Source: Candidatus Phycosocius spiralis
Lineage (GTDB): Bacteria > Pseudomonadota > Alphaproteobacteria > Caulobacterales > Aquidulcibacteraceae
Length of the DNA stretch: 64,000 nt
Reading direction: 5' to 3'
Assembly: GCF_030158815.1 (NCBI RefSeq)
Contig: NZ_BPFZ01000003.1
Location: 124,001-188,000 of the forward strand
This document shows positions 1 through 64,000 of the stretch, piece by piece. The notes beneath the pieces are model-generated. The model worked only from the letters and a program-made list of their open reading frames with translations, made no database searches and was not told the origin of the DNA. The position numbers were made by a program, and so were the translations under genes. The stretch's first letter is position 1; every line of letters starts with the position of its first letter.

Positions 1-22
1 GGATGGAATGGTGATGCAATGA
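1..22 (+). CDS. 3' end of an upstream gene, possibly crtI (partial)
   Basis: The first bases form an open frame ending in TGA at 20-22, which overlaps the crtB ATG at 19-21 in an ATGA junction. Only about six codons are visible, so the product cannot be read. In purple bacteria crtB usually follows crtI (phytoene desaturase) with this kind of translational coupling, so crtI is the natural guess. That is inference from context only. Confidence 0.3.
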
Positions 23-1101
23 GTGCCCTTGAAAGCCTTATGACCGAGCAGGGCCATCCTCCTGTCTTTGCAAGCCATTTAGACCGCTTGGCCTGCCGGG
101 ATTTAATTAAAACGGGCTCCCACTCTTTTTTCTCTGCCTCCCTCTTATTACCCGAAGAGCTGCGTGAAGCTGCCTATGCGCTTTATGCCTTTTGCCGCTT
201 GTCCGATGATGCTGTGGATGTTGAAAATGGCAATGGCTTGGCGATTTTGCGGCTGAAAGAGCGACTGGACGGGGTTTATGGCGGCGAGCCAGAGCCCTTG
301 CCGTCTGATCGATGCTTGGCAGACGTCGTGCGCCGATATGCCATCCCACGCTATGTCTTTGACCTATTGCTAGAGGGCTTTGAATGGGACGTTTCTGGGC
401 GCACCTATAAAACGCTCGACGACGTTGAAGCCTATGGTGAGCGCGTGGCGGGATCGGTTGGTGCGATGATGGCAGCTTTGATGGGCGTGCGCGATCCTGC
501 GATGGTTGAGCGCGCGTGCGATCTTGGGGTAGCGATGCAGTTGACCAATATCGCCCGCGACATTGGTGAGGACGCGCAAAATGGTAGGCTCTACCTGCCG
601 CTGGATTGGTTTGTGGCGGCAGGTCTAGATGCCGGCGATTGGCTTAAGGACCCGCAATTCTTGCCCCAGATCGGCGACATGACATCGCTTCTTTTAAGCC
701 GAGCTGAGAGCCTCTATCGCCGCGCCGATCAAGCCATCGCCCGTTTGCCTGCCCTTGTTCGCCCAGCCATATTTGCGGCGCGCTTACTATATGCAGAAAT
801 TGGCAGGGTTATTCACGATCAAGGCTATAATTCTATTCATGAGCGCGCCAATACTAGCCCCGCGCGCAAGGCGTGGTTGGTGGGTGCGGCGATGCAGCGT
901 GCGGCGCGACCTATGCCCAAAGCAGCGCTTACCATCCAAGACGGACTAAACCGACCATTGGTGGCCGCGATCTGCTTAGAGCCACCTCCACCCCGTGCGG
1001 CCAACAAACGGCCCGGTGGCGTGAAAGATGACCTCAATTGGGTGTTGGACTTGTTTTCTGATCTTGAAGTGCGGGATCGAACCGGGAGGCGCAGTTCATG
1101 A
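19..1101 (+). CDS. crtB: Phytoene synthase
   Basis: This enzyme condenses two GGPP molecules to phytoene, the first committed carotenoid step. The 360-residue protein has the trans-isoprenyl-diphosphate synthase fold signatures. An N-terminal SFFSASLLLP/CRLSDDAVD block carries the first Asp-rich motif, and NIARDIGEDAQNGRLYLP near residue 178 carries the second Asp-rich motif and the squalene/phytoene synthase signature. Length fits the family. The ATG overlaps the stop of the preceding gene, and the stop at 1099-1101 overlaps the ATG of a small ORF, so it sits inside a coupled operon. It is the only phytoene synthase in the window and is supported by crtE, crtC and crtF next door. Confidence 0.96.
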   Translation: MSALESLMTEQGHPPVFASHLDRLACRDLIKTGSHSFFSASLLLPEELREAAYALYAFCRLSDDAVDVENGNGLAILRLKERLDGVYGGEPEPLPSDRCLADVVRRYAIPRYVFDLLLEGFEWDVSGRTYKTLDDVEAYGERVAGSVGAMMAALMGVRDPAMVERACDLGVAMQLTNIARDIGEDAQNGRLYLPLDWFVAAGLDAGDWLKDPQFLPQIGDMTSLLLSRAESLYRRADQAIARLPALVRPAIFAARLLYAEIGRVIHDQGYNSIHERANTSPARKAWLVGAAMQRAARPMPKAALTIQDGLNRPLVAAICLEPPPPRAANKRPGGVKDDLNWVLDLFSDLEVRDRTGRRSS

Positions 1102-1262
1102 GTCCCAATATGCTATTTTTCTTGGAGTTTGTCGCCTTCAGTGGCTTAGCGCTCGCCTTCGCGATCCAACAAGTAATCTCGCTCTCACCCCAAAAGGGCG
1201 ACAAGAAAGAGGAAGACGAAAAGCCCACCCTACCAAAAACTTCGGGGCATTCTGAAGGGTAG
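1098..1262 (+). CDS. Small single-span membrane protein downstream of crtB, function unknown
   Basis: A 54-codon frame starts with ATG inside the crtB stop (ATGA coupling). The product begins MSPNMLFFLEFVAFSGLALA, giving one hydrophobic helix at about residues 5-29, followed by a charged Lys/Glu/Asp tail (KGDKKEEDEK). The last 33 bp overlap the 3' end of crtC on the opposite strand. Translational coupling, the clear helix and the charged tail argue that it is real despite its size. Short membrane ORFs next to crtB or crtC occur in other phototrophic Proteobacteria, but I know no assigned function. A role at the carotenoid-synthesis membrane site is inference. Confidence 0.65.
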   Translation: MSPNMLFFLEFVAFSGLALAFAIQQVISLSPQKGDKKEEDEKPTLPKTSGHSEG

Positions 1263-2192
1263 CATGGCGCGAATGATGGGCTGGCGTAGCCGCTCTAAAT
1301 TCAGAGTTTCATGCATCATCGTAACGCGTTCTCCATCGATGCTGGTTGATAACGCAGAGCGGGCATAAAAGGGCGTATCTTCCAACGATTTTAGGACACT
1401 TATCGGCGCATCGCGATCGCACCAAGCCTTGCGACGAATGCCCCAGAAGCTCGAGGATAAACCTTTATGCGTCATGTGTGCCAAGGAAGTTACCTCGCCA
1501 CTCTTCGAGACGCTCAGATGCGCAGACCCTTCGCGCTGATCGGGGTAGATAACGTCGTAGAATATACGCAAGTCATTGCCGAGATGCGCGCGCCCCCAAT
1601 GCCAATGGGTAAATGCCCGCTCTAAGGGCTCAGTTCCATGATTGGTGTCAAAATAGCCATCACCAGACCAAGAGAGAGCTGGGTGACTAAGGTCCAACTC
1701 AACCCGGGCACGCGGTGCCAACGGTCGCCATTGATGACGCCCTGCTGGATCAAGATCAAAGGCCGCTTCGGTCATCACTTCGGGAAAAAGGCGGATTGTA
1801 CCTTTCACGCGCAACGGGATCGGGGCGCAAATCTCATCGATTGTGATGGTCAGAACCCCATCTTCCCAAACCAAACGGCTTGGCCCAATACTGAGTTCAG
1901 TGGCCGTGCGCGACAAGGTTCGCGCACCCCGCTCGGTCATCGCCCATCTGCCACGTGCGCCATCAAATCGGTAAAGCGCCACATTGACTGCACAATGGTC
2001 CAATGGATTGGCCCAGCCTGACCACGCATAATAAGGAGAAAAGACGCTACCGATAAAAGCAATCAGTGTTAGCCCATGAATGCCGTCATCGCTGATGGCA
2101 TCAATATACCACCACCCATAGCCGCCATCGCCGCCGATAGGGGTATCAAATTGTGGGCACTGTCGGGTTTGATTGAGGGAAAATTGAACCAT
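1230..2192 (-). CDS. crtC: Hydroxyneurosporene synthase / carotenoid 1,2-hydratase
   Basis: CrtC adds water across the terminal 1,2 double bond of neurosporene or lycopene to give the tertiary hydroxyl that CrtF then methylates. The product carries the family's GGYGWWYIDAISDDG and GSVFSPYYAW blocks near the N terminus and CAVNVALY shortly after. I use the ATG at 2192 (MVQFSLNQ, 320 residues). The open frame extends to a TTG at 2228, but that would run into the crtC/crtE operator region. The gene is divergent from crtE and shares its PpsR-type site. Its 3' end overlaps the small ORF after crtB. With crtF it implies carotenoids of the spheroidene or spirilloxanthin series. Confidence 0.93.
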   Translation of the reverse strand: MVQFSLNQTRQCPQFDTPIGGDGGYGWWYIDAISDDGIHGLTLIAFIGSVFSPYYAWSGWANPLDHCAVNVALYRFDGARGRWAMTERGARTLSRTATELSIGPSRLVWEDGVLTITIDEICAPIPLRVKGTIRLFPEVMTEAAFDLDPAGRHQWRPLAPRARVELDLSHPALSWSGDGYFDTNHGTEPLERAFTHWHWGRAHLGNDLRIFYDVIYPDQREGSAHLSVSKSGEVTSLAHMTHKGLSSSFWGIRRKAWCDRDAPISVLKSLEDTPFYARSALSTSIDGERVTMMHETLNLERLRQPIIRAMLPFRMPRSFW

Positions 2193-2248
2193 GCAGGGCG
2201 TGTTCCAGTGCGGATCGGTAAAAGTCAATTGACCTAGACGCTAAGTTA

Positions 2249-2266
2249 TGTCCAAATTCAGTGACA
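2249..2266. promoter_or_regulatory. PpsR/CrtJ-type operator between crtC and crtE
   Basis: An exact TGT-N12-ACA palindrome lies in the divergent crtC-crtE intergenic region. This is the established recognition motif of the aerobic repressor PpsR/CrtJ of photosynthesis genes. A very degenerate second copy (AGT-N12-ACG) sits exactly 8 bp upstream, at 2223-2240, which is the spacing used by tandem CrtJ sites. The motif is seen directly; binding is inferred. Confidence 0.7.
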
Positions 2267-2287
2267 CATCAAGCTTGGAGGGCGGAC

Positions 2288-3157
2288 ATGTCGCATACAG
2301 CACGGATTGAGCGGACCTTGGAAGCAGCGGTCGCTTTAGCTCACGCCAAAGATGCAGCGCCAGGCCTTGCCGCCGCGATACGCTATGCTGTCTTTCCTGG
2401 TGGCGCACGCGTGCGCCCACAATTGTGCTTGGCGGTGTCGTCAGCGTGTGGCGGTGCCTGCGCGGATTTAGCTGATGCCGCAGCTGCCAGTATTGAATTA
2501 TTGCATTGCGCCTCCTTGGTGCATGATGATTTGCCGTGCTTTGATGACGCCGATCTGCGCCGCGGAAAGCCAACGGTCCATACGAAATTCGGTGTGCCTT
2601 TGGCACTTTTAGCCGGTGACGCTTTAATTGTGATGGCTTTTGAACTGTTGGGGCGTGCGGGGGCTGATCATCCTGCTGCCTTGCCATCCCTGCTGACAAC
2701 GATCGCGCGCGGCGTGGGTGCACCTTACGGTATTGTTGCAGGTCAAGCTTGGGAATGTGAGGCTTCCGCACCCATGGCCGCTTATCATCAAGCCAAAACT
2801 GGTGCGCTTTTTGTGGCCGCCACCACGGCTGGCGCCTTGGCCGCAGGGGCCGACCCTGCCCCTTGGCGCGGCCTTGGGGAAGGACTGGGTGCAGCCTATC
2901 AAGTTGCGGACGATCTTCTCGACGCCCTTGGGGATAGTGAGGAATCCGGCAAAACAGCAGGGCGCGATCAAGCGATGCAACGACCCAGCGCGGTTACATC
3001 CTTTGGCGTGCAAGGGGCTGTCGCTTTATTGGAATCGCATTTGGATCAAGCCGCAGCCTCTATTCCTGAGTGTGAAGGTGCTAAGGCTCTGCGCGAAACG
3101 GTGCGGGTGCAAGCCACGCGTCTGGTGCCTAAGCAACTCTCCCGCACGGCCGCATAG
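2288..3157 (+). CDS. crtE: Geranylgeranyl diphosphate synthase
   Basis: This prenyltransferase makes GGPP, the precursor of carotenoids and of the phytyl tail of bacteriochlorophyll. The 289-residue product has the first Asp-rich motif LVHDDLPCFDDADLRRG near residue 77 and the second, YQVADDLLDALGD, near residue 206. KTAGRDQ in the C-terminal third is also typical. I chose ATG 2288, preceded by GGAGGGC. The frame opens at GTG 2261, but that codon lies inside the PpsR-type operator. crtF follows after 6 bp, so the two are co-transcribed. Confidence 0.95.
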   Translation: MSHTARIERTLEAAVALAHAKDAAPGLAAAIRYAVFPGGARVRPQLCLAVSSACGGACADLADAAAASIELLHCASLVHDDLPCFDDADLRRGKPTVHTKFGVPLALLAGDALIVMAFELLGRAGADHPAALPSLLTTIARGVGAPYGIVAGQAWECEASAPMAAYHQAKTGALFVAATTAGALAAGADPAPWRGLGEGLGAAYQVADDLLDALGDSEESGKTAGRDQAMQRPSAVTSFGVQGAVALLESHLDQAAASIPECEGAKALRETVRVQATRLVPKQLSRTAA

Positions 3158-3163
3158 GCCATT

Positions 3164-4282
3164 ATGCTACCCCAACATTGGCTGGATGCGTGGACAGCTT
3201 GGCGTAATCGTTTGGTCTCCAATCCAAGGTTCCAGCATTGGGCAGCGGGATTTCCCTTAACCCGCCCTATTGCGCATCAAAGTGCCGAACGCTTGTTCAA
3301 TCTGGTTGCAGGATTTGTTTATTCACAAGTGTTGCTGGCTTGCGTGCGCTTGAACTTGCCTACCCTTTTGGCCCCAGGACCGATGACACTAGAGGCTTTG
3401 TCTAAAGCCATGGACTTGCCATTTGCATCGACTGTGCGCCTCATGTCAGCCGCCCAATCACTCAATCTTGTCGAATTGGCAGGGCCTGGACGCTATGCCC
3501 TAGGCATGCATGGGGCGGCCTTATTGGGCAATGGCGGCTTAAGCGAGATGATCCAACATCATACGCTTTTTTATGCCGATCTAGCAGATCCCGTTGCACT
3601 ATTACGACAAGGTGGTGGGCAAGGCCAATTAGCTGCCTTTTGGCCTTATGCCGCTTATGACAAACCTGATTCGGCCGATGGCGATGCCATTTCTCATTAC
3701 TCAGCTTTGATGGCCGCAACCCAACCCATGATTGCCGCCGATATCGTGTGTGCATATCCACTAGATGGTCATAGGCTTTTAATGGATGTGGGTGGCGGGG
3801 AAGGTGCGTTTGCCTGCTTTGCCGCCAATGAAGCCACAAAGTTAAAGGTCCGCGTTTTTGATCTACCAGCCGTGGCGGAGCGTGCGCGGCAAAAATTTTC
3901 CGCTGAAGGCTTGTCGCACCGCGCAGACGCCGTGGGTGGCAGCTTTTTAGACGGTGATTTGCCCACGGGGGCCGACGTCATTACGCTTGTGCGCATCCTC
4001 CATGATCATGACGACCAAACCGTCATGACGCTTTTGCGCGCGGCTTATCGTGCTCTCCCCCCCGGTGGGGTGCTGCTGATTGGGGAGCCGATGTCCGGCG
4101 CACCCGCCAAAGACCCAATGGCAGAGGCTTATTTTGGCTTTTATCTGTTAGCCATGGGGCGGGGCCGTGCCCGACGTCCAAGCGAAATCAAGGCTATGGC
4201 AAAAGAAGCAGGTTTTGCCCGTGTGGTGAATCGCCCCACGCGAACACCCATGCTGGTTCGGGTGTTGACAGCTTATCGATGA
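3164..4282 (+). CDS. crtF: Hydroxyneurosporene / demethylspheroidene O-methyltransferase
   Basis: The 372-residue protein has an N-terminal winged-helix dimerisation part (about residues 40-130, LFNLVAGFVYSQVLL) and a C-terminal SAM-dependent methyltransferase domain. The glycine motif is LMDVGGGEGAFACF near residue 207, followed by VRFDL-like and LVRILHDHDD segments typical of this family. It methylates the 1-hydroxyl introduced by CrtC. It lies 6 bp after crtE and just before the bchC promoter, the crtEF-bchC order found in other purple bacteria. Confidence 0.94.
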   Translation: MLPQHWLDAWTAWRNRLVSNPRFQHWAAGFPLTRPIAHQSAERLFNLVAGFVYSQVLLACVRLNLPTLLAPGPMTLEALSKAMDLPFASTVRLMSAAQSLNLVELAGPGRYALGMHGAALLGNGGLSEMIQHHTLFYADLADPVALLRQGGGQGQLAAFWPYAAYDKPDSADGDAISHYSALMAATQPMIAADIVCAYPLDGHRLLMDVGGGEGAFACFAANEATKLKVRVFDLPAVAERARQKFSAEGLSHRADAVGGSFLDGDLPTGADVITLVRILHDHDDQTVMTLLRAAYRALPPGGVLLIGEPMSGAPAKDPMAEAYFGFYLLAMGRGRARRPSEIKAMAKEAGFARVVNRPTRTPMLVRVLTAYR

Positions 4283-4312
4283 ACGCGCGTTTTTGACCGC
4301 CTGGCAAAATCA

Positions 4313-4380
4313 TGTCGATGAAGCATGACGATTTAGCGTCAAATAGAATTGACATATTCAAACGTCTAATTAGAGTGACA
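4313..4380 (+). promoter_or_regulatory. bchC promoter region with three PpsR-like half-degenerate palindromes
   Basis: Three spaced palindromes precede bchC: TGT-N12-ACG at 4313-4330, CGT-N12-ACA at 4337-4354 and CGT-N12-ACA at 4363-4380. Each departs from TGT-N12-ACA by one base. The last two are separated by exactly 8 bp, the spacing of the two cooperatively bound CrtJ sites known at bchC of Rhodobacter. A TTGACA hexamer, possibly a -35 element, ends the middle site at 4349-4354, so a bound repressor would cover it. I see no clear -10. Confidence 0.6.
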
Positions 4381-4426
4381 CTTTGGAAAGATGGGCCAGC
4401 GCTTGGGTCCGTCGGGGAAGTGTAAG

Positions 4427-5365
4427 ATGCAAACGCGTGCCGTTGTTCTTGAAGCACCTGAAAAACTCTCCCTGCAAACGTTGGGATTGATAGGTGCTGG
4501 GCCAGACGATGTAGTGGTTGATGTCCATTGGAGCGGCATAAGCACGGGAACTGAGCGGCTATTGTGGTCGGGCCGGATGCCACCCTTCCCCGGCATGGGT
4601 TATCCTTTGGTCCCAGGTTATGAGTCTGTGGGCCAGATCGTGGCTGCCGGTGAGCATGTTGCGCACCGACTTGGTGAGACTGTCTTTATTCCTGGCTCTA
4701 CGGGTTTTATCGGCGCGCGTGGCTTGTTCGGTGGTACCGCGCAACGCTTGGTCGCACCCAGTGCGCGCACTATCAAAATTCAAGAATCCATGGCCAGTCA
4801 TGGCGTTTTGATCGCCTTGGCCGCAACCGCCCGTCATGCCATTGTCGATGGTGCTAACCCACCAGAATTGATTATCGGGCATGGGGTTTTGGGTCGATTA
4901 TTGGCGCGCATCGTCCTTGCAGAAGGATATCCCGCCCCCGTCGTCTGGGAAACCAATCCAGACCGCCTAGGTGGCGCGATGGGTTATGTTGTTTGTGATC
5001 CGTCTGAGGATGATCGTCGTGATTACAGCGTTATCCTCGACGCCAGCGGGGCTGGCAGCTTGATGGATAGCTGGATTGGCCGATTGGCACGCGGTGGCGA
5101 GATCGTTCTGGCGGGCTTTTACGACCAGCCAATCAGCTTTGCCTTCCCACCCGCTTTCATGCGCGAAGCACGTATTCGTATCGCCGCAGAATGGAGTCCG
5201 GCCGATCTGGCCGCAACGTTAGAGCTTGTCGGCGATGGCCGTCTGTCACTGGACGGACTAATCACCCACCAAGCCGAAGCAGGAGCCGCCGCCGGCGCTT
5301 ATCGAACAGCATTTAGCGATGCTGACTGTCTTAAAATGATCTTGGACTGGAGAGGTTGCGCATGA
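4427..5365 (+). CDS. bchC: 3-hydroxyethyl bacteriochlorophyllide a dehydrogenase
   Basis: BchC oxidises the 3-hydroxyethyl group to 3-acetyl, a late step of bacteriochlorophyll a synthesis. The 312-residue protein is a medium-chain dehydrogenase-like enzyme. It has SGISTGTERLLWSGRMPPFPG and LVPGYESVGQIV near residues 38-70, typical of BchC, and a C-terminal nucleotide-binding half with IIGHGVLGRLLARI. I start it at ATG 4427, preceded by GGGGAAG. The frame extends to 4391 without support. Its stop overlaps the bchX start (ATGA), giving a coupled bchCXYZ unit. Confidence 0.95.
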   Translation: MQTRAVVLEAPEKLSLQTLGLIGAGPDDVVVDVHWSGISTGTERLLWSGRMPPFPGMGYPLVPGYESVGQIVAAGEHVAHRLGETVFIPGSTGFIGARGLFGGTAQRLVAPSARTIKIQESMASHGVLIALAATARHAIVDGANPPELIIGHGVLGRLLARIVLAEGYPAPVVWETNPDRLGGAMGYVVCDPSEDDRRDYSVILDASGAGSLMDSWIGRLARGGEIVLAGFYDQPISFAFPPAFMREARIRIAAEWSPADLAATLELVGDGRLSLDGLITHQAEAGAAAGAYRTAFSDADCLKMILDWRGCA

Positions 5366-6351
5366 CTGTGACATTATTGGATAGACGTGCTCTGTTAGAT
5401 GAAGCGGCTCAAGAACCCGATCCGGTTCACACCGGCGAAGTGACCAAAGAAACCCAAGTCATTGCGATTTATGGCAAGGGTGGCAGCGGCAAGAGCTTTG
5501 CTTTGTCCAATCTTAGTTACATGATGGCACAACAAGGCAAGCGTGTTTTGTTGATTGGCTGTGACCCTAAGTCCGACACCACATCCCTTCTGTTTGGTGG
5601 TAAGTCCTGCCCAACCATCATCGAGACCTCGGCAAATAAGAAGCTTGCAGGCGAAGAAGTGCGCATCGAAGATGTGTGCTTTGTGCGCGATGGCGTTTTC
5701 GCAATGGAGCTGGGTGGGCCCGAAGTTGGTCGCGGCTGCGGCGGTCGCGGCATTATTCATGGCTTTGAGCTTTTAGAAAAATTGGGCTTCCATGATTGGG
5801 GCTTTGACTATGTACTTTTGGACTTTTTAGGCGACGTGGTGTGCGGCGGATTTGGCCTGCCGATCGCGCGCGACATGTGCCAGAAAGTCATTGTGGTTGG
5901 CTCCAACGACCTTCAATCCCTTTATGTCGCCAATAATGTATGTTCAGCGGTGGAATATTTCCGCAAGCTTGGCGGCAATGTCGGGGTTGCCGGCATGTTG
6001 ATCAACAAGGACGACGGCACGGGTGAAGCGCATGCCTTTGCCAAGGCAGTGGGGATTCCTGTTTTATCAGCCATTCCTGCGGATGAAGATATCCGTCGTA
6101 AATCAGCCAATTATCAGATTATTGGTACGCCAGGTGACACATGGGGCCCCTTGTTTGAAGAGCTGGCGGAAAATGTTGCCACCGCACCCCCCGTCCGCCC
6201 GACGCCATTAACTCAAGACGGCCTTTTGGGCCTCTTCAGCCCCGATCAAACTGGGGGCGATGTGGTGCTGCGCCCTGCAACTCAAGCCGATATGCGCGGC
6301 GGCGTCTTTGCCGAAAAGCCAAGCTTGGAGGTGGTATATGATGCGGTGTAA
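5362..6351 (+). CDS. bchX: Chlorophyllide a reductase, iron protein subunit X
   Basis: BchX is the ATP-dependent reductase component of chlorophyllide a oxidoreductase, a nitrogenase-iron-protein homologue that passes electrons to BchYZ for C7=C8 reduction. The 329-residue product has the P-loop YGKGGSGKSFALSNLS near residue 35 and CDPKSDTT. The two cysteine segments that ligate the shared [4Fe-4S] cluster (GRGCGGRG and GDVVCGGFG) are present. I prefer ATG 5362, overlapping the bchC stop, to the in-frame TTG at 5356. Confidence 0.97.
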   Translation: MTVTLLDRRALLDEAAQEPDPVHTGEVTKETQVIAIYGKGGSGKSFALSNLSYMMAQQGKRVLLIGCDPKSDTTSLLFGGKSCPTIIETSANKKLAGEEVRIEDVCFVRDGVFAMELGGPEVGRGCGGRGIIHGFELLEKLGFHDWGFDYVLLDFLGDVVCGGFGLPIARDMCQKVIVVGSNDLQSLYVANNVCSAVEYFRKLGGNVGVAGMLINKDDGTGEAHAFAKAVGIPVLSAIPADEDIRRKSANYQIIGTPGDTWGPLFEELAENVATAPPVRPTPLTQDGLLGLFSPDQTGGDVVLRPATQADMRGGVFAEKPSLEVVYDAV

Positions 6352-6357
6352 TCTGTC

Positions 6358-7905
6358 ATGACAGATTTTCAAACCGACTTTCAAGCCCCGCCTGCGGCCT
6401 CGACAGAGCAGGTTGCATCCCCCTCCCCAGGGGATGGGCAAGGCTGTCACGCCGGTGCTGAAACCATGGCTGCTGCGGCAAAGGCAGCGGGCAAGTCAGA
6501 TATACTCGATCTTTATGCCGCCGATTATCCCAAGGGCCCCCATGATCAGCCCCAAAGCATGTGTCCTGCCTTTGGCTCGCTTCGGGTCGGACTGCGGATG
6601 CGGCGCACGGCGACGGTGCTATCGGGCTCAGCCTGTTGCGTCTATGGGCTAACCTTTACATCGCATTTTTATGGTGCCCGCCGCAGCGTCGGCTATGTGC
6701 CATTTAATTCAGAAACCTTGGTCACCGGTAAGCTCTTTGAAGACATTCGCGATGCGGTCTTTGAGCTCGCCGATCCGGCCTTATATGACACGATTGTTGT
6801 AACCAATCTGTGTGTCCCCACCGCTTCGGGCGTTCCCTTACAACTCCTCCCCAAAGAGATTAACGGCGTTCGGATCATTGGCATTGACGTGCCAGGCTTT
6901 GGCATTCCCACCCATGCAGAAGCCAAAGATGTGCTGGCAGGGGCGATGTTGCGCTATGCCCGCAATGAAGCCGAAGCAGGCCCGGTTCAAGCACCCCAGA
7001 ACCTCAATACCGATAAGCCCACCATCACTTTGTTGGGCGAAATGTTTCCGGCCGATCCTGTTGGAATTGGGATGATGCTAGAGCCTCTGGGACTTGCAGC
7101 AGGCCCTGTTGTTCCAACGCGCGAATGGCGCGAACTTTATGCGGCACTAGATTGCGCAGCGGTTGCCGCCATCCATCCGTTTTATACCGCTAGCGTCCGC
7201 GAATTTCAGACCGCAGGGCGCAAAATTGTAGGCTCCGCCCCCGTGGGCCGTGATGGCACAGCAGCGTGGTTGGACGCAATTGGGGAAGCTTGCGGTATTG
7301 CCCAAGCCAAGGTGGATTTTGCCAAGAACCACTTTTTACCCGTCATCAGTGCTGCCCTTACAGCCAAGCCGATCAAAGGTCGCCTCACGGTCTCAGGGTA
7401 TGAAGGCTCCGAGCTACTAGTAGCACGCCTTTTAATCGAAAGCGGCGCGGAAGTGCCCTATGTTGGCACCGCTTGCCCACGCACGCAATGGTCAGAGCCT
7501 GATCGCGAATGGCTCGAAAGCCACGGCGTTAAGGTTGAGTACCGCGCCTCTTTAGAGCAAGATATTGCCGCCGTGGATGCCATTCGCCCCGACCTCGCGA
7601 TTGGGACCACCCCAGTGGTTCAGCACGCCAAGCAACTCTCGATCCCCGCCCTTTATTTCACCAATCTGATCTCCGCGCGCCCACTGATGGGTCCAGCGGG
7701 TGCTGGCTCTTTGGCACAGGTAATCAATGGCGCGTTGGCCAACAAGGATCGCTTTGAAAAGATGAGCCATTTCTTTGAAGGTGTCGGGCACGGCGATAGT
7801 GCTGGCATCTGGGAAGAAACCCCGATTGAGCGGCCTCAGTTCAAAGAAAGATACGCCAAAATAATGGCTGCAACCCGCGCTGCAGAGGAGGCGGTTGGCA
7901 CATGA
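6358..7905 (+). CDS. bchY: Chlorophyllide a reductase, subunit Y
   Basis: BchY forms the catalytic NifD/NifK-like heterotetramer with BchZ. The 515-residue protein has the conserved segment [18 protein letters not shown] followed by [12 protein letters not shown] around residues 62-105, which supplies cluster-ligating cysteines, and [16 protein letters not shown] in the middle. The first 40 residues are low-complexity and probably poorly ordered. It lies 6 bp after bchX, and its stop overlaps the bchZ start by 4 bp. Confidence 0.96.
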
Positions 7906-9341
7906 CCTTCGTTCTCGATCATGATCGTGCAGGCGGTTATTGGGGTGCGGTTTATGCCTTCACCGCCATCAAGGGCCTTCAAGTCATTATTGACGGGCCG
8001 GTAGGGTGTGAGAACCTGCCGGTGACTTCGGTCCTGCATTATACCGACGCTTTACCACCCCATGAATTGCCCATCGTTGTAACCGGGCTTGGCGAAGAAG
8101 AATTGGGTCAAACTGGTACTGAAGGCGCGATGAAGCGCGCTTGGAAGGCTTTAGATCCCCATCTGCCTGCCGTGGTCGTCACGGGCTCTATCGCCGAGAT
8201 GATCGGCGGGGGCGTGACCCCTGAAGGCACCAATATTCAACGCTTCTTGCCCCGCACCATTGATGAAGATCAGTGGCAAAGTGCGGACCGGGCACTCACC
8301 TGGCTTTGGACCAATTTTGGCAGCAAAAAAGTGTCGGCCCTGAAACCGCGTAAAGAAGGCCAAAAGCCAAAGGTCAACATCATTGGTCCAACCTATGGCA
8401 TGTTTAACTTACCCTCTGATTTGGCCGAAATCCGCCGTCTGATCGAAGGTATTGGTTGCGAAGTCGGGCTTGTTTTCCCACTGGGCAGCCATTTGGCCGA
8501 CGTCAAGAAGCTGCCAGAAGCCGAAGTGAATGTGTGCCTCTATCGTGAGTTTGGCAGAAATCTCTGCGAAACCCTTGAGCGGCCCTATCTACAAGCACCC
8601 ATCGGCTTGGAATCAACCACCTTGTTCTTGCGCAAATTGGGTGAGATGACGGGGGTTGATCCTGAACCCTTCATCACGCGCGAAAAGCACACCACGATCA
8701 AGCCGATTTGGGACTTGTGGCGCTCGGTTACGCAAGATTTTTTTGGTACGGCCAGTTTTGCAATCGTCGCCAATGAGACCTATGCGCGCGGGGTCCGCAA
8801 TTTCTTAGAAACCGATATGGGCCTGCCCTGCACCTTCTCTTTTGGGCGCCGGGCCGGGGTGAAGCCCAATAATCAGGACGTGTTGGCCGCCCTTAAGGCC
8901 AATCCGCCCTTGATCATGTTCGGTAGCGTCAATGAGCGCATGTATATGACTGAGCTTGGCTCGCGTGCTTGTTATATTCCCGCAAGCTTTCCGGGTGCCA
9001 TTATCCGCCGTCATACCGGCACCCCGTTCATGGGCTATTCGGGCGCGACTTATCTCATTCAAGAGGTGTGCAACGCCTTATTTGATGCCTTGTTCCACAT
9101 TCTGCCCTTAGCGGGTCAGATGGACAAAGTCGAAGCAACCCCAGCGCGCCGACATGTTGAATTGGCTTGGGATGATGACGCCAAAGCCGCGTTTGAAGCG
9201 ATTGTTGAGGCTCAGCCCATTCTGGTTCGTATCTCCGCAGCCAAGCGCTTGCGCGACAGCGCTGAGCGGGCAGCGCGGCTTGCTGGCGAAACCAAAATCA
9301 TGCGTGCGCGTGTCACGCTCGCACACCTTGAGATGGCATAG
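7902..9341 (+). CDS. bchZ: Chlorophyllide a reductase, subunit Z
   Basis: This is the second catalytic subunit of chlorophyllide a oxidoreductase. The 479-residue protein opens with the family start [18 protein letters not shown] and [20 protein letters not shown], which includes the conserved cysteine. It also has [20 protein letters not shown] and, near the C terminus, the [22 protein letters not shown] block. The start codon overlaps the bchY stop. The pufB operon follows on the same strand, the usual superoperonal bchCXYZ-puf arrangement. Confidence 0.96.
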
Positions 9342-9350
9342 GAGGTTTTG

Positions 9351-9527
9351 GTGCAGTTTTCCCACCCAGCTCCGGCCCCCCATTTTGAGCATGCCTTACT
9401 GGCTTGCACTCACCCCTTTGGCTCAGACCCTTTGAGCCTAACTCGCCGCCGCGACGGTTATCGCCGCGATCGGTCCAGCTGCGGGGATTACCGCAGCAAT
9501 AGCCGTCCCAATCAAAATGGAGGGTAA
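9351..9527 (+). CDS. Doubtful 58-codon ORF between bchZ and pufB, in the pufQ position
   Basis: A GGAGG at 9341-9345 stands 5 bp before GTG 9351, and the frame stays open to TAA 9525-9527, three bases before pufB. The product starts VQFSHPAPAPHFEHALLA and ends Arg/Asn-rich, with no membrane helix. It therefore does not look like PufQ, which normally occupies this place. A different frame of the same stretch encodes an Ala/Ile-rich hydrophobic run (about 9442-9510), but stops interrupt it upstream. It may be an unrelated leader ORF, a decayed pufQ or chance. Confidence 0.3.
   Translation: MQFSHPAPAPHFEHALLACTHPFGSDPLSLTRRRDGYRRDRSSCGDYRSNSRPNQNGG
9478..9497 (+). other. RNA hairpin upstream of pufB
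   Basis: GCTGCGG (9478-9484) and CCGCAGC (9491-9497) are perfectly complementary around a 6-nt loop, 33 bp before the pufB ATG. There is no U-run, so it is unlikely to be a terminator. It could act as a processing or 5'-stabilising structure separating bch from puf messages. That role is inferred. Confidence 0.45.
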
Positions 9528-9530
9528 TTT

Positions 9531-9758
9531 ATGGCTAGAGACCCAAGTACAGACACATTGTCCGGTCTGACAGCACAAGAGGCGAAGGAATTCCATCGTC
9601 TGTTTATGCTGGGCTTCATCGGATTCACTGTGATCGCGATCATCGCACACTTCCTAGTTTGGTCGTGGCGTCCATGGTTCCCAGGGGTCGGCGGATACGC
9701 CGAACTTCAGGGCACTGCGGCGCACGTGGCCCAACTGGCACAGACCTTTTTCGGTTAA
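9531..9758 (+). CDS. pufB: Light-harvesting LH1 complex beta subunit, long form
   Basis: PufB is the single-span beta polypeptide that binds bacteriochlorophyll a in the LH1 ring around the reaction centre. The core has [19 protein letters not shown], a transmembrane helix, and [16 protein letters not shown], which carries the ligand His. At 75 residues it is longer than the usual roughly 45-55. The extra part is a C-terminal extension of about 20 residues after the RPWFPG motif ([20 protein letters not shown]). A good ribosome site (GGAGGG) precedes the ATG, and pufA follows after 12 bp. Confidence 0.96.
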
Positions 9759-9770
9759 GGGAGATAATTC

Positions 9771-9956
9771 ATGTATCGGATTTGGCTTCTGTTTGATCCC
9801 CGTCGTGTTCTGGTGGCCCTCACGGTCTTCCTGTTCACCTTGGCGATTTTCATCCACTTCATCTTGCTCAGCACGGACCGGTTCAACTGGATTGAAGGGC
9901 CAAAAGCCCCTGCACCAGCTGCTGCCTTGCTGCATGATGGCTTGGCCAACGGCTAA
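9771..9956 (+). CDS. pufA: Light-harvesting LH1 complex alpha subunit
   Basis: The 61-residue product starts [20 protein letters not shown] and continues to [16 protein letters not shown], the classical LH1 alpha signature with the bacteriochlorophyll-binding His in the membrane helix. It pairs with PufB in the LH1 ring. AAGGGAG precedes the ATG. The 3' side is followed by two hairpins before pufL, a layout that lets LH1 message accumulate above reaction-centre message. Confidence 0.97.
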
Positions 9957-9976
9957 GCACAATCAAGAGCGCGTTT

Positions 9977-10042
9977 CCGAAAATCCTTTCGGTCACGTCC
10001 GTGGTGGCAGACGAAACAAGGCAAATGTTTTGTTCGTCTGCC
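9977..10042 (+). other. pufA-pufL intercistronic hairpins
   Basis: A small hairpin, CCGAAA (9977-9982) with TTTCGG (9987-9992), is followed by a large one at 10006-10042. There GGCAGACGA pairs with TCGTCTGCC, extended by four more pairs across a one-base bulge. Comparable structures between pufA and pufL in Rhodobacter protect the pufBA segment from 3' decay and raise the LH1 to reaction-centre ratio. The pairing is seen directly; the role is by analogy. Confidence 0.7.
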
Positions 10043-10109
10043 CCGCATTTCATTCATCGGATCGGCCTTTTGAAGCATGGGCTTCTTGGGGCCAAGGAGG
10101 ACGCGGATC

Positions 10110-10937
10110 ATGGCCTTGCTGAGTTTTGAACGCAAATACCGTGTTCGGGGTGGGACGCTGATTGGCGGCGACCTCTTCGACTTTTGGGTGGGCCCGTTTT
10201 ATGTGGGCTTTTTTGGAGTAACCGCCAGTTTCTTTGCGATACTAGGCACCGCCTTGATCTTATATGGCGCGTCCTTAGGGCCGACATGGAACCCTTGGCT
10301 AATCGATATTCAACCGCCTGCTGAATCCTATGGATTAGCACTTGCCCCACTTAAGGAGGGCGGCATTTGGCAGGTAGTGACCATGTGTGCCATCGGGGCC
10401 TTTGTCTCTTGGGCGCTGCGCGAAGTGGAGATTTCACGTAAACTAGGGATCGGCCTGCATGTGCCATTTGCTTTTGGCGTGGCGATTTTTGCTTATGTGA
10501 CCTTGGTTGTCATCCGTCCGGTTCTTATGGGTGCTTGGTATCATGGCTTCCCCTATGGGATTTTCACCCACTTAAATTGGGTTTCCAATACGGGCTATAA
10601 ATATATCAATTTTCACTATAATCCGGCGCATATGGTGGCTGTGTCCTTCTTCTTTGTGAACACCTTCGCCTTAGCCTTGCACGGCTCGCTCATTTTGTCG
10701 GCGACCAATCCTGGCAAAGGGGAAGTGGTGAAGACCCCCGAATATGAAGACACTTTCTTCCGCGACATTTTGGGTTATTCCATCGGCACTTTGGGGATTC
10801 ACCGCTTGGGTCTTTTCCTGGCTTTGTCTGCAGGCTTTTGGAGTGCGGTTTGTATCGTCATTAGTGGCCCGGTCTGGTCACTCGGTTGGCCCGAGTGGTG
10901 GGATATGTGGCTTAAACTCCCTATTTGGGGCTCATAG
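10110..10937 (+). CDS. pufL: Photosynthetic reaction centre L subunit
   Basis: This five-helix membrane protein binds the special-pair and accessory bacteriochlorophylls, bacteriopheophytin and quinone together with PufM. The product, 275 residues from ATG 10110, starts [20 protein letters not shown]. It contains [16 protein letters not shown] and [11 protein letters not shown], which carry the bacteriochlorophyll and iron ligand histidines, and [10 protein letters not shown] near the C terminus. I reject the upstream ATG at 10077 because AGGAGG precedes 10110. pufM follows after 15 bp. Confidence 0.98.
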
Positions 10938-10952
10938 GCAGGAGCATTTAAC

Positions 10953-11885
10953 ATGGCTGGCTATCAAAACATTTTCACTCAAGTTCAAGTCCGTGGCCCT
11001 GCTGAATTGGGAATTCCACTTCCCAAGGGGAGTTTGGAACGCGATGGCGAAGGCTTTATCGGCATATCGCGTCTCCTAGGCACGATTGGTAACGCCCAGA
11101 TCGGCCCCATTTATCTGGGCTGGACTGGGATTGCGTCGCTCTTCTTTGGCTTTCTTGCTTTTGAAATCATTGGGCTCAATATGTTCGCATCTGTGAACTG
11201 GGATCCCATTGAGTTCATTCGCCGACTGCCCTGGTTGACCTTAAATCCACCCCCACCTGAGCAGGGGTTCAATCTGTTTCCCCCGCTCGATCAAGGCGGA
11301 TGGTGGGTGATGGCTGGGTTCTTCCTGACCACCTCACTCCTGTTGTGGTGGGTACGCACTTATAACCGCGCCAAAGCCTTAGGTTTGGGTACCCATGTTG
11401 CCTGGGCCTTTGCCTCTGCGATTTGGCTCTTCTTGGTGCTGGGCTTCATCCGCCCTGCTTTGATGGGTAGCTGGAGCGAGGCGGTGCCATTTGGGATCTT
11501 TACCCATTTGGATTGGACCGGGGCTTTCTCCATCACTTATGGCAATCTGTTCTATAATCCGTTCCATTGTCTTTCCATCGTGTTTCTCTATGGCTCTGCC
11601 CTTTTGTTCGCGATGCATGGTGCAACCATTTTGGCTGTGAGCCGTTATGGTGGGGAGCGCGAGATTGAACAAATCACAGACCGCGGCACGGCTTCAGAAC
11701 GCGCTGCTCTTTTCTGGCGCTGGACCATGGGCTTTAATGCATCCATGGAATCGATCCATCGTTGGGCTTGGTGGTTTGCGGTTTTAACAACCTTGACCGG
11801 CGGAATTGGTATTTTATTGACCGGCACCGTGGTGAGCGACTGGTATGGGTGGGCACAGGTCCACCATTATGCCCCACCCCTCTAA
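10953..11885 (+). CDS. pufM: Photosynthetic reaction centre M subunit
   Basis: This is the partner of PufL in the type-II reaction centre. The 310-residue product has the expected N terminus ([20 protein letters not shown]) and membrane helices with [16 protein letters not shown] and [11 protein letters not shown]. The [19 protein letters not shown] segment supplies the Glu ligand of the non-haem iron, and [13 protein letters not shown] follows near the C terminus. No pufC or pufX follows; the next gene is dxs. A tetrahaem cytochrome subunit, if the cell has one, must be encoded elsewhere. Confidence 0.98.
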
Positions 11886-11901
11886 ATCGCTTATTTGATC
11901 G

Positions 11902-11925
11902 GGGCCAAAGTATTTTCTTTGGCCC
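11902..11925 (+). other. Hairpin at the 3' end of the puf message
   Basis: GGGCCAAAG (11902-11910) and CTTTGGCCC (11917-11925) form a perfect 9-bp stem with a 6-nt loop, 16 bp after the pufM stop. No U-tract follows, so it may be a 3' stability element or a weak terminator, with read-through into dxs. It also argues against the far-upstream dxs start codon. Confidence 0.55.
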
Positions 11926-11951
11926 GCCTTCAACCTCGAAGGATCCATGCC

Positions 11952-13874
11952 ATGCTCGAAACACCGTTATTGGATACAATCCAAAACACCTCTGACCTTC
12001 GCTTATTGGCACGTGATCAGCTTGCCCCTCTAGCAGAGGAAGTGCGCGCCACCATGATTGATGCGGTTTCGGTCACCGGCGGGCATTTAGGCGCAGGCCT
12101 TGGTGTGGTTGAGCTCACCCTCGCACTCCATCATGTGTTTGATACCCCAAGTGACATTTTAATCTGGGATGTTGGGCATCAGGCCTATCCCCATAAGATT
12201 TTAACCGGCCGACGGGATCGTATTCGCACCTTGCGCCAAGAAAATGGCCTGTCCGGTTTTACAAAGCGGGCTGAAAGCGTGTTTGATCCATTCGGTGCCG
12301 CTCATGCCGCCACCTCCATCTCAGCTGCGCTTGGCTTTTGTGTTGCACGCGACCTTAAAGGGGCCAGCAACCATGTGATCGCTGTAATCGGTGATGGCTC
12401 GATGACAGCGGGTATGGCCTATGAGGCGATGAATATTGCAGCCGCTTCGACCAAGAGACTTATCGTCATCCTTAATGATAATAATATGTCGATTGCCCCA
12501 CCTGTAGGTGCGATGAGCAATTACTTTGCCCGCCTCCTCTCTGGAAGATCTTTCCTGTCCTTGCGCAAAGCCGCTAAGAAAATGATTGAAGTGTGGCCCC
12601 AGCCCTTGGCAGATGCAGCCCGAAAAGCTGATGAGTATGCGCGCGGTATGGTACAAGGGGGCACCTTTTTCGAAGAATTAGGCTTCCATTATATCGGTGT
12701 CGTCGATGGCCATGATTTGGAAACTTTGGTGCCAATTTTGCACAATGCCAGTGCGATTGATCATAAACCTGTTTTAATTCATGTGCGCACCCAAAAGGGC
12801 AAGGGCTATGCCCCTGCCGAAAGTGCCGCTGATAAATATCATGGCGTGGCTAAGTTCAATGTCATCACGGGCGAACAGCAAAAGGCCCCCGCTGGCCCCC
12901 CCAGCTACACCCAAGTCTTCGGTCAATCCTTGGTGCACGAAGCGCGCAAGGACAGCGCGATTGTAGCGATCACCGCGGCAATGCCCAGCGGTACAGGCCT
13001 TGATATCTTTCAAAATGAGTTTCCAGATCGCATGTTTGATGTCGGCATCGCAGAACAGCATGCCGTTACGTTTGCAGCAGGCCTTGCCGCTGACGGCATG
13101 AAGCCCTTTGCCGCGATCTACTCTACTTTCTTACAGCGCGGCTATGACCAAGTGGTCCATGATGTGGCGATCCAAAGGCTGCCTGTTCGTTTTGCGATTG
13201 ACCGCGCAGGCTTAGTTGGTGCCGACGGGGCGACCCACGCGGGGTCTTTTGACATCGGGTTTTTAGGCGCTCTGCCTGGATTTGTCCTGATGGGTGCGGC
13301 TGATGAAGTAGAACTCGCCCGCATGGTCGCCACCTGCGCCGCCTATGACCATGGACCCAGTGGGGTGCGGTACCCCCGCGGGGAAGCCTTGGGCCTTGAC
13401 ATTCCCGCCGATCCACAGCCCTTAGAGATCGGGCGGGGGCGCATTCTACGCGAAGGCACTAAGATCGCGCTTGTTTCGTTTGGTTCCAGACTAAAAGATA
13501 CATTGCGTGCGGCAGATCGTCTTGCTGCGATGGGCCTCTCCACCTCAGTTGCAGATGCTCGCTTCGCCAAGCCTATTGATGAAGAGTTGATAGGCAGACT
13601 TGCACGTGAGCATGAGGTTATGCTTACCATCGAGGAAGGTGCGGTTGGCGGATTTGGCGCATTTGTTTTGCATTTTCTAGCTCGTGAAGGCGCTTTCGAC
13701 AAAGGTCTTTGCATTCGCACATTGACCTTGCCTGACCGCTTCCAAGATCAAGCAAGCCCTGCGGCCATGGTGGCTGCAGCAGGTCTTGACTGCGAGGGGA
13801 TCGTGTCTGCTGCCCTTCAAGCGCTAGGTTTAGAAGTGGAAGCGCCACCACGTATGGCCTCTTTCATGGCTTAA
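11952..13874 (+). CDS. dxs: 1-deoxy-D-xylulose-5-phosphate synthase
   Basis: This ThDP enzyme condenses pyruvate and glyceraldehyde-3-phosphate in the first step of the MEP isoprenoid pathway, feeding carotenoid and bacteriochlorophyll synthesis. The 640-residue product has [18 protein letters not shown], the ThDP motif [17 protein letters not shown] near residue 150, [17 protein letters not shown] in the pyrimidine domain and a C-terminal transketolase domain. I use ATG 11952 (MLETPLLD). The open frame begins at 11895 but runs through the puf hairpin. A dxs copy after pufM is also known in Rhodobacter. Confidence 0.96.
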
Positions 13875-14206
13875 TGTCTGATCGCATTACCAAGCCAATA
13901 AAACCATCTATTCTTTTGAATAACCCTTCAGGACGCGAAGAATTATGGCACTGCGCAATAGTCAACGGTGGTTTATGCTGGCCAACTCTGTGTCGGAACA
14001 CTATTGAAATAGGAACACTTCGGCCAAGTTGGGTTTAGAGCACTGGTCATCTGATCCCTGGTTGTGCCACCCCCTTTTCAAAGGGTTGCGGCATTTGAAT
14101 AGGGAAGTTCGGGAAGCAGCAGCTTGAAGCAAAGCTTTTAAAGACTGAATATGGAATGTCGCACTCCAGTTTGAGCCAATCATGACCCGTATTGCACCAA
14201 GCCTAA
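13875..14206. other. Intergenic gap dxs-rpoH, no gene seen
   Basis: These 332 bp lie between the convergent ends of dxs and the rpoH-type gene. No frame has coding character. A short CCCTTT/AAAGGG inverted repeat at 14072-14085 may belong to a transcription end, but its 2-nt loop makes it weak. I see no RNA gene. Confidence 0.5.
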
Positions 14207-15103
14207 TCAAACGTCTGGTAATAGACCACTATCTTCAGGGTCGCCAAGTCGCTTGAGCAAAGCGGATTTAAGCTTCTTCATTGCCTGATGTTCAATTTGG
14301 CGGACACGTTCTTTGGAAATACCCATACGAGTGCCCAATGCTTCTAGAGTTACACCTTCTTCGGTCAGGCGGCGCTCTTGAATGATCATCGATTCACGGG
14401 GGTTTAAAGATCGTAACGCTTCTTCAATCCATTGCTTGCGCCGACTTGCGTCGGTACGTTCCATCACATCTTGGTCAGGAAGAATACCCTCATCGGCCAA
14501 TAAATCCTGCCATTCGCCACTGTCATCGTAACCTTCCGACATCGGGGCATTAAGTGAGCGGTCATGGGCGGACACTCGCGCCGCCATGTGTTCAACTTCC
14601 CGCTCGCTCACTCCCAACTTGTTAGCAATGAATGCGCGGTTTACCTGCGACATCATCGCGTCGCCCGTATCGCTGATCACGGCGCGCAAGCGGCGTAGAT
14701 TAAAAAATAAGGACTTTTGCGCCGCTGTTGTTCCCGTACGCACGATCGACCAATTGCGTAATACATAGTCTTGAATAGCCGAACGTATCCACCAAGCCGC
14801 ATAGGTGGAAAATCGCACATCGCGTTCAGGTTCAAATCGTGCAGCGGCTTGCATCAGACCAATATTACCTTCTTGCACCAGATCGCTCATTGGTAGACCA
14901 TAATTGGCAAACCGTTTGGCCATTGAAATAACCAAGCGCATATAGGCCGTTGTGAGTTCGTGCAGGGCTTTTTCATCGTGGTGATCACGCCATTTCGATG
15001 CCAGCACCCGCTCATGATCATGTTCTAGAAGCGGTGCCTTCATTGCCTGCTTAACGAAGCGCCGCGAAGCATTAATGGAATCGGTGGTTTCATAACTGGC
15101 CAT
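14207..15103 (-). CDS. RpoH-type alternative sigma factor
   Basis: This group-3 sigma70 factor of 298 residues has region 2 with SDLVQEGNIGLMQAAARFEP and FSTYAAWWIRSAIQDYVLRN. The RpoH-box QKSLFFNLRRLRA is diagnostic for sigma-32-like factors. The region 4 helix-turn-helix is LGTRMGISKERVRQIEHQA. I start it at ATG 15103, preceded by GGAGAG; a GTG at 15124 is less likely. An RpoE-type promoter upstream suggests it is the RpoHII kind, induced by singlet oxygen in Rhodobacter. This fits its place next to the photosynthesis cluster. Whether it is the only RpoH in the genome cannot be told. Confidence 0.92.
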   Translation of the reverse strand: MASYETTDSINASRRFVKQAMKAPLLEHDHERVLASKWRDHHDEKALHELTTAYMRLVISMAKRFANYGLPMSDLVQEGNIGLMQAAARFEPERDVRFSTYAAWWIRSAIQDYVLRNWSIVRTGTTAAQKSLFFNLRRLRAVISDTGDAMMSQVNRAFIANKLGVSEREVEHMAARVSAHDRSLNAPMSEGYDDSGEWQDLLADEGILPDQDVMERTDASRRKQWIEEALRSLNPRESMIIQERRLTEEGVTLEALGTRMGISKERVRQIEHQAMKKLKSALLKRLGDPEDSGLLPDV

Positions 15104-15213
15104 GTGATCTCTCCGATCGTACACCCAAAAACGAGGCCCATTGCTCCACCAGAGCTTTCAATTGCTATGATGGCGATTAAGGTGCCAAATTGCTTATCTG
15201 GTCGAATTTAGAT

Positions 15214-15243
15214 GTTTTACGCGGCCTGTCTTGGTTCGGATCA
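15214..15243 (-). promoter_or_regulatory. RpoE (singlet-oxygen ECF sigma)-type promoter of the rpoH gene
   Basis: On the minus strand, TGATCC (15243-15238) is followed after exactly 18 bp by TAAAAC (15219-15214). The consensus of Rhodobacter RpoE promoters is TGATCC-N18-TAAGA-like, and rpoHII is a known target. It would give a leader of roughly 100 nt before the rpoH ATG at 15103. Orientation, spacing and target gene all agree. Confidence 0.7.
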
Positions 15244-15291
15244 ATGGTTTGTTTGGTGAGGGCAGGTGCCAAACGATCACTAATAGGATTA

Positions 15292-15311
15292 GGCCCAAAA
15301 TCCTTTTGGCC
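15292..15311 (-). terminator. Possible terminator after the beta-lactamase-family gene
   Basis: On the minus strand GGCCAAAA and TTTTGGGCC form a stem (one bulged base) with a 3-nt loop, 25 bp beyond the stop at 15337. T's are within the 3' arm rather than after it, so the call is weak. Confidence 0.4.
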
Positions 15312-15336
15312 ATTGTATGATCAATCCATTGTTGGA

Positions 15337-16860
15337 TTAGCTTAGTCGCTTAAAGGCAATGGGAGGAAAATCGGCGTCCATCTCAACTTGTAACTCGCCG
15401 ATGTGGCCTGCCATATTCGACAAAAAACTAAACCCAATCATAGCAAGATCAATATCATCTTCACGCAATGGCTTGGCTTTGAACACATCATAATGCCAAT
15501 GCTGCAACCGAACAGGCATGTCATTATAGGTCGCCCGCAAACCAAGATCATCCATTTCTACCTGCCATAGGCCATAACCGTGATGATGATAGGTGCCAGT
15601 AAAGGCGGATAAGGACCGCGACGGACTGGTCAGTGGGATCGGCGTGGGAGGAACAAGACTTGCCGCTTTGGCTTCATGGATCGCACGTCGCGCAAGACCA
15701 TTTTCGGACCAATTCGCAGGCTCAAGACCTAAAAGTGCATCACAAATATCAAGGCTGACATGCCCTGGCAATGGTGTCCCGCGCAAATTGGCAAAGGCAA
15801 TGATACCCAAATGATGGTCCGGAAATAGTGTTAGGCGTGAAGAATAGCCGTTGAGATTGCCGCCATGGGCGACCCGACGCATGCCGCGATAACTATCAAT
15901 CCGCCATCCCAAACCGTAAAAGCCCCGTCCGAAATGAGGGGTGTCAGGTTGGCCACCGGTTGGGATCAATGGCTCCCACATCGCGTCGCACTGGGCTTGG
16001 GAGATCAGTCGTTGCCCTTGATAGACGCCCCGTCCAAGTTGAAGGGCAATCCAGGCGCTAAACTGTGTGACAGAAGCATAGAGCGCTCCGGCTGGACCTA
16101 TCGCATCTTCAGGTCGCAACGGGATTTGCTTGGCAAGATGTAGTGGGTCCAGAGTATGGCCAAAGGCGAAATCTGGGTCTTGAACCATGCTAAGTGGACT
16201 AAAGCCGGTGCGCGCCATAGCGAGAGGCTTTAATATGCGGGCTTGGATAAAATCTTCCCAAGTCTGGTCTGTGACCCGCTCTACAACAAGGCCAACGACA
16301 ATATACATCAAATTGGTATAATGATAGCTGCTTCGTAAAGGAGAAAGCATCGGCAGATACGCCATCCTTTCCATCACATCAGCTTTGGTGAGTAAACTAT
16401 TATGATACCAAACTAGGTCATGGGAGCCCAGTCCGGTGCGGTGCGATAACATATCACGCAAGCTTAAGCTGGCATACTCAAGCCCACCTGCAACTTTAAA
16501 ACCAGGCAGATAAGTGGTTACCGGTTCATCCCAATCAAGCTTACCTTCATCGACCAAGAGCGCAATCGATGCAGCCGTAAAAGCTTTGGTCAATGAAGCG
16601 CATCCAAACAAGGTGTCGGGATGGATCATACGGGTTTGAGCGCCATCGGCCCACCCAAAACCCTTAGCATAAATCAACATGCCATCCTTGACGATGCCAA
16701 GCGCTAGACCAGGTACCCGCCATTGCTGACGGGCTAAATCAAGTTTGCCATCCAAGCCAACTAAAGGATTTTTGATCGGGCTTTTCCCAAAAGCGGGCCC
16801 AATCATAGTAGAACTTAAACCCGTCCCCAATAAGGATATAAATGCGCGTCGCTGCATCAC
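15337..16860 (-). CDS. Exported serine hydrolase, class C beta-lactamase family
   Basis: The 507-residue protein has a twin-arginine-like signal (MMQRRAFISLLGTGLSSTMI, cleavage probably near AFG). Its penicillin-binding-protein-like domain has the SxxK motif ASLTKAFT at about residue 90 and a YxN motif in HYTNLMYIV near residue 180. After about residue 410 a separate C-terminal domain (FTGTYHHHGYGLWQVEMDD) resembles the DUF3471 beta-barrel seen in such hydrolases. Substrate unknown: peptidase, esterase or amidase activity are all possible, and drug resistance should not be assumed. It is single, downstream of no obvious operon partner. Confidence 0.85.
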   Translation of the reverse strand: MMQRRAFISLLGTGLSSTMIGPAFGKSPIKNPLVGLDGKLDLARQQWRVPGLALGIVKDGMLIYAKGFGWADGAQTRMIHPDTLFGCASLTKAFTAASIALLVDEGKLDWDEPVTTYLPGFKVAGGLEYASLSLRDMLSHRTGLGSHDLVWYHNSLLTKADVMERMAYLPMLSPLRSSYHYTNLMYIVVGLVVERVTDQTWEDFIQARILKPLAMARTGFSPLSMVQDPDFAFGHTLDPLHLAKQIPLRPEDAIGPAGALYASVTQFSAWIALQLGRGVYQGQRLISQAQCDAMWEPLIPTGGQPDTPHFGRGFYGLGWRIDSYRGMRRVAHGGNLNGYSSRLTLFPDHHLGIIAFANLRGTPLPGHVSLDICDALLGLEPANWSENGLARRAIHEAKAASLVPPTPIPLTSPSRSLSAFTGTYHHHGYGLWQVEMDDLGLRATYNDMPVRLQHWHYDVFKAKPLREDDIDLAMIGFSFLSNMAGHIGELQVEMDADFPPIAFKRLS

Positions 16861-16951
16861 CTTGGGCCCTCAATCGCGCTTGGCCAGGCAAGCCAGAAAT
16901 CAGACTAGTAAGGGCAGAATTGACAGGAATAAACGACCATTTGCAGTCTCT

Positions 16952-17179
16952 TTAGCGGCGCATCGGATCGGCACCCACACACGTACCAACTGCTTCACTC
17001 CATGTACCACCACGTCGATAACAATCTTGGCGCATAGCCGAGGCGCGTGCTTCAGCTTCGGCGGGGTTTTTGGCGACTGAATCAAGAGCACATCCAAAAC
17101 AGATAGTCATGGCCAAGGCGGCACAACTCAGCGCGCAAGCACAACGGTTTATCTTGGTCAAAGTCAGGAACTTTGTCAT
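16952..17179 (-). CDS. Small exported or lipoprotein-like protein, unknown
   Basis: The 75-residue product starts MTKFLTLTKINRCACALSCA, with a hydrophobic segment rich in Cys and Ala ending near GCALDS. This is a signal-peptide or imperfect lipoprotein-signal pattern. The mature part is short, ending with a Cys pair (RQDCYRRGG and VGTCVGAD) that could form a disulfide. It starts one base after the stop of the zeta-subunit gene and is probably co-transcribed with it. No family recognised. Confidence 0.55.
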   Translation of the reverse strand: MTKFLTLTKINRCACALSCAALAMTICFGCALDSVAKNPAEAEARASAMRQDCYRRGGTWSEAVGTCVGADPMRR

Positions 17180-17180
17180 C

Positions 17181-17501
17181 TTAACCAGCTGTGAGTTGTT
17201 GGCGGGCAACATCCAATAGACGTTCAATTTCACGACGGATCTGGTGTTCACTCACTTCACATTGAGCGGCGGTAAAATCAGCTTTGATTTTGCGATAAAC
17301 ATCTTCATCGCCAGCTTCTTCAAAGTCAGCAAGTACGATAGACTTGGCGTAGGCCTCAGCCTCTTCACCCGTCAGGCCCAAAAGCTCAGCAGCCCAAGTC
17401 CCCAGCAGCTTATTGCGGCGGGCGGTGATTTTAAACGCAAGCTCACTGTCGTGGGCGTATTTTGCTTCGTGCGCGGTCTTGCGCTTATCAAACTGGCTCA
17501 T
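17181..17501 (-). CDS. F1-ATPase inhibitor zeta subunit (DUF1476)
   Basis: The 106-residue protein begins MSQFDKRKTAHEAKYAHDSE and has the ITARRNKLLGTWAAELLGLT segment and the IRREIERLLDVARQQL tail of the alphaproteobacterial DUF1476 family. The Paracoccus member is the zeta inhibitor of the F1Fo-ATPase, whose N terminus blocks ATP hydrolysis. The open frame reaches 17618, but the ATG at 17501 matches the family start. It is divergent from purC. Confidence 0.9.
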   Translation of the reverse strand: MSQFDKRKTAHEAKYAHDSELAFKITARRNKLLGTWAAELLGLTGEEAEAYAKSIVLADFEEAGDEDVYRKIKADFTAAQCEVSEHQIRREIERLLDVARQQLTAG

Positions 17502-17720
17502 GATCAAGCTTCCTTGTAACACGGCTTCCGACTTGGGGCATGTAGGGATGAATGCTGGGTTTGGAAAGGTGTGTGCGCAGACAAGTGCAAGGGATGCACC
17601 ACATGATTGAGGCATCAAGCGCAGCCTGTTAGGGTGGTAGTGCTGTTAGGAGTTTCGACTCAACACCAAACCGGTTTTGAGGGCGTGCCTTGCCACCTAA
17701 CCATTGAGGAGAGCGCGACC

Positions 17721-18470
17721 ATGTCCCGCCGCAAGAAAATTTACGAAGGCAAGGCGAAGGTCCTTTATGAGGGGCCAGAACCTGGTACCTTGATCCAGTA
17801 TTTCAAAGATGATGCCACCGCCTTTAACGCCGAAAAGCATGCAATCATCGAAGGTAAAGGGGTTTTGAATAACCGAATTTCTGAATTCATTATGACGAAC
17901 TTAAACGCGATCGGCGTGCCAACTCATTTCATCCGCCGTATTAATATGCGTGAACAATTGATTCGCGAAGTAGAGATTATTCCCCTTGAAGTTGTCGTGC
18001 GCAATGTGGCTGCTGGCTCCATATCCAAGCGTTTGGGTATACCTGAAGGCGAATTACTGCCCCGCTCCATCGTCGAGTTTTACTATAAGAATGATGGCTT
18101 AGGCGATCCGATTGTCGCTGAAGAGCATATTACCGCCTTTAACTGGGCCACAACCCAAGAGATTGACGATTTGATGGCTCTGGCTTTGCGGATTAATGAT
18201 TATTTGTCGGGTCTGTTTGCAGGGGTCGGCATACGCTTGGTCGATTTTAAGCTTGAGTTTGGTAGGCTCTATGAAGGCGATATGGTGCGCACGGTGCTGG
18301 CCGATGAAATCAGCCCTGATTCCTGCCGCCTTTGGGATGCGCGCACCAACAATAAGCTCGATAAGGATCGATTTCGGCAAGACTTAGGCGGCATTTCAGA
18401 AGCCTATGCCGAGGTGGCCCAACGTTTGGGCATATTTAAAGACCCGCGCAGCGCATTTGTAGAGGGCTAA
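17721..18470 (+). CDS. purC: Phosphoribosylaminoimidazole-succinocarboxamide synthase (SAICAR synthetase)
   Basis: PurC ligates aspartate to CAIR in purine biosynthesis. The 249-residue product has [14 protein letters not shown] at the N terminus, [19 protein letters not shown] in the middle and [12 protein letters not shown] and [12 protein letters not shown] towards the end, all family hallmarks. I start at ATG 17721, preceded by GAGGAGAG; the frame extends upstream to 17607 without a ribosome site. purS follows after 41 bp. Confidence 0.97.
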
Positions 18471-18511
18471 GCCCAAGCCTTGAGCCCACAACCAATGAAA
18501 GAGCCTACCTT

Positions 18512-18754
18512 ATGAAAGCAATTGTCAACGTCCGTTTGAAAAATGGCGTCCTCGACCCGCAAGGGCGGGCGATTGCCGAAGCGCTACGAGGATTGGGCTT
18601 TTATGAAGCCAAAGATGCACGTGTAGGTAAAATGATTGAGATTGAGCTTGATGAAACCGATCCAAATCGAGGCGCATTAAGGGCAAGGGAAATGGCGGCC
18701 AAGCTGCTTGCCAATCCAGTCATTGAAAGCTGGACCATCGAAATCGCTGCTTAA
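18512..18754 (+). CDS. purS: Phosphoribosylformylglycinamidine synthase, PurS subunit
   Basis: PurS is the small structural subunit that bridges PurL and PurQ for ammonia transfer in FGAM synthesis. The 80-residue protein begins MKAIVNVRLKNGVLDPQGRA and has GLGFYEAKDARVGKMIEIEL and the LLANPVIESWTIE end. purQ and purL, which usually follow, are not here. The next gene is convergent chrA, so the rest of the complex is encoded elsewhere. Confidence 0.95.
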   Translation: MKAIVNVRLKNGVLDPQGRAIAEALRGLGFYEAKDARVGKMIEIELDETDPNRGALRAREMAAKLLANPVIESWTIEIAA

Positions 18755-18803
18755 GCCAATTTACCCATCGCGCTAATTTAGGGCGGTTACCAAGGCAAAA
18801 TCC

Positions 18804-20078
18804 CTAGCGCCAGTGGACCACAGCCAAGGCAATGCTGGTTAAAACAGTCACCATCAAGGTCAGCGCTGGGCCAAGCTTGGCTACTTGCAGGCACCAAATG
18901 GCAAGGGGCACCAATACCAGCATGATTGGATTAATGGTAGCCCAATCAGGTAGAGTGAATGTCGTGTCAGCAAAGGTTTTATACTTTATTTGGGACGTAA
19001 AAAGTGTTTGCTCACCAAACCAAAGGGCCAAATTCGCCATCACCCCAACTACGCCCGCACTTACCCCACTCAAAGCACCCCCAACCTTAGCATGGCTGCG
19101 CAACTGCTCTGCATAAGGCGCGCCAACGAATATCCACAAAAAACTTGGAGCAAACGTGCACCACGAGGCCATAAATGCAGCGGCAAATGCCAACCCAATG
19201 CCACCTTCACGCCAGCCTGCCATAAAGCCGACAAATTGGTTAATCAGAACCAATGGGCCAGGAATGGTTTGAACCAAGCCTAGTCCATCGATCATATTCT
19301 GAGACGTCAACCAACCGGCCGTTTCAACGCCATATTGGTTAAGCCAAACAGTCGAGGCGTAAGCACCACCAAAAGTAACCATCGAAAGGCCAGAGAATGC
19401 CAGCCCAATCTGTGTCAATAAAGCCATCTGCGCCATAGCAACTCCCATGAGTGGGACGAGCCATACCGATAACCAGATTGCGCCATCTTGCCATGCACGC
19501 CCTCGAAGACGCCCCGCACTGGCTACCACCCCAGGTGTAGGGAGGGAGGGTGCCCTAAACCATCCGATCAACAATGCAACCAGTATCACCCATGGGAAAG
19601 GAATTTGGAAAAAGAACAAGGCACTAAATGCTGCCGCGCTTATAATCCACCCTGCATAATCCTTGATGGCCTTATGTGCCAACCGATAGACCGCGACACA
19701 TACAAGAACCAGCACGGCCGCCCGTATAGCTTGCAGGACAGGCTGAAACAGAGCCAATTGGGTAGAGTGGACATAAATCAAGGATAGGCCAAGCATAAGG
19801 GCCGCCCCTGGTACGATAAACAACAACCCACCAATCAGCCCACCGCGCACACCATACAGACGCCAGCCTATATAAGTTGCCAATTGCTGCGCTTCTGGAC
19901 CGGGCAAGAGCATGCAATAGCTTAGCGCATGCATATAGGTTTCCTCACTCACCCATTTGCGAGTTTCCACAAAACGACGGTGCATCAAAGCGATCTGACC
20001 AGCAGGTCCACCAAATCCCAACATCCCAATCCACAAACTTTCGCGGATGAAATCGTGCAAGCTTGGATTTTCTGACAT
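18804..20078 (-). CDS. chrA: Chromate transporter, long-chain ChrA
   Basis: This is a bidomain CHR-family inner-membrane protein of 424 residues. The first half has GMLGFGGPAGQIALMHRRFV and YCMLLPGPEAQQLATYIGW. The second half repeats the pattern in VTFGGAYASTVWLNQYGV and LGLVQTIPGPLVLINQFVGF. About ten to twelve hydrophobic segments are visible. Family members export chromate; other roles of unspecialised ChrA proteins are possible. It is convergent with purS and divergent from the TonB-dependent receptor across an AT-rich 248-bp gap. Confidence 0.9.
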   Translation of the reverse strand: MSENPSLHDFIRESLWIGMLGFGGPAGQIALMHRRFVETRKWVSEETYMHALSYCMLLPGPEAQQLATYIGWRLYGVRGGLIGGLLFIVPGAALMLGLSLIYVHSTQLALFQPVLQAIRAAVLVLVCVAVYRLAHKAIKDYAGWIISAAAFSALFFFQIPFPWVILVALLIGWFRAPSLPTPGVVASAGRLRGRAWQDGAIWLSVWLVPLMGVAMAQMALLTQIGLAFSGLSMVTFGGAYASTVWLNQYGVETAGWLTSQNMIDGLGLVQTIPGPLVLINQFVGFMAGWREGGIGLAFAAAFMASWCTFAPSFLWIFVGAPYAEQLRSHAKVGGALSGVSAGVVGVMANLALWFGEQTLFTSQIKYKTFADTTFTLPDWATINPIMLVLVPLAIWCLQVAKLGPALTLMVTVLTSIALAVVHWR

Positions 20079-20326
20079 GACTGCGCCCTTCTATGGCCAC
20101 GATGGTACCCCCCTACGCGATGTTTTCCGATGTTTTTGAGACCTCTTCCGTAGAATAAAGATCATCTTACATTAGAAAATCTTCAGATTAGATCGATTGA
20201 AAAGCCAATACTAAACTGTAAATATAGTCAATGGGCCAATTATTATATAGAATGGCTAATAAGTTATATCAAGACTACTAATTCTAACTATGAGTTTTAT
20301 AGTTTGGATTAGATAAAAGGAAAAAT

Positions 20327-22726
20327 ATGCTCATGCGTAAACTTGCTGTAAGTACCTCAATACTCGCTTTCAATTTCGCCCTTTTTGTACCGATTTGTGG
20401 TTTTGCAGCACCCCAATCCACCCCAACTCTCACCGTAAACATTGAACAAAAGGGGCGAGGGATCGAAGCGACCAGTAATTCTGAAGTCATTATTGTGTCG
20501 GCGCGACGACGCGATGAGACCGCTCAGAGTGTCCCAATCGCATTAACGGCGATTGGTTCTGAAGCATTGAGCAAACGGGGGGCCTTTTCCATTCAAGCTG
20601 TGTCTACCCAAGTCCCCACCTTGCAATACACATCATCCAATCCGCGCAATACCGCTTTAAATATACGTGGACTTGGTGTGTCTTTCGGCCTAGCCAATGA
20701 CGGCTTAGAACAGGGGGTCGGCTTTTATGTCGATCAAGTTTACAATAGTCGCCCAGCCGCCAGCGCATTCGATTTACTCGATATTGCACGTGTTGAGATC
20801 CTGCGTGGTCCCCAGGGCACTTTATTTGGCAAAAACACGACAGCGGGTGCTGTTTCCATCACGACCAAACTACCAAGTTTTGACCATGAGGCTGAGATTG
20901 AGGTTTCAGGTGGCTCAGCAGGTTTTGTGCAGGCCAAGGGCGTAGTAAGCGGCCCAATTCTTAAAGACCATTTGGCCTTTCGGATTGCCGCTGGAATAAC
21001 CCAGCGTGAAGGATTTATCCGTTTAGTGCCTTCCAACCGGCTGGTGAATGATCTGGATAATCAAGCCATACGCGGCCAGCTCCTATGGGTCCTTGAACCC
21101 AGTTTGAAGCTGCGTTTGGTTGGCGATTACAACCTCTCCGATGCCGATTGCTGCACCCAGGTCTATGCTGGCTATGGGCCGACCTTGCGAAGTGCTGGGC
21201 GTCAGTTCCCGGCTCTGGCCAGCGCCTTAAACTATGCACCGCCCAGCTTGAACCCCTATGATCGTATAGCCGATGCAAATGCGCCGATTGCGGCACGCTC
21301 CGAATTGAGTGGTGTCTCCTTGATTGCAGACAAGGATTTAGGGGGAACAGCGCTAACCCTAATCAGTGCTTGGCGTAGCTGGGATTGGCGTCCGGCCAAT
21401 GATCGCGATTACACGAGTTTAGATATTCTACGCCAATCGGCCAACCCCGTTCAACAAGAACAAATCACCCATGAATTGCGCCTCGCTTCAAAGGGGGTTC
21501 AGCGTCTTAATTATACCATTGGGCTTTTTGCATTTCGCCAAAAGTTAAAAGGCCAAAACGTAACCGAATGGGGCCGTGATGCATCCTTCTGGTTGTTGGG
21601 AACGGCCACATCAAACGGCACACCCATCAGATCGAACCTTCTAGATGGTTATATTACTCGTTCTAATGCCGTATCGACCATTGATAGCCGCGCCGCCTTT
21701 GCTCAAGTGATCTGGCGGGCATCAGAAACAATCACATTAACCACGGGCCTTAGATACACCGATGAGATCAAAAAGGCCGATTATGCAGCCCAAGTGGAGG
21801 GTGGCCTTGCAACTCCCAATAATGCTCTGATCAATGCCAAACTGTCGATCTTCAGGCCGCAAGCATATCGCGTTCGGTTTGGGGATGATGCCTGGACTGG
21901 TGATATCAATCTATCTTGGCAACCCATCTCGTCCATTAATCTTTATGTGAATTACGCTAAGGGGTTCAAATCTGGCGGGATTAATCTTGCAGGTCTACCC
22001 TTTAACGCCACCAATAATCCTGCTCTAGACCGGGCCATTATCAGCCCAGAAGAAACGCAAGCCTATGAATTAGGGCTTAAATCCCAATGGTTTGAACGCC
22101 GACTGACCGCTAATGTCGCTTTGTTTAAATCCGATGTTCAAGATTTTCAGGCCAATGTTGTCGATACCGGACCTGGTGCTTTGCGGGGCTATCTGGCTAA
22201 TATTGAAGCGGTGCGTTCGCAAGGGGTTGAATTGGACTTAACGCTGGCTCCAATCCAGGGACTGTCAGCCTATCTGCGTACCGCCTTCACAGATGCAACC
22301 TATCGGTCCTTTAAGAACGCGCCATGCCCACTTGAACTGATCGGAAATACCACAAGCTCTTGTGACTTATCGGGTAAAGAGCTGCCGGGGACTTCGCCCG
22401 TGGCTTTAAGCCTTGGGGCTGAATATCGCTGGGCTGCTAAGGCCCAAAAGGGAGAATATTATATTGGGGTGGATGGGACCTCGCGCTCTAGCTTTTTTGC
22501 AGATGCATCCGATAGCGCCTATTTGAAAATTCGCAGCTATGATCTCTTCAATCTGCGGGCCGGCTTTACCGCGGAAGCCGGGTGGGAGGTGTTTGTCCTT
22601 GTCCGCAATGTCACCGATCATGACTATATGACCCTACTAACTCCGCAATCGGGTAATAGCGGCTTTTTCTCTGGCGTGCCGGGTGACCCACGTACAACCC
22701 AGCTGACCTTGCGCTATCATTATTAG
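20327..22726 (+). CDS. TonB-dependent outer-membrane receptor
   Basis: The 799-residue protein has a signal peptide (MLMRKLAVSTSILAFNFALF, cleavage after GFAA). A TonB-box-like EVIIVSARRRDE lies near residue 55, and a plug domain contains LNIRGLGVSFG and VEILRGPQGTLFGKNTTAGA. A long beta-barrel ends in an aromatic residue (QLTLRYHY). The pattern is that of the iron-complex or carbohydrate receptors common in Caulobacterales and Sphingomonadales. The ligand cannot be told. AAAAGGA precedes the start, with ATG 20333 as an alternative. The upstream 248 bp are strongly AT-rich and carry a small AACTAT/ATAGTT inverted repeat. Confidence 0.93.
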   Translation: MLMRKLAVSTSILAFNFALFVPICGFAAPQSTPTLTVNIEQKGRGIEATSNSEVIIVSARRRDETAQSVPIALTAIGSEALSKRGAFSIQAVSTQVPTLQYTSSNPRNTALNIRGLGVSFGLANDGLEQGVGFYVDQVYNSRPAASAFDLLDIARVEILRGPQGTLFGKNTTAGAVSITTKLPSFDHEAEIEVSGGSAGFVQAKGVVSGPILKDHLAFRIAAGITQREGFIRLVPSNRLVNDLDNQAIRGQLLWVLEPSLKLRLVGDYNLSDADCCTQVYAGYGPTLRSAGRQFPALASALNYAPPSLNPYDRIADANAPIAARSELSGVSLIADKDLGGTALTLISAWRSWDWRPANDRDYTSLDILRQSANPVQQEQITHELRLASKGVQRLNYTIGLFAFRQKLKGQNVTEWGRDASFWLLGTATSNGTPIRSNLLDGYITRSNAVSTIDSRAAFAQVIWRASETITLTTGLRYTDEIKKADYAAQVEGGLATPNNALINAKLSIFRPQAYRVRFGDDAWTGDINLSWQPISSINLYVNYAKGFKSGGINLAGLPFNATNNPALDRAIISPEETQAYELGLKSQWFERRLTANVALFKSDVQDFQANVVDTGPGALRGYLANIEAVRSQGVELDLTLAPIQGLSAYLRTAFTDATYRSFKNAPCPLELIGNTTSSCDLSGKELPGTSPVALSLGAEYRWAAKAQKGEYYIGVDGTSRSSFFADASDSAYLKIRSYDLFNLRAGFTAEAGWEVFVLVRNVTDHDYMTLLTPQSGNSGFFSGVPGDPRTTQLTLRYHY

Positions 22727-22845
22727 GATGGTCTCATATGGATGTTGAAGGTAGATGTAATGGTTATATGTTCAGCGGCTCGATCAAAATCTGCCACACA
22801 TTGGGACATGTCTATGAAACAACATGGGTCAATTATAAGTCTCAT

Positions 22846-24039
22846 TCATGCCGCAACAAGACCTAAATCGACTGCTGCTGCCTGCATGACTTCTTCTTCG
22901 ATGAGATAAAGGCCCGATATACGTCCGGGTTCTGGTTCATAAAGTCCCCCATTAACAAACCAAGCAAAGCCTTTGGAAGACTTTGGGTCGACCCATATTC
23001 CGCCTAACAGGCCGTAAGCCTCACCATAATGGCCGATCATCTCGCACTTTAAACCTGTTATTGGGCAGGCATGACCTGGGATCAATCGATGGACGCCCAA
23101 GCCAAACCCTTGAAACGCCCCCCCAGAGGTATCGCCATTGGCTAAGCGTGCATCAAATGTCCAATGTGGTGTAGTGATTAAAGCACGCACATCAGGGCTC
23201 AATAAAGCCTTCGCACCTGTTAGGGCCATGCCAATCTTGGCAATATCTTCGACACTGGCCCGCAAACCGCCTTGAGGAGAAAACAAGAGACCATTGGTTC
23301 CGATTCTATAGCCTTCCAAGCTTTGGCCAGGTTTCGCAGCAATCAGAGGTAATTTGGCGGGGTCTAGATCTTGATCAATCTGTGATTCCCATGCACCGGA
23401 GGGATAGCGCCGATAGAGTGTCACCCCATTTTGGACTGCCCTTTCAGACACACCAGACCAATTGAAGCCACAGTCGAGCCCTAATGGGTGCAACACCAGT
23501 TGTGCGGCCAGCCGATCAAAGCGTTCGCCCGTTGCGCCTTCACAAACCTGCGCCAAAAGGCCCATGGCGAGATTAGAATAGGTAAAAAAGCCGAGTGGCT
23601 TGTCAACATCGGCCCAATGGGCACCCTCATGCCATTGTTCCCCGGTTGGAACAAAGAAGCTCTCGAGCGTCTCCCCCACCACACCACGATAATTCTCACC
23701 ATCGCGGATGCCGGAAGTGTGGCTCAAGATCATACGGGCTGTAATCGGGCGATGGTTGAACTTAGGGTGGCGCAGCACAAATCCAAGATGATCAGATATA
23801 TCTCCGTCCAGCGTCACATGCCCCGATTGAACCAATTGGATATAGGTTAACGCGGTAACCACTTTGGAGATTGAAGCGACGCGCGCTTTGCTGGATACTT
23901 CCATGGGCGTGTCAGGTATTTTGCGCACCCCAAACGCACCAGACCAGATGATATCTTGGCCTTGAAATAAAATGGCGGTGCCGCCGGGGACATCTAGGCG
24001 GTCGATGCAGGCACCAAGCACTTCGCCAAGGTGCCACAT
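22846..24039 (-). CDS. Cytoplasmic serine hydrolase, beta-lactamase family
   Basis: The 397-residue protein has no signal peptide. It has SxxK in VASISKVVTALTY near residue 57 and YSN in FFTYSNLAMGLLAQ near residue 153, with a GHYGEAYGLLGG segment near the end that may stand for the third motif. It is similar in layout to EstB-type esterases. It starts 5 bp after the rpsP stop, so it is the distal gene of an ffh-rpsP transcript, the position usually taken by rimM-trmD. Substrate unknown. Confidence 0.82.
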   Translation of the reverse strand: MWHLGEVLGACIDRLDVPGGTAILFQGQDIIWSGAFGVRKIPDTPMEVSSKARVASISKVVTALTYIQLVQSGHVTLDGDISDHLGFVLRHPKFNHRPITARMILSHTSGIRDGENYRGVVGETLESFFVPTGEQWHEGAHWADVDKPLGFFTYSNLAMGLLAQVCEGATGERFDRLAAQLVLHPLGLDCGFNWSGVSERAVQNGVTLYRRYPSGAWESQIDQDLDPAKLPLIAAKPGQSLEGYRIGTNGLLFSPQGGLRASVEDIAKIGMALTGAKALLSPDVRALITTPHWTFDARLANGDTSGGAFQGFGLGVHRLIPGHACPITGLKCEMIGHYGEAYGLLGGIWVDPKSSKGFAWFVNGGLYEPEPGRISGLYLIEEEVMQAAAVDLGLVAA

Positions 24040-24044
24040 GGTGC

Positions 24045-24584
24045 TTACTGAGCCGCTGGCTCTTCAACTGCTTCGGCGGTGGTTTCTTCAGCCACTGCCT
24101 CAACAGCAGCTTGTTCCTCAACAAACTCTTCAACTGGGGCAGCGGCGGCTTCAACTGCAGCAAGCTTTGCGGCCTGTGCTTCGGCTTTGGCTAGTGCGGC
24201 GGCTTCCTTAGCGTCTGCTTTGGCTTGTTCAGCCGCTGCAGCGGCGTCTAAAGCGGCTTGGGCTTTTTCTGCGGCACGCTCGGTTGCTTTTTGGCCAGGC
24301 TTGCCTTTGCTAGGATTATTGCCATTGACCCAAACGCCCACACCTTTTGTAGCCAAGAAACGGGCAACGCGATCGGTCGGTTGTGCACCTTTTTTCATCC
24401 ACTCTGCGGCACGGTCCGCATCAATGACTAAACGGGCCACATTGTCATCTGGCAAAGTTGGGTTGTAACTGCCTATCTTTTCCAAGAAGCGCCCATCACG
24501 GGGGGAACGCGCTTCAGCGACCACGATCCGATAGACGGGTTTTTTTTTGGAGCCACCACGGGCCAAGCGAATTTTCAAAGACAT
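24045..24584 (-). CDS. rpsP: Ribosomal protein bS16 with long Ala/Glu-rich tail
   Basis: The first roughly 80 residues are standard S16 ([50 protein letters not shown]). A tail of about 95 residues follows, rich in Ala, Glu and Lys ([20 protein letters not shown]), probably helical or disordered and turning acidic at the end. Extended S16 proteins occur in alphaproteobacteria. ffh lies 35 bp upstream; rimM and trmD are not found downstream. Confidence 0.96.
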
Positions 24585-24619
24585 AAGATTTACCTTTCAG
24601 AGTTTTATGTTTGTTCTTG

Positions 24620-26155
24620 TCATTTTTTCCCAAGTGGGAGACCCGGCAGGCCACTAAAGCCGCCGGGGGTTTGTGTGCTGCCCAATCCGGGCAAACCTTG
24701 TGGTGCGGCTGATGTTGGCCCCGATAGACCTGGCAAACCCCCAGAGGCCGCAGACGCCTTTTGACCTAATGCTTGAAGAGTAGCGGGGTCCATCGGCGGC
24801 ATTTTCCCGCCGAACATCCCACCCATTTTTCCCATCAGGCCTTTCATACCGCCTTTGCCCATGGCCTTGACCATATCGGCCATGGAGCGGTGCATTTTAA
24901 TGACTTTATTGACTTCCGAAACATCGACCCCAGCACCAGCGGCAATGCGTTTACGCCGACTCGCATTGAGTACATCCGGCTTGGCGCGTTCCTGTTTAGT
25001 CATGGATTGGATTACCGCAATCTGACGCTTGACGGACTTATCGCTGACAGCCCCAGACTCCATGGCCTTTTTGGCCGCTTGCGCGCCAGGCAACATACCC
25101 ATCACACCGCCAAGGCCGCCCATGGCTTGGATCTGCCGCAATTGCATCGCCAAATCATCAAGGTCAAACTTACCCTTGGCCATTTTAGCGGCCAATTTTT
25201 CAGCTTCATCCTGCTTGACGCTCTCAACCGCGCGCTCAACCAGACTGATAACATCGCCTTGGCCCAAGATGCGCCCGGCAATACGTTGGGCGTCAAAAAC
25301 GTCCAAGCCGTCGATTTTTTCGCCAATACCCAAGAACTTGATTGGCAGGCCGGTGACGGCGCGCATCGACAACGCAGCACCACCGCGCCCATCGCCATCG
25401 CCGCGGGTTAAAACAATGCCGGTTAGCGGCAAGCGCTCATGAAAGCGACGCGCGGTTTCCACCGCATCTTGCCCGGTTAGGCTATCGGCTACCAGCAAGG
25501 TTTCAATCGGGGCGGCTATGCGCGCAATTTCTTCTGCTTCGCGCATCATCTCTTCATCGATGGATGTGCGCCCTGCGGTATCAAGCACCACGACGTCATA
25601 GCCACCAAGCCGCCCAGCGGTGATGGCACGGCGCGCAATTTCAGCCGGCATCTGGCCTGAGATGATCGGCAAACACTCAACTTCGGCTTGCCCGGCCAAA
25701 ACTGCCAATTGCTCCATCGCGGCAGGGCGACGCACATCAAGGGAAGCAACCAGTACTTTTTTGCGCAATTTGATGCGCATACGCAAGGCCAGTTTCGCAG
25801 TCGTGGTGGTTTTGCCAGAACCTTGCAGACCCGCCATCATGATGATCGCCGGAGGGCCTTGGTTCAGCATTAAATCAACCGGGCCGTCCGTGCCACCTAA
25901 GGTCTCAACCAACGCGTCATAAACGATTTTGACAACTTGCTGGCTGGGCTTAACAGCCCGGATCACCCGCTCACCAACGGCCTCCTCTTTGACCTTGGCG
26001 ATAAAGGCTTTGACGACGGGCAGCGCGACATCGGCTTCCAACAGCGCGACACGCACTTCACGCAGCGCCGCATCGACATCGCTATCCGACAAGGCCCCAC
26101 GGCCCGTCAGCGTGTCAAATACACCCGTCAATCGTTGAGTTAGCGCGTCAAACAT
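24620..26155 (-). CDS. ffh: Signal recognition particle protein Ffh
   Basis: Ffh is the SRP54 GTPase that binds signal sequences and 4.5S RNA and docks on FtsY. The 511-residue protein has an N domain, then the G domain with GLQGSGKTTTTAKLALRMR and VVLDTAGRTS, and TRGDGDGRGGAALSM. A Met-rich M domain from about residue 300 carries the RNA-binding NASRRKRIAAGAGVDVSEVN. The C terminus is a Gly/Pro/Leu-rich tail. I use ATG 26155 (MFDALTQ); the frame opens ten codons earlier. Its partner ftsY is also in this window. Confidence 0.97.
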   Translation of the reverse strand: MFDALTQRLTGVFDTLTGRGALSDSDVDAALREVRVALLEADVALPVVKAFIAKVKEEAVGERVIRAVKPSQQVVKIVYDALVETLGGTDGPVDLMLNQGPPAIIMMAGLQGSGKTTTTAKLALRMRIKLRKKVLVASLDVRRPAAMEQLAVLAGQAEVECLPIISGQMPAEIARRAITAGRLGGYDVVVLDTAGRTSIDEEMMREAEEIARIAAPIETLLVADSLTGQDAVETARRFHERLPLTGIVLTRGDGDGRGGAALSMRAVTGLPIKFLGIGEKIDGLDVFDAQRIAGRILGQGDVISLVERAVESVKQDEAEKLAAKMAKGKFDLDDLAMQLRQIQAMGGLGGVMGMLPGAQAAKKAMESGAVSDKSVKRQIAVIQSMTKQERAKPDVLNASRRKRIAAGAGVDVSEVNKVIKMHRSMADMVKAMGKGGMKGLMGKMGGMFGGKMPPMDPATLQALGQKASAASGGLPGLSGPTSAAPQGLPGLGSTQTPGGFSGLPGLPLGKK

Positions 26156-26191
26156 GCGTGGTTCCCAAAAACAAACACGCAACACAAAACA

Positions 26192-26219
26192 CCCCGCCGG
26201 ACGATCACGTCGGACGGGG
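26192..26219 (-). terminator. Rho-independent terminator between the HPr gene and ffh
   Basis: On the minus strand a GC-rich hairpin (CCCCGTCC... pairing with ...GGCGGGG, about 11 pairs with two single-base bulges) is followed by a T-rich stretch (TGTTTTGTGTTG). It fits termination of the EIIA-HPr transcript ahead of ffh. Confidence 0.6.
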
Positions 26220-26356
26220 AAACCCTGTCCACCCCATCTGCTTAACCCCCGATTGCTCAGTTCGTGCAGGACCGTGTGGATCAGAGAGCGCGTTTTGATT
26301 GCGCGAAAGAGTGGGGCCTATAGCGAAACGAAGGGCAAAGGGCAAGGTCTTATGCG

Positions 26357-26638
26357 CTATTCATCCTCACCAAAGCGACTGGCGACCAAGTCGGTCAAAG
26401 CATCCAGAGCGGCTTCAGCGCGGGGTCCTTCAGCTGAAACGACGATCTCAGAGCCGATGCCCGCAGCCAGCATCATCAGATCCATGATGCTCTCACCATC
26501 AACTTCTTGGTCTTCCCGGCTCACACGGATGAAGCAATCCGCATACTCGCCCGCCAGCATGGCAAATTTGGAGGAAGCGCGGGCATGTAAGCCCCGTTTA
26601 TTGACAATTTCAAAGGTGCGCGAGAGCCGTTGAGTCAT
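26357..26638 (-). CDS. Phosphocarrier protein HPr
   Basis: The 93-residue product has the HPr active-site motif NKRGLHARASSKF with the phosphorylated His at residue 18. The regulatory-serine region GESIMDLMMLAAG corresponds to the Ser46 site of other HPrs. It accepts phosphate from enzyme I and passes it to an EIIA. In alphaproteobacteria lacking sugar permeases such proteins belong to the regulatory PTS. The start overlaps the EIIA stop by one base. No HPr kinase gene is in the window. Confidence 0.93.
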   Translation of the reverse strand: MTQRLSRTFEIVNKRGLHARASSKFAMLAGEYADCFIRVSREDQEVDGESIMDLMMLAAGIGSEIVVSAEGPRAEAALDALTDLVASRFGEDE

Positions 26639-27039
26639 CAGCCACTCGCCAGCAATGAGGAGGCGACTGCAATATATTTACGTGCCGCATCCTGGGCAGC
26701 AAATACGGCGCGAGGCAGGGTTTCGCGCCCGCGTACCTCAGCCAATTTGATCAGCATGGGCAAATTGGCCCCGGCGATTACTTCATAATCACCACGATTC
26801 ATAATGGAAATCGCGAGATTTGATGGGGTTCCACCAAACATGTCGGTGAGAATAATCACGCCCGCGCCAACATCTACTTTCCGGCACGCGTTCAAAATAT
26901 CATCGCGCCGGGTTTGCATATCATCATCGGGGCCAATGCAAATTGCCACCATATTGGTTTGAGGCCCAACAACATGTTCAGCTGCGAGAAGCAGCTCTCG
27001 CGCCAGTAAACCATGACTGACCACCACGACACCAATCAT
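26638..27039 (-). CDS. PTS EIIA component, mannose (ManX) type
   Basis: The 133-residue protein has the phospho-His motif VVVVSHGLLARELL with the His at residue 9, and IILTDMFGGTPSNLA around residue 65, both typical of EIIA-Man. No EIIB, EIIC or EIID genes are nearby, so it likely acts in signalling rather than sugar uptake. In related bacteria it sits with hprK and a two-component system; here it follows the ferredoxin gene with a 123-bp gap. Confidence 0.92.
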   Translation of the reverse strand: MIGVVVVSHGLLARELLLAAEHVVGPQTNMVAICIGPDDDMQTRRDDILNACRKVDVGAGVIILTDMFGGTPSNLAISIMNRGDYEVIAGANLPMLIKLAEVRGRETLPRAVFAAQDAARKYIAVASSLLASG

Positions 27040-27162
27040 TGGATTCCTAACTCATCACATCTTCACGCAAGTGACGTGCTCTGCCCGCGCAATACGCCAC
27101 ATCTACGTCTTATCCATCTAGCAGTGATCTCCATTCAAGATCGAACATTAGGTGCATCATAC

Positions 27163-27483
27163 TTAATGTTGCGCCGCGGGTAAGCGAACAATAATGCCGT
27201 CGAGTTCTGGCGTCATGGAGATTTGGCAGGATAGGCGCGACAAGGGCGTTATCCCTTCGGCAAAATCAAGCATACTTTCTTCCATACTACCAAGTTTTCC
27301 AGTCTTCTCGATCCAATCCGCATCTACAAAAACATGACAGGTGGCGCATGCGCAAGCTCCGCCACAATCGGCATCAATCCCTGGAATTCGGTTCTTGACG
27401 GCCCCTTCCATTATAGTGGTGCCAGGTGCTAGATCAAGGACATGCTCTTTTCCCGAATGTTCAATATAGGTGACCTTAGCCAT
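27163..27483 (-). CDS. 2Fe-2S ferredoxin, adrenodoxin/putidaredoxin type
   Basis: The 106-residue product has the cluster motif [16 protein letters not shown] (C-X5-C-X2-C) and the fourth Cys in [17 protein letters not shown] between them is typical of ferredoxins that serve cytochrome P450s or Fe-S assembly. Its reductase is encoded just upstream in the same direction, 40 bp away. No P450 gene is in the window, so the electron acceptor is unknown. Confidence 0.93.
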
Positions 27484-27523
27484 GCTGGATTATTCCTTTT
27501 GAGCGATTAGTCGGATTGGACAC

Positions 27524-28753
27524 TTAAGCGCCAGCCCCGATCTCTTTCATCGAAATAGACATATCAGCCAACCGCGCTGGTGCAAGATGTCCTTGCCGTG
27601 CGATGATCTGCTTACCCACCATGAATGCAGGGGGCATGTTGATAGCGTCCACCGCCAATAAGCGATTTGCGCCATCGAGATGGAAGACGGCAAACTGCCT
27701 TGATGCAGCATCCCCGCGGACCACCGATTGGGTTGCCCCCATAGAAAGGCCGACAATCTGCAATTTGATGTCATATTGATCCGACCAAAACCAAGGTACT
27801 TCTTCAACCGGACGGGGTAAGCCAAGGATGGACGCTGCGGCAAACTTGGCTTGCTCCAAAGCATTATGGACGCTTTCAAGGCGGCTACGGCGGTGATCGT
27901 AATGAACCAAGGGGCGACTGGCGCAATCCCCAATCGCATAGATGTGCGGGTCACTGGTGCGGGCATCTAGGTCAGTTTCAATGCCATCACTTGCAGAAAG
28001 ACCTGCCGCTTGCGCCAATTGGGCATTGGGCACAATACCAATCGCGACTAACACAAGATGAGCGGCAATAATCTGCCCGTCTTCGAGTTTAACACCGCGA
28101 ACCTGTTTATCGCCCACTAAGGCGGCAATTCGTACATTGTTTAACATTGTCACGCCCGCTTGGCGATGCAAGTCTTCAAAAAAGGTAGAAATAACGGGTG
28201 GTGCCACACGTGCCAGCATGCGGGTCGCGGCTTCTAAAATCGTGACCTCAAGCCCGGCCTTGATGGCAATTGCTGCAACTTCTAGCCCAATATAGCCCCC
28301 GCCAATGATCACAAGCTTCTTGCCAGGCAGAAAATTCTCTCGCAAACCGTCTGCATCGCCAATGTTGCGCAGATAATGTACACCAGCCAATTCAGCGCCC
28401 GGACAGGATAGACGACGCACGCTAGAACCGGTCGCAATAATGGCCACATCATAGTGAAAAGCTTGTCCATCACTAGTTTTGACCACTTGGGTCACGCGGT
28501 CTAACTCGGTGGCAGGCACATCAAAATAGGTTTCGACATGCTCTTGGTCCCAAAATTCTTGGGGTTTCAAAGTGATCCGGTCGAGGCCCGTGGCACCGGA
28601 AAGATAGGCCTTTGACAGTGGTGGGCGCTGATAAGGTGCCAAGCCTTCGTTCCCCAACATCACCAAACGGCCCTGATAATCCCCAGCACGCAGACTATGG
28701 GCGGCTTGTGCGGCCGCTTGCCCAGCGCCAATGATGACAATGCGATCAACCAT
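27524..28753 (-). CDS. NAD(P)H-dependent FAD ferredoxin reductase
   Basis: The 409-residue flavoprotein begins with the FAD-binding VDRIVIIGAGQAAAQAAHSL. It has PYQRPPLSKAYLSG, the ATGSSVRRL segment, and the NAD-binding VIIGGGYIGLEVAAIA near residue 148. YAIGDCASRPL near residue 275 closes the FAD site. It resembles putidaredoxin and rhodocoxin reductases. Together with the neighbouring ferredoxin it forms a class-I electron-transfer chain. Confidence 0.92.
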   Translation of the reverse strand: MVDRIVIIGAGQAAAQAAHSLRAGDYQGRLVMLGNEGLAPYQRPPLSKAYLSGATGLDRITLKPQEFWDQEHVETYFDVPATELDRVTQVVKTSDGQAFHYDVAIIATGSSVRRLSCPGAELAGVHYLRNIGDADGLRENFLPGKKLVIIGGGYIGLEVAAIAIKAGLEVTILEAATRMLARVAPPVISTFFEDLHRQAGVTMLNNVRIAALVGDKQVRGVKLEDGQIIAAHLVLVAIGIVPNAQLAQAAGLSASDGIETDLDARTSDPHIYAIGDCASRPLVHYDHRRSRLESVHNALEQAKFAAASILGLPRPVEEVPWFWSDQYDIKLQIVGLSMGATQSVVRGDAASRQFAVFHLDGANRLLAVDAINMPPAFMVGKQIIARQGHLAPARLADMSISMKEIGAGA

Positions 28754-28923
28754 GTATGACGTGCCACCCCTATGCTTGCCTATTGTTGCTTGGTACTAGA
28801 ATGTCGCAATTGGGCTGTGAAGCAATCTACTGACAAAGCTCAACACCATGCTGACTCTTTTGTCTAATAGCCTGTTTGGCTAAGTTGGGTTCTGTTCAAT
28901 ACGGCCAGAATGGGAATGAAGCA

Positions 28924-30261
28924 ATGTTTGGGTGGGGAAAAAAGAAACCAAATCAGGCGGCGACACCGGTCATGGCATCAAAAGCCGACGGGGTAGAAAT
29001 CGCAAACTCCCATCCATTCGCTGCCCTCCTTAATGTGCAAGTCGACGACCCCGACATGTTACGTGAAGTTGGCCCCTTGGTTGAAGCAGCAGCCATGGCG
29101 ATGACGGGTGTGACGGGAATTGAAAGCACCTATGAACCTACTTCCATTGCGATCCGCTTGTTGTGTGCACCAGACGCTGACCCTGATTTGATTTTCTTAA
29201 CCGCTCGGGCTGGCTCTTTAGCGATTGCAGGCACGTTGGAAGGTCGCGCAAGACTTACTATCCTTGAAGCGCGAGCCGATGGGTCCTTAGGTCATGCCTA
29301 TGCCATCAACCCAAGCGCTGTCCCAACTGAGCTTGCACCCACCGATATGATCGGCAAATTGGTGGAGGGATTACAACGCTCCTCCTCCCGCTTGGCCGAA
29401 GGAGTAAGTGCCGTATTGACCAAGGCAAAACTTGATACCCAGACCTTGGACGATCTTGAAGAATTGCTGATCACCGCTGACCTTGGTGCGCCCGCTTCCG
29501 CACGCATTCGCGCTGCACTCAGCAAGGAGCGCTTTGGCAAAGATATCACCACCCAAAAAGTCAAAGAGGCTCTAGCAGCCGAAATCGCGGCCATACTCAG
29601 CCCATTTGAAACCACACACTCACCCTTTGAAGGGCCGGGGCCACGCGTCATATTATTTGTTGGCGTCAATGGGTCAGGCAAAACTACAACCATTGGCAAG
29701 ATCGCCTATAATCTGAGTGCGGCAGGCCATAAGGTCATGCTAGCCGCGGGGGACACGTTTCGCGCCGCAGCGGTTGAGCAATTAAAAGTTTGGGGTGAAC
29801 GCTGCAATGTGCCCGTTGTGGCGCGAGAAACGGGCTTAGATGCTGCGGGCCTTGCCTATGAGGCTTTTGAGCGCGCTAAAGCCGAAAGGATGGATGTGCT
29901 TTTGATCGATACGGCTGGGCGACTGTCAAACAAGACGGAATTAATGAGTGAATTGGCCAAAATTGTGCGTGTGATCGGTAAAGTTGACCCATTGGCCCCA
30001 CACGAAACATGGCTAGTCCTCGATGCAACCGTGGGCCAAAATGCCATTGCCCAAACCGAGGCTTTCCGCCATGCTGCCGGCATCACTGGCCTTGTGATGA
30101 CAAAGCTTGACGGCACAGCAAAGGGTGGTGTTTTGGTTGCCGTCACAGACCGACATAAGTTGCCCATCCGTTTCATTGGTGTCGGTGAACACGCCGACGA
30201 TCTCCAACCTTTCTCTGCGCACGCTTTTGCACACGCCTTGGTTGGATTGAGGACGCTTTGA
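28924..30261 (+). CDS. ftsY: Signal recognition particle receptor FtsY with unusual N-terminal domain
   Basis: FtsY is the membrane-associated SRP receptor GTPase. The NG domain occupies about residues 145-445, with FVGVNGSGKTTTIGKIAYNL (P-loop), AAGDTFRAAAVEQL, LIDTAGRLSNK and VMTKLDGTAKGGVLVAV. In place of the usual acidic, low-complexity N-terminal region there is an apparently folded segment at about residues 28-128 (SHPFAALLNVQVDDPDMLRE and beyond) that I do not recognise. The start is taken at ATG 28924 (MFGWGKKK, a membrane-binding-like basic start). metZ begins one base after the stop. Confidence 0.95.
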   Translation: MFGWGKKKPNQAATPVMASKADGVEIANSHPFAALLNVQVDDPDMLREVGPLVEAAAMAMTGVTGIESTYEPTSIAIRLLCAPDADPDLIFLTARAGSLAIAGTLEGRARLTILEARADGSLGHAYAINPSAVPTELAPTDMIGKLVEGLQRSSSRLAEGVSAVLTKAKLDTQTLDDLEELLITADLGAPASARIRAALSKERFGKDITTQKVKEALAAEIAAILSPFETTHSPFEGPGPRVILFVGVNGSGKTTTIGKIAYNLSAAGHKVMLAAGDTFRAAAVEQLKVWGERCNVPVVARETGLDAAGLAYEAFERAKAERMDVLLIDTAGRLSNKTELMSELAKIVRVIGKVDPLAPHETWLVLDATVGQNAIAQTEAFRHAAGITGLVMTKLDGTAKGGVLVAVTDRHKLPIRFIGVGEHADDLQPFSAHAFAHALVGLRTL

Positions 30262-30262
30262 T

Positions 30263-31480
30263 ATGACAGACGAGAGCCAAGAGGACCAATCTAAGCACAT
30301 GCTGGGTCTTGAGACGATCTTGGTGCGCGGCGGTCAGACCCGATCGGCGCACAAAGAGACCAGCGAAGCCCTGTTTTTGACCTCAGGCTTTGTCTATGAC
30401 AGTGCTGAGGAAGCCGAAGCGCGCTTTAAGGGTGAAGCGCCCGGCTATCTCTACGGGCGCTATGCCAACCCAACCAACACGATGTTACAAGAACGACTGC
30501 GCGCTTTAGATGGAGCGCAGGCCTGTCGCTTGACAGCTAGCGGCATGGCGGCGGTGACTGCCGCCCTGATAGCACCCTTAAGGTGTGGAGATCATGTTAT
30601 TGCTGGAAAAGCATTGTTTTCGTCGTGCCGCTGGGTGATAGAGACGTTCATGCCGCGTTACGGCATTGAAGTGACGTTAGTAGACTCGACCGATCTTGCT
30701 GCTTGGAAAGTCGCTATACAACCCAATACAAAAATGCTTTTCTTGGAAAGCCCCAGTAATCCCACTTTAGAAATCAGCGACATTGAGGCCATAGCCGCCA
30801 TCGCACATTCGGCTGGCGCGCGCCTGATTGTCGACAATATTTTTGCCTCTCCCATCCTTCAGCGCCCATTTGAACATGGGGCAGATGTGGTGGTCTATTC
30901 AACCACCAAACATATGGATGGGGCGGGGCGTACGCTGGGTGGTGCCATTTTGGGTTTATCCAGCTTTATAGAAGAGCATATTGACCCCTATCTGCGCCAC
31001 ACGGGTCCTGCAATGTCGCCGTTTGTAGCCTGGAATGTCCTCAAAGGCCTTGAAACCTTATCGATGCGGGTGGAGCGGGCCAGTGACAGTGCAGCCAAAC
31101 TAAGCGACCTAATCGCCAATCACAAAGCTGTGCGCGCCGTACGTTATCCCTTTAGGCCCGATCATCCCCATTATGAATTAGCCAAGCGTCAAATGAAATC
31201 TGGCGGCACCTTGGTGGCTTTTGAACTGGTCGGTGGGAAGAAGGCAGCCTTTGCTTTCCTGGACGCGCTCAAAATTGTTGACATTTCCAATAATCTTGGC
31301 GATTCAAAGAGCCTGGCTACCCATCCTGCGACAACCACCCATTATTCCTTTGCTCCTGACGTGCAGCTTGATTTGGGCGTGACACCGGGATTGATACGCC
31401 TTTCTGTGGGCATAGAGGCCTGTGACGACCTTTGTCGCGATATAGCCGTGGCATTAGATGCAGCCCTGACTGTGGAATAA
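30263..31480 (+). CDS. metZ: O-succinylhomoserine sulfhydrylase
   Basis: This Cys/Met-metabolism PLP enzyme makes homocysteine from O-succinylhomoserine and sulfide. The 405-residue protein has YGRYANPTNTMLQERL, LTASGMAAVTAAL, FLESPSNPTLEISDI, VDNIFASPILQRP and the PLP lysine motif YSTTKHMDGAGR. The pattern DNIFASP and LGGAILG favours MetZ over cystathionine synthase or lyase, though substrate use is not proven by sequence. It is tightly coupled to ftsY. Confidence 0.92.
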   Translation: MTDESQEDQSKHMLGLETILVRGGQTRSAHKETSEALFLTSGFVYDSAEEAEARFKGEAPGYLYGRYANPTNTMLQERLRALDGAQACRLTASGMAAVTAALIAPLRCGDHVIAGKALFSSCRWVIETFMPRYGIEVTLVDSTDLAAWKVAIQPNTKMLFLESPSNPTLEISDIEAIAAIAHSAGARLIVDNIFASPILQRPFEHGADVVVYSTTKHMDGAGRTLGGAILGLSSFIEEHIDPYLRHTGPAMSPFVAWNVLKGLETLSMRVERASDSAAKLSDLIANHKAVRAVRYPFRPDHPHYELAKRQMKSGGTLVAFELVGGKKAAFAFLDALKIVDISNNLGDSKSLATHPATTTHYSFAPDVQLDLGVTPGLIRLSVGIEACDDLCRDIAVALDAALTVE

Positions 31481-31486
31481 TTTGGA

Positions 31487-31966
31487 TTATTCGCGCCCCT
31501 CTCTATGTCGCTGTGCAAGGATAGCACGCGCACCATCTTGTACCAAAACCTTCATCATTGGATCGGTATCTGCGTCATCGCGAAGGGCTTGAAAGGCGAT
31601 GATTATAATGGTTTGCATAACCTCTTGATCGGGAATGAAATCGCTTTGGGTATCTTGTAAATACTGACAGATTAGATTTGCGGCTAACCCCAAATAAACT
31701 TTGCCTACGCTTCCAGCTAGCCCCCTTATCTCATGGGCATTATCCCAGATCAGGTCCCGAATATTGCCTGTTCCATTTTCGAGAGTTTCAGAGATTTCCT
31801 CCAGCAAGCGATGCACTTCAAGTACAAGAGGAGGGATCATTTCAGCCAAAATCATTTCAGCCTTATAATAGACTTCTGAAGTGAGTACGTTAGCAGCGGG
31901 TTCACCCACTAATCGTTGCAACCGAAAACTTGGCGGGGTGAGTTGGGCGGGGGTATTGAGACTCAT
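31487..31966 (-). CDS. Probable histidine phosphotransfer (HPt)-like protein
   Basis: The 159-residue helical protein contains NAHEIRGLAGSVG around residues 76-88. This matches the HPt pattern (aH-lkG-ag-lG), with His78 as the predicted phosphorylated residue, followed by a LAANLICQYLQD helix. The start overlaps the stop of the response-regulator gene (ATGA), so the two are translated together and probably exchange phosphate. No histidine kinase is adjacent. The HPt call rests on motif and partner only; no named family recognised. Confidence 0.6.
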   Translation of the reverse strand: MSLNTPAQLTPPSFRLQRLVGEPAANVLTSEVYYKAEMILAEMIPPLVLEVHRLLEEISETLENGTGNIRDLIWDNAHEIRGLAGSVGKVYLGLAANLICQYLQDTQSDFIPDQEVMQTIIIIAFQALRDDADTDPMMKVLVQDGARAILAQRHREGRE

Positions 31967-32496
31967 GAAGTGGGTTCCTGGTATAGATTGCGTTGGGCTT
32001 CCTTTTCTTTTTCATCACCTTTGCGGCGCCATGGGCCTAAAAACTCCTTGCCAATTCCCCTTCGTCGACATGGGCCAGTATAGGAACTGGTTTTAACAAA
32101 GGCTCGCGGCCGATCGATCACCGCGACGATACGATCCAATAAAGTCTTGGCAGAGATTGGTTTGGCTACAAGTTCATTTATCCCCGAATCGCGCGCTGAC
32201 ATGACTTTGGTTCGCTCGGTGTGGCCAGTCATCATGATAATAGGGACGAACGGAAACGGGCTATCAGCAGCTGTGCGGATCATTTGGGTAAATTCCAACC
32301 CATCGATCGGAAACATGTTTAGATCAACGATCACGATATCTGGAACCCCCGCGCGCATAACTTCCATGGCATCTGCGCCATCGCTGGCTTCTTTGACAGT
32401 CCCAATCCCAACCCCACGCAAAATCGCAACCACAATCGACCGCATATGCGGGTTGTCGTCCACCACCAAAACATGAAGAGAGGCTAATCCAGCCAT
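31963..32496 (-). CDS. CheY-like single-domain response regulator with Arg-rich tail
   Basis: The 177-residue receiver protein has the acidic pair D13/D14 (VLVVDDNPHMRS), the phospho-acceptor D58 (VIVDLNM), T90 (IIMMTGHTERTK) and K112 (LVAKPIS). After the receiver comes RAFVKTSSYTGPCRRRG, the FVxTxxYxGPxRRR motif seen in many alphaproteobacterial CheY-like proteins, then a charged tail. Arg-rich CheY-like proteins of Caulobacter (Cle) bind cyclic di-GMP; membership here is a possibility, not shown. No DNA-binding domain is present. Confidence 0.88.
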   Translation of the reverse strand: MAGLASLHVLVVDDNPHMRSIVVAILRGVGIGTVKEASDGADAMEVMRAGVPDIVIVDLNMFPIDGLEFTQMIRTAADSPFPFVPIIMMTGHTERTKVMSARDSGINELVAKPISAKTLLDRIVAVIDRPRAFVKTSSYTGPCRRRGIGKEFLGPWRRKGDEKEKEAQRNLYQEPTS

Positions 32497-32608
32497 TCAC
32501 AGAAATTCCACACACATCAATCAGCTTCAGCAACAAGGGCTAGTTTGCCTTAAGTTCGTTAAATCGATCTTACTGAAAGTCGGCTTAACCCGTTTTTGAC
32601 ACGCAACC

Positions 32609-33314
32609 TTATCGGGTAAAGCCAACATCTGTTGGAACGACATCAAATTCGAGATGGGTGGCCGATTTTAAATTCGGATGCGCTGGGCGGAATACCGGTT
32701 TTTTGGCTTCCAGTGGCAGACTAACTTTACGCCCATCCGCTAGGATAGCACGACCAGTGCTAACACCTTCAAAGCTGACACCTTTTAGCTTTGGAATCAT
32801 AAAAGAAGCGGGCCCCATCCTTGAAACTGCGGCCGCATAATCCGTCAAGCTATTATTAACCGCCTGAACTGGAATAGATTTAGCTAATGCGATCGTAGGC
32901 TTCAAACTCAATTTAACGCTGCCCTGATTTAGAGAAGCTTGAATTTCAATCACACCATTTTTGAACATGTTCACATCAGGTAGATTGAGGACTTGGCCCT
33001 GACTATTAAGCTCGATCGGGGTCCGTGTTGTAGCCTGCACATAGTCCATTCGCGGACGAGCACGAGAGTCCCTACCACTCAAAATATTTGAGTGTAAATC
33101 CATCGCGATCCTCTGGCGGCAAACTTAAATACAAATCATAATAAGGAAACAATTTTGCAACAGGAATTTGGTGCGGCTTGTCGGCCTTATTGAGCTTTTG
33201 TGAACCAGCTTGAGCATGGACACTCAACCCCAGCATCGATGTGGCACACATCATGCCAAAGATAAGCAAATGGGGAAACATCTTCATGGCTAAACCATGA
33301 TGGTTTGTTCGCAC
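32609..33314 (-). pseudogene. Frameshifted secreted protein of unknown function
   Basis: Two overlapping frames read as one broken gene. The 5' frame (33314 down to a TAG near 33072) encodes a signal peptide (MKMFPHLLIFGMMCATSMLG, cut after HAQA) and AKLFPYYDLYLSLPPEDRDG. The 3' frame (to 32609) continues with RDSRARPRMDYVQATTRTP and GRAILADGRKVSLPLEAKKP. Removing one base of the four-base run at 33081-33084 fuses them through TLKYLSGRDSR into about 230 residues. The product resembles uncharacterised exported proteins of other alphaproteobacteria, from memory only. It may be a real mutation or a sequencing error in the homopolymer. Confidence 0.65.
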
Positions 33315-33788
33315 TTTGTCACATTACATTTCTGTATGCCACTTTAAGAGCACATGTTTGGCATTCAAACAGGTTAGGCGATCACTTTCCCCGACCCCCT
33401 AACAATGAAATGATCAAAACATGCTGAATTAGCAGGTCGCTTTGTACCATTTGGAGGGTGGGGGTCAAAGGCTTAACTCCAATAAAGACCCATTTATCAA
33501 TCGGCGGCACCTTATTCACTTCAGAAGCCACACATTCGAGCAAGGTGCATCTGCGCCATGTTTGGCGTCAAAGTCGTTATTGGTAACTGAGGCAGCACTA
33601 AGATGCCACGATGTTGTTCAATGCCAACCCAGCAGGGGAACGAACAATAGATGAGAAGTCAAACTAGACAAATCGCTGGTAGATCCATGCCTCTATGGAT
33701 CCACTATCTTTGCCACCCCATGAATAGGCATTATGGCGCAGATCAAGGTGAACTGGGTGCTTTGACGAGTAAAACGACTGCTAGATTT
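33315..33788. other. Intergenic gap, no gene supported
   Basis: These 474 bp separate the frameshifted gene from the methyltransferase gene. A 70-codon open frame at 33442-33654 has no ribosome site and no recognisable sequence. I see no RNA gene or clear repeat. The 3' part may carry the terminator of the methyltransferase gene, but I find no strong hairpin. Confidence 0.5.
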
Positions 33789-35867
33789 CTAAGTCGATCG
33801 TTTATTTTTTGCCTTTGTCTTTGATGGGGTCTTCCAGTCTGGCTTTTTTGTAGATGGCCGCTTGGTGCCTGTTTTTTGCTTGGATCGTTCAGCCTTCGTC
33901 GACATTTTTGACCCTAAAGAGACTTTATTGCTTGTTGTTTTGCTGCGCTTACCGGCTAGTGCTATTTTTTTTGTCTTTGACTGCTTCAACTGCGCTTTTT
34001 TCTTGGGCGGTTGGTTTTGAGTAAAGGTTTTTGTTTTTGGCTTTTTGCGATCCTTTACCTTTGCCACCTCCTCTTTACGAGTTCGCGGAGAAACGGATTT
34101 GGCTTCAGGCTCATCGCGCTTCACCTGACTTTTGGCAGTGCTTGGTTCAGACTTGGTTGGCAGATCTTCAACCAACTTATCTTTGTGGGTTGGTTTGGCG
34201 TTGGCGAGATTTTGTTCAGACAAAGTGGTTAGAATTTCGGTATTACCCGACTGATTTGGTTTGATTTCCGGCAATGATGGTTCAGCGCTGCGGAACTGAG
34301 GGGCCGGTAAATCTGGGCTATTGGCTTCAGAAATATCCTCCGGTGCTGAGGATTTTGAACGAGAACCAGCTGCTCTTGTGCTTGTGCCTGATTTGCTTTC
34401 CGCGCCCAACTGATTGACGAAAGCCGGGTTGGATTGGAGAGGGGCTTGCAACCCCTCAGCAGGAACCGTGGTGGTTGGCGAGGTGATTGGCTTTGTGGTT
34501 ACGATCGGTTGGTCAGCTACATTTTGGTTAAAAGCTGGCTTGCGTTGATCAAGTTCGGATATCGCACTCTGGGGCTTCTCACTCTGGGGCTTCTCACTCT
34601 GGGGCTTCTCACTCTGGGGCTTCTCACTCTGGGGCTTCTCATTCTGGGACTTCTCATTCTGGGACTTTTTATCAATTTCTGGCTTGGATGCTAATTGGGC
34701 TTTGTCCTCTGCGGCCAACCGCTCCATGGTAGGATTTGTGGGCGTGGCTTGACTGGTTGTTGGCAACGATTGTGCACCAACCACTGGAGCTTGGTTAAAT
34801 GACTCACGCCGACCTCGCCTTGATGATCTAGGTGGAGGGGGTGGGGATGGTAGAATTGTGATCTGAACTTGGTCAGCAGCCATTTTCAGCGATGGGTCGG
34901 CTACGCCTGTTGCCGTGAGGGGTTTACGAAACCGCAATGTCATACGGTCACTCTCGCCGATCGCATCGTAGCGTCGTCTGTCAAAACTTGGATCGTCTGG
35001 CTCACCCACCATGGAAGTGCGCGACACCGGCGGCAAGGTCCACACCCCAAACGGATGATCTTTGGTATCGGCTGGATTAGCGTTGATTTCAGAGCGACCC
35101 GCAAATTCAAAGCCAGCCTCACGGGCAAGTTGAATCACGTAATCTTCGCGCACATAGCCATCCTTAGCTAAAGGATCTTGGGGTTCATCTGTGCGACCGC
35201 GATGCTCCTCAATACCCAAAATGCCACCTGGCTTGAGAACAAAAAAGAAGTCGGCAAATGCTTTTTCAACCCAACCTTGGGCCATCCAATTATGGATGTT
35301 ACGAAAGGTCAAAACTCTGTCCACGCTATTGGCAGGGGCAAGCGGACTTGATTTAGGGCCAAAGGGCTCAACACTAACTGTACCGTAGACCGATGGATTA
35401 GCTGCGAACCGGCTTCGATAGGCTTCTACGATTTGACGGACCACATTAGAGTTTGACGATTCTGCATCAAAGTGGCCCACGATCAATTTGCCATCACCTT
35501 GTTTTAAATATGGCCCCAAGATCGAAGTGTACCAACCTTGACCGGGCCAAATTTCAACAACTGTGTCGCTTGGCCGTACAGCAAAAAATTGCAAACTGGC
35601 TTCAGGGTTACGCCAGCGATCACGCTTAGTGTCGATTCGTTGTTCGCTATGAATAGCTCGGCGCAAATAGGATTTTGCAAGTTCATCTAAAACCGGAATG
35701 GGTTCGATGCTTCGGGATGATAGGATAGACGATGCCTGATCGATGGGGCTAACGCCCGCCTGAGGCTCGCTTGATTGGGGGAGTATGCCTTGAGCCGAAG
35801 CAGAAACAACCCAAATGACCACCAGCAAGCTGGTGGATACGGCGAGTGCCAAAGCGCGATGTCTCAT
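33789..35867 (-). CDS. Exported methyltransferase-like protein (COG4798 type) with repeat-rich basic tail
   Basis: The product (692 residues from ATG 35867; a GTG at 35891 is possible) has a signal peptide (MRHRALALAVSTSLLVVIWV, cut after SAQG). A Rossmann methyltransferase domain follows at about residues 60-300, with SDTVVEIWPGQGWYTSILGP as motif I, TFRNIHNWM and FFVLKPGGILGIEEHRG. It resembles predicted periplasmic methyltransferases of COG4798. After it come about 350 residues of low complexity: a Pro/Ser region, a run of EKPQS pentapeptides, and a Lys-rich end (KTKTFTQNQPPKKKAQLKQS) like histone-H1 tails. How an exported protein would get SAM is unclear. Confidence 0.75.
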   Translation of the reverse strand: MRHRALALAVSTSLLVVIWVVSASAQGILPQSSEPQAGVSPIDQASSILSSRSIEPIPVLDELAKSYLRRAIHSEQRIDTKRDRWRNPEASLQFFAVRPSDTVVEIWPGQGWYTSILGPYLKQGDGKLIVGHFDAESSNSNVVRQIVEAYRSRFAANPSVYGTVSVEPFGPKSSPLAPANSVDRVLTFRNIHNWMAQGWVEKAFADFFFVLKPGGILGIEEHRGRTDEPQDPLAKDGYVREDYVIQLAREAGFEFAGRSEINANPADTKDHPFGVWTLPPVSRTSMVGEPDDPSFDRRRYDAIGESDRMTLRFRKPLTATGVADPSLKMAADQVQITILPSPPPPPRSSRRGRRESFNQAPVVGAQSLPTTSQATPTNPTMERLAAEDKAQLASKPEIDKKSQNEKSQNEKPQSEKPQSEKPQSEKPQSEKPQSAISELDQRKPAFNQNVADQPIVTTKPITSPTTTVPAEGLQAPLQSNPAFVNQLGAESKSGTSTRAAGSRSKSSAPEDISEANSPDLPAPQFRSAEPSLPEIKPNQSGNTEILTTLSEQNLANAKPTHKDKLVEDLPTKSEPSTAKSQVKRDEPEAKSVSPRTRKEEVAKVKDRKKPKTKTFTQNQPPKKKAQLKQSKTKKIALAGKRSKTTSNKVSLGSKMSTKAERSKQKTGTKRPSTKKPDWKTPSKTKAKNKRST
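34566..34670 (-). repeat. 15-bp tandem repeat inside the methyltransferase-like gene
   Basis: Seven direct copies of a 15-bp unit lie head to tail. Five are identical (ACTCTGGGGCTTCTC on the plus strand) and two are diverged at the upstream-coding side. They are in frame and encode repeats of the pentapeptide EKPQS/EKSQN. Identity among the five suggests recent expansion by slippage, so copy number may vary between strains. Confidence 0.95.
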
Positions 35868-36010
35868 GCGCCTATATCTCTCATTGACCACATGCAGCCT
35901 GCCTTGAACAGTTCCAAAACTGAATTCAAGAAAATATGACTAGCCCAGTTTGATTAGCTGGCTCAAGCCTAATCGACATGAATTCTTTGTCAGATTTTAA
36001 TCCAACGCCT

Positions 36011-36040
36011 CTTGAACGGTAATAAAGCCGTGCCCAAATC
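36011..36040 (+). promoter_or_regulatory. Candidate RpoH (sigma-32) promoter of the small heat-shock gene
   Basis: CTTGAA at 36011-36016 is followed after 16 bp by CCCAAATC at 36033-36040. This partly matches the heat-shock promoter pattern CTTGAA-N13-17-CCCCATNT. It lies about 60-90 bp before the hsp20 start. The -35 half is exact and the -10 half approximate. Confidence 0.45.
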
Positions 36041-36083
36041 AAGCATGCGGCGCTGAAATTCAGGCCGTTATATACTCAAACCG

Positions 36084-36095
36084 TCGCTTTTAGGA
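36084..36095 (+). promoter_or_regulatory. ROSE-like RNA thermometer at the hsp20 ribosome site
   Basis: TCGCT (36084-36088), a TTT loop and AGGA (36092-36095, part of the Shine-Dalgarno AGGAGG) form the ROSE core U-C-G-C-U/A-G-G-A with the single bulged G. ROSE elements repress small heat-shock genes at low temperature in alphaproteobacteria. Upstream complementary stretches (CGG...CCG) could give the extra stems, but I did not fold the region. Confidence 0.5.
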
Positions 36096-36102
36096 GGACA
36101 AC

Positions 36103-36597
36103 ATGCGTACAATTGATCTTACACCCTTATACCGTACCATCGTCGGTTTTGACCGGATGGCTCATCTGATCGAAAGCGGCTCGCGCCTAGACACGGCAAC
36201 CGGATGGCCGCCCTATAATATTGAGCAGACCGGTGACGATGCTTACCAAATTGAGTTGGCAGTCGCAGGCTTTGGTCCAGATGATTTGTCGATTGAGCTG
36301 AAAGAAGGCCTTTTGACCATCACTGGGAAAAAGCTCGGCAGCGATGAAAGCCGTAACTTCTTGCATCGCGGCATTGCAGAACGTGGATTTGAACGTCGGT
36401 TCCAATTGGCCGACCACGTTCGTGTAACCGGGGCCAATTTAGAACATGGCATGCTAAGCCTTGAATTGGTCCGTGAAGTGCCAGAAGCATTAAAGCCCCG
36501 CAAAATTGCGATCCAAGTTGGCGCAGCTAACTCAAGCGCTGGCGCAAATGACAGCCCATTGATTGAGGCAAAGTCTAAAGCCGGTCGTGCCGCCTAA
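36103..36597 (+). CDS. Small heat-shock protein, Hsp20/IbpA family
   Basis: This ATP-independent holdase binds unfolding proteins. The 164-residue product starts MRTIDLTPLYRTIVGFDRMA, the IbpA-type N terminus. An alpha-crystallin domain follows at about residues 36-135 (YNIEQTGDDAYQIELAVAGF, LTITGKK, HRGIAERGFERRFQLADHV, LEHGMLSLELVREVPEA). KPRKIAI near residue 135 corresponds to the C-terminal IxI-type anchor region. AGGAGG lies 5 bp before ATG inside a ROSE-like hairpin. A terminator follows. Confidence 0.96.
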   Translation: MRTIDLTPLYRTIVGFDRMAHLIESGSRLDTATGWPPYNIEQTGDDAYQIELAVAGFGPDDLSIELKEGLLTITGKKLGSDESRNFLHRGIAERGFERRFQLADHVRVTGANLEHGMLSLELVREVPEALKPRKIAIQVGAANSSAGANDSPLIEAKSKAGRAA

Positions 36598-36612
36598 AAT
36601 TTTGTGATGATG

Positions 36613-36648
36613 AAAGGCTGGTTGGGCATTGGGCCTAGCCAGCCTTTT
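36613..36648 (+). terminator. Rho-independent terminator of hsp20
   Basis: AAAGGCTGG (36613-36621) pairs perfectly with CCAGCCTTT (36639-36647). The 3' arm ends in a short T-run, 16 bp beyond the hsp20 stop. Confidence 0.7.
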
Positions 36649-36879
36649 GTGCCAGGGTAATGTATAAATGTGATGCCACATTTGCTAAGCCACAAGTCCT
36701 TTCGGTTTGGCAATATTTTCATCGACACGCGTTTAAATAAACTTGATTATTGACCTTAAATCATGGTCATGTCCGCCATCGAAACGTGCCAGATGCTGAT
36801 ATGATTTGTCAGCCTCCTTCACGATCATCAAGCCACATGACTTTAAGTCATTGATTAATCGTGGGGGAACGAGCTGTTC

Positions 36880-38259
36880 ATGTCACCAAATAAACCCTTC
36901 ATTGCGCTGCTGGCCTATAGTATCGGTCTTTTTGCTTTTACTGGCCAAGCGACTGCACAAAGTCTGCCTCATGCTAAGCACCTTACCCTTAGGACGCTGC
37001 CAGCTTCGGTCCTGCCCGCACGAATGGCAGCGGTGCGCGCGGTTTTACAAGATGGGGTGGATAAGAAAGTTGCTCCAGGGTTTTCAGCCGCCCTTATCGA
37101 TGGCTTTGGTCGAATTGAAACCACATATGTGGGCGTGGCCGATCTATCTGATGGTAAAGCCATCGATGGTGATACTATTTTTCGTCTCTTTTCAATGACT
37201 AAACCAATCACCGCAGTGGCCGTGATGATTTTGGTCGAAGAAGGAAAGTTGAAGCTAGATGCCCCCTTATCCACTTATATACCATCTTTTGCCAACACCG
37301 TTGTTTATGTTAGCGGTGAAACGGTTGAAAGCCTCAAAACAGAGCCGCAATCCCGCCCGCTAACGTTGCGCGACCTGTTGCGGCAATCGGCCGGCATGCC
37401 CTATTTTGGAGCTGAGAAGCCTGTAGAGCGCCTTTATGCGATGAAAGGGATTGAGCGCTCTCCGGGTGAAATGATACCAGACTTTAAGGGTCCAAGGGTC
37501 GCCAGTTTACAAGAATTAACTGATCGTATTGCAGCGATCCCCTTAGCCCATCAGCCTGGTGCAACTTACACATACGGCAATGCGATAGATGTACTTGGTC
37601 GGGTGGTTGAAATTGGCTCTGGTCAGAAACTGGGTGAATTCTTCAAAGAACGAATTTTTGCGCCTTTGGGCATGACCCACACAGGCTTTCAGGTGCAACC
37701 AGGGGATAGCGCGCATTTGGCAAATCTCTATGTCGCGGTCACGGCAAGCAAAAATTCCGAAGCTTTTTTTTCTCATAAAAGCCTAAAGGACATTCCACCC
37801 CATGAGGTCCCCCGCCCAGTAGATCCCCCAGCCATCAGCCCATGGCAATCCCCGGCACAGCTTGAATTTGGTGGTTCTGGCCTGGTTGGGACTTTGGGTG
37901 ATTATACACGGTTTGCGCGTATGATTGCGGGTGGCGGAGAACTTGATGGTGTTCGCCTTTTAAAAGCCACCACCATTGCAGAAATGGGCTCTGATCAATT
38001 GGGTAAAAAGGCAAGCGGTCATATAGCACAATATGGCTATAGCTATGGATTGGGATTTGGACGGGTAATGGATAGCGCCCTTTCTCATAGTGGCGCACCA
38101 AGTGGGACCATGTTTTGGAGCGGTGCCGCTGGAACCTTTTTCTGGGCTAATCCCAAAACAAAAGAGGCCGGCGTAATCATGACACAAGTGATTGGGGATT
38201 TTATTCGCGTCTACCAAGGGGCAGCCTGCCGCGCCGCGCATGGCGTTCCAGTCCAATAA
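36880..38259 (+). CDS. Exported serine hydrolase, beta-lactamase family
   Basis: The 459-residue protein has a signal peptide (IALLAYSIGLFAFTGQATAQ). It has SxxK in RLFSMTKPITAVAVM near residue 106 and YxN in YTYGNAIDVLGRVVE near residue 229. A GTMFWSGAAGTFFW segment near the end stands in the place of the third motif. It resembles EstB-like esterases rather than true class C enzymes. It is the third member of this superfamily in the window and is single in its transcript. Substrate unknown. Confidence 0.85.
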   Translation: MSPNKPFIALLAYSIGLFAFTGQATAQSLPHAKHLTLRTLPASVLPARMAAVRAVLQDGVDKKVAPGFSAALIDGFGRIETTYVGVADLSDGKAIDGDTIFRLFSMTKPITAVAVMILVEEGKLKLDAPLSTYIPSFANTVVYVSGETVESLKTEPQSRPLTLRDLLRQSAGMPYFGAEKPVERLYAMKGIERSPGEMIPDFKGPRVASLQELTDRIAAIPLAHQPGATYTYGNAIDVLGRVVEIGSGQKLGEFFKERIFAPLGMTHTGFQVQPGDSAHLANLYVAVTASKNSEAFFSHKSLKDIPPHEVPRPVDPPAISPWQSPAQLEFGGSGLVGTLGDYTRFARMIAGGGELDGVRLLKATTIAEMGSDQLGKKASGHIAQYGYSYGLGFGRVMDSALSHSGAPSGTMFWSGAAGTFFWANPKTKEAGVIMTQVIGDFIRVYQGAACRAAHGVPVQ

Positions 38260-38338
38260 AGATACAAAGCCTTCAAAGCCTTTATGACCCTCACCTTTAG
38301 CTATTGACGCCCCTTCATACGGGCGACACTGTTGGGGG

Positions 38339-39721
38339 ATGACTGATCCAGATACGGCCGCCCCAACCCGCCACCTCTCGATATCCTATGTGGTGTTGAT
38401 TGCGGTTGGTATGGTTGTAGGAGCAGGGATTTTTAAATCCCCAGCTTTGGTGGCCCAGAATGTGGGTACGCCTTTGGCGGTTTATGGTGTGTGGATCTTT
38501 GGCGGTTTAATCACTATGATCGGTGCCTTGTGTTATAGCGAGCTATCAACCGCTTATCCCCATGCTGGTGGCGATTATCATTTTTTGACAAAAGCCTATG
38601 GTACCACCTTTGGCTTTAGCTTTGCTTGGGCACGGTTTGCTATCATCAATACTGGATCCATCGCGCTTTTGGGCTTTGTCATTGGCGATTATCTCAATCT
38701 AGTCTGGAACCTCGGGCCCCACGGCCCCGCCCTTTACGCGTTTGGGGCCGTGGTGATCATGACAGCCTTTAATCTGCGTGGCACCCAAGGTGGTGTCGCC
38801 GCAGATTATGTCATCACGTGTCTGGAAGTCTTGGGCCTATTGATGCTGGCCGCTGCCGCAGCGTGGCTTGTATTGCAAGCTATACCACCCACCACAATAG
38901 GTTCTGGAAACCCGCCTGATCTGGCTGGCGTAGGTTATGGCTTGGTGTTTGTGTTGCTGGCTTTTGGGGGATGGAGTGAGATGGCCACCCTTTCTGCTGA
39001 AATCAAAATTACCCGTAATGGACCAAATCAAAGCATGGTGATCGCTTTGGTTAGCGCCGTTGCCATCATCACGGCTTTATACCTTCTAGCCAATTGGGCA
39101 TTGTTGCGCGGCTTGGGTATCGAAGGACTGGCGCGATCGGAGACGCCGGCCGCTGATTTGATGGTACGTGCTTTTGGGCCAGATGCGGGCATCTTATTAG
39201 CTATTGGTGTCGCAGCAGCTGCGATCACCTCCATCAATGGGACCATGATCGTTGGTGCACGCACCACTTATGCCGCAGCCCATGACCGAGAGGCCTTTTC
39301 ATGGATCGCAACTTGGGACCGCGCCAGAGGCATTCCAAGCCAAGCTTTTTTAGCCCAAGGTGCCGTCTCGATTGCCCTCGTAGCACTTGGCGCATTTTAC
39401 CATGGATTTGCGACCTTAGTGGATTATACTGCACCGGTCTATTGGGCCTATTTGACAGCCAGCGGGCTAGCTGTGATCCGATTACGCCAAACACAGCCAC
39501 ATTTTTCACGCCCGTTCAAAGTGCCTTTTTATCCGTTTTTGCCGCTATTTTTTGCTGCAAGCAGTGCCGCGATGCTGTGGTCATCGCTGAATTATGTCAA
39601 AGTTGGAGCGCTCTTTGGGGTTGGCGTTGTGGCTGTTGGAATTGGCTTGGCGCTTATCACAAAGCCTTTAAAAGTGAAAATGATGAAATCCACTGGCCAA
39701 AACACCAATAAGCCAGTTTAA
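38339..39721 (+). CDS. APC-family amino-acid permease
   Basis: The 460-residue membrane protein has about twelve helices. The APC signature is GMVVGAGIFKSPALVAQNVG in helix 1, and LCYSELSTAYPHAGGDYHFL follows in helix 3. LAFGGWSEMATLSAEIK in helix 6 carries the substrate-site residues. It looks closest to amino-acid/polyamine antiporters of the LAT/YhdG type. The substrate is not readable. Its last 54 bp overlap the 3' end of convergent exoD. Confidence 0.9.
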   Translation: MTDPDTAAPTRHLSISYVVLIAVGMVVGAGIFKSPALVAQNVGTPLAVYGVWIFGGLITMIGALCYSELSTAYPHAGGDYHFLTKAYGTTFGFSFAWARFAIINTGSIALLGFVIGDYLNLVWNLGPHGPALYAFGAVVIMTAFNLRGTQGGVAADYVITCLEVLGLLMLAAAAAWLVLQAIPPTTIGSGNPPDLAGVGYGLVFVLLAFGGWSEMATLSAEIKITRNGPNQSMVIALVSAVAIITALYLLANWALLRGLGIEGLARSETPAADLMVRAFGPDAGILLAIGVAAAAITSINGTMIVGARTTYAAAHDREAFSWIATWDRARGIPSQAFLAQGAVSIALVALGAFYHGFATLVDYTAPVYWAYLTASGLAVIRLRQTQPHFSRPFKVPFYPFLPLFFAASSAAMLWSSLNYVKVGALFGVGVVAVGIGLALITKPLKVKMMKSTGQNTNKPV

Positions 39722-40354
39722 CCCAGCAAAAGTCACCCCAATAGCCAAGGGCACGACCAAAAGGCTAATCAAGAAAAAAATGAAAGAAATAAGCGAAAAC
39801 AGGCCGTCGCGCTGTAAAAGCGCAATAGCAAGGGCTGCAATACTCATCCCAGGAAGCCAATTGCCACCCATAATCGGCAAAACCAATACGCCAGCCAAGA
39901 TCAAGGTTTGTATGCCAAACCAAATAGTTGCAGGCTTTTGGGTCAGAAATTGAATGCGCGGGGAAACGAGTTTTTCGATTCGAAGCAACATTGGCATGGA
40001 AACATCGATACATTTGCGAAAGGTGGTGGTTTCAATCGTTAAGTCGCCAATCCGCTTGGGAATCCAAGGCCGACCCGCCCCAAAAATCATTTGTAGGGCT
40101 GGGGCAACCAATAAAAGTCCGAAAATCGTTGAAATTCCCGGCACATTGGGGATGCAATTGGGCAGCGCCAAAATCAAGAGCAACAACCCAAACGCGCGCC
40201 CGTCAAGGCGCATTAAAACATCACGCACCGCGATTTTCTCTTCACCTGGAAATGCTTCATGCAAATCTTTGAGAAGATCTGAGGTTTTAGGCGGCAATGG
40301 AGCGCGCAAGATCAAAGTCCTATTTAGCAACCTACATGGCGCTCGACCGCACAT
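39668..40354 (-). CDS. ExoD-family membrane protein
   Basis: The product (about 228 residues) has FGLLLLILALPNCIPNVPGI, a hallmark of the ExoD family, then FGLLLVAPALQMIFG and several membrane helices. In Sinorhizobium ExoD affects exopolysaccharide production and alkali sensitivity; the biochemical role is unknown. The start is uncertain: ATG 40354 has no good ribosome site, the frame opens at a TTG at 40396, and TTG codons closer to the conserved part are possible. It overlaps the permease gene tail to tail. Confidence 0.85.
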   Translation of the reverse strand: MCGRAPCRLLNRTLILRAPLPPKTSDLLKDLHEAFPGEEKIAVRDVLMRLDGRAFGLLLLILALPNCIPNVPGISTIFGLLLVAPALQMIFGAGRPWIPKRIGDLTIETTTFRKCIDVSMPMLLRIEKLVSPRIQFLTQKPATIWFGIQTLILAGVLVLPIMGGNWLPGMSIAALAIALLQRDGLFSLISFIFFLISLLVVPLAIGVTFAGLNWLIGVLASGFHHFHF

Positions 40355-40479
40355 ATCGTAAGCAATGACGGCAGAAGAAGGGCCACCGCTGCGCAAAAAT
40401 ATAAACTGTGACCCTATCTATCACAGACTAAGTTATTGTTCAGTTAGCAACGCTTTTAATGTTCACTTTTTTGTATCTG

Positions 40480-41079
40480 TTAAGCTGGGAATTTGCTCTG
40501 ATTGGCTTTAGCAATGCCGCGTGCTTTAGCGATCAAGCCTGCAACACCAATGCCCGAACCGGCCTTCAGATCGGTTGTATAGTCGCGAATCGTACCATCA
40601 GGGCCAACGATGACAAAGCTCGGCACCCATTTAATCTGCCACGCTTTATAGGCAGCGCTATCGTCATCAATGGCGACAGGGAAACGGTAGTTCTTTTCGG
40701 TAAAAAAGGGCTCCAACCCACCCCATCGGCCATACCGTCCACGCGTATGAATCCCGATAAATCTCAGTTTTTTATCACCTTTAATCAGACGATTAAGCGC
40801 TGCGACATCATCAACATCGGCCAAACAATCTGGACACCAAATGCCCCAAAATTGCACTATGGTTGTTTTGCCGATAAAGTCCTTATTGGTAAACCGACCC
40901 CCATCAAGCCTTGCCAAATCTGTAGCAGGGGCTTTTTGACCGATCAGATCATAGCTACGTGGACGCGGATCGACGGGCGGGGTCGTTGGCGCTGTGGTTT
41001 GAGCCAAAGCAGGATTTACACCCAATGCACAGCCTGCGGCTAAGGTTTTTAAAGTCATACGGCGATCTATGCTCAACAT
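40480..41079 (-). CDS. TlpA-like periplasmic thioredoxin-fold protein
   Basis: The 199-residue product has a twin-arginine-like signal (MLSIDRRMTLKTLAAGCALG). A thioredoxin fold follows, with VQFWGIWCPDCLADVDDVAA (WCxxC redox centre) and the cis-Pro region WVPSFVIVGPDGTIRD. Such proteins reduce or pass electrons to exported thiol proteins, for example in cytochrome maturation, but the target here is unknown. The open frame extends to 41127; ATG 41079 fits the signal better. Confidence 0.85.
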   Translation of the reverse strand: MLSIDRRMTLKTLAAGCALGVNPALAQTTAPTTPPVDPRPRSYDLIGQKAPATDLARLDGGRFTNKDFIGKTTIVQFWGIWCPDCLADVDDVAALNRLIKGDKKLRFIGIHTRGRYGRWGGLEPFFTEKNYRFPVAIDDDSAAYKAWQIKWVPSFVIVGPDGTIRDYTTDLKAGSGIGVAGLIAKARGIAKANQSKFPA

Positions 41080-41169
41080 CCTATCTCTATTCCTATCTAT
41101 ACAGGCGCGAATGGCCATAGCGACCATTTCTTTAACCCATTACCAATGATGTGCACCAGAGTGTAGGGT

Positions 41170-42372
41170 TTAGTAAATCTCAAACAAACCGGCAGCACCC
41201 ATGCCACCACCTATACACATGGTTACTACGCCCCATTGGATGTTGTGGCCAGCTTTTTTCCGGCGCCGGCCCTCTAGTAAGATGTGGCCTGCACAACGCG
41301 CACCTGTCATACCGAATGGATGGCCAATCGCAATCGAACCGCCATTTACATTGAATTTCTCTGGATCAATCCCCAAACGATCGCGCGAATAGAGGCATTG
41401 GCTGGCGAAAGCCTCATTCAGCTCCCACAAATCAATGTCATCTACGGACAAACCCGCCCGCTCCAAAAGACGTGGGACAGCGAATACGGGGCCAATCCCC
41501 ATTTCGTCGGGCTCACACCCCGCAACCGCGAAACCAGCAAATCGGCCAAGCGGTTCAATCCCGCGCTTTTCAGCTGCCTTGGCTTCCATCACTACCACCG
41601 CCGCTGCACCATCGGATAATTGAGAGGCATTGCCAGCGGTAATGAAATGCTCTGGCCCGCGAACTGGCTTTAACGAAGCCAAGCCTTCCAATGTGGTATC
41701 AGGGCGATTACACTCATCGCGGTTGACTGTGACATCCACGATTGAGGTTTCGCCCGTGGCCTTGTCCACGACCTTCATCTTGGTGGCCATGGGGACGATT
41801 TCGTCCTTATAATAGCTCGCAGCTTGGGCAGCGGCGATTCGTTGCTGGCTGCGCAAAGCATATTCATCTTGATATTCACGGCTCACATTATATCTCTTAG
41901 CAACAATATCAGCGGTTTCAATCATTGGCATCCAAAGCTCTGGCTTGATGCTCATCAGATAATCTTCGCGATAATTAGACAGGTTCATCGTGCCACTGGC
42001 CGACACCAAAGAGATCGACTCAACGCCGCCGCCAATTGCCGCTTCAGCTCCGCTTTGGGTAATATAATTGGCGGCCATTGCAATGGCTTGCAAACCGGAG
42101 GAGCAAAAGCGATTGATTGTGGTTCCAGACGTCGTTACAGGGCAACCCGCCCAGATCGCTGCATTGCGGGCAACATTGGCACCTGTTGCACCCTCTGGCT
42201 GCCCAGCACCCATATAAACATCCTCAATAAAGCCAGGCTCAATGCGCGCGCGCTCAATCGCATGTTTAATCGCATGGCCGGCCATGGCTGCGCCATGGGT
42301 CATGTTAAATCCACCACGAAGTGACTTTGCTAAGCCCGTCCGGGCAGTTGATACAATTACGGCATCGCGCAT
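41170..42372 (-). CDS. Acetyl-CoA C-acyltransferase (thiolase)
   Basis: The 400-residue protein has the acyl-enzyme Cys in NRFCSSGLQAIAMA near residue 90, the His in NVNGGSIAIGHPFGMTGAR and the second Cys in VTMCIGGGMGAAGLFEI. GVESISLVSASGTMNLSNY is typical of beta-oxidation (FadA-like) enzymes. ATG 42372 (MRDAVIVS) fits the family start; the frame opens 18 codons earlier. It is single, with no hydratase/dehydrogenase partner. A second thiolase is encoded at 50485. Confidence 0.92.
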   Translation of the reverse strand: MRDAVIVSTARTGLAKSLRGGFNMTHGAAMAGHAIKHAIERARIEPGFIEDVYMGAGQPEGATGANVARNAAIWAGCPVTTSGTTINRFCSSGLQAIAMAANYITQSGAEAAIGGGVESISLVSASGTMNLSNYREDYLMSIKPELWMPMIETADIVAKRYNVSREYQDEYALRSQQRIAAAQAASYYKDEIVPMATKMKVVDKATGETSIVDVTVNRDECNRPDTTLEGLASLKPVRGPEHFITAGNASQLSDGAAAVVVMEAKAAEKRGIEPLGRFAGFAVAGCEPDEMGIGPVFAVPRLLERAGLSVDDIDLWELNEAFASQCLYSRDRLGIDPEKFNVNGGSIAIGHPFGMTGARCAGHILLEGRRRKKAGHNIQWGVVTMCIGGGMGAAGLFEIY

Positions 42373-42540
42373 GATTGCAGCTCCTCTATGAAATGGTGCT
42401 TCGATGTGTGATCCAACGTTAAACAAGTCATAGCGGCTGCGCGCATGATTGAAAGTGCAAAATTGAGATTTACCCTAGCCGGTTTGCACAAAAACGCGCT
42501 CTGCATGGGCAAAGTCTTAATCCAACCTTAAAAGGATACC

Positions 42541-43660
42541 ATGTTGCTGACAACCAAACCAAAAGCGCTAGAATTTTTTCCGGGGGTGGCTTGGCCCGAT
42601 TGAGTTTGAGCAGGCAGTTTGTCATTGTCTGGGCCAATGATTAAGATGCTGGAAAATACCAAACTTACCACGCCAATTTTGGTTCATCTGAGCTGGTTGA
42701 AGCTGATATTGCTGACCTCAGTGGCGCTGACTTGCCGAGAAATATCACCTTGGCCTGGGCGAGTTTTCCCTGTCAAGACCTTTCCCTTGCGGGGGATCGA
42801 TTGGGCCATGCAGGCCAACGATCAGGCACATTCTATCACTTTACAGCGAGAATACATGAGCTGGTCCTGCGTGGTGACCCCCCCAGCGTTTTGGTGATTG
42901 AGAATGTCATGGGCCTATTAAACTCCAGAGGTGGCCAAGATTATGTGGCTGTCGTGACAGCGCTGCGCCATCTAGGCTATCGGTCAGGTTGTTAGGAGAT
43001 GGATGCATCTTGGTTTTTACCCCAATCAAGGCCCCGCCTATTCATCGTCGCGATCGCAAAAGATCGCCCAATTCCAGCTTATCTGCTGGCTTCACCCATA
43101 AGACCTTGTGTCTTTATAACTCCTGCGGTGCGCAATGCCGTAAGATGACTGCCGCAAGAATTGGTGCGTGCCAACATTGATTGGTTTGTCACCAATCCTA
43201 CACCGCCAAACCAAAATCTGATCGACCTATTAGACGATATCGATCCGCCTTGGTGGAGTGTTTCACGTACAGCGCGACTGATCAGCCAACTCAGCCCGAA
43301 GCATCTGGCCGCCGTGCACGCCCCCAAGCGACAGGTCAGCGCCTGATTGGCACAGCTTATCGAAGAACCAGAACAGAAATTGATAAAAAGTATCAGCGCG
43401 CCGAAGTCCGCTTCGACATTAAAGTCGGCTGTTTGCGAACCCCGGCCGAGGGATCTTCGTGGCAATTTCTTCTGATGATCGAAGGCCCGTCCATCAAAGC
43501 GCGCGCCTTGACCCCCCGCGAGGCAATGCGTCTTATGGGGGTCGATGCATCCTACCAGCTCCCGCAGGGTCAACTTGCGGCCTTGAGGATTGCTGGCGAT
43601 GGTGTGGCGGTACCGGTGGTCTGTTGGCTTAGTGAGCATCTACTCAGCCGCCTTGTCTAA
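42541..43660 (+). pseudogene. Decayed C5-cytosine DNA methyltransferase
   Basis: The gene starts at ATG 42541 (MLLTTKPKALEFF, motif I beginning), with an AAAGGATA ribosome site. One missing base near 42580 shifts the frame to GGGLARLSLSRQFVIVWAND. Then follow in-frame stops at 42642, 42993 and 43146, and another shift near 43340. The read-through still shows the catalytic motif IV (ASFPCQDLSLAG), ENV (motif VI), the SRPRLFIVAIAKDRP segment (motif VIII), and ARALTPREAMRLMGV with GDGVAVPVV (motifs IX-X). It is a solitary Dcm-like enzyme with no endonuclease gene nearby. Conservation between the lesions suggests recent loss. Confidence 0.85.
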
Positions 43661-43877
43661 GTCGGCAACACCTTAGTCTAGGGATCCTATAAACACCACA
43701 AAAGCGTATGCATTCTTGGGCTGCCGCGTGTGAACCAGTGGTGCTATAACACCAGTGCTTCTGCCCTCACTGGGTAGCTGCGGCTGACAACGCGCATGAT
43801 CATGCCGTCATAAGCCTATGACTTTTATTTATATTAGGGTCCATGCACTATAGCAGACAGTGAGCCTGGGAATTGAG

Positions 43878-44516
43878 ATGTCAGCTTCCTTCAACTTCAG
43901 TGACCCATGGTTGCGATTTTTAAACGAGGTAAATCCTTGTGAACCTCAGGCCATTCAGGCGCATCGGAATCAAGTGGCAGAGGGTGAAGCTCTCCCAGAC
44001 CCGATGCCGGAAGACGAAAGCGCTTTTCTTGGCTTTTTGCTGCGCCAACTCGATGTGCGCTTAGCCGTTCAAGTGGGTGGCTCAGCCGGATATGCCGCAT
44101 TGATCGCAGCCGAAGCGGTGCGTCATAATGCAGGACCGGGCGGCAGAGTTTTTACATTCAGCGATACGGGGGACTTTACTAAGACTGCGAGGTCACTTTG
44201 GCAAAGCGCAGGTGTTGAGAGTACCATCAATTGCGATCCTTCCCCAGCCCGGCAAGGCCTAAACGATTTAGCACTATCAGGCTATGAGGGTCGGATAGAC
44301 TTTGTTTGGATCGACCGCGACGTCATTGTTGGTCTTGAGCTTTATGAGCAAGCGCTCACTATTCTGCATACTGGCGGTACTCTTGTGTTTGCAGGCGCGC
44401 GTTCTCAAACCAGTGGTGTTCAAGACATCGCACGCTTCGCGCATAAGGATCAGCGCGTGCGTTCGGTCGTGTCAACAAGTGGTGACGGACTATTGCTGAT
44501 CACAAAGACCTCATGA
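43878..44516 (+). CDS. O-methyltransferase-like class I SAM protein
   Basis: The 212-residue protein resembles small O-methyltransferases of the catechol/caffeoyl-CoA type. ESAFLGFLLRQLDVRLAVQV leads into GGSAGYAALIAAEAV (motif I region). A DFVWIDRDVIVGLELYEQAL segment corresponds to the metal-site helix, and ILHTGGTLVFAGA follows. The motif I glycines are kept, but the acidic metal ligands are only partly clear, so activity is uncertain. I start at ATG 43878, though a GTG at 43860 is in frame. It is convergent with the DUF1444-like gene. Confidence 0.7.
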   Translation: MSASFNFSDPWLRFLNEVNPCEPQAIQAHRNQVAEGEALPDPMPEDESAFLGFLLRQLDVRLAVQVGGSAGYAALIAAEAVRHNAGPGGRVFTFSDTGDFTKTARSLWQSAGVESTINCDPSPARQGLNDLALSGYEGRIDFVWIDRDVIVGLELYEQALTILHTGGTLVFAGARSQTSGVQDIARFAHKDQRVRSVVSTSGDGLLLITKTS

Positions 44517-44538
44517 TTAGCGCGCTCAAGCATTGAAT

Positions 44539-45471
44539 TTAGTTCACGACCCAATTTGAGCCGCGCCGGATCAAAACAGTGCTGGACAAGGCTCCAGATC
44601 CACTGCTGGTAGCGGCAATGGCTTTCAGGCGCTTTATGTCACGCGGACGATCCGCACGGCCAACCACTAGCCGATCACGGGTTGGGATGGTTACCGCCAC
44701 CGGGCCACCCAATTGACGTTGCAAGCCCGACCAAACCGCATCAATCGTCAGCAGACTGGTGGCATATACCAAATCTGAGGGTGCTTCTAAAAGACCATCC
44801 TTTGCAATCCAATGTACTTCTTGGATCGCAGCGGCGGTATTGGCGCGCGCCAAATCAAATGCTTGGGTTACCCCCAAATTTAAGTCAGCTAAGCGACCAA
44901 TTGGCATCAAAGCAATTGTCGTTGGGGTATCGCCAACCACCACTTCCTCTAAGCCCTCAACGAAAGGGCGACGTAAAACCGCATTAGGATGTCCCTGAAA
45001 TGCGGTTTGCTCTTCAAAGAGGTTGATAGCAGTACTTGTCCGGATAACCACGCGCAATTGGGCGAGCTTAAATGGATCATTACGCGTCAAAAGACTTGCC
45101 ACATTTGACACAAAGCGGCGATACTCGCCCTCTCGGTTTGCACCTGGTGCATTTAACCGAGTATGTAATGTATCAAGGCGGACATTGATCTCAGAATAGG
45201 CCATGATTCGCAATTCATTGGGCTTTGCTTCAATAGTTTCTATACCGCGCACACTTGGCAGTTTGGCCAAGCGCGTTTGCATCTCTAAGGCGACCTCTTG
45301 CATGGAGATCGCCGCCGCAACCGGAACTGGGGCAGGCGTTGGAATGCTTGGTTCCCCGACAACTTGAGGTGATTGCGCCTGCGCACTACCGATACATGCC
45401 TGCGCGCAGAGGGTTGCGCCGAGCAAGGCGAGCATACGCCGAAAAAGAGAATGACCTAAGTGCAAGCACAT
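44539..45471 (-). CDS. Exported DUF1444-like protein, unknown function
   Basis: The 310-residue protein has a signal peptide (hydrophobic residues 12-30, cut after SAQA) and a Pro-rich linker. Its globular part has VVVGDTPTTIALMPIGRLAD followed by a helix LGVTQAFDLARANTAA, reminiscent of the DUF1444/YtpQ family. It begins next to the astD stop and may be the last gene of the ast transcript, in the place where astB stands in some relatives. Function not known. Confidence 0.6.
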   Translation of the reverse strand: MCLHLGHSLFRRMLALLGATLCAQACIGSAQAQSPQVVGEPSIPTPAPVPVAAAISMQEVALEMQTRLAKLPSVRGIETIEAKPNELRIMAYSEINVRLDTLHTRLNAPGANREGEYRRFVSNVASLLTRNDPFKLAQLRVVIRTSTAINLFEEQTAFQGHPNAVLRRPFVEGLEEVVVGDTPTTIALMPIGRLADLNLGVTQAFDLARANTAAAIQEVHWIAKDGLLEAPSDLVYATSLLTIDAVWSGLQRQLGGPVAVTIPTRDRLVVGRADRPRDIKRLKAIAATSSGSGALSSTVLIRRGSNWVVN

Positions 45472-46941
45472 CTATGCCAGACCCGGTGCACTGAGGCGCT
45501 GAGCCGTATCGGCTTCCTGACGCGCTGCCGGATAGGCGCAATAATCGGCTGCGTAAAAAGCGCTAGGTCTGGCGTTTCCAGAAAGGCCCGGGCCACCAAA
45601 TGGCAAGGCCGAAGAGGCCCCGGTTGTGGGTCGATTCCAATTGATCAGACCAGCACGCAAGCTTAAAACCGCGTCATCCCACCGCGCACGGTCATCACAT
45701 ACAAGGCCAGCTGCAAGGCCAAAGCGCGTTGCATTGGCCCGCCGGATCGCCTGATCAAACGACTTCACCCGATAAACTTGGGCATAGGGGGCAAACATTT
45801 CTTCATCGGCGGGTTCTTGCGCATGGCTCATATCCATCATGCCTGGGCGAACAAAGGCTGGGCCTTCAACCCCAATGCGGGCTTCCACCAAAGTAGTACC
45901 TCCCAAGACCTGTAGCTTGTTTTCATATGCGCCAACCAAATTGGCCTGTGCGACACTAATCACAGGACCAATAAAGGGGGCTTCCGCGCCATTCCAAGGC
46001 CCCAACACCATACGCTCAATACGGGCCTTTGTTGCTTCTAGAACTTGATCGCCAAACCGTCCCTCTGGCAAAATCAACCGCCGCGCGCAGGAGCAACGCT
46101 GACCGCTTGTGATAAAGGCTGAATGCACAATCAAGTCGGCTGCAGCCTCAAGATCGGCTGGGTCCCAAATGATGAGAGGATTATTACCGCCCATTTCTAG
46201 CGCCAAAACAACCTCAGGCCGACCGGCAAATTGGGCGTGAATGGCTGTCCCGGTGGTGACTGAACCTGTAAATAAAACCCCATCAACACCGGGTGCCTCC
46301 AAAAGGGCTGTCCCAGTTTCCCGCGCCCCCATAACAACCGATAAAACACCTTCTGGAAGACCTGCTTCCACAAAAGCCTCCGCCATAAATCGCGCTGCAC
46401 TTGGTGCAAGCTCTGATGGTTTAAACACCACACAATTGCCAGCAAGCAGAGCTGGCACAATATGGCCATTGGGCAAATGGCCTGGAAAATTAAAGGGACC
46501 TAATACCGCCATCACACCCCAAGGGCGATGATCAAGCGCTGTGCGGCCAAAAGCAGAGGCTTCTTCACGGCTCCCGGTGCGTTGATCATACGCGCGCACA
46601 GAAATGGCAATCTTGGCAACCATAGCTGCAACTTCTGCTGTCGATTCCCATAAGGCTTTACCCATATCGCGGGAAATTGCCTGGGCTAGCTCTTGACCAC
46701 GAGCTTCTAGGGCTTTGGCATAGGCTTCTAGGATCGCTATGCGCGAAGCGCGGCTGGTTCTTGACCAAGATTTAAACGCCAAACGTGCGGCTTCAACCGC
46801 TTGGGTTACTTGCTCGCGCGAGGCAGCATGTGCGCTAAAGCTTGGGCTTTGGGTTGCAGGATCGATGGTTGTGAAAAGCCCACCTGTTCCAGCATGCCAG
46901 GTGCCATTGAGAAATACCCCATTTTGAAGAAATTCAGACAT
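45472..46941 (-). CDS. astD: N-succinylglutamate 5-semialdehyde dehydrogenase
   Basis: AstD oxidises succinylglutamate semialdehyde in the arginine succinyltransferase (AST) pathway. The 489-residue aldehyde dehydrogenase has GPFNFPGHLPNGHIVPALLA, VLFTGSVTTGTAI, ALEMGGNNPLI with the catalytic Glu, and TSGQRCSCARRLILPEG with the catalytic Cys. NFPGHLPNGH is typical of AstD. The start (MSEFLQNG, 46941) overlaps the 3' end of astA by 8 bp. Confidence 0.95.
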   Translation of the reverse strand: MSEFLQNGVFLNGTWHAGTGGLFTTIDPATQSPSFSAHAASREQVTQAVEAARLAFKSWSRTSRASRIAILEAYAKALEARGQELAQAISRDMGKALWESTAEVAAMVAKIAISVRAYDQRTGSREEASAFGRTALDHRPWGVMAVLGPFNFPGHLPNGHIVPALLAGNCVVFKPSELAPSAARFMAEAFVEAGLPEGVLSVVMGARETGTALLEAPGVDGVLFTGSVTTGTAIHAQFAGRPEVVLALEMGGNNPLIIWDPADLEAAADLIVHSAFITSGQRCSCARRLILPEGRFGDQVLEATKARIERMVLGPWNGAEAPFIGPVISVAQANLVGAYENKLQVLGGTTLVEARIGVEGPAFVRPGMMDMSHAQEPADEEMFAPYAQVYRVKSFDQAIRRANATRFGLAAGLVCDDRARWDDAVLSLRAGLINWNRPTTGASSALPFGGPGLSGNARPSAFYAADYCAYPAARQEADTAQRLSAPGLA

Positions 46942-47956
46942 TAAAACTCCGTACACGGCCTATTTGACCTTTATCCATTTCTAATGCTTCTAACACTTCA
47001 TTTTTTAAAACAACACCGTCGGGGGTGATGCGGCCAGGTGCCAGCGTGCACGTAAATCCTGCTACCCGATCGTTTGATACCATCACGCGGTCTTCGCCAT
47101 GGGTATTACCCACTAAAAAGGGTAATTGTTGAGACTCTCGGACCGTCCGTGTATCCTCGATACGCGCCGCCAAAAGTGGACCGCCGTCAAAGATATCAAT
47201 GACACCTTCAAAGCGTAGCCCTTCACGTTCCAACAGGCGACGGGCGGGGGCACCGTCTGGATGGGTTTCGCCGATCGCGCCACGCGCGCTTTCAGGCAGT
47301 AGATCAACATATATGGCATGCTTGGGGGATAGATCGATAATGAACTGATTGTCGGTGGTTGCAGAAATTTTATCGGCTTCCTCAAAGTCCATGCGGTAAA
47401 AAGGCCGCCCCACAACTTCCCAAAAAGGCGAGCGCCCATCAAGATCAACAAGGCCACGCAATTCACTCACCACGATACCCTGAAAGCGCTGCGGATCGGT
47501 AGCCATGAGCATAAAGCGTGACAGACTTAAAAGTTTGCCAGCCCCATCACCTCGGCGCTCAGGTTCCAAAAATAAAGTGCCAACTTCAGTACAGCCGGTA
47601 TAATCATTAACCATTGTTAAGGCCCGCATCTCAAAGCGACGGTTTGCGGCCTTGGACGCTTGGCCATAGGTAACGATGCGATAATTGAAAAATGGCACAT
47701 CGCGGCCGATATTGGTTTTAACCGCAGCGCAGCCAAAGGCTTGCCCACCTTGAGCTTGTTCAATCATCAACAAATATATGCCGCCATCACCCTCTAAACT
47801 TGCTGCGGGGGATGAAAAGGAAGTTATGCTCTTTTCCAAACGGCTTGCCAATAAAGTCGTATCATCAGGCAAGCTGGTAAAACCTGGGCCCGATTGCCGC
47901 GCAAAGCCCATAAAGGCATCAAAATCATCCAGTCGGGCCGGACGAACAATCAACAT
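46934..47956 (-). CDS. astA: Arginine N-succinyltransferase
   Basis: AstA transfers succinyl from succinyl-CoA to arginine, the first AST step. The 340-residue protein begins MLIVRPARLDDFDAFMGFAR and has RFEMRALTMVNDYTGCTEVG, FLEPERRGDGAGKLLSLSRF and SPFWEVVGRPFYRMDFEEAD, all characteristic. It overlaps the M20 hydrolase stop by a few bases, so hydrolase-astA-astD forms one operon. Confidence 0.96.
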   Translation of the reverse strand: MLIVRPARLDDFDAFMGFARQSGPGFTSLPDDTTLLASRLEKSITSFSSPAASLEGDGGIYLLMIEQAQGGQAFGCAAVKTNIGRDVPFFNYRIVTYGQASKAANRRFEMRALTMVNDYTGCTEVGTLFLEPERRGDGAGKLLSLSRFMLMATDPQRFQGIVVSELRGLVDLDGRSPFWEVVGRPFYRMDFEEADKISATTDNQFIIDLSPKHAIYVDLLPESARGAIGETHPDGAPARRLLEREGLRFEGVIDIFDGGPLLAARIEDTRTVRESQQLPFLVGNTHGEDRVMVSNDRVAGFTCTLAPGRITPDGVVLKNEVLEALEMDKGQIGRVRSFNV

Positions 47957-49230
47957 GCATTTAGTTCCGATGTTTGTGCCAATAAGCGCCTAGGTGCCTT
48001 GGCATCCAGTTGACCTGTCGCATAGCCTACCAGTAGCGCCAAGGACAGTTTCACCCGCTCTGAGAAGCTGTCTAAAACTGCAAATTCCTGATTTGAATGG
48101 ATAAGCCCGCCGCGCGGACCAAGTGTATCCACATTCGCACAGCCCGATGCGGCTAAATTATTTCCCTCACACACCCCACCTGTATCGGTGAAGACAAGGT
48201 CCAGTCCTATCGCCCTGCCAGCAGTTGCAACATGTTCAAACATCAAGGCCTGTGCAGGCGTACGTGGTTTTGGTGGGCGGTTGAACCCACCATGTAAATG
48301 GGCATGGAGATCACCTTCCAAGACAATCTGCTTTATAAAGCCTTCAATTTGCCGTGATGCCCATTCAATAGCGCCCTCGTCGGGTACACGGACGTTGAAG
48401 CGCACAATAGCTAAATCTGGCACCACATTGTTTGGGCCACCACCATCGATGCGACCGGTATTAAAAATGACACCTGGTTGGGAGCCATTCAAGGCTTCAA
48501 GCGCAACAACAAATCGCGCCGCCGCTGCAATCGCAGATTGGCCTTCGTGATGCGAGCGACCGACATGGGCTGCCTTGCCATGAATGGTGAGGGAAAAATT
48601 GCCAGAACCCTTACGTGCACCCGACATCGAGCCATCCGCCAAAGCAGGCTCATAGGTCAAGCCAACATCGGACCGCGCTCCGATTTCAGCCAAAAGCGCT
48701 GAAGAACCCGGTGAGCCGATCTCTTCATCGGGACTGAGCAGGACCTCATAGCCCACGCCTTGCGCGCAACCCAAGGTTTCAAAAAGCTGCAAGGCTTCCA
48801 GCATCACCAACAGGCCACCCTTCATATCGGCTACGCCCGGACCGTTCACAATACCTGGCTTGATTTCTTGAACGTTCACAAAGCTAGTTCCAGCTGGAAA
48901 CACGGTGTCATAATGACCGGTAAGGACAATCTTAATTGATGCTTCTGGTCGCACAACCAGATGGAGCGCATCACACAGGGTTTGATCTTCAAGTTTCCCC
49001 TGCACTGAAACGACTTGCTCGGGTGCCAAGGGGCAGCTGCTTAGTGTGCCGGGCAATGCGCTAAAGGCATTCACTAACAAAGGGAGAAATGATCGCAGAC
49101 CCGCAAGATTCCGCGACCCCGTATTGATTGAGCACCATTCAACTAAGCGCGACTTCCAATAGTTTGGCGCATGTTTCACCTGTGCCATCGCGGTTTGAAC
49201 ATCGTGTTCCAAAACAAGATTTGGGGTCAT
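47950..49230 (-). CDS. M20-family metallohydrolase in the ast operon
   Basis: The 426-residue protein has the M20 dinuclear-metal motifs LTGHYDTVFPAG, NGPGVADMKGGLLVMLEAL and LSPDEEIGSPGSSALL, with a dimerisation domain (KGSGNFSLTIHGKAAHVGRS) in between. It is related to carboxypeptidase G2, ArgE and DapE. Being the first gene of the astA-astD operon suggests it removes succinyl or acyl groups in arginine catabolism, perhaps in place of AstE; that is inference. I start at ATG 49230; the frame opens at 49269. Confidence 0.85.
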   Translation of the reverse strand: MTPNLVLEHDVQTAMAQVKHAPNYWKSRLVEWCSINTGSRNLAGLRSFLPLLVNAFSALPGTLSSCPLAPEQVVSVQGKLEDQTLCDALHLVVRPEASIKIVLTGHYDTVFPAGTSFVNVQEIKPGIVNGPGVADMKGGLLVMLEALQLFETLGCAQGVGYEVLLSPDEEIGSPGSSALLAEIGARSDVGLTYEPALADGSMSGARKGSGNFSLTIHGKAAHVGRSHHEGQSAIAAAARFVVALEALNGSQPGVIFNTGRIDGGGPNNVVPDLAIVRFNVRVPDEGAIEWASRQIEGFIKQIVLEGDLHAHLHGGFNRPPKPRTPAQALMFEHVATAGRAIGLDLVFTDTGGVCEGNNLAASGCANVDTLGPRGGLIHSNQEFAVLDSFSERVKLSLALLVGYATGQLDAKAPRRLLAQTSELNAC

Positions 49231-49388
49231 CCAAAGCACTTCTATGTAAAAATGGCACCAAAGGTGCACACTGGGGTTGCGTCAAGCACAGAGATGTAGT
49301 CGAAACCCGCGCGTCACGCTACGCCTCATGCCTGCTTAAACATTAATGGCAGGAGCGTGTGACCAATGGACTGTAAAGGCTTGAATGA

Positions 49389-50444
49389 ATGACTGCAGTG
49401 TTCAACCATGGTGAATTCGACCACCATGAACAAATCGTCTTTGCCCACGACTATAAAGCAGGCCTTCAAGCCATCATCGGGATTCATGACACCACACTTG
49501 GACCTGCAGCTGGCGGGGTTCGGATGTCCACCTATCACACATCAGATGACGCACTAACCGATGTTTTGCGCCTATCGCGCGGGATGAGTTACAAGAACGC
49601 ACTGGCAGGCTTGGCGCTAGGTGGCGGAAAAGCTGTTTTAATTGGAAATCCCAGAACAGACAAGAGCCCAGAACTTTTGGCTTCCTTAGGCAAAGCGATC
49701 AATCACTTGGGCGGACGCTATCTGGCGGCAGAAGATGTTGGCATGACCGTTGTGGACATGGAAGAAATCGCCGGTCAAACCGCCCATGTTTTCGGCAGGG
49801 ACCCTAAAGCTGGGTATGGTGGCGAACCTTCCCCTATGACAGCCCTTGGCGTGCTCTTATCAATCCAATCCTGCGTCAAATATACGCTGGGCCGAAACAA
49901 CCTCGACGGGATCCGTGTTGCCATTCAAGGTGCCGGGGCAGTTGGAACGGATTTGGCGCGTCGCCTCGGCGAGGAAGGTGCGCAAATCCTTATTGCCGAT
50001 GTAGATCCGATACGGGCTCAAGCTGCAGCAGATAAAGCCCGCGGGCAAGTGATAGGTATAGATCAGGTTTTAAGTGCGGATGTTGATGTCTTGGCACCTT
50101 GCGCGCTGGGTGCGGTGATCAACGACGCAAGTATTGGTTCTTTGCGCACTAAAATTGTGTGTGGTGCCGCCAATAATCAATTAAGCGAACCCCGCCATGG
50201 GGTAGCCTTGGCACAGCGCGGCATACTCTATGCCCCTGACTATGTCGTCAATGCGGGGGGGATCATCAATGTATCCTATGAGGTAGGTGGTTCCTATGAT
50301 AGCGCCAAAGTGATCAAGCATATCCAAAAAATCCCCCAAACCTTGGAAGCCATTTTTGCTACCTCCGCGCGCGAATCTCTACCACCGGATGTGGTCGCCG
50401 ATAAGATGGCGCAAAGGCTCATTGGGCGTGGCACACCACCCTAG
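49389..50444 (+). CDS. Leucine dehydrogenase-type amino-acid dehydrogenase
   Basis: The 351-residue NAD-dependent Glu/Leu/Phe/Val dehydrogenase has GPAAGGVRMSTYHTSDDALT, the catalytic lysine segment LAGLALGGGKAVLIGNP, YLAAEDVGMTVVDMEEIAGQ, the Rossmann motif VAIQGAGAVGTDLARRL and CGAANNQLSEPRHG. It probably deaminates branched-chain amino acids to 2-oxo acids; leucine versus valine or phenylalanine preference cannot be read. It is divergent from the ast operon and convergent with the thiolase gene. Confidence 0.9.
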   Translation: MTAVFNHGEFDHHEQIVFAHDYKAGLQAIIGIHDTTLGPAAGGVRMSTYHTSDDALTDVLRLSRGMSYKNALAGLALGGGKAVLIGNPRTDKSPELLASLGKAINHLGGRYLAAEDVGMTVVDMEEIAGQTAHVFGRDPKAGYGGEPSPMTALGVLLSIQSCVKYTLGRNNLDGIRVAIQGAGAVGTDLARRLGEEGAQILIADVDPIRAQAAADKARGQVIGIDQVLSADVDVLAPCALGAVINDASIGSLRTKIVCGAANNQLSEPRHGVALAQRGILYAPDYVVNAGGIINVSYEVGGSYDSAKVIKHIQKIPQTLEAIFATSARESLPPDVVADKMAQRLIGRGTPP

Positions 50445-50484
50445 TCGCTTGGATGTCATCTTTAGGGCTAGATCAGTCCAAGCC

Positions 50485-51663
50485 CTAAGCCACTTCTAAG
50501 CATAAAGCGGTGGCTTCACCGCCGCCAATACACAAGCTGGCAACCCCACGCTTGAGACCACGTGATCGTAAGGCCGCGACCAAAGTCGCGATAATCCGTG
50601 TTCCTGAGGAGCCAATCGGGTGACCTAGGGCACAGGCTCCACCGTTCACATTCACTTTGCTATGATCCAGTCCCAATTCCTTCATGGCAATCATAGGGAC
50701 CACGGCAAAGGCTTCGTTGATTTCAAAAAGATCGACTTCGCTGATCGCCCAACCCGCTTTGGCGAGCGCTTTTTGGATGGCGAAGACCGGTGCCGTGGTG
50801 AAAAGAGCGGGCTCATGCGCATGCGCGGCACTCGAAACTATTGTCGCAAGACAGGTGATCCCGCGTGCTTTGGCTTCCGACTGTTCCATCAGCACTAGAG
50901 CCGAAGCGCCATCTGAAATCGCTGATGCATTGGCGGCCGTGACTGTCCCGTCCTTGTTAAAGGCGGGCTTTAAGCTTGGGATTTTATCGGGTCGCGCTTT
51001 ACGGGGTAATTCGTCGGTGTCGATCAATTGCTCTCCCGCGCGACCTGAAACCGTGACTGGCGTGATTTCGCCCGCAAACGCTCCTGACGCGATAGCAGCC
51101 TGTGCCCGGGTCAGCGTCTCGATCGCATAAGCGTCTTGAGCCTCACGGCTGAATTGATAGTCGCGCGCCACTTGGTCGGCATAAAAACCCATAGGCTTGC
51201 CTTCATAGGCATCTTCTAGTCCATCCAGAGCCATGTGGTCCATCAGGCGATCATGCCCATATTTCATACCCGTGCGATGGGTTTTGATGAGGTGAGGCGC
51301 ATTGGACATGCTTTCCATACCGCCTGCGATCACGATTTTTGCCTCACCAGCTTTGATGGCATTGACCGCCATAATCGCCGCTTGCATGCCCGAGCCGCAC
51401 ATCTTGTTCACAGTGGTTGCTTCAACGCTTAACGGCAGACCTGCCTTAACAGCAGCTTGTCGAGCTGGGGCTTGCCCTTGGCCCGCAGGCAAAACGCAGC
51501 CCATCAAAATCCAGTCCACATCGCTGCCTGCGATACCAGAGCGACCGAGCGCAGCATTGACCGCAAAAGCGCCCAATTCATTGGCGCTAAAGCTGCTTAA
51601 ATCACCCATCAGGGCACCCATAGGGGTGCGGGCTAAGCCAACAATGGCAATAGGGTCTTGCAT
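50485..51663 (-). CDS. Acetyl-CoA acetyltransferase (thiolase)
   Basis: The 392-residue protein has VNKMCGSGMQAAIMAVNAI with the acyl-enzyme Cys, GGMESMSNAPHLI, VNVNGGACALGHPIGSSGTR with the His and ASLCIGGGEATAL with the second Cys. This is the AtoB/PhaA biosynthetic-type pattern. Three ATGs lie in a row; the third, at 51663, best fits AGGA spacing. It follows accD in the same direction where folC stands in some relatives. Roles in ketone-body or branched-chain degradation or in polyhydroxybutyrate synthesis are possible. Confidence 0.93.
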   Translation of the reverse strand: MQDPIAIVGLARTPMGALMGDLSSFSANELGAFAVNAALGRSGIAGSDVDWILMGCVLPAGQGQAPARQAAVKAGLPLSVEATTVNKMCGSGMQAAIMAVNAIKAGEAKIVIAGGMESMSNAPHLIKTHRTGMKYGHDRLMDHMALDGLEDAYEGKPMGFYADQVARDYQFSREAQDAYAIETLTRAQAAIASGAFAGEITPVTVSGRAGEQLIDTDELPRKARPDKIPSLKPAFNKDGTVTAANASAISDGASALVLMEQSEAKARGITCLATIVSSAAHAHEPALFTTAPVFAIQKALAKAGWAISEVDLFEINEAFAVVPMIAMKELGLDHSKVNVNGGACALGHPIGSSGTRIIATLVAALRSRGLKRGVASLCIGGGEATALCLEVA

Positions 51664-51700
51664 CATCATCTTCCTTCTTGGCGGGGTGATCTTGGATTGA

Positions 51701-52543
51701 TTAGGTGCGCAAAAGGCCAAGAATGCGCGCCAAAGTGGCTTTCAATTCACGCCGGTCCACCACGCAATCGACCATGCCATGCTCCAATAGATATTCAGAG
51801 CGTTGAAAGCCTGGTGGTAGTTTCTGGCGGATAGTTTGTTCAATCACGCGCTGCCCGGCAAAGCCAATCAGAGCGCCGGGCTCTGCAATGTGGATATCGC
51901 CTAACATAGCATAACTCGCAGTCACCCCGCCCGTTGTTGGGTCGGTCAACACAACGATATAGGGTAAGCCAGCTTGACGCAGTCGATCAATGGCAAGCGT
52001 TGTGCGGGGCATTTGCATCAAGGATAAAATCCCTTCCTGCATCCGCGCACCACCCGCAGCTGTAAAACAAATCAACGGGCAATTACGCTCAATCGCTTCC
52101 GCTGCGGCTTTGACAAAGGCTTCACCTGCGGCCATGCCGAGCGAGCCGCCCATAAAGCCAAAGTCCTGCGCTAAGACCACCGCTGGCAAAGCACCAATCT
52201 TGCCATAGCCAATGGCCATAGCATCGTCGCGTCCGGTCTTTTGTCGCGCATCTTTCAGCCGATCGACATAGCGCTTATCGTCTTTGAACTTTAAAGGATC
52301 TTCGACCACTTTTGGTGTATCAATAGCGAGCCAACTTTCGCCGTCAAAGATATAGCGGAAGCGCAGTTCAGGCCCGATACGCATGTGCCGACCCGACGGG
52401 GTGACCCATTGGCTGTTTTCAAGGTCACTGCGATAGAGCATCTCGCCACTATCGGGGTCTTTCACCCACAGATTATCTGGGCTCTCCCGCTTTTGCAGAA
52501 GCTTATTGATGCCTGGGCGAATGCGGTCGATCCAGCTGGTCAT
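51701..52543 (-). CDS. accD: Acetyl-CoA carboxylase carboxyltransferase beta subunit, without zinc-ribbon cysteines
   Basis: AccD, with AccA, moves carboxyl from biotin to acetyl-CoA. The 280-residue product has [40 protein letters not shown] and [16 protein letters not shown] of the carboxyltransferase domain. At the N terminus the usual four zinc-ribbon cysteines are missing: [20 protein letters not shown] and [16 protein letters not shown] stand where two CxxC pairs would be. Its ATG overlaps the trpA stop. Confidence 0.95.
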
Positions 52544-53370
52544 ACGATAGGTTCCAGTCGGGCATCCATAATGGCCCGCGATAATGATTGGCAAAAACTG
52601 GCACCAGCTTGCGCGCCATTTTGTCCCGTTTCATACGCCGTGGCAATCACATCAACCAGCGCAGAACCCACAACCACGCCGTCGGCGATCTTAGCGGTAT
52701 TGGCTGCTGCTTCGGGCGTCTTAATGCCAAAGCCAATCGCAACAGGAAGGGGCGAAGCAAGGCGCACTTGGCCTACAGCTTGGGCGATGTCGGCGGTTTC
52801 AATCAACTTATCGCCCGTGATCCCTGCTACCGAGACATAATAGATAAAGCCCGTCACGCCTTTTAGAAGTGTGGCTAAACGCTTTGCATCTGATGTTGGG
52901 GTTACAAGGCGTATCAGAGCTAAATCTTGCTCTGCCATGGCAGCGCGAAGCTCCCCATCTTCTTCAGGGGGTGCATCGACAATGATCGCACCATCAACAC
53001 CGGCGAGGGCGGCCTCTTTTGAAAATTCCTGATACCCAAATGTCTCGACCGGGTTGAGGTAACCCATAAGAATTAAAGCGGTTTTTGGATGCTTGACGCG
53101 AAATGCCTGCGCGAGTGCGAGTGTTTTTCGCAAAGTCGTGCCCTTTTTAAGGGCACGAATGCCAGCGCGCTGGATGGAAGGGCCATCTGCCATTGGGTCG
53201 GTAAACGGAAAGCCCAATTCAATGACATCTACACCAGCGCCCGGCAAGCCATCTAGGATCGCCGCACAGCTCTCAAGGCTAGGGTCCCCGGCCATGACAT
53301 AGGCTACTAAAGCGGCCCGATTTTCTGCTTTTGCGCGCGCAAAAGCGTTTGTCAGTCGTGCAACCGGCAT
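52540..53370 (-). CDS. trpA: Tryptophan synthase alpha chain
   Basis: TrpA cleaves indole-3-glycerol phosphate and channels indole to TrpB. The 276-residue TIM barrel has [20 protein letters not shown] with the catalytic Glu and Asp, [25 protein letters not shown] and [14 protein letters not shown] for phosphate binding. The start abuts the trpB stop and the stop overlaps the accD start, giving a trpF-trpB-trpA-accD operon. Confidence 0.97.
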
Positions 53371-54581
53371 TATACTTTGGCCCCAAGCGCATTGGCGATG
53401 GTGAAAATATCCTTATCCCCTCGCCCACATATATTCATCACCACAATCCCACCACGGCCAACATCTTTGGCAATCTCCCCAATGCGCGCCAAGGCATGGG
53501 ATGGCTCGAGAGCGGGTAATATCCCTTCTAGCCGGGCACATAATTGAAACGCGTCGAGCGCCTCATCATCGGTCGCGGATAAATAAATGGCCCGACCGGT
53601 ATCTTTCAAGAAAGCATGCTCTGGCCCAACGCCTGGATAATCAAGGCCTGCGGAAATCGAATGTGCATCGATGATTTGACCATCGTCGTTTTGCAACAAA
53701 TAAGTGCGATTGCCATGTAATACGCCAGGCCGCCCGCCGGTTAAGGCCGCGGCGTGTTGACCTGTTTCTATCCCGTGCCCGGCGGCCTCCACGCCGTAAA
53801 GCTTAACCGCTTCATCTTCCAAAAACGGATGGAATAGGCCAATGGCATTTGAGCCACCGCCAATGCAGGCAACCAAAGCGTCGGGTAGGCGTCCTTCACG
53901 CTCTAATATCTGCTCTTTTGTTTCGCGCCCAATTACCGATTGGAAGTCGCGCACCATTTGGGGATAGGGGTGAGGGCCAGCTACTGTGCCTATGATGTAA
54001 AACGTATCTTTGACATGGGTCACCCAATCGCGCAGCGCTTCATTCATCGCGTCCTTGAGGGTGGCGGTTCCAGCATCCACCGGGCGCACTTCGGCCCCTA
54101 ACAATTTCATACGAAAAACATTTGGGCTTTGGCGCTCCACATCGGTGGCACCCATATAGACCACACAAGGCAGGCCAAAGCGGGCACAGACTGTTGCGGT
54201 GGCAACCCCATGCTGACCTGCACCTGTTTCTGCAATGATGCGAATCTTGCCCATGCGCATCGCCAAGAAAATCTGACCCATGCAATTATTGATTTTGTGG
54301 GCTCCGGTATGATTGAGCTCATCGCGCTTAAAATAAATTTTGGCCCCGCCAAAATGCTGGCTCAGCCGCTCTGCAAAATAAAGTGGGCTTGGTCTGCCAA
54401 CGTAGTCACGCAGGAAAACATCCAAATTCGCTTGAAAGGTCGGATCAGCCTTGGCGTCTTCATAAGCTTGTTGCAGGGCCAAAATATTGGGCATCAGTGT
54501 CTCTGCCACAAACCGACCGCCAAATTGGCCAAAGCGACCCTGCGCGTCGGGATATGATCCCCAGGAGTTACGTGCGTCCAT
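53370..54581 (-). CDS. trpB: Tryptophan synthase beta chain
   Basis: This PLP enzyme joins indole and serine. The 403-residue product has [20 protein letters not shown] at the start, the PLP lysine motif [17 protein letters not shown] near residue 95, [18 protein letters not shown] and [21 protein letters not shown] use ATG 54581 (MDARNSWG), which overlaps the trpF 3' end by 14 bp; the frame opens 20 codons earlier. Confidence 0.97.
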
Positions 54582-55239
54582 TTTGACTATTGGTCCAGTC
54601 TGTCTCATTAACGGCCGCGAGAAAGGCGGCAATGCGTGCACTATCTTTTAGACCCGGAGCGCTTTCAACACCAGAGGACACATCCACCAAGGCTGCACCC
54701 GTTTGACTTATGCCCGACGCTACATTTTCCGGCGTAAGCCCACCAGACAAAAACCAAGGGCGTTCGCAGGTAAAGTCTGACAGGATTGTCCAATCAAAGG
54801 TGTGCCCTAATCCACCCGGCCGCGAGGACCCTACTGGTGGCTTTGCGTCCAACAAAACATAGTCAACATATTCCAAAAATGGTAAAATTGGATCAAGATC
54901 GCTGCGCGCTTCCACTGAGAAAGCGCGGATGATTTTAACGCCGCGCGCTCTAATCTGCGCACAACGTTGCGGGCTTTCGCAACCTTGAAGTTGAATGAGA
55001 TCAGGCGCTAAATCGCCGATGACGGCATCGAGCAAAGCATCATCTGGATCCACAAGGACCGATACGGTGTCGGCAATCCCTAAGGCCAATTGCGCTAAAG
55101 TCCTTGCGTCCTTCGGGCTAATATAGCGCGGGCTATTGGGGTAAGTCACAAAGCCAACAAAGGCAGCACCACCATCAAGAGCGGTGGCGAGCGAAGCAGC
55201 CGTTACCAACCCACAAATTTTAGCGCGAACAGATAACAT
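54568..55239 (-). CDS. trpF: Phosphoribosylanthranilate isomerase
   Basis: This TIM-barrel enzyme performs the Amadori rearrangement of phosphoribosylanthranilate. The 223-residue product has [18 protein letters not shown] with the catalytic Cys near residue 9, [47 protein letters not shown] and the catalytic Asp in [14 protein letters not shown]. It overlaps trpB. In many alphaproteobacteria a lapA-like gene separates trpF and ihfB; none is seen here. Confidence 0.95.
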
Positions 55240-55457
55240 TAGTGCCCTGTAAAGGCTTAGCCTTATATCTTAAGACAATGGCACAAAATCTGGGCCACCT
55301 TCTAGCCTTGAAATCACCGAAGTGAGTTACCATAGCACGATCCAACATATGGAATTGCATGCAAATGCAATGCTGCCGGCCACGTAGTTAGAACTGATAC
55401 AGAAACGATCATAACCCAATCAAAGCAAAACGATCAAAGTTAACTTAAGATTGGCTA

Positions 55458-55754
55458 TCACTCGCCGGGGTCAACACCACCATTGAGACGGGCACGCAAT
55501 TCCTTACCGGCTTTAAAGAAAGGCGCATGCTTAGCTTGCACAGCCACCCCTTCGCCAGTTCTTGGGTTGCGGCCTTGGCGTGCACCGCGTGAGCGAACGG
55601 AAAAAGCCCCAAATCCGCGCAACTCAACCCGATCACCCTGCTCTAAGGCTTTGGTTATTTCTTCAAGCACAGTATCAACAACGCGCTCTACGTCACCATG
55701 AAATAAATGTGGATTCTCAGCAGAAAGTTTAGCAACTAGTTCTGATCTTAACAT
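55458..55754 (-). CDS. ihfB: Integration host factor beta subunit
   Basis: The 98-residue DNA-bending protein of the HU/IHF family starts [20 protein letters not shown]. It has [20 protein letters not shown], with the beta-arm [31 protein letters not shown] and the arm sequence identify the beta subunit. It pairs with IhfA to bend DNA at promoters and recombination sites. It lies downstream of rpsA on the same strand, separated by a strong hairpin. Confidence 0.95.
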
Positions 55755-55853
55755 ATTGGTCTATCCACCCAAAAAGGTTAATATCCTATATAGCATCAAA
55801 AAACCTGGTATGCGCAACCCTTTTTATGGAAATTTATCAACACCCTTCATTAT

Positions 55854-55883
55854 GAAAGGCCAGAGGCGATGCTCTGGCCTTTC
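55854..55883 (-). terminator. Strong hairpin between rpsA and ihfB
   Basis: GAAAGGCCAGAG (55854-55865) pairs perfectly with CTCTGGCCTTTC (55872-55883) around a 6-nt loop. It lies about 50 bp beyond the rpsA stop. The 3' arm ends TTTC on either strand, but a real T-run follows only on the plus strand. It is probably the rpsA terminator, perhaps partial so that ihfB is also read. Confidence 0.65.
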
Positions 55884-55932
55884 TGTTTTATATCGTTTTG
55901 TCTGAACTTCACTTAAAAGTTAGCGATCCCTA

Positions 55933-57630
55933 TTAGTCTTTTTGTTCTTTTTGTCGAAGTGCGGCACCTAGGATGTCGCCTAAGGAAGCCCCAGAATCCG
56001 TGGACCCAAATTGGCTAATGGCTTCTTTTTCTTCAGCCATTTCTAAGGCCTTGATCGAAACCGACACTTTGCGGGTTGCTTTATCAATCGCTGTAACAAC
56101 AGCATCAACCCGGTCACCAACTGCATATCTCTCCGGGCGCTGTTCGGCGCGATCGCGTGAGATGTCGGATTTGCGAACAAATGCCTTCATGACGTTTTCT
56201 GGGCCAATCGATACCTCAATCCCGCCCGAAGCGATTTCAGTTACTGTGCAAGTTACAGTCTGACCGCGCTTGAGGGTCTCGGTTGCAAATGGATCTGAAG
56301 ATACTTGCTTGATGCCAAGGGAAATACGCTCTTTTTCAACATCAACGTCGAGAACTTTGGCTTCGACCATATCGCCACGTTTGAAATTCTTGATGGCGTC
56401 TTCGCCAGTTTGATTCCAATCGATGTCGGACATGTGCACCATGCCATCCAGCTCTTCGTTGACGCCAACAAACAAACCAAATTCGGTGATGTTCTTGATT
56501 TCGCCAGTGATGGTTGAGCCAACTGGAAATTGGCTAACAAATGCCTCCCAAGGATTTGGTTGCGCTTGTTTAATCCCTAGAGAGATACGGCGCTTATCGC
56601 CATCCACATCAATGACGATAACGTCAACTGGGTCGCCAGGATTGACGATCTTAGAAGGATGTAAGGTTTTCTTGGTCCATGACATTTCAGAGACATGTAC
56701 CAAGCCTTCAACGCCAGATTCCAACTCAACAAAGGCACCATAATCGGTGATATTGGTGATGACGCCTGAATGGCGCGCGCCAACTGGATATTTGTCTTCC
56801 GCACCGTCCCAAGGATCAGAGAGCAATTGCTTCATGCCTAGGGAAATACGTTGCGTATCTGGGTTGATCTTGACGATTTGAACTTGAACCGTATCGCCAA
56901 CATTTAAAACTTGGCTAGGATGGCTGATGCGCTTCCAGCTCATGTCGGTAACGTGCAACAAGCCGTCAACGCCACCGAGATCGACGAACGCGCCGTAATC
57001 GGTGATGTTTTTAACGGTTCCGTCTCGAATTTCGCCTTCAGCCAAGCCAGCCACAATTTCGGTCCGGGCTTCAGCGCGATCCAATTCCAGGATCGAACGG
57101 CGTGAAACCACGATATTACCGCGCGGTCGGTCCATTTTCAAAATGCTGAAAGGCTGCATAATATTCATCAAAGGCCCAACATCTCGCACTGGACGAATAT
57201 CGACTTGCGAGCCTGGCAAGAAAGCATTGGCACCGCCAAGGTCAACCGTAAAGCCACCTTTAACGCGGCCCACTATGGCACCATCAACCGATTCACCGGT
57301 TGCAAATAGCTTCTCAAGGCGACCCCAAGCTTCTTCGCGGCGTGCTTTCTCGCGGCTAACCACCGCTTCGCCCAAGGCGTTTTCAATCCGGTCAAGATAC
57401 ACTTCTACCGTGTCATTGATTTTAAGAGTTGAACCCTCCAAGCCAAATTCGCGTAAGGGAATGCGGCCTTCGGTTTTAAGGCCAATGTCCACGAGAACAA
57501 AATCATTCTCAATGGAAACGATGGTTGCAGAAATCACTTTGCCTTCGGTCAGGCCGCCACGGGCCCCAAAGGATTCTTCTAACAGTGCCGAGAAATCGTC
57601 CCGGCTCGGGTTAAGGAGCATGTCGCTCAT
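55933..57630 (-). CDS. rpsA: Ribosomal protein bS1
   Basis: This 565-residue protein has six S1 (OB-fold) domains that bind mRNA at the 30S platform. Repeated signatures such as NITDYGAFVDLGGVDGLLHV, NITDYGAFVELESGVEGLVH and NITEFGLFVGVNEELDGMVH are clear, each followed by RISLGMKQ or RISLGIKQ. The N terminus (FSALLEESFGARGGLTEGKV) is typical of alphaproteobacteria. The start at 57630 or three codons later is equally plausible. cmk is upstream in the same orientation. Confidence 0.97.
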   Translation of the reverse strand: MSDMLLNPSRDDFSALLEESFGARGGLTEGKVISATIVSIENDFVLVDIGLKTEGRIPLREFGLEGSTLKINDTVEVYLDRIENALGEAVVSREKARREEAWGRLEKLFATGESVDGAIVGRVKGGFTVDLGGANAFLPGSQVDIRPVRDVGPLMNIMQPFSILKMDRPRGNIVVSRRSILELDRAEARTEIVAGLAEGEIRDGTVKNITDYGAFVDLGGVDGLLHVTDMSWKRISHPSQVLNVGDTVQVQIVKINPDTQRISLGMKQLLSDPWDGAEDKYPVGARHSGVITNITDYGAFVELESGVEGLVHVSEMSWTKKTLHPSKIVNPGDPVDVIVIDVDGDKRRISLGIKQAQPNPWEAFVSQFPVGSTITGEIKNITEFGLFVGVNEELDGMVHMSDIDWNQTGEDAIKNFKRGDMVEAKVLDVDVEKERISLGIKQVSSDPFATETLKRGQTVTCTVTEIASGGIEVSIGPENVMKAFVRKSDISRDRAEQRPERYAVGDRVDAVVTAIDKATRKVSVSIKALEMAEEKEAISQFGSTDSGASLGDILGAALRQKEQKD

Positions 57631-57785
57631 TGATTAGTATCTCCGAATAAATGAAAGCAGGCCTACTGGTTGGCTCCAGCGGTCTTGTGCGAACGGTCCT
57701 GCGGCCTTCGCACCTTGCGTCTAAGAACGCCTGATATTGACTATTACGCAGTAAGCCGAGTGTTGGAATTTCGCGGTCGATACGC

Positions 57786-58418
57786 TCAGCTTTTGGCCAA
57801 ACGAATATGATCCACGATCAATCGGGCTTTATCCACAGCCGCCTCTATACTCAGCCCAGTGGTATCGAGCAAGTGGGCGTCTTCAGCGGGCCGCAACGGC
57901 GCATCCACCCGCCCGCTATCGCGCGCATCGCGTTCGAGGGTTTGGGCCAGCATATCCGCGTAGGAGATCGCCTCGCCCTGCGCTAAAAGCTCCTGCAACC
58001 GACGCCCCGCGCGTTCTTCTGAGCTCGCAGACACAAAAAGCTTCACATCGGCTTCGGGGCATACGACCGTGCCAATATCGCGCCCATCGAGCACAGCACC
58101 ACCTGGCTGGAGCGCAAAACCGCGCTGGAGGTCATAAAGCGCCTGACGGACACTGGGATGAACGGCAACCACAGATGCAGCCGCACCAACTTGGGCGGTG
58201 CGTAAATTATGGTCTTCAATGCCATCGAGGCTCAACCCATGCGCAATTTGTGTCGCGCTGACGATATCATCAGGTGACTTGCCCAGAGCTAAAAGCCGAT
58301 AGGCAACACTGCGATAAAGCTTGCCTGTATCCATATGGGGCAAACCATAGTGACGCGCCAAGGCCTTGGCGATGGTTCCTTTGCCCGCAGCCAATGGCCC
58401 GTCAACAGCAATGATCAT
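57786..58418 (-). CDS. cmk: Cytidylate kinase
   Basis: This enzyme phosphorylates CMP and dCMP. The 210-residue protein has the P-loop AVDGPLAAGKGTIAKALA at the N terminus, PHMDTGKLYRSVAYRLLALG, AVLDGRDIGTVVCPEADVKL and an SSEERAGRRLQEL lid. aroA is divergent, at 58561, and rpsA follows, a conserved aroA/cmk/rpsA/ihfB neighbourhood. Confidence 0.96.
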   Translation of the reverse strand: MIIAVDGPLAAGKGTIAKALARHYGLPHMDTGKLYRSVAYRLLALGKSPDDIVSATQIAHGLSLDGIEDHNLRTAQVGAAASVVAVHPSVRQALYDLQRGFALQPGGAVLDGRDIGTVVCPEADVKLFVSASSEERAGRRLQELLAQGEAISYADMLAQTLERDARDSGRVDAPLRPAEDAHLLDTTGLSIEAAVDKARLIVDHIRLAKS

Positions 58419-58560
58419 GGGGAAACGCCTAATCCTTTGGTATGCGCGCCTGCCTTACCAATCTAGATGAGGCTTGCAAACCTGCCAAAGCATCCGCTCT
58501 GCTTAACTCTGAGGCAGCCCACACCTTTATTTTGGAGCGCGCGTGGCTTAGGCAGAGCGG

Positions 58561-59862
58561 ATGGAGACCCTTTTTGTTCCGCCTTTCAAAGCGCCAGCCC
58601 GTGGCCTAGTAACTGTACCGGGCTCTAAGAGCATCAATAATCGCGCTTTATTGCTTGCAGCCTTATCTAATGGCCCTGGCATTTTAAATGGTGCTTTGGA
58701 TAGTGATGACACCCGCATTTTTGCGACCTGCCTAAATGCGCTTGGCTTTAACGTTGCTCATGACCCGGCCGCTGCGCGCTTTACTGTAGAAGGCTGCGGC
58801 GGCAATTTACCCAGTCCAAATGGCGGTCACGCCGACCTTTTTGTTGGCAATGCAGGGACAGCGGCGCGCTTTTTACTGGCTTTGAGTGCTTTGGGCTCCA
58901 AGCCCATCGGCTTTGATGGTGTGGCGGCTATGCGCAAACGGCCTATGGGTGATTTACTTGAGGCTTTGCGTGCGCAAGGTGCTATAATTGTGTGCGAAGA
59001 AGCCGAGGGTCATTTTCCCCTGACAATAAATGGTGCGGGCCTACGTGGCGGGAAACTTGAATTAGATCCCCAGCGATCCAGCCAGCAAGTCAGTGCGATC
59101 TTGATGGTTGCGCCTTTTGCAAAGGCCAACACTGAACTTGTCCTCACAGGGCCCATCGTTTCAGAGCCCTATATCGTTATGACGATCGACATGATGGCCC
59201 AATGGGGCGTGCAGGTTGAACGCCCAGAACCCAACCGATTGGTGGTCGCCGCTGGCCAAGCCTATCAAGCCAAAGCGAGTTACGCCGTTGAGCCAGATGC
59301 CTCGAGCGCCTCATATTTTTTTGCGGCCGCCGCTGTGACAGGGGGTAAGGTTACCGTTGCAGGATTAAGCCGAAAAGCGCTGCAAGGCGACGTTTTGTTT
59401 GTCGATGCCTTGGTAGCCATGGGAGCCACGGTGGAAGAGGATGACCGAGGCCTGACCGTTATTGGTCCTGCCCAATTAGGTGGTCTTGAGATCGACATGA
59501 ACGCCATATCCGATACAGCCCCCACACTGGCGGCCATAGCGGCCAATGCCACCACACCCGTCTTGATCAAGGGCGTTGAACACATGCGCTGGAAAGAAAC
59601 CGACCGGATTCATGCCATGGCCACGCAATTGCGGGCGATGGGAGCTGATTTAGACGAAAACCGCGATGGGCTTTTGATCCGGCCTTCCCGTTTGGTGCGA
59701 ACCCAAGTGGCCACCTTTGACGATCATCGCATGGCCATGTCGCTGGCGATCACGGGCCTTGCCAATCAAGGTGTGACCATCATAGACCCTGCCTGCACGT
59801 CCAAAACATTTCCAAATTTTTTTGAAGTCTTGGCTCAATTACGCCACCAATCGGGCGCATAA
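58561..59862 (+). CDS. aroA: 3-phosphoshikimate 1-carboxyvinyltransferase (EPSP synthase)
   Basis: AroA joins shikimate-3-phosphate and PEP in the pathway to aromatic amino acids and quinones. The 433-residue protein has VTVPGSKSINNRALLLAALS, LFVGNAGTAARFLLALSALG, MRKRPMGDLLEALRAQGA, DPQRSSQQVSAILMVAPFA and EHMRWKETDRIHAMATQLRA, the family motifs in order. The C terminus has DDHRMAMSLAITGLA. It is transcribed away from cmk. Confidence 0.97.
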   Translation: METLFVPPFKAPARGLVTVPGSKSINNRALLLAALSNGPGILNGALDSDDTRIFATCLNALGFNVAHDPAAARFTVEGCGGNLPSPNGGHADLFVGNAGTAARFLLALSALGSKPIGFDGVAAMRKRPMGDLLEALRAQGAIIVCEEAEGHFPLTINGAGLRGGKLELDPQRSSQQVSAILMVAPFAKANTELVLTGPIVSEPYIVMTIDMMAQWGVQVERPEPNRLVVAAGQAYQAKASYAVEPDASSASYFFAAAAVTGGKVTVAGLSRKALQGDVLFVDALVAMGATVEEDDRGLTVIGPAQLGGLEIDMNAISDTAPTLAAIAANATTPVLIKGVEHMRWKETDRIHAMATQLRAMGADLDENRDGLLIRPSRLVRTQVATFDDHRMAMSLAITGLANQGVTIIDPACTSKTFPNFFEVLAQLRHQSGA

Positions 59863-59969
59863 GACAATTTACTGCAGCATAGGTTTTGACAGCGTGCTTT
59901 TAACGTGGCAAGCGCTGCGCCCTTGGATTTACCTTCCCATCGTGGCCATAGGCCAGTGGAGCTTCAAAC

Positions 59970-60488
59970 GTGCCTAAAATAGATCTTGGCGAAAAACAAT
60001 TATGCCCTGCCTGCGGTGCAAAATTTTACGACCTACATAAGCGCCCCGCACAATGCCCAAAATGTAGCAATGTGTTTGACCCAGACGATGAAGCTGTGAA
60101 AGCGCGCAGGGCCAAAGCCCGTTTAACTGCCTTTGATCCAAAACTGGCAGCACAAGCCGAGGAAGAGGATGAGGATGCGCCAGCCAAAGTTCTCGATCCA
60201 GACATGGACGAAGATGAGCTGGAGCAAGAAGAGGTTACAGCTGAACTCGACGCCGCCGCTGTGGATCAAGCGCCCTTGGAATTGGATGACGATGAAGAAT
60301 CCGATCCCATAAATCAAGGCACCAGCGGGGCCGATGTGCCTGAAGGCTTCTCTGAACAAGAATTGGATGATGATGATCCAACCGCGGGCGATGATGAAGT
60401 TCCATTCTTGGAAGATGATGAAGACCTGATCGACGACGATATTGGCGATATTCCCGGTCCCGATGATGAGGATGTAGACCCACGCTAA
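59970..60488 (+). CDS. TIGR02300-family protein with zinc ribbon and acidic tail
   Basis: The 172-residue protein starts with a GTG. It opens PKIDLGEKQLCPACGAKFYD and HKRPAQCPKCSNVFDPDDEA, a zinc ribbon of two CxxC pairs. The last two thirds are extremely Asp/Glu-rich and probably disordered. This family is conserved beside aroA in alphaproteobacteria; its function is unknown. Position after aroA and the sequence both agree. Confidence 0.9.
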   Translation: MPKIDLGEKQLCPACGAKFYDLHKRPAQCPKCSNVFDPDDEAVKARRAKARLTAFDPKLAAQAEEEDEDAPAKVLDPDMDEDELEQEEVTAELDAAAVDQAPLELDDDEESDPINQGTSGADVPEGFSEQELDDDDPTAGDDEVPFLEDDEDLIDDDIGDIPGPDDEDVDPR

Positions 60489-60675
60489 TGGTCTTATGGC
60501 TCCATCTAGCCAAAGATGAGACCAATGTTGGTCCTTTAAGTCCGCATCGCATATCGAACGCATGTTGGCTGCGCCGCGTGTCTTGATCGACAGGCAGGGG
60601 ACGTTTATACGCGGCGCTCTTGCGGGTTGTGGAGCCCGCAACTCTTTCGGCAAAGATCTTTGGGTCAAGCCCGTT

Positions 60676-60751
<76 letters not shown>

Positions 60752-61486
60752 TTTTCTTGTCAAAGCAGGTCGTCACCATTTACGTCTGATGCAAGCTTAC
60801 TCACATAATCCAGTCTATCAACCATGCTTGAACTTGCAGCCTTAAGATCGTGCAGCGAGGATTGAGATTATAAGGAACATGATCCTGATATCAGCTGATC
60901 TAGCCTTATCAGCTTCTGATCAACCCTGGAGCATGACCCGTGTTAAGGATATGTTAGTTATTGAGCCGACTTTGTAGATCAAGCATAAGATTGTCCTATC
61001 ATCACAAAACATCAATGGGCTTTTAAGGATTGCAAGGAATTGTTTATCCCAATTGGTTGAAAGATAAACAAATTCTCACATTTTGAAGAATTTTCAAAGA
61101 ATATGGCGTGTCGGGGACATTTGGGATTCTCAGTCCGATGGGTTGTTGATCGGCCAAAATTCAATAGCCTTCAACCCCAGATGCCATCAACCTAGCCGCT
61201 TAATTTTCATGCATGGCTTCAATGTGATGCTGTTAAGAAACAAAAGGCTTTTCAGATCTAACTGAAATGGCTCAATTGACGGGTGAAATGATCAAGCAGG
61301 GCGAGACTTGACTGGATCTTGGCTGGATAATGTCAGGGTTGATCCCTTGCACAATACCCGCAAACGGATACACACTAGACTTGTTTCAATGTGAGATTAT
61401 GAATGTATGGAGGCCTTGACTGAAAACCTTCTGTTCATCGATGGCCTATGTCAGGCCCTGAAACACATCAATCATCAGCAGGCAAG
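60752..61486. other. Long intergenic region between tRNA-Ala and rmlD
   Basis: About 735 bp contain no frame I would call a gene. The longest has a TTG start and no family features. Base composition is more AT-rich than the flanking genes. It marks the boundary between housekeeping genes and surface-sugar genes. I see no copy of the tRNA 3' end that would indicate an integrated element within the window. Confidence 0.5.
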
Positions 61487-62353
61487 ATGATACTCGTTAT
61501 TGGAAAGACAGGGCAGCTAGCCCGTGAACTCGCAGCTATCTCTCCTACAGGTGAGTTTAACTTCGTTGGCCGCGAAACGATCAATTTAGCTGAGCCGCAC
61601 GGTGTTGAAACTGCCATCGTCAAAATCGCCCCGTCTGGGGTAATCAATGCTGCGGCCTATACCCAAGTCGACCAGGCAGAACGTGAGGAAGATCTAGCCT
61701 ATGCGATCAATGCTCTTAGTGTTGAGCAAATTGCAAAGGCTTGTTTACACTTAAATATTCCATTGATCCATGTTTCAACCGACTATGTATTTGATGGGCA
61801 TAGCGAACTTCCTTATGATGTTAGTTCGCAGGTCAACCCACTCAATGCTTATGGCAGAACCAAAAGCGAAGGCGAGCGACGCATCTTAGCTTTAAATTCT
61901 AATATATCCATCTTGAGAACCTCTTGGGTCTTTAGCCGATTTGGAACAAATTTTGTCAAAAAAATGCGAACACTTGCAGCCACTCGCGACGTGGTGTCAG
62001 TAGTCAATGATCAGTTTGGTCGTCCGACCTATGCGCGTGATTTAGCTCAGGCTTGTCTCTTTTTAATCAAAATCATGTCGAATGAACCCTTATGTCGTGG
62101 GATTTTCCATTTCGCAAATATTGGCACGGCAACATGGGCCGATATTGCAGAAGCCGTTTTTGATGATTTCAATCGCCGATATGGACACCGGCCCGTGCTC
62201 CAGTTTATTCGGACCCAAGATTATCCTACCCCTGCTGTGCGGCCCCTCCGGTCAGTTTTAGATACAAGCCGCATCCAGCAGATGGGTTTTGAACTTGATA
62301 CTTGGCAAAATGGGCTTGCGCATTGCCTTCAGTGTTTAGCCGATGAAAGCTAA
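61487..62353 (+). CDS. rmlD: dTDP-4-dehydrorhamnose reductase
   Basis: RmlD makes dTDP-L-rhamnose for surface polysaccharides. The 288-residue SDR protein has the nucleotide motif ILVIGKTGQLARELAAISPT at its start, VINAAAYTQVDQAEREEDLA, the YxxxK catalytic pair in NPLNAYGRTKSEGERRILAL and STDYVFDGHSELPYDV. ATG 61487 gives the usual start just before the nucleotide motif; the frame opens at 61448. rmlC follows after 61 bp. Confidence 0.94.
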   Translation: MILVIGKTGQLARELAAISPTGEFNFVGRETINLAEPHGVETAIVKIAPSGVINAAAYTQVDQAEREEDLAYAINALSVEQIAKACLHLNIPLIHVSTDYVFDGHSELPYDVSSQVNPLNAYGRTKSEGERRILALNSNISILRTSWVFSRFGTNFVKKMRTLAATRDVVSVVNDQFGRPTYARDLAQACLFLIKIMSNEPLCRGIFHFANIGTATWADIAEAVFDDFNRRYGHRPVLQFIRTQDYPTPAVRPLRSVLDTSRIQQMGFELDTWQNGLAHCLQCLADES

Positions 62354-62414
62354 AGTTCGTTGGGCTTAACACAAAAGTCGAAGTGGTGCGATAAAGGGAT
62401 AACGGAGATCAAAG

Positions 62415-62966
62415 TTGAAAATCATTGAAACGAAAATCGCTGGTTTGCTGATTCTTGAACCCAAACGACACATGGACGAGCGCGGTTTCTTTTCTGAAGT
62501 CTTCAACCAGGAAGTCATGAGTTCAATTGGTATTGAATTGGCATGGGTGCAGGACAATCACTCATTATCAACCCAAAGCGGGGTTGTCAGGGGCTTGCAT
62601 TTTCAAACACAACCAAAGGCTCAAGCCAAGCTGTTACGGGTGGTACGTGGCGCGATTTTTGATGTCGTCGTCGATTTGCGAAAGCAATCTTCAACTTATG
62701 GCCAACATGTCTCGGTAGAATTGTCGGCTGATAATTGGCAACAAATCTTGGTCCCAATCGGGTGTGCACATGGGTTTTGCACCATAAGTACACACACGGA
62801 AGTGATATACAAAGTCTCAAACGGATATAGCCCAGATCATGAAGGTGGCCTACTATGGCATGATCCAGCCCTTGGAATAGATTGGCCAATCTCACCAGGT
62901 GATGCACTTGTCAGCCCAAGAGACACATTATGGCCAAGATTCAATGAATTCAACTCACCCTTTTAA
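62415..62966 (+). CDS. rmlC: dTDP-4-dehydrorhamnose 3,5-epimerase
   Basis: RmlC epimerises dTDP-4-keto-6-deoxyglucose, the step before RmlD. The 183-residue cupin has EPKRHMDERGFFSEVFNQEV, QDNHSLSTQSGVVRGLHFQT with the catalytic His, KLLRVVRGAIFDVVVDLRKQ and CAHGFCTISTHTEVIYKVSN. rmlA and rmlB are not in the window. AGATCAAAG lies just before the ATG as a weak ribosome site. Confidence 0.95.
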   Translation: MKIIETKIAGLLILEPKRHMDERGFFSEVFNQEVMSSIGIELAWVQDNHSLSTQSGVVRGLHFQTQPKAQAKLLRVVRGAIFDVVVDLRKQSSTYGQHVSVELSADNWQQILVPIGCAHGFCTISTHTEVIYKVSNGYSPDHEGGLLWHDPALGIDWPISPGDALVSPRDTLWPRFNEFNSPF

Positions 62967-63292
62967 CAAAGGATAGGTCTAAAGCTTTAAAATGGCTTTA
63001 TCTTTCTGGGTCTAAGCCGTTCGCGCCTTAATAGGTAAAGCCCAGAACAATGCCGATCAAGTCCATTAGGTCTGAGGTAAAGTTGTTTTTTCTTCTCATT
63101 TTTATCATTGTCCGCATGCGTATCTTTCATCCCCTTCGTAAATCACCAAGCGTGTGACCTATCACGAATGGGGACGATGACTGGATCTATAGTGCTGATT
63201 GCTTAACTCAAGTGTTCAAGGATTAGAAAGGTCCTGAATAAAGTGCTTGTTGATTAATCTGGAAAAAATCACTAGGGGATGACTTGAACATC
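62967..63292. other. Intergenic region with a weak terminator after rmlC
   Basis: These 326 bp contain no gene I can support. TAAAGC (62980-62985) and GCTTTA (62995-63000) form a 6-bp hairpin soon after rmlC, followed by TCTTTCT, a possible weak terminator. The rest probably carries the promoter of the kinase gene. Confidence 0.45.
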
Positions 63293-64000
63293 ATGGAAAA
63301 ACTTAGTAGGGACCGCACTTATTCTAACACAATTCACTTCGATAATGTCCATAATGGTGACCCTTTGATTATTCGCGCGCGTGCGCCTTTGCGGCTTGGT
63401 TTAGGCGGTGGTGGTACCGATGTTTCGCCATTTTGCGATCTATATGGCGGCTATGTTCTCAATGGGGCGATCGACCGCTACGCCTATGCAGTCATCAAGA
63501 CCCTAGACGAGCCAATGGTGCGCTTTCTTGCAACCGACCTACAGATCGAATTGGAGATACCTGCGCAAGTGCCTTTGCCGCTTGATGGTCAACTTGATTT
63601 GCATAAAGCAGTTTACAACCACATCGTTCACCATTTCAATGGTAACAAGCCAATATCATTAGAGTTGAGCACATTGTGTGACGCACCGGCAGGATCCGGA
63701 TTGGGTTCTTCTTCCACACTGGTGGTGGCAATGATCCGTGCCTTTGGTGAACTCTTGAATTTGCCGCTGGACGATTACACCATCGCCCACATTGCCTATC
63801 AGATCGAGCGGGTTGATTGTGGGTTCCAAGGCGGCCGACAAGATCAATATTCTGCGACTTTTGGTGGTTTCAATTTCATGGAATTTTATGCCAATGAGCG
63901 CGCTTTAATAAATCCACTTCGCATCAAGAACTGGATTATTTGTGAGCTAGAATCGTCACTGGTACTCTACTTTACAGGCGTTTCACGCGAATCGGCTCAT
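63293..64000 (+). CDS. GHMP-family sugar kinase, partial at the window end
   Basis: From ATG 63293 the frame is open for 236 codons to the edge. The product has [20 protein letters not shown] at about residue 27, [19 protein letters not shown], and the GHMP ATP-binding loop [20 protein letters not shown] near residue 138. [20 protein letters not shown] follows. This pattern fits D-glycero-D-manno-heptose 7-phosphate kinases (HddA) and related fucose kinases. Together with rmlCD it suggests a surface-polysaccharide locus to the right. The C terminus is outside the window. Confidence 0.88.

Follow-up and report, generated by a model that had tools for sequence, protein, structure and literature searches.

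The element on the minus strand at positions 15214-15243 of the 64 kb stretch of DNA analysed here (the window) is probably the RpoE promoter of an rpoHII-type gene, in a cascade that appears to combine a relocated feedback with a zinc-free ChrR (ChrR-A) and a second, inducible ChrR (ChrR-B). The step from RpoE to RpoHII is already known, but the apparently rewired feedback differs from the textbook circuit in this lineage, and a partial literature search returned nothing on zinc-free ChrR proteins or on an RpoE-driven unlinked chrR.

The rpoH gene and its promoter element

The rpoH gene (14207-15103, minus strand) encodes a second sigma-32 factor of 298 AA, which scored 410.5 bits against the NF005693 profile (cut-off 315) and 297 bits against TIGR02392, below the cut-off of the latter, whereas the sigma-32 encoded on contig 4 scored 372 bits against TIGR02392 and exceeded it. 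Based on these scores, we concluded that the window gene is the RpoHII-type copy, distinct from that of contig 4, in agreement with the RpoHII-like target of the original prediction. The nearest named genome for the protein was that of Hyphomonadaceae bacterium UKL13-1 (84% identity).

The promoter had been proposed as TGATCC-N18-TAAAAC, which on the minus strand from 15243 to 15214 reads TGATCCGAACCAAGACAGGCCGCGTAAAAC. A pattern search found this arrangement once in the window, where the chance expectation from shuffling was 0.02, and it starts 140 nt upstream of the rpoH ATG at 15103. Rewritten as TGATCC-N16-CGTA-AAAC, the element agrees in each of the 10 positions with TGATCC-N16-CGTA, the ECF11 consensus. 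The -35 element TGATCC lies at 15238-15243 (minus strand; pattern search and conservation), the -10 element CGTA at 15218-15221 within GCGTAAAAC (minus strand; pattern search, consensus, and conservation), and the 5' leader between the promoter element and the rpoH start at 15104-15213 (minus strand; sequence comparison). The rpoHII promoter of R. sphaeroides is one that we take to be of the ECF11 type. TGATCC-N16-CGTA is also the consensus reported from ChIP-Seq of PSPTO_1043, the singlet-oxygen-responsive relative of RpoE in Pseudomonas syringae (PMC5507510).

The letters of the element alone are weak genome-wide evidence, because the exact hexamer pair at a spacing of 17-19 occurred twice in the 2.5 Mb genome against once for a reversed control pattern. 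The second copy is antisense within a 464-AA frame (contig 15, 49300, minus strand), and we rejected the exact-hexamer search as proof of a promoter when taken by itself. That the rpoH element is nevertheless beyond chance follows from its conservation in the genus. TGATCC-N16-CGTA precedes the orthologous rpoH in 9/9 genus genomes (the window's genome and eight congeners), and in the alignment of these nine the -35 and CGTA elements are invariant, while the spacer has a mean identity of 46% and the flanking 30 nt are 69% identical upstream and 59% identical downstream. For a wider comparison, up to 350 nt upstream of 110 rpoH-family loci were used, a set in which at least two genomes are present twice. 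On the forward strand, the pattern TGATCN-N15-17-CGTA occurred in 55 of these regions, whereas the reverse strand gave no match (0/110). It was present at 11/11 loci with an rpoH more than 80% identical to that of the window (nine genomes, two of them counted twice), at 13/16 loci with 60-80% identity, at 31/47 with 50-60%, and at none of the 36 loci below 50%. Consensus match and genus-wide conservation together bear out the RpoE-type promoter ahead of rpoH.

The distance from element to start codon is 71 nt in seven genus genomes, 88 nt in G003, and 140 nt in the window, where the leader exceeds that of the seven congeners by 69 nt, so the start site is possibly not the same. A special RNA fold in this long leader was considered and rejected (z 0.01). 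The strict pattern TGATCC-N15-17-CGTAA was found in 2 to 7 copies per genus genome and, judged by position, lies shortly upstream of chrR-B in 9/9 and of rpoH in 8/9, the TAA version of the pattern missing the rpoH element of G003, which ends in CGTAC. The majority of the remaining strict matches (n=24) were within reading frames. One strict match stands 114 nt upstream of a gene resembling TolQ by eye (L218). Identical or near-identical TGATCC...GCGTAA elements in G004, G001, and G006 (L231, L241, and L252) run antisense to a 225-AA frame and are a possible further RpoE target.

Genomic neighbourhood of rpoH

The original prediction tied rpoH, as second tier of the cascade, to the pigment genes beside it. 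In the window, a profile search placed pufL and pufM of the photosynthetic reaction centre at 10077-11885 (plus strand), followed by dxs (11895-13874, plus strand), which closes the puf-side block and follows pufM in 8/8 congener regions. Convergent with dxs, and separated from it by a junction of 332 bp (13875-14206), is rpoH, with a gene for a beta-lactamase-like serine hydrolase upstream (15337-16860, minus strand). The latter order is kept in 6/6 congener regions, the rpoH block of these six consisting, upstream of rpoH, of the beta-lactamase-like gene, the counterpart of the gene at 17181-17618, and purC. About 7 kb of extra sequence lies between rpoH and the next gene in G003.

The convergent adjacency of rpoH and dxs could be taken to mean that its position couples the stress response to the pigment genes, and in R. 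capsulatus rpoE-chrR is likewise reported near the photosynthesis cluster, an arrangement called unique by the authors (PMC7074977). The congeners argue strongly against this explanation. Although pufM is present in 9/9 genus genomes, neither pufM nor dxs occurs in the six congener rpoH regions (0/6; 14-20 kb each), rpoH occurs in none of the eight congener pufM regions (0/8; 13-15 kb each), and in two genomes with both genes on one contig they are 439 kb (G003) and 545 kb (G004) apart. Among the congener regions compared, the 13875-14206 junction is found in the window's genome only; G001 and G008 were outside the rpoH-region comparison on account of their short contigs. We conclude that rpoH adjoins the puf-dxs block here by rearrangement only, and that its proximity to the pigment genes, which are a separate block in the congeners, is highly unlikely to have a functional meaning. 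The window's genome, at 2.5 Mb, is smaller than those of the eight congeners (3.1-3.7 Mb).

RpoE, two ChrR proteins, and the proposed feedback

The proposed cascade depended on RpoE and ChrR homologues being encoded in the genome, and both were found. On contig 7, rpoE (12804-13448) encodes an ECF sigma factor of 214 AA whose closest solved relative is R. sphaeroides RpoE (2q1z_A, E 6.5e-49; runner-up 1.9e-22). A ChrR-family profile search of the genome gave two loci, one for ChrR-A (215 AA), which follows rpoE, and one for the unlinked ChrR-B, encoded on contig 2 from 36152 onward in an operon with a downstream DUF6134 gene (L005:5837-6511). The only PDB matches of either protein were to R. 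sphaeroides ChrR (2z2s and 2q1z). ChrR-A and ChrR-B are 29% identical to each other and score 96.2 and 129.5 bits, respectively, against TIGR02451 (cut-off 124.5 bits). Two weak additional ChrR-profile matches were seen in G004 (C1:539768-540331). Since rpoE and an adjacent chrR are found on contig 7, the parts of an RpoE-ChrR to RpoH cascade are present, and such a cascade, which as such is known biology, is a well supported prediction for this organism.

The location of the promoters is where this lineage departs from expectation. An RpoE-type element was found upstream of rpoE in 0/9 genus genomes and upstream of the unlinked chrR in 9/9, the chrR-B element of the window's genome lying inside an extended frame, 97 nt upstream of the likely start. 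The wider comparison drew on 150 sampled genomes of the order, ChrR being found in 107 of them at E 1e-15, with further relatives added. It comprised 152 ChrR loci, 112 adjoining rpoE and 40 unlinked, including 19 matches below 88 bits plus one more from the relatives. In an RpoE tree built by a quick method, the window's RpoE fell into a clade comprising 53 rows from as many genomes, with an SH-aLRT of 89, or 82 without two f3 rows. TGATCC-N15-17-CGTA preceded rpoE in 1/53 members of this clade (G016) and in 41/59 operons outside it (57 genomes); an absent rpoE motif alone is not special, because 18/59 operons outside the clade were also without the strict motif.

The unlinked copies gave a very different picture. 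TGATCN-N15-17-CGTA was present upstream of 47 of 49 unlinked ChrR, a set assembled in successive rounds (40 + 7 + 2). Both copies without it (L180 in G010 and L417 in G013) are most similar to the operon ChrR-A type, and each of these genomes carries another unlinked ChrR with the element. Weak cupin matches (L418-L421, 21-78 bits) had no element and were excluded from the ChrR count. Pattern density per 461 bases was 0.546 in the scored regions versus 0.021 elsewhere in the same loci. A motif-bearing unlinked chrR was found in 44/53 clade genomes (37, then seven more on re-search), and no second full-length chrR in nine (G016, G033, G036, G052, G054, G072, G088, G108, and G140). Only G016 among these nine has the rpoE element, leaving 8/53 with neither; its locus, L193, is thus both the sole clade member with the rpoE element and one where an unlinked chrR was not found. 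No unlinked ChrR was found in the genomes of the 59 operons outside the clade. Re-searching 18 outside-clade genomes with the ChrR-B alignment gave no full-length second copy; weak extra matches to this alignment in G018 and G101 were both without an element. Across the 112 operons, no genome was found to combine an rpoE promoter with an unlinked chrR that bears the motif. The promoter counts are not independent of one another because of shared descent, which the Fisher value calculated for the pattern leaves out of account, and much of the promoter pattern may reflect one or a few events on the RpoE tree, the key branch having an SH-aLRT of only 82-89%. In a ChrR phylogeny built with FastTree, a single branch separates the 39 unlinked copies other than L180 from the rest.

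With no element before its own gene, autoregulation lends no support here to RpoE as the factor that reads the rpoH element, and another ECF factor could be imagined in its place. We consider this very unlikely, given that chrR homologues are preceded by the same element, as is, in relatives, the rpoE gene of this family. Moreover, among 31 genomes (the window's own and 30 relatives), an rpoHII orthologue of at least 60% identity was found in 15 and RpoE of the window type in 25; both occurred in 14, and the one genome with rpoHII and without this RpoE is 87% complete. RpoE, the regulator of the singlet-oxygen response, very likely acts on the rpoH element; in R. sphaeroides, rpoHII is reported to depend on RpoE (PMC3441632, PMC6852236). 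The target is not a universal one, because in 11 of the 25 genomes with RpoE no rpoHII orthologue reached 60% identity.

The second departure concerns the metal ligands of ChrR. The cupin ligands H141, H143, E147, and H177 are kept in both ChrR-A and ChrR-B, and the four (HHEH) in all 152 ChrR compared. For the zinc site of the anti-sigma domain, scoring covered H31, C35, and C38 (R. sphaeroides numbering), the reference starting at residue 9 with H6 outside it. At these three positions ChrR-A has Q, K, and R and ChrR-B has H, Q, and A, so that HX3CX2C is absent from both. The two cysteines are missing in 53/53 operon ChrR of the window's RpoE clade. H31, C35, and C38 occur together in 31/112 operon ChrR, in 0/53 of this clade, and in 0/40 unlinked copies; H31 is kept in 9/9 chrR-B copies of the genus. 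In R. sphaeroides, inhibition of RpoE by ChrR is reported to require the zinc of this domain, whose precise role in the response is called unknown in the same source (PMC6852236), and because of this requirement ChrR-A and ChrR-B, being zinc-free, might be unable to inhibit RpoE.

The singlet-oxygen sensing site of ChrR is itself debated, a peptide study proposing the zinc finger of the anti-sigma domain (PMC6432622) and mutants being reported to show that the cupin domain is required for the response (PMC6852236). Natural ChrR proteins that have lost the finger cysteines and kept all cupin ligands offer a direct test of this question. The Caulobacter ChrR system is reported to respond to singlet oxygen (PMC6852236); family f3 may be the family of Caulobacter crescentus ChrR, and the Caulobacter ChrR may be of the cysteine-free kind.

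These differences could in principle be neutral drift within a canonical Rhodobacter-like cascade from RpoE-ChrR to RpoHII. Sigma factor, anti-sigma factor, promoter, and target all agree with such a cascade, and the step from RpoE to rpoHII has been described in R. sphaeroides (PMC3441632, PMC6852236). Against drift stand the opposite promoter counts for rpoE and the unlinked chrR in the nine genus genomes and the loss of both cysteines from every operon of the clade, and we regard it as improbable. Instead, we read the pattern of rpoE and chrR promoters, together with the missing zinc ligands, as a feedback that has moved to another locus and an anti-sigma factor free of zinc. RpoE would be held by the adjacent ChrR-A through its zinc-free anti-sigma domain until singlet oxygen or organic peroxides act on the cupin domain or its metal site, and the freed RpoE would then transcribe rpoH as the second step of a singlet-oxygen/organic-peroxide cascade, the RpoH product presumably driving a broad repair programme. 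RpoE would also transcribe the unlinked chrR-B-DUF6134 operon, and the induced ChrR-B would most likely re-capture RpoE, moving the feedback off the rpoE-chrR-A operon.

As a competing explanation, ChrR-B might be no anti-sigma factor but a cupin enzyme or a helper in ChrR-A turnover, produced when needed along with the DUF6134 protein, much as RSP_1090/1091 are in R. sphaeroides, which would make the circuit a positive one. The DUF6134 gene adjoins chrR-B in 17/19 related loci, in addition to the window's genome, the unlinked copies of family f2 are short, with a weak anti-sigma part, and in R. sphaeroides RSP_1090/1091, members of the RpoE regulon, are reported to promote ChrR degradation (PMC3818230). 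However, ChrR-B of the window's genome has both ChrR domains and exceeds the TIGR02451 cut-off, its H31 is kept throughout the genus, and the mutual exclusion of motif-bearing unlinked chrR and rpoE promoter fits a replaced feedback better. We therefore consider the helper role unlikely, though the most serious of the competing explanations. A direct equivalence of chrR-B with RSP_1090 was rejected, as the latter is described as a fatty-acid-synthesis-type protein and not a ChrR (PMC3818230, PMC7074977).

Extended from this genome to its large alphaproteobacterial clade, the relocated feedback would mean that self-activation of rpoE has been replaced by RpoE-induced chrR-B/DUF6134, that both anti-sigma factors are free of the zinc site, and that the cupin site is the sensor. 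We advance this wider claim tentatively, with confidence just short of even. The promoter swap between rpoE and the unlinked chrR nonetheless amounts to a natural experiment on the ways in which a stress regulator may divide its self-activation from its self-inhibition.

Comparison with known systems

The consensus TGATCC-N16-CGTA is common to the window's rpoH promoter and the PSPTO_1043/1042 system of P. syringae; there, unlike in rpoE-chrR here, the operon itself bears the element and is suggested to be autoregulated (PMC5507510). R. capsulatus likewise has a singlet-oxygen sigma gene beside its photosynthesis cluster in an arrangement not conserved in relatives (PMC7074977), but the gene beside bch/puf is rpoE-chrR (remote homologues), and here it is rpoH.

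The resemblance to the RpoE-ChrR-RpoHII system of R. sphaeroides (ECF11) extends to the RpoE family, the adjacent cupin-type ChrR, the ECF11-type promoter, and the rpoHII target, and to this extent the Rhodobacter-like cascade of the original prediction stands. It does not hold for the regulation of the sigma factor itself: unlike in R. sphaeroides, no RpoE-type element precedes rpoE-chrR, the zinc site HX3CX2C is missing from ChrR-A, and a second chrR carries an RpoE-type element. As for an anti-sigma factor without zinc, the RseA protein of E. coli is a membrane protein without a cupin domain. The anti-sigma helical bundle of the RseA type is functional in a zinc-free form and is described as structurally similar to that of ChrR (PMC6852236).
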